Shown piece after piece: positions 1-12,869 of a stretch of 12,869 bases of DNA. The position numbers and the translations under genes are program-made. The stretch's first letter is position 1. Each line of letters opens with the position of its first letter. Below the pieces are notes generated by a model that saw only the letters and a list, made by a program, of their open reading frames with translations, ran no database searches and was not told the DNA's origin. Source of the stretch: Actinomycetota bacterium (GTDB lineage Bacteria > Actinomycetota > Thermoleophilia > Gaiellales > Gaiellaceae); the NCBI GenBank assembly GCA_016870235.1, contig VGCB01000016.1, forward strand, positions 1 through 12,869, read 5' to 3'.

Positions 1-1
1 G

Positions 2-760
2 GTCCGCGCGCTCGGCGCGCTCGCCGAGATCAAGCCGTGGGCCCTGCAGATGCTGATCCGCGCGCTCGGGGAGGAGCCGATCCCGCGCTCGCGCGTCGCC
101 GCGCACCTCGACGTGCTGGCGCCACGCGGCGTCGACGAGCTCGTCGCGCTGCTCGGAGACGAGACGCCTGCGGTCCGCTACTGGGCGGCGATGCTCCTCT
201 CGCGCGACGACACCGCCGGGACGGACAGGCTGATCGAGCTGCTGCACGACCCCGACGCGGCCGTCCGTCGCGCGGCGGTCGAGGCGCTGGGGGTCAGGCG
301 CGCGGTCGAGGCGCTACCGGGCGTTCTCGACCTCCTCGCCGACGAGACGATGTACGTGCGGGCCCATGCGTGCCGGGCCGCCGGCCGCCTCGGCGGCGTG
401 GCAGTCGCAGACCGGATCCTGCCGCTCCTCGGCGATCGGAAGTGGTGGGTGCGCTCGGCCGCCAAGGACACGCTTCGCGCCTTCGGTCCCGACGTGCTTG
501 GCGTCCTGATCCCCGTCCTCCACTCTCCCGATCGGTTTGCGCGGAACGGCGCTGCGGAGGTGTTGCAGGACGTCGGCGTGCTCGACCGGCTCGCCCGCAG
601 CTTCCCGCAGGCGCCGATCGTGGCCGAGATCCTCGCTGCGGGCGAGGACGGGATCCGGAAGGCCGCCGACGGCAGGCTTTGGCGATCGCCCCGAGGCCGA
701 CGACGACGCCGTGAGACGCGAGGCGGCCTGACGTGCTCGCCGTCCTCAACGCGGTCGTGA
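2..760 (+). CDS. HEAT-repeat protein, 3' portion, probably frameshifted near its end
   Basis: The start lies before the window; the frame is open from base 2. Successive amphipathic helix pairs carry HEAT/PBS-lyase signatures such as DETPAVRYWAAMLL, DPDAAVRRAAVEALG and DETMYVRAHACRAAGRLGG, spaced about 30 residues apart. Such solenoids usually bind proteins, so a scaffold or regulatory role is likely but the partner is unknown. The raw frame runs to a stop at 760 and ends in an Arg-rich tail (RGRRRRRETRGG) that looks like out-of-frame translation. Dropping one T from the TTT at 678-680 gives a tail DRPEADDDAVRREAA with normal third-base GC. It then stops at 731, one base before the GTG of the next gene. 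I therefore think the true end is 731. The tight junction suggests co-transcription with the glycosyltransferase. Confidence 0.8.
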   Translation, partial: VRALGALAEIKPWALQMLIRALGEEPIPRSRVAAHLDVLAPRGVDELVALLGDETPAVRYWAAMLLSRDDTAGTDRLIELLHDPDAAVRRAAVEALGVRRAVEALPGVLDLLADETMYVRAHACRAAGRLGGVAVADRILPLLGDRKWWVRSAAKDTLRAFGPDVLGVLIPVLHSPDRFARNGAAEVLQDVGVLDRLARSFPQAPIVAEILAAGEDGIRKAADGRLWRSPRGRRRRRETRGGLTCSPSSTRS

Positions 761-1875
761 TCGCGTGCCTCGCTTACCTCGTGCTCGTGTACGGCAGCTA
801 CTTCGCCCTGATCGTCGTCGGTCTCGTCGAGAACGCCGTCCGGCGCGTGGAGGGCCGCATCCACGACTACGCCACGCTCGCGTCGTCGCGGTTCACGATC
901 CCGGTCAGCGTCATCCTCGCGGCGTACAACGAGGAGTCGGCGATCTCCGCGACGGTCTGGTCGCTCCTCCGCCAGGACTACCCGGAGCTGGAGGTGATCG
1001 TCGTCAACGACGGCTCGAAGGACGGGACGCTCGACCGTCTCGCGGCGGACTTCGAGCTCGAGCAGCTGGAGATGTTCCCGCGGAAGGTGATCGAGACCTC
1101 GCCCGTCCGCGGCTACTACCGCAGCCGCGTCCATCCGCAGCTGCTCGTGGTCGACAAGGAGAACGGCGGCAAGGCGGACGCGCTCAACGTCGGCATCAAC
1201 ACCGCTCGGTTCCGCTACGTCTGCGGCGTCGACGCCGACACGGTCTTCGCGCCCGACGCGCTGCTTCGCGGCATGCGGCTCGTGATGACCGATCCGGGAC
1301 GGATCGTGGGCGTCACCGCGCACCTGACGATCGCCCGTGACCCGGGCCGGGTGATGTCGGCGCCCCGTGGCCGCCGCGAGGCCGACCGGAGCCCGCTGAT
1401 GGCCTTCCAGCACCTCGACTACGTGCGGGCGTTCTTCAACAACCGGGTCGCCTGGTCGCGGCTCGACTTCATGCTCTGTGCGATCGGCGCCTTCCAGATC
1501 TGGCGTCGCGACTTGCTCGAGGAGCTCGGCGGCTTCGCGCGCGGCTACACGTGCGAGGACATCGAGCTGACGTTCCGCGTGCACGAGAAGCTGCGGCGCG
1601 AGAAGCGCCCGTTCCGGATCCTCTGCCTACCGGACAGCGTCGGTGCGACGGAGGGGCCCGACACCGTCAGGAAGCTCGTCTCGCAGCGCGAGCGCTGGCA
1701 GCGGGTGATCCTGGAGACGCTCTGGGCCTATAGACGCATGACCCTGAACCCGCGCTACGGCACGGCCGGAATGCTCGGGCTGCCGTACTACATCCTCTCG
1801 GAGGCGCTCGCGCCGCTCTTCGAGACGCTGGCGCTGGTGACGCTCGGCGCCGGGGTCGGGCTGCTCGACTCGTGA
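733..1875 (+). CDS. Processive family 2 glycosyltransferase, N-terminal and catalytic part (380 aa)
   Basis: This is a membrane glycosyltransferase of the GT2 family, in the PgaC/cellulose-synthase style that extends a polysaccharide from a nucleotide sugar at the inner membrane. There is an N-terminal membrane helix (about 5-33) and a GT-A domain from about residue 56. NDGSKDGT (92-99) belongs to the nucleotide-binding site, DADT (167-170) is the metal-binding DxD, CED (274-276) supplies the likely catalytic acid, and QRERW (318-322) is the Q/RxxRW motif of processive enzymes. One more membrane segment begins at about 349 (LPYYILSEALAPLF), then the frame stops. Relatives normally continue through two or three more helices and a basic tail; that tail sits in the next frame at 1872-2099. 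The GTG start at 733 has a purine-rich GAGGCGG upstream. Substrate and product cannot be told from the sequence. Confidence 0.88.
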   Translation: MLAVLNAVVIACLAYLVLVYGSYFALIVVGLVENAVRRVEGRIHDYATLASSRFTIPVSVILAAYNEESAISATVWSLLRQDYPELEVIVVNDGSKDGTLDRLAADFELEQLEMFPRKVIETSPVRGYYRSRVHPQLLVVDKENGGKADALNVGINTARFRYVCGVDADTVFAPDALLRGMRLVMTDPGRIVGVTAHLTIARDPGRVMSAPRGRREADRSPLMAFQHLDYVRAFFNNRVAWSRLDFMLCAIGAFQIWRRDLLEELGGFARGYTCEDIELTFRVHEKLRREKRPFRILCLPDSVGATEGPDTVRKLVSQRERWQRVILETLWAYRRMTLNPRYGTAGMLGLPYYILSEALAPLFETLALVTLGAGVGLLDS

Positions 1876-2099
1876 TCGCGCTCCTCAACGCGACGATGAC
1901 CGCCGCGGCGGTCTTCGGCGACGACTACCAGTCGCGCGCCTACTCGAAGCGGAGCCTCGTCTGGCTGCTCGCGCTTGCGCCGCTCGACGTGATCCTCTAC
2001 CGGCCGATCATGTCGTGGGCGCGGATCAAGGGCACCTGGCGCTGGGCCCGCGGCGACAAGGGCTGGTACAAGTTCGAGCGGAACGCGCGCGCCGCCTGA
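1872..2099 (+). CDS. C-terminal fragment of the glycosyltransferase in a shifted frame (75 aa)
   Basis: The frame overlaps the end of the preceding ORF by four bases (GTGA). It encodes DDYQSRAYSKR, one membrane helix (about 30-48) and a basic tail ending RGDKGWYKFERNARAA. That tail resembles the usual C terminus of PgaC-type GT2 proteins (membrane helix, then WRxxGxWRxxRGxKxWxKxxR). Taken together the two ORFs total about 455 aa, close to a whole enzyme, but part of the expected middle helix seems absent between GVGLLDS and IALLNATM. The likely explanation is one ancestral gene broken by a small deletion or an assembly error. A genuine overlapping small gene is possible but less likely. Confidence 0.6.
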   Translation: MIALLNATMTAAAVFGDDYQSRAYSKRSLVWLLALAPLDVILYRPIMSWARIKGTWRWARGDKGWYKFERNARAA

Positions 2100-2108
2100 C
2101 TCCCCGCG

Positions 2109-2576
2109 TCAGCCGATGTCGGCGAGGGCCTTCAGCACCTTCGCGGCGTGGTCGTCGGGCTTCACCCGGCGCATGACCTTCGCCACCGTTCCGTCGGGCG
2201 CGACGACGAACGTCGATCGCTCGAGGCCCATGTACGTCTTGCCGTCGTTCTTCTTCTCGACCCAGGTCCCGTAGAGCTCCGCGACCGCGTGATCGGGGTC
2301 GGCGAGCAGCGTGAACGGCAGGCCGTGCTTCGCCTTGAACCGCGCCTTCGACGCGTCGTCGAGGATGCTGATGCCCAGCACCTCGGCGCCCGCCGCCCGG
2401 AAGTCGTCCCACGCGTCGCGGATGGCGCACGCCTGGCGCGTGCACCCGGGCGTGTCGTCCTTTGGGTAGAAGTAGAGGACGACGGGGCGTCCGCGCAGCG
2501 ACGACAGCGTCACCTGCCGCCCGTCATCGGCGGTGAGCGTGAAGTCGGGTGCCTGCTTTCCTTCGGTGGCGGCCAT
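2109..2576 (-). CDS. bcp: Bcp/PrxQ-type thiol peroxidase (155 aa)
   Basis: This is a cytoplasmic peroxiredoxin that reduces hydrogen peroxide and organic hydroperoxides using thioredoxin-type donors. The protein has the thioredoxin fold entry APDFTLTADDG, then VVLYFYPKDDTPGCTRQAC. Cys45 is the peroxidatic residue and Cys50 the resolving residue, the same pair and spacing as in E. coli Bcp. Length is normal for the family. The frame is open upstream to 2765, but the ATG at 2576 is chosen because AAGGAGA lies just upstream and the family begins there. The gene converges with the glycosyltransferase fragment, only 9 bp apart, and diverges from the membrane protein gene at 2692. Confidence 0.95.
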   Translation of the reverse strand: MAATEGKQAPDFTLTADDGRQVTLSSLRGRPVVLYFYPKDDTPGCTRQACAIRDAWDDFRAAGAEVLGISILDDASKARFKAKHGLPFTLLADPDHAVAELYGTWVEKKNDGKTYMGLERSTFVVAPDGTVAKVMRRVKPDDHAAKVLKALADIG

Positions 2577-2678
2577 CTCCGTTCTCCTTGTCGAGTGAGG
2601 TCGCAACATCATCGTCGATCGGGCCTGCCGAGGCATCGCGCCCTGCCGGCACGCGAGAGAGACGGTGCGTCGCTTCGG

Positions 2679-2684
2679 TACTCT
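2679..2684 (+). promoter_or_regulatory. Putative -10 hexamer TACTCT of a leaderless promoter
   Basis: TACTCT ends 7 nt before the ATG at 2692 and no Shine-Dalgarno sequence precedes that ATG. This fits an actinobacterial TANNNT -10 with transcription starting at or next to the start codon. No convincing -35 is seen. Confidence 0.4.
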
Positions 2685-2691
2685 CGCTGCG

Positions 2692-3048
2692 ATGGAGAGC
2701 GCGCACCGGTTCATCGGGGCGGCCGCGGTCGGCGTGTGCGTCGTCGCCGCGCTCGTCGGCGGCATCGTCTACTGGCGCCGCCGCGGCGCCGGGCAGATCA
2801 CGACCCACCTGCTCGCCCTCGGCCAGACGCTTCTCGTCGCGCAGGTCGGGATCGGGCTCCTGCTCCTCGCCGACGAACGCCGCGCAGCCGAGCAGCTCCA
2901 CTACCTGTACGGCTCGCTCGCGCTCGGCGCCGCCCTCGCGCCGTGGTTCTACGCACCGGCCGAGGGGCCGAAGCGCCTCCTCTGGTTCGCCGGCCTGCTC
3001 CTGCTCGCGGGGGTGCTCGCGACGCGCGCCTGGATGTCAGGCGAGTGA
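2692..3048 (+). CDS. Small four-helix membrane protein of unknown function (118 aa)
   Basis: I do not recognise this family. Four hydrophobic segments at about 7-28, 39-60, 70-87 and 95-113 are separated by short basic or acidic loops, for example YWRRRGAG and ADERRAAEQ. The third helix opens with LHYLYGS; a His there could bind a cofactor such as heme, but nothing confirms it. The ATG at 2692 is preferred over an upstream GTG at 2665 because it begins MESAHRF directly before the first helix and has a well-placed -10 hexamer. The next small membrane gene starts 28 nt downstream, so the two probably form an operon. Confidence 0.75.
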   Translation: MESAHRFIGAAAVGVCVVAALVGGIVYWRRRGAGQITTHLLALGQTLLVAQVGIGLLLLADERRAAEQLHYLYGSLALGAALAPWFYAPAEGPKRLLWFAGLLLLAGVLATRAWMSGE

Positions 3049-3075
3049 GGCGGCGATGAGCAGCGTGGAACGACG

Positions 3076-3453
3076 ATGAGTAGAGCGCGGAGGATCTGGG
3101 AGAACCGGGCCGTCCGCGGCTTCCTGATCATCGCCCTGATCGCGGGCGTGATCACCGCCGCGCAGCTCGAGGCGACGCTCGACGTCGTCGGCGGGCTCGT
3201 CCGGATCGCGTTCTTCCTCGCGATCGCCTTCTTCCTCTTCCTCCTGTGGCGCGAGCGGCGCGGCGACCTCGAGGCGTGGAGCGACCGCAACCGGAGGGTC
3301 TTCTACGGCGCCATCATCCTCGCAGTCGTCGACATCGGGGCCGTGATCGGGCTGACGCCCAGCGGCCTCGACGCGGTCGCGTTCTTCCTCGTGCTCGCCG
3401 CCTGCGGCTACGCCGTGTTCCGGACGTGGCGCGCCGAGCGGGTCCTTCATTAG
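3076..3453 (+). CDS. Small four-helix membrane protein of unknown function (125 aa)
   Basis: I do not recognise the family. A basic N terminus (MSRARRIWENRAVRG) is followed by hydrophobic segments at about 14-30, 38-58, 75-94 and 98-115, with a charged cytoplasmic-type loop WRERRGDLEAWSDRNRR between helices 2 and 3. It ends in WRAERVLH. The ATG at 3076 has only a weak GGAA upstream, consistent with translation coupled to the gene ending at 3048. The stop at 3451-3453 lies 5 nt before the large hairpin of repeat copy 1. Confidence 0.75.
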   Translation: MSRARRIWENRAVRGFLIIALIAGVITAAQLEATLDVVGGLVRIAFFLAIAFFLFLLWRERRGDLEAWSDRNRRVFYGAIILAVVDIGAVIGLTPSGLDAVAFFLVLAACGYAVFRTWRAERVLH

Positions 3454-3672
3454 TGCCTGGCCGTTCTTCTCGCGCGTCCGGTGGTCGAGGGACCGACGTA
3501 CCAGACGCGCGAGAAGAACGGCCCCGCTCGGATAGGACTGGGGCTCGGGTCGAGCGCTTCGTTCCCTGAAGCCAGGGGAACGAGGTTCCCCTTGGGAACC
3601 CCTCCGGCACTCGAGTCCTGCATCAACCCTTCCGCGTCTGGCTTCAGTTCAGCCAGACGCGTCCAACGGACG
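3454..3672 (+). repeat. Hairpin-rich interspersed element, copy 1
   Basis: This non-coding element of about 215 bp aligns along its length, roughly four-fifths identical by eye, with the reverse complement of 4793-5006. Reading away from the upstream gene it holds a 24-bp stem-loop at 3459-3523. Two overlapping short hairpins follow: AGGGGAAC at 3574-3581 pairs with GTTCCCCT at 3585-3592, while GGTTCCC at 3584-3590 pairs with GGGAACC at 3594-3600. Next come an 11-bp palindrome (CGCGTCTGGCT at 3633-3643 with AGCCAGACGCG at 3651-3661) and a terminal CGTCC-AAC-GGACG at 3660-3672. The sequence CGCGTCTGG or its complement recurs in both big stems. Orientation is given relative to the gene it follows. 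Confidence 0.85.
3459..3523. terminator. Large stem-loop of repeat copy 1, possible bidirectional terminator
   Basis: The arms at 3459-3482 and 3500-3523 are 24 nt each with a single mismatch (C3479 opposite A3503) and a 17-nt loop. The stem lies between two convergent genes, 5 nt after the stop of the membrane protein gene and about 200 bp beyond the hemQ stop. No T run follows on either strand, so it is not a textbook intrinsic terminator. An mRNA 3'-end stabiliser or a purely structural repeat arm is equally possible. Confidence 0.4.
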
Positions 3673-3724
3673 CCGGAACCGATTGGGCGGGCGAGTGCGG
3701 GTAGGAGCCGGTGGCGGAAGCTCG

Positions 3725-4459
3725 CTACGCCTCGACGCGGGTGGACGCGCCGTCCAAGGCGTCGAGCGCCGAGCGGATGTCGAGGAGGCGGCCGACGAAG
3801 ATGGGGGTGTCCTGCTGCGTCCAGCGGGAGGCCTCGGTTTCGCGCAGGGTCATCATCAGGTGCATGAAGTCGGCCGGCTCGTCGCACTCGAAGGCGGGCA
3901 TGAACTCCTGGTCGTCGAGCCCGAACGAGTAGGTCGTGTGGTTCGTCACCGTCACGAACTTCCCGCCGACCTCGGCGTGCTGGCGCATTGCGTCGACGCG
4001 CTCCTCGAACGGCAGGAAGTACCACGGCCGCGACTTCACGAACGGGTAGACGACCAGGTAGCCGGCGTTCCGCGGAATCACCTTGCCGGCGCGGATCCGC
4101 TTCTTGTCCGTGTAGACCGACGGCTTCGTCGTCGCCGTGTACGAGCGCGGCGTCTCCAGCCAGCCGGCGAGTGGGGTGGCGTTGAGCGCGCTCGCGAGGT
4201 CGAGCAGGTCGTCCCAGCGGCTCGTGATCTGCCAGAGGAAGAAGTCCGCCTCGGCGCGGATCCCCGTCACCGAGTAGGCGCGGAGGCCCTCCATGCGGCC
4301 GGCGAAGTCCTCGACCACCTCGGCGAAGGCATCCTTGCCGGCGATCCGATCCTCGACAGGGAGCCTGCGCCACGCGGGATCCACCCGGAAGAACCGGTAG
4401 CTGACGTACTGCCCGACCTCGACGCCCTCGATCCGCTCGTATGCAGGCTTCTCGCTCAT
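3725..4459 (-). CDS. hemQ: Chlorite-dismutase-family heme protein, probable coproheme decarboxylase (244 aa)
   Basis: In monoderm bacteria HemQ/ChdC converts iron coproporphyrin III to protoheme with peroxide, the last step of the coproporphyrin-dependent heme pathway. The protein has the family's two-part ferredoxin-like fold. Motifs include YPFVKSRPWYFLP (138-150), where Tyr138 aligns with the catalytic Tyr of ChdC, and MRQH (158-161), where His161 fits the proximal heme ligand. TTYSFGLDDQEF (175-186) is the conserved Cld core. Thirteen residues after the proximal His, true chlorite dismutases carry Arg and firmicute HemQ carries Gln; here it is His174, arguing against chlorite dismutation. 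The ATG at 4459 has a TACCAT 6 nt upstream. No other heme gene is adjacent. A general heme peroxidase of the same family is the alternative. Confidence 0.85.
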   Translation of the reverse strand: MSEKPAYERIEGVEVGQYVSYRFFRVDPAWRRLPVEDRIAGKDAFAEVVEDFAGRMEGLRAYSVTGIRAEADFFLWQITSRWDDLLDLASALNATPLAGWLETPRSYTATTKPSVYTDKKRIRAGKVIPRNAGYLVVYPFVKSRPWYFLPFEERVDAMRQHAEVGGKFVTVTNHTTYSFGLDDQEFMPAFECDEPADFMHLMMTLRETEASRWTQQDTPIFVGRLLDIRSALDALDGASTRVEA

Positions 4460-4465
4460 GTGACC

Positions 4466-4471
4466 ATGGTA
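4466..4471 (-). promoter_or_regulatory. Putative -10 hexamer TACCAT for hemQ
   Basis: On the minus strand TACCAT ends 6 nt before the hemQ ATG and there is no ribosome-binding sequence, which suggests a leaderless transcript. No clear -35 is present. Confidence 0.4.
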
Positions 4472-4542
4472 CGCCCGCCCGCATGGCTTCGCCTCGGTGT
4501 GCAGCGAGCCCAGTTGCGCGAGAACGCGGCCGGGCTCTCCAA

Positions 4543-4645
4543 AGGAGGGTCTTCAAGGGGAGCCTGAGGTTCCGCTGGTCTCAGGAGACGAGGTGCCCAA
4601 ACCCGGACCGACGCTCTCTGCCTGAGCGGGTGTGTTCTCGGCGTG
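4543..4645 (-). repeat. Decayed element copy, same orientation as copy 2
   Basis: By eye this aligns with about 4858-4955 of copy 2. Shared landmarks in the same order are AGGGGA, GAGGTTCC, CTGG followed by CTCAGGA, ACGAGG and GTGTTCTCG. Many substitutions and small indels have removed the strong hairpins. A real alignment is needed to fix its ends. Confidence 0.45.
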
Positions 4646-4674
4646 ACGGCGCAAACCGATGATCTGCTGAAGTC

Positions 4675-4745
4675 GGACGCGGAAGCGCGAGAGAGCCCAG
4701 ATCCTGAAGCAGGGGAATGTCCCCCTGACCCCCTCAGAGACACCA
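4675..4745 (+). repeat. Decayed element copy, same orientation as copy 1
   Basis: CTGAAGCAGGGGAATGTCC at about 4703-4721 resembles copy 1 from 3567 (CTGAAGCCAGGGGAACGAGG) and continues with CCCCCTGA and CCCCTCAGAG. GCGCGAGAGAGCC upstream resembles the right stem arm. The match is short and partly low complexity. Confidence 0.35.
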
Positions 4746-4792
4746 GCACGGGGTTCGTGGCTTCGGTATTTTGACACCGAGGTGGACCACGA

Positions 4793-5006
4793 CGTCCGTT
4801 GGACGCGTCTGGCTGAAGCCAGACGCGGAACAAGCTGGTGCAGGATCCGTGAGATCGAGGGGTTCCCTAGGGGAACGGAGTTCCCCTGGCTTCAGGAAAC
4901 GAAGCACAAGACTCGAGCCCCAGTCCTACACCAGTGGGGCCGTGTTCTCGCGCGTCTGGTACCTCGGTCCCACACCCCACCAGACGCGCGAGAACACGGC
5001 CAAGCA
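4793..5006 (-). repeat. Hairpin-rich interspersed element, copy 2 (inverted)
   Basis: This is the reverse-complement counterpart of 3454-3672. On the plus strand it starts with CGTCCGTTGGAC and a palindrome with 11-nt arms, CGCGTCTGGCT at 4804-4814 and AGCCAGACGCG at 4817-4827. The loop here is 2 nt against 7 nt in copy 1, which carries CTGAA twice. Two competing hairpins follow: GTTCCC 4862-4867 with GGGAAC 4871-4876, and AGGGGAAC 4869-4876 with GTTCCCCT 4880-4887. The perfect large stem-loop is at 4938-5001. Read from the minus-strand gene that ends at 5012, the order of parts is the same as in copy 1. Confidence 0.85.
4938..5001. terminator. Large stem-loop of repeat copy 2, possible terminator
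   Basis: Arms at 4938-4960 and 4979-5001 are perfect 23-nt complements around an 18-nt loop. The structure begins 10 nt after the stop codon of the minus-strand hydrolase gene. There is no T tract. The stem differs from that of copy 1 near its base, and both arms changed together so that pairing is preserved. Confidence 0.45.
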
Positions 5007-5011
5007 TGCAA

Positions 5012-6460
5012 TCAGCGGAGCACGACCGGGCCCGTGAGGACGACGGACGGCGTTCCCGGGTTGAACGGGCTCTGCATGGTGATCTCGAACGACACGGGCC
5101 CCGGCCCGAGCTTCCGCGGCAGCTCGGCGCGCACGGGAACACCGGCGAGCCCGTAGCCGCGGAGCGCGAGCGCCTGGGCGCCCGAGGCCCGGAGCATCCG
5201 CACCTGCCAGCTGCAGTCGAGCGAGCACGAGAAGGACACCGCGGCCTCGCCGCTCCGAATCTCGTCGAGCGTCGGCGGGCGGACGTCGTTCGCCTGGACG
5301 TCGAGGAAGAGCACGCTGCAGCGACCGATCGAGCCGCCGCGCACCCGCCGCATCGCGTCGCGCACGCTCCAGAAGCTCGTCTTCGGCGTGCCGTCGGCGT
5401 AGTAGATCCCCGACTGCCAGCCGGTGAGCCCCCGCTCGTCCTCGGTATGGAAGAGGAGGAGCCCGGTGACGTTCGGCTGGCAGAACGCGAGCCGCATCGC
5501 GGTCGCGTAGAAGTGCGCCTGGACACGCTCGGTCACGAGCTGCACCGTCGCAGGCTCGGTGCCGCTGTAGAGCGGCGCCTTCGCGGCCGGGATCTGCGCC
5601 TCCACGCCGAACTCGTCGTACAGGATCGGCAGCGTCGAGCCCGTCTGCCCGGTGCCGTCGAAGGCCGCACCGAGCGCGGCGATCAGCTTGTCGTAGTCGG
5701 CGAGCCCGATCGTGGTCGAGGTCGGATGCGGCGTGTCGGGCGCCTGCGCGCTCGAGTCGGCGTACGGGTGGAACGCGAGACCGTCCATGATCGGGCGCGT
5801 GCGCCCGCTCGCCCGGTAGGCGGCGCCGAGATCGCGCAGGAACGCCCCGGGAGAGGTCGTGTGGCGGATGCCGTTCGGCCGGTCGGCGCCGCGCGGCGCG
5901 AGCGCCCCGCCCCACACGGTCACGTCCGGGGCGACAGTCTTGACGACGTCGTAGACGCGCGCGAGGAGGTTGAAGAACGCGGGCCCGGACGCTCCCGTCC
6001 CGTCGGGGTTGAACTGCGGGAGCCAGAAGCGGTTGAGGTTCGGCTCGTTGCCGATGATGATCTCGCGGAACGACGGGAACGCGGACACGAGCGCGCCGGC
6101 GTACTGGGCGAACTCCTCGCGCGCCTGGTCGGTCAGCGGCGTCGTCCGCGAGCCGGGGTGGTAGACCTGGACGATCACCCTGACGCCCGTAGCCTGCGAG
6201 GCCGCGTCCACGTTCTGGAGGATCTGCGCCTCCTCCGGCGTCGGGGCGGCGAGCCCGGGCTGCCAGTACGAGGTGACCCGCACGGCGTCGAAGCCGGCGA
6301 GCCGCAGGAGCGTCATCTTCGCCTTCGCGACGGCCGGGTCGGACGAGCGGACGACGTCCTCGGCCGCGCCCACGATCATCGTCGGACCGCCGGCCGAGGC
6401 GCCCGGAACGACGATGGCAGCAGCGACGACCGCGACGGCAAGTGCAAGCAGGCGACGCAC
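5012..6460 (-). CDS. Secreted glycoside-hydrolase-like protein with TIM-barrel fold (482 aa)
   Basis: An N-terminal signal peptide (MRRLLALAVAVVAAAIVVPG, cleavage likely after ASA at 21-23) indicates export. The body resembles clan A retaining glycosidases (GH5/GH39-like): DAVRVTSYWQPG early in the barrel and IIIGNEPNLNRFW with Glu139 as the probable acid/base. AFHPYADS follows at 229-236, and LPILYDEFGVEAQ has Glu283 as the probable nucleophile. After about residue 380 a separate beta-rich C-terminal part contains CSVLF and SCSLDCSW, whose cysteines may form disulfides. The substrate cannot be inferred. The GTG start at 6460 is shared-spacer divergent with uvrC. The 3' end abuts repeat copy 2. 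An exact GH family would need a profile search. Confidence 0.8.
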   Translation of the reverse strand: MRRLLALAVAVVAAAIVVPGASAGGPTMIVGAAEDVVRSSDPAVAKAKMTLLRLAGFDAVRVTSYWQPGLAAPTPEEAQILQNVDAASQATGVRVIVQVYHPGSRTTPLTDQAREEFAQYAGALVSAFPSFREIIIGNEPNLNRFWLPQFNPDGTGASGPAFFNLLARVYDVVKTVAPDVTVWGGALAPRGADRPNGIRHTTSPGAFLRDLGAAYRASGRTRPIMDGLAFHPYADSSAQAPDTPHPTSTTIGLADYDKLIAALGAAFDGTGQTGSTLPILYDEFGVEAQIPAAKAPLYSGTEPATVQLVTERVQAHFYATAMRLAFCQPNVTGLLLFHTEDERGLTGWQSGIYYADGTPKTSFWSVRDAMRRVRGGSIGRCSVLFLDVQANDVRPPTLDEIRSGEAAVSFSCSLDCSWQVRMLRASGAQALALRGYGLAGVPVRAELPRKLGPGPVSFEITMQSPFNPGTPSVVLTGPVVLR

Positions 6461-6471
6461 GATCCGTTGGA

Positions 6472-6478
6472 TACGGTA
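6472..6478. promoter_or_regulatory. Overlapping divergent -10 elements between the hydrolase gene and uvrC
   Basis: On the plus strand TACGGT (6472-6477) ends 8 nt before the uvrC ATG. On the minus strand TACCGT (6478-6473) ends 12 nt before the GTG at 6460. The two share five base pairs of one near-palindrome, ATACGGTA. Neither start has a good Shine-Dalgarno sequence. Confidence 0.4.
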
Positions 6479-6485
6479 GCCGCCG

Positions 6486-8339
6486 ATGGACCCGTCACAG
6501 CTCGAGACGCTTCCGCGCGCGCCCGGCGTCTACCTGTTCAGGGACGCCGACGACGACGTGCTCTACATCGGCAAGGCGAAGTCGCTCCGCGCCCGCGTCC
6601 GCACCTACTTCAACCGCGGCGACGGACGACCCGGGATCGATCGAATGGTCGCCCGGGCGGCCCGCGTCGAGGTGATCGTCACGCAGAGCGAGGCCGAGGC
6701 CCTGCATCTCGAGCAGAACCTGGTCAAGCGCCACCGGCCCCCGTACAACGTCCGGCTCCGTGACGACAAGTCGTTCCCGTACATCGCCGTGACGATGTCG
6801 GACGAGTTCCCGCGCGTCATGTTCACGCGCGAGCGGCACCGTCGCGGGAACGTCTACTTCGGCCCCTACGCCAACGCGAAGAAGGTGCGAGAGACGCTCG
6901 ACGTCCTCAACCGCGTCTTCCAGTTCCGCCCGTGCGAGGGGCCCAAGCCCGGGCGGCACTCGGGCATTCCGTGCCTCGACTTCCACATCGAGCGTTGCAC
7001 GGCGCCGTGCATCCGCGCCATCTCACGGGAGGAGTACGCGGCGCTGATCGACGGCGTCGTCGCCTTCCTCTCCGGCGACACGGCCACGATCCAGCGCCAG
7101 CTCGAGGAGCGGATGCGGCTCGCCGCCGCGGAGGAGCGGTTCGAGGACGCGGCGCGGTACCGCAACCGGCTGTTCGCGATCCGCAGCCTCGCCGAGCGCC
7201 AGGCGGCCGACCGCCGAGCGGTCGGGTCGGTCGACGTGATCGGCCTGGCGGTGGACGGCGACCGCGCCGCCGTCCAGGTGTTCCCGCTCCGCGACGGGCG
7301 CCTGATCGACCGGTACGCGTTCCATCTCGAGAACGTCGACGGCCAGGACGTGCCGACGATCCTCGAGTCGTTCTGCCTCGAGTACTACAGCGCCGCGCCA
7401 GCCGTGCCGTCCGAGGTGCTCGTCCCGGCAGGCGCGGGCGAGACCGAGGCGCTCGCCTGGTTCCTCGGCGAGCTCCGCGGCGCGGCCGTCCAGGTGCGGG
7501 CGCCCCAGCGCGGCGAGAAGCGCCGGCTCGCCGACCTCGCCGCCGAGAACGCGCGCGTCGCGCTGGAACGCGACGCCACGGTCGCGGAGCAGAAGCGCCT
7601 GCGCCGGATCGAGGCGCTCGAGTCGCTGCGGGAGACGCTCAACCTTGAGTCGCTGCCGGTACGCATCGAGTGCTTCGACGTCTCGAACCTGCAGGGGCGC
7701 GAGATCGTCGCCTCGATGTCAGTGTTCGTCGACGGCCAGCCACGGCGGTCGCTCTACCGCACCTTCGCGATGCGCGACCTCGACGGTCAGGACGACTTCG
7801 CCGCGATGGGCCAGGCCGTCGAGCGGCGGTTCGCGCGGCTGCGCGACGCGGCCGATCCGTCCCGTCACGACGAGTCCTTCGCGCAGGCGCCGAACCTCGT
7901 CGTCGTCGACGGCGGCAAGGGCCAGCTCGCCGCCGCGCTGGAGGCGATCCAGCTGACGCCCGAGCTCCAGCGCCTCGCGGTCGTCTCGCTCGCCAAGCGG
8001 GAGGAGGAGGTGTTCGTGCCGGGCCGCCCCGATCCGATCCGGCTCGAGCACACCGACCCGGGCCTCCAGCTCCTGATGCGGATCCGCGACGAGGCGCACC
8101 GGACGGCGATCGGGCTTCACCGCCGGCGCCGCGACACGCGTGCGTTCGAGTCGATCTTCGACGGGCTCGAGGGGATCGGCCCCGCGCGCCGGCGTGCGAT
8201 CCTCAAGCACTTCGGCACAGCCGAGCGGTTCCTCGCCGCTTCGCAGGAGGAGCTCGAGGGCGTCCCCGGCCTCCCGGCCCGCACGGCGAGGTCGGTCTAC
8301 GCGCAGCTGCACAAGGCGGGCCCCGCCGGCCCGGCCTGA
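6486..8339 (+). CDS. uvrC: Excinuclease ABC subunit C (617 aa)
   Basis: UvrC makes both incisions around bulky DNA lesions in nucleotide excision repair, working with UvrB after UvrA loads it. All domains are present. The GIY-YIG nuclease (3' cut) has GVY at 14-16, YIG at 27-29 and catalytic Glu76. The cysteines C150, C163, C171 and C175 match the [4Fe-4S] ligand pattern reported in UvrC. The UVR/UvrB-binding segment is at about 203-235. The RNase H-like nuclease (5' cut) has Asp398 in CFDVSN, Asp475 in VVVDGGKGQ and His538 in RDEAHRTA. Tandem helix-hairpin-helix motifs occupy about 558-607. Length is typical. The gene is convergent with the next one, 22 bp away. Confidence 0.98.
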   Translation: MDPSQLETLPRAPGVYLFRDADDDVLYIGKAKSLRARVRTYFNRGDGRPGIDRMVARAARVEVIVTQSEAEALHLEQNLVKRHRPPYNVRLRDDKSFPYIAVTMSDEFPRVMFTRERHRRGNVYFGPYANAKKVRETLDVLNRVFQFRPCEGPKPGRHSGIPCLDFHIERCTAPCIRAISREEYAALIDGVVAFLSGDTATIQRQLEERMRLAAAEERFEDAARYRNRLFAIRSLAERQAADRRAVGSVDVIGLAVDGDRAAVQVFPLRDGRLIDRYAFHLENVDGQDVPTILESFCLEYYSAAPAVPSEVLVPAGAGETEALAWFLGELRGAAVQVRAPQRGEKRRLADLAAENARVALERDATVAEQKRLRRIEALESLRETLNLESLPVRIECFDVSNLQGREIVASMSVFVDGQPRRSLYRTFAMRDLDGQDDFAAMGQAVERRFARLRDAADPSRHDESFAQAPNLVVVDGGKGQLAAALEAIQLTPELQRLAVVSLAKREEEVFVPGRPDPIRLEHTDPGLQLLMRIRDEAHRTAIGLHRRRRDTRAFESIFDGLEGIGPARRRAILKHFGTAERFLAASQEELEGVPGLPARTARSVYAQLHKAGPAGPA

Positions 8340-8361
8340 GCTCAGTCGAGCTCAGCGCGGC

Positions 8362-9321
8362 TCAGTCGTCGACCGGTGCGGTCGGCGGCCGGGTCGCGTT
8401 CCGTGCCTTGCGGATCGCGCCGCGCACGCGGAACGTCCGGAGGGTGAGCGCGATCGCGGCGAACGCCAGGACGACGTTGACGACCGTGAGCGTGATCTTC
8501 ATGCCGACGCTGAACGGCACGACGACGCTCGCGGGCGCCACGCCCTTGAACACGAAGGCGATCAGCGCCTGCTCGGTGCCGACGCCTCCCGGGCTGATCG
8601 GGATCAGCGTCGCGATCGACTGCGTGACCTGGACGAGGAGCACGTTGCGCACGGACTGCTCGATCCCGAAGGCGCCGAGGAAGAACCAGATCGCGACGAA
8701 CCGGAGCGCCCAGTCGCAGAGCTGCCAGAAGACGACGGTACGCAGGTACCGCGACCGTGGCCGGAAGACGTTGAGCGACTGCGCCAGATGCTCCCGCAGG
8801 TGCCCGACACGCTCGCGGACGAGGATGACGAGCACGACGACGAGGATCGCGATCGCGACGATCGCGCCCTGCCCGACAGCCGGAGGGTCGAAGAACCAGC
8901 GGAAGTCGAACGACGGCAGCGACGGTAGGACGTCGAGGCTCGGCAGCACGCCCTGGGTGAGCGCCCAGAGGAAGAGGACGAGCGCAAGGGAGGAGTCGAC
9001 GATGCTGAGGACGAGGCTCGAGGCGATGACGGTCGGGTACGAGGCACCGGGGATCGCACGATGCGCGAACCAGACCCGCACGACGTCGCCGGAGCGGGCC
9101 GGCAGGATCGAGTTGATCCCGACGCCCGCGACATAGGCGCCGTAGATCGAGCGGAACGGAACCTTGACGCCCGGGTACGCCGCGGCGAGGACGTTCCGCC
9201 ATGCCCGCCCGGTGCACAGCGTCTTGACGAGGTGGCACGCGATCGCGAGGGCGAGTGGGACGAGCTCGATCGCGGACAGGTAGCCCCAGAACTCCTGGAT
9301 CGCGTCGATGATCCTGTCCAT
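8362..9321 (-). CDS. UPF0104/MprF-type integral membrane protein (319 aa)
   Basis: The protein resembles the membrane domain of lysylphosphatidylglycerol synthase (MprF), a family of flippase-like proteins that move or modify lipids, without the aminoacyl-transferase domain. About seven or eight hydrophobic segments are seen, from about 18-38 through 275-295. The two family landmarks are present: NSILPARSGDVVR (70-82) and PISPGGVGTEQALIAF (241-256). A short basic tail ends PPTAPVDD. The lipid substrate is not known; actinobacterial members often serve glycolipid or isoprenoid-lipid biology. The ATG at 9321 has TAGGTT 6 nt upstream and no Shine-Dalgarno sequence. Confidence 0.85.
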   Translation of the reverse strand: MDRIIDAIQEFWGYLSAIELVPLALAIACHLVKTLCTGRAWRNVLAAAYPGVKVPFRSIYGAYVAGVGINSILPARSGDVVRVWFAHRAIPGASYPTVIASSLVLSIVDSSLALVLFLWALTQGVLPSLDVLPSLPSFDFRWFFDPPAVGQGAIVAIAILVVVLVILVRERVGHLREHLAQSLNVFRPRSRYLRTVVFWQLCDWALRFVAIWFFLGAFGIEQSVRNVLLVQVTQSIATLIPISPGGVGTEQALIAFVFKGVAPASVVVPFSVGMKITLTVVNVVLAFAAIALTLRTFRVRGAIRKARNATRPPTAPVDD

Positions 9322-9327
9322 GAGGTG

Positions 9328-9333
9328 AACCTA
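9328..9333 (-). promoter_or_regulatory. Putative -10 hexamer TAGGTT for the UPF0104 gene
   Basis: On the minus strand TAGGTT ends 6 nt before the ATG at 9321, which fits leaderless transcription. No clear -35 is seen. Confidence 0.35.
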
Positions 9334-9366
9334 CCGGGCCGAATCGAGGGTGGGCCGGCCGGCCTC

Positions 9367-9597
9367 TCAGCCTGTGTCGTCCAACCAGTGCGGCCGCGTC
9401 ATCGACACGAACGTCGCGTGTGGAGGCGACAGCCCCTCGTCGCCGAGCAGCAGCCGCTCGCAGAGACAGCGGGCGACGTCCGAAGTCCAACCACGACGAG
9501 CCTCATGCGAGGCGTCTCGCCGTCCCTCGTGCTCGACGTCGATACTGGCGACGAGCCGGAAGCGCGACCGACCTCTGCGCGCACCGGAAACGGGCAC
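9367..9597 (-). CDS. Possible small protein of unknown function (76 aa)
   Basis: This frame fills most of the 305-bp gap between the UPF0104 and epoxide hydrolase genes. From a GTG at 9597 it reads through RLVASIDVEHEGRRDAS, WTSDVARCLCERLLLGDEG and ends SMTRPHWLDDTG. The mixed acidic and hydrophobic composition and mostly G/C third bases look protein-like, whereas the other frames are Arg/Ser-rich. There is no clear ribosome-binding site, so the start is uncertain, and I recognise no family. It lies 29 bp downstream of the epoxide hydrolase stop on the same strand, so it could be the last gene of that transcript. Confidence 0.45.
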   Translation of the reverse strand: MPVSGARRGRSRFRLVASIDVEHEGRRDASHEARRGWTSDVARCLCERLLLGDEGLSPPHATFVSMTRPHWLDDTG

Positions 9598-9626
9598 GCG
9601 CGGCGACCGACGAGCCGCCCCCGGCC

Positions 9627-10787
9627 TCAGCGGAGGGTGCGGTAGAACGCGCGGATGTCCTCGACGAGCCGCTCGGGCTCCTCCATCGGGTGGAAGTGGC
9701 CGCCGCTGGGCATCTGGGTCAGGCGCTGCAGGTTGTAGTAGCGCTCCATGAACGGCGTCGGCATGTGGGCGAGCTCCTGCGGCCACAGGCTGATCGCGGT
9801 CGGCGCCTCCACCTGCGGCCAGCGGTCGTGCGACGGCGACCAGAGGTTGTGGAGCGCCTCCCAGTAGTACCGCATCGAGCTCACGATGCTCTCCGTCACC
9901 CAGTAGAGGGTCATCGTCGTCAGCAGGTCGTCCTTGCTGAACCGGCTCTCGACGTCGCCGTTCGCGTCGCTCCAGCTCCGCCGCCGCTCGAGGATCCACG
10001 CGCACAGGCCGACGGGCGAGTCCTCGAGGGCGTAGGCGAGGGTCTGCGGATCGGTGGTCTGTACGGCGACGTGGCTCGTCGCCACCTCGAACCGCTTCAT
10101 CGTGTGGTGGTAGCGGTGCTTCTCGCGGTCGGGGTAGTCGTCCTCGGTCGGCAGCCCGTTCGAGAAGAAGTCGAGGGGGAAGCAGAGGCCGAGATGGATC
10201 CCGATCAGGTGCTCGGGATAGCGGTGGCCGAGCTGCGCGGTGACGAGCGCGCCCCAGTCGCCACCGTGCGCGGCGAAGCGGTCGTAGCCGAGCACGTCGC
10301 GCATCAGCGCGACCCACATGTCCGCCGTGCGGGAGAACTCGATCCCGGTCCGCGTGAGCGGTGTCGAGAAGCCGAACCCGGGAAGTGACGGCACGACCAC
10401 GTCGAAGCTGTCGGCCGGGTCGCCGCCGTGCGCGGCCGGGTCGCTGAGCGGGCCGATCACCTTGTGGAAGTCCCAGTACGTCCAGGGCCAGCCGTGGGAG
10501 AGGACGAGCGGGATCGGGTTCGGCCCGCGCCCGGGCTCGTGCACGAAGTGGATCGGGACGCCGTCGATGTCGGCCCGGAAGTTCGCGAACGCGTTCATCG
10601 CCTGCTCGTGGCCGCGCCAGTCGTACCCGTCGAGCCAGTAGGCGACGAGCTCCTCGAGGTAGGCGCGGTTGGTGCCATAGCGCCAGTCGTCGTTCGCGAC
10701 GTCGAGCGGGAGCCGTGCGCGCCGCAGCCGATCGCGCAGGTCGTCGAGGGTCGACTGCGGGACGGAGATCTCGAACGGGGTCTTCAC
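9627..10787 (-). CDS. Epoxide hydrolase, microsomal type with EHN domain (386 aa)
   Basis: Enzymes of this alpha/beta-hydrolase family open epoxides to diols through a covalent aspartyl ester. The N-terminal EHN region covers about 1-105 (FEISVPQSTLDDLRDRLRRAR, then DWRYGTNRAYLEELVAYW). HGWP (98-101) forms the oxyanion-hole loop. The nucleophile is Asp177 in AHGGDWGA, the base is His364 in SGGHFHPMEEP, and Glu338 in WPQELAHMP sits where the charge-relay acid is expected. Length is typical. The GTG start at 10787 is supported by GAGGAGG about 7 nt upstream. The natural substrate is unknown; detoxification is a guess. The gene lies downstream of pruA on the same strand across a 126-bp spacer. 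Confidence 0.92.
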   Translation of the reverse strand: MKTPFEISVPQSTLDDLRDRLRRARLPLDVANDDWRYGTNRAYLEELVAYWLDGYDWRGHEQAMNAFANFRADIDGVPIHFVHEPGRGPNPIPLVLSHGWPWTYWDFHKVIGPLSDPAAHGGDPADSFDVVVPSLPGFGFSTPLTRTGIEFSRTADMWVALMRDVLGYDRFAAHGGDWGALVTAQLGHRYPEHLIGIHLGLCFPLDFFSNGLPTEDDYPDREKHRYHHTMKRFEVATSHVAVQTTDPQTLAYALEDSPVGLCAWILERRRSWSDANGDVESRFSKDDLLTTMTLYWVTESIVSSMRYYWEALHNLWSPSHDRWPQVEAPTAISLWPQELAHMPTPFMERYYNLQRLTQMPSGGHFHPMEEPERLVEDIRAFYRTLR

Positions 10788-10887
10788 CGGGGGCCTCCTC
10801 GCTCGGGCACGAAACGTCGTTCGACGGGAGACGCTACCTGGGTGCTGAAGGCGAGGAGTCGTTCGGGATCAAGGCCTTGCGTTGGAC

Positions 10888-10909
10888 GATCGAGAAGCAG
10901 AGCTCGATC
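10888..10909 (-). terminator. Short hairpin just after the pruA stop
   Basis: GATCGAG (10888-10894) and CTCGATC (10903-10909) form a 7-bp perfect stem with an 8-nt loop, 4 nt beyond the pruA stop. No T run follows on the minus strand, so termination is only a possibility. Confidence 0.3.
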
Positions 10910-10913
10910 TGTA

Positions 10914-12548
10914 CTAGGAGTCGGATGCGAGGAACGGATACCGGTAGTCGGTCGGCGAGACGAGCGTCTCCTTGACCGCGCGCGGCGAGACCCAGCGGAT
11001 CAGGTTCCACATCGAGCCGGCCTTGTCGTTCGTGCCCGAGGCGCGGGCGCCGCCGAACGGCTGCTGGCCGACGACCGCGCCGGTCGGCTTGTCGTTGACG
11101 TAGAAGTTCCCCGCCGCGTACCGGAGCTCGCGCTGGGCGTGCTCGACTGCGTAGCGGTCGTTCGCGAAGATCGCGCCGGTGAGCGCGTAGGTTCCCGTAC
11201 GGTCGACGACCTCGAGCGTCTCGTCGAAGCGGCGCTCGTCGTACACGTACGCGGTGACGACGGGGCCGAAGAGCTCGTCGCGCATGAGGCGGAAGTCGGG
11301 GTCGTCGGTGCGGATCACGGTCGGCTCGACGAACCAGCCCTCGCTGTCGTCGCAGCCGCCGCCGACGACGATCTCGGCGCCGCTCGCGCGCGCCTCCTCG
11401 ATCGCCTCCCTCTGGGTCGCGAACGAGCGGCCGTCGATGACGGCGCCCATGAAGTTCCCGAAGTCGCGCACGTCGCCCATGTGGATGCTGCCGACCTGGC
11501 TCTCGACCGTCTCGCGAACGGCCGGCCACAGGTTCGAGGGGATGTACAGGCGCGACGAGGCCGAGCACTTCTGCCCCTGGTACTCGAACGAGCCGCGGAC
11601 GATCGCCGTCGCGACTGCCGCGGGGTCGGCCGAGGGATGGGCGAGGATGAAGTCCTTACCGCCCGTCTCGCCCACGATGCGCGGGTAGTTGCGGTAGCGC
11701 TCGATCGAGCCGCCGATCGTCCGCCACATCGACTGGAAGACGGGGGTCGAGCCGGTGAAGTGCACGCCCGCGAGCTCAGGGCTTGCGAGGGCGGGGTCGC
11801 CGATCTCGGGGCCGCTTCCGAAGACGAGGTTGATCACGCCGGGCGGAAGACCGGCCTCCTCGAGGATGCGCAGCGTGTACCAGGCCGAGAGCGCCGCGGT
11901 CGAGGCAGGCTTCCAGACGACCGTGTTCCCCATCAGGGCGGGAGACGTGGTGAGGTTGGCGCCGATCGCGGTGAAGTTGAACGGGCTGACGGCGAAGACG
12001 AACCCCTCGAGCGGGCGGTACTCGAGCCGGTTCCAGACGCCGGGCGACGAGATCGGCTGCTCGGCGTAGATCCGCGTCAGGTACTCGCAGTTGAACCGGA
12101 GGAAGTCGATCGTCTCGCAGGCGGCGTCGATCTCGGCCTGGTGCGCGGTCTTCGACTGGTTCAGCATCGTGGCCGCATTGAGGGTCGAGCGCCAGGGGCC
12201 GGCCAGGAGCTCCGCGGCGCGGAGAAGGACGGCGGCGCGCTCGTGCCACGGCGTCTGCGACCACTCCCGGTGGGCCGCGCGCGCGGCCGCGATCGCGCGC
12301 TCGACGTGCTCGCCGGCGCCGCGCTCGACGTCGGCCAGGACGTGCGCGCGCCGATGCGGCATCACGGTCTCGAACGTCGAGCCTGACTCGACGCGCTCGC
12401 CGCCGATCACCATCGGGACGTGGATCCGCTCGGCGGCCATCGCGTCGAGCCGGGCCTGCAGCTCAGCACGCTCGGGCGAGCCCGGCGCGTACGGCTTCAC
12501 CGGCTCGTTGACCGGAGCAGGCACCTGGAAGCTGCCGTGAGACGTCAT
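10914..12548 (-). CDS. pruA: 1-pyrroline-5-carboxylate (glutamate semialdehyde) dehydrogenase (544 aa)
   Basis: The enzyme oxidises glutamate-gamma-semialdehyde to glutamate with NAD+, the second step of proline catabolism. It belongs to the stand-alone group that includes animal ALDH4A1. The N terminus NEPVKPYAPGSPERAELQ is typical of that group. Asn191 in SPFNFTAIG, Lys213 in VWKPAS, Glu294 in VGETGGKDF and the nucleophile Cys328 in GQKCSASS form the aldehyde-dehydrogenase site. ELFGPV (425-430) and QPFGGARASGTNDKAG (496-511) complete the fold. The frame is open further upstream, but the ATG at 12548 fits the family length and has TACAAT 7 nt upstream. No proline dehydrogenase gene is seen inside the window. 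Confidence 0.97.
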   Translation of the reverse strand: MTSHGSFQVPAPVNEPVKPYAPGSPERAELQARLDAMAAERIHVPMVIGGERVESGSTFETVMPHRRAHVLADVERGAGEHVERAIAAARAAHREWSQTPWHERAAVLLRAAELLAGPWRSTLNAATMLNQSKTAHQAEIDAACETIDFLRFNCEYLTRIYAEQPISSPGVWNRLEYRPLEGFVFAVSPFNFTAIGANLTTSPALMGNTVVWKPASTAALSAWYTLRILEEAGLPPGVINLVFGSGPEIGDPALASPELAGVHFTGSTPVFQSMWRTIGGSIERYRNYPRIVGETGGKDFILAHPSADPAAVATAIVRGSFEYQGQKCSASSRLYIPSNLWPAVRETVESQVGSIHMGDVRDFGNFMGAVIDGRSFATQREAIEEARASGAEIVVGGGCDDSEGWFVEPTVIRTDDPDFRLMRDELFGPVVTAYVYDERRFDETLEVVDRTGTYALTGAIFANDRYAVEHAQRELRYAAGNFYVNDKPTGAVVGQQPFGGARASGTNDKAGSMWNLIRWVSPRAVKETLVSPTDYRYPFLASDS

Positions 12549-12555
12549 CGCGGCA

Positions 12556-12565
12556 ATTGTATTGT
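12556..12565. promoter_or_regulatory. Overlapping divergent -10 elements between pruA and the gene at 12572
   Basis: On the minus strand TACAAT (12561-12556), close to the bacterial consensus, ends 7 nt before the pruA ATG. On the plus strand TATTGT (12560-12565) ends 6 nt before the GTG at 12572. The two hexamers overlap by two bases within ATTGTATTGT, a local AT-rich island in GC-rich DNA. Both fit leaderless transcription. Confidence 0.5.
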
Positions 12566-12571
12566 CGGTTC

Positions 12572-12869
12572 GTGAGGCTGACACGGCACGCGTACGAGGT
12601 GCCGGGCGTGGGGGACGGCGAGCTCTGGCTCCGGGAGACCGTGGTCGTGCATCACGAGGTCCGGTTCGCGTGGGCTGCGGACACGGACGAGAGCGACGGC
12701 GTCGCGGGTCGGGACGAGACGGAGGCGCCGCCCGGTCGATCCGGGCCGAAGCCGTCGCGAGCGCGGGTGAACGCCGGGAAGGGCTCGGCACCCACGAGCT
12801 CGGCACACACTCCTCCAGCACCGACTGCTTCGGCATCCGCTGCCTCGGTACGCGCGACCTCGGCACAGC
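12572..12869 (+). CDS. Partial unknown gene, 5' end only (at least 99 codons)
   Basis: From a GTG at 12572 the frame stays open to the window end. It begins VRLTRHAYEVPGVGDGELWL (first residue Met in vivo) and continues LRETVVVHHEVRFAWAAD, which looks like a beta-rich folded start with good third-base GC. An acidic stretch DTDESDGVAGRDE follows. From about residue 75 it becomes a Ser/Ala/Pro/Thr-rich linker with a loose five-residue period starting S-A (SAPTS, SAHTP, PAPTA, SASAA, SVRAT). I do not recognise a family. The promoter-like hexamer just upstream and the divergent arrangement with pruA support it. Confidence 0.5.
   Translation, partial: MRLTRHAYEVPGVGDGELWLRETVVVHHEVRFAWAADTDESDGVAGRDETEAPPGRSGPKPSRARVNAGKGSAPTSSAHTPPAPTASASAASVRATSAQ

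Follow-up and report, generated by a model that had tools for sequence, protein, structure and literature searches.

The window, by which we mean the whole 12,869-nucleotide (nt) stretch of DNA analyzed here (G+C content, 70%), contains two diverged copies of an element in inverted orientation. In both copies long palindromes are preserved, and each copy lies at the 3' end of an open reading frame (ORF), on the same strand as the ORF that has just ended. Copy 1 occupies positions 3454-3675 of the plus strand (222 bp), and copy 2 occupies positions 4790-5006 of the minus strand (217 bp). The two copies are separated by approximately 1.1 kb and both fall within 1.6 kb. We propose that they are members of a small stem-loop repeat that is intergenic and non-autonomous, comparable in general kind to YPAL/RU-2, bcr and composite REP elements. 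This reading is the most economical one, and we give it about an even chance of being correct. Apparently undescribed, the element would belong to the small stem-loop repeats of bacteria, a well-known class.

Aligned over their whole length with one copy inverted, the two copies were identical in 182 of the 224 columns, with 33 substitutions and 9 gap columns. The local alignment score between them was 233, compared with a best score of 28 in 300 dinucleotide shuffles. This confirmed that the two-copy observation is beyond chance. An earlier sequence-only reading had proposed a full-length inverted pair at 3454-3672 and 4793-5006; the alignment upheld this pair and extended its edges to 3454-3675 and 4790-5006. 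The same reading had assigned copy 1 to the minus strand. In our alignment copy 1 is on the plus strand, and its arms read alike on either strand. A covariance model gave scores of 262 bits for copy 1 and 254 bits for copy 2, from which these scores are not independent, the model having been built from these same two sequences. Apart from the two copies, its only matches in the window were the copies' own palindromes on the opposite strand.

The genes of the window were examined by a Pfam scan of eight ORFs. The scan identified a family 2 glycosyltransferase (733-1875), a chlorite dismutase/HemQ-family gene (3725-4459, minus strand), uvrC (6486-8339), a lysylphosphatidylglycerol-synthase-type membrane gene (8362-9321, minus strand) and an epoxide hydrolase (9627-10787, minus strand). 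A cellulase-type gene (5012-6460, minus strand) was barely over the Pfam cut-off, and the ORF at 2665-3048 had no match. The ORF upstream of copy 1 (3076-3453), presumably a real gene, matched TauE below the cut-off only. No transposase and no TnpA or TnpB were found among the eight ORFs.

The two repeats flank the HemQ gene, one on each side. Copy 1 starts directly after the TAG stop codon (3451-3453) of the 3076-3453 ORF, and its first hairpin (H1) begins 5 nt past this stop. Copy 2 starts 5 nt past the TGA stop codon of the cellulase-type ORF, and its H1 begins 10 nt past the stop. Copy 1 thus lies between convergent ORFs, with 49 nt from its end to the stop codon of the HemQ gene, and copy 2 lies between co-directional ORFs, upstream of the HemQ-like gene. 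Such a location just past the end of an ORF, with the next ORF either convergent or co-directional, is REP-like, as far as can be said from two copies only.

Three hairpins dominate the element. From the 5' end, the order is H1, a linker, H2, a second linker, H3 and a small hairpin (CGTCC-AAC-GGACG). In copy 1, H1 (3459-3523, plus strand) has arms of 24 positions (3459-3482/3500-3523) with one C.A mismatch and a 17-nt loop. In copy 2, H1 (4938-5001, minus strand) has a perfect 23-bp stem (4938-4960/4979-5001) and an 18-nt loop. We compared these stems with the longest stem found elsewhere, allowing at most one mismatch and a span of at most 110 nt. The longest stem was 24 in the window, 14 when the elements were removed and 13 to 16 in eight dinucleotide shuffles. 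The stem of 23 to 24 bp described earlier for each copy was borne out.

The stem of H2 is 8 bp long (AGGGGAAC/GTTCCCCT) and is the same in both copies, with different loops. H2 reads AGGGGAAC-GAG-GTTCCCCT in copy 1 (3574-3592, plus strand) and AGGGGAAC-TCC-GTTCCCCT in copy 2 (4869-4887, minus strand). An overlapping alternative hairpin (GTTCCC..GGGAAC in copy 1) extends to 3599 and 4862, respectively, and two mutually exclusive hairpins are therefore possible in both copies (3574-3599 and 4862-4887). The 5' side of H2 is, by reading of the sequence, complementary to part of H3 over 10 nt (CTGAAGCCAG/CTGGCTTCAG), and this complementarity is kept in both copies.

H3, a palindrome with arms GCGTCTGGC..GCCAGACGC, is located at 3634-3660 in copy 1 (plus strand) and at 4805-4826 in copy 2 (minus strand). 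H3 and H1 have a 9-bp core, CCAGACGCG, in common. This core occurs exactly seven times in the window (four times on one strand and three times on the other), and all occurrences are inside the two copies. Compared with copy 2, the H3 loop of copy 1 is enlarged by a 5-nt insert, a tandem duplication of TTCAG, the stem remaining intact.

The stems have diverged less than the rest of the element. Differences between the copies were found at 3 of 94 stem positions and at 30 of 121 positions elsewhere, excluding the 9 gap columns (Fisher p = 6e-6, a flattering value, since the stems were picked after seeing the fold). In a simple neutral simulation with 20,000 trials, both H1 stems were this intact with a frequency of 0.00005 at the linker rate and 0.002 at the overall rate. 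The lower divergence of stem positions indicates that the palindromes have been maintained. When the fold of one copy was transferred to the other via the alignment, H1 of copy 2 retained 23 of the 28 pairs of the copy 1 fold, and H1 of copy 1 retained 22 of the 27 pairs of the copy 2 fold; by reading, the lost pairs fall within the gapped block and the loop. For H3 and the small hairpin together, the corresponding values were 13 of 14 and 10 of 10. In contrast, the structure of the central domain is not well conserved between the copies: 30 of 35 pairs of the copy 1 fold were kept in copy 2, and 29 of 40 pairs of the copy 2 fold were kept in copy 1. The proposal that pairing has been kept while the sequence drifted is supported for the hairpins, the drift being in the linkers, and is not supported as a general statement.

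We then considered the two-sided change near the base of H1. The arm letters quoted for it in the sequence-only reading (..GT-TC-TTCTC / GAGAA-GA-AC.. in copy 1 and ..GT-G-TTCTC / GAGAA-C-AC.. in copy 2) are correct. The block TC/GA in copy 1 corresponds to G/C in copy 2, which amounts to one C-G to G-C exchange plus one T-A pair that is present or absent. The two-sided change is therefore real, but it is one block in H1 and not the general covariation that had been suggested. RNAalifold scored 2 of 67 pairs as changed on both sides, both of them in weak central helices and none in H1, where the exchange was missed because of gap placement. The C.A mismatch in H1 of copy 1 is uncompensated, and the antisense strand is the only one on which it becomes a G.U pair. 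A covarying structured family is not established as claimed. The palindromes may have been kept up by selection, by template switching from arm to arm or by both, alternatives that two sequences do not separate.

Direct selection on the fold would make the element a structured RNA, or a control element acting at the RNA level in 3' untranslated regions (3'-UTRs), and the H1 changes would then be truly compensatory. In favor of this possibility, both copies are, as RNA, far more stably folded than shuffled sequences, with z-scores of -6.9 (copy 1) and -8.1 (copy 2) and none of 200 shuffles as good for either copy. The low divergence of the stems, the one two-sided change in H1, the mutually exclusive hairpins at H2 and the retained H2-H3 complement point in the same direction. 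However, the central domains fold differently, and the strand bias is inconsistent, with copy 1 favoring the antisense fold and copy 2 the sense fold. Further, the mismatch of copy 1 can pair on the antisense strand only. A search of the whole window against Rfam (both strands, E up to 1) also argues against a structured RNA: the sole match was to a miRNA, at 25.8 bits and thus far under the cut-off of 83. On balance, we regard a directly selected RNA structure as unlikely.

The stem-loop repeat that we prefer is supported by end-to-end homology in DNA between likely genes, by the low divergence of the stems, by the placement close to stop codons, by the 9-bp core confined to the two copies and by the existence of a known class of similar repeats. 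It would have reached its present positions when two copies were inserted independently, or were copied, beside the 3' ends of two genes. If the upstream gene is transcribed, the copy would become its 3'-UTR. H1 would then fold a few bases past the stop codon, and it might block 3' exonucleases or invite RNase III. The two diverged copies, their preserved palindromes and their position and orientation are observed, and mobility, transcription and any RNA effect are inferred; if the element acts at all, it probably acts as a 3'-UTR hairpin. Against the stem-loop repeat stand the presence of only two clear copies, with no further one in the collections searched; their span of 1.6 kb, as a local duplication would give; the 49 nt between copy 1 and the HemQ stop, which is unlike most convergent REPs; and the sub-cut-off Pfam match of the 3076-3453 ORF. 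Neither a terminal inverted repeat nor an edge duplication was seen, and the eight scanned ORFs include no transposase, which also counts against it.

We searched for further copies. No relative was detected among plasmids and phages by blastn, either with copy 1 or with segment 4460-5010, which includes copy 2 (from 5006 on). Among phages, this segment gave only a 27-nt match, shared by nine Gordonia phage records and located in their integrase gene (E = 0.6), which was taken as chance. Seven DNA patterns were used against viral contigs; five gave nothing, and two gave one locus each. These two loci were rejected as relatives: the exact match covered 17 to 18 nt in coding-like DNA with no hairpin, and there was at most one weak longer extension, in one locus (49 nt at 82%, E = 2e-5). 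Viral contigs were also searched with the HemQ-like protein, and no relative was confirmed. In plasmid records, the best of 28 that matched this protein was from Thermomicrobium roseum (38.5% identity). The earlier statement that no named family fits agrees with these results, none having been found in Rfam, plasmids or phages. A literature search found no paper that describes the element by title or abstract, which is weak evidence given its partial coverage.

One pattern was used against the species-genome contigs of 84,980 species and yielded 16 loci, 13 in Treponema, Treponemataceae or Spirochaetales, 2 in Chitinispirillum and 1 in Bryobacterales. They had little in common with the element beyond the motif, the longest blastn piece over the motif being 41 nt at 78%, and they were not accepted as relatives. 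Rather, these loci look like separate short dispersed repeats of spirochaete metagenome-assembled genomes, of Chitinispirillum and of one Bryobacterales genome, which carry the motif TGAAGCCAGGGGAA..TTCCCCT and are often inside ORFs. In a search of 9 of the 16 loci against Rfam, one unrelated glycine riboswitch was found. When the covariance model was used against 26 loci, the best match had an E value of 0.17. All pattern scans of these collections report exact matches only, so that diverged copies would escape them.

The group of the Bryobacterales-titled genome was searched with a 20-base element pattern, allowing up to two mismatches. The pattern was found in 2 of 41 genomes, at one place each. 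With copy 1 DNA as the query, 16 of 297 genomes of the phylum of this genome matched at E <= 0.01. These matches were at most 53 nt long (best E = 1e-4), none was full-length, and they were attributed to chance. HemQ was matched in 17 of 60 genomes of this phylum with a best identity of 45%, showing that these genomes are not close kin. In addition, translations of three element frames were compared with a protein database; they gave 45, 23 and 22 candidates, none with E <= 10.

The outcome of these searches fits a local inverted duplication of one ordinary piece of intergenic DNA, such as a 3' region with a hairpin, in the absence of any dispersed family. Such an event would account for two clear copies only, inverted and 1.1 kb apart, and nothing convincing was found elsewhere in the searched collections. 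Against it, with 3445-3690 as the blastn query, similarity was restricted to 3454-3675. It ends at the element on both sides, indicating that the ORFs just upstream were not duplicated along with it. The scrambled fragments at 4490-4785 (see below), although marginal, hint at older relatives. We consider a local duplication unlikely too.

The adjacent substitution and indel in H1, matched in both arms, could also have arisen by arm-to-arm correction, in which a template switch copies the mutation of one arm into the other, and the hairpin persists by the mechanics of mutation and not by selection. By our own count, this explanation needs two events, compared with four without template switching. 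The mechanism has been proposed from the reconstructed histories of RNA genes (PMC8794818). However, copy 1 retains one uncorrected mismatch, and correction leaves the low divergence of the stems and the existence of two copies unexplained. We consider such correction rather unlikely, and it is compatible with a stem-loop repeat. With its long stems and diverged copies, a further family of this type would be material for separating RNA-hairpin selection from template-switch repair of palindromes, for which two copies are only suggestive.

Small repeats of approximately 100 to 200 bp that form long stem loops are an established class (PMC2229807). Small stem-loop repeats have been reported from, among others, enterobacteria, Neisseria and Bacillus (PMC2229807, PMC3446304). 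In a survey of stem-loop sequences, 92 families were found in 40 genomes, 41 of them intergenic (PMC2267715). The Yersinia palindromic sequences YPAL/RU-2 resemble our element, by description only, in being intergenic and not A+T-rich and in having internal instead of terminal inverted repeats; they are also similar in size, at approximately 168 bp compared with 217 to 222 bp (PMC2229807). An influence on the stability of upstream transcripts has been suggested for them (PMC2229807). In contrast to the element so far, YPAL has target duplications of 3 to 26 bp and is abundant in its genomes (PMC2229807). With its internal inverted repeats and intergenic location, the element conforms to this type, although its 217 to 222 bp slightly exceed the 100-200 bp range. 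In our copies, no target duplication was seen at the edges: the 20-nt flanks of copy 1 have at most a 5-nt word in common, which lies off the edges, and those of copy 2 at most a 3-nt word, the boundaries being uncertain. The terminal inverted repeat expected of a MITE was also not found, the consensus fold pairing only 3 bases near the ends (columns 6-8 with 221-223) and reading of the ends giving no longer match.

The GTAG/CGTC REPs and BIMEs are likewise palindromic and are located near the 3' ends of genes whose neighbors are convergent or co-directional (PMC3733652). However, REP units are 20 to 40 bp long, and the CGTC types have 8- to 9-bp stems and a terminal tag, whereas our element is a tagless 220-bp unit with a 23- to 24-bp stem (PMC3733652 for the REPs). 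Convergent REPs are mostly no more than 20 bp from both 3' ends (PMC3733652). No GTAG/CGTC tag was found in either copy: the bases before H1 are TGCCT and TGCTT, and the CGTC after H3 is paired in the next consensus hairpin. The bcr1-bcr18 repeats of the Bacillus cereus group are also intergenic, some being MITE-like and some having a conserved secondary structure; expression was found for approximately half of their copies, many of them as part of UTRs (PMC3446304). They are from another group of organisms, and the likeness is by description only. If our proposal is true, the element would add to the record of small stem-loop repeats another family located at the 3' ends of genes, from an organism of high G+C content.

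A more specific proposal is a lineage-specific mobile element in which the palindromes at either end, H1 and H3, share the 9-bp core. Such an element would be moved by an enzyme that acts on folded single strands and would target the first bases after stop codons, so that many genes would be given a long 3'-UTR hairpin. Core-sharing hairpins near both ends resemble the ends of single-strand transposons (IS200/IS605-derived MITEs, PATEs), although H1 exceeds the length typical of end hairpins of the IS200/IS605 type. We consider this proposal quite improbable.

Intrinsic termination was rejected for the main hairpins, as by reading there is no T-tract after H1 or H3 in either copy. A terminator consensus scan of 3000-5600, which was restricted to loops of 3 to 8 nt and hence blind to H1, gave six sites compared with 0.9 expected, none of them on H1 or H3. 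Of these terminator-like sites, one falls inside copy 1 (3538-3521, minus strand), and three are in 4490-4785 on the plus strand.

The segment 4490-4785, upstream of HemQ, contains scrambled fragments similar to H1, H2 and H3 without a defined strand and is a possible, much-decayed relative. Its similarity to the copies is marginal. In two of four comparisons, the local matches scored above every one of 300 shuffles, by 1 point in one case and 2 in the other, and in the remaining two they were each reached by one shuffle. The covariance model found no match in this segment, and its fold is weak (z = -2.1 and -1.6). By eye, a 9-bp inverted repeat that could be chance bounds the segment, with CCTCGGTGT at 4492-4500 and ACACCGAGG at 4774-4782.
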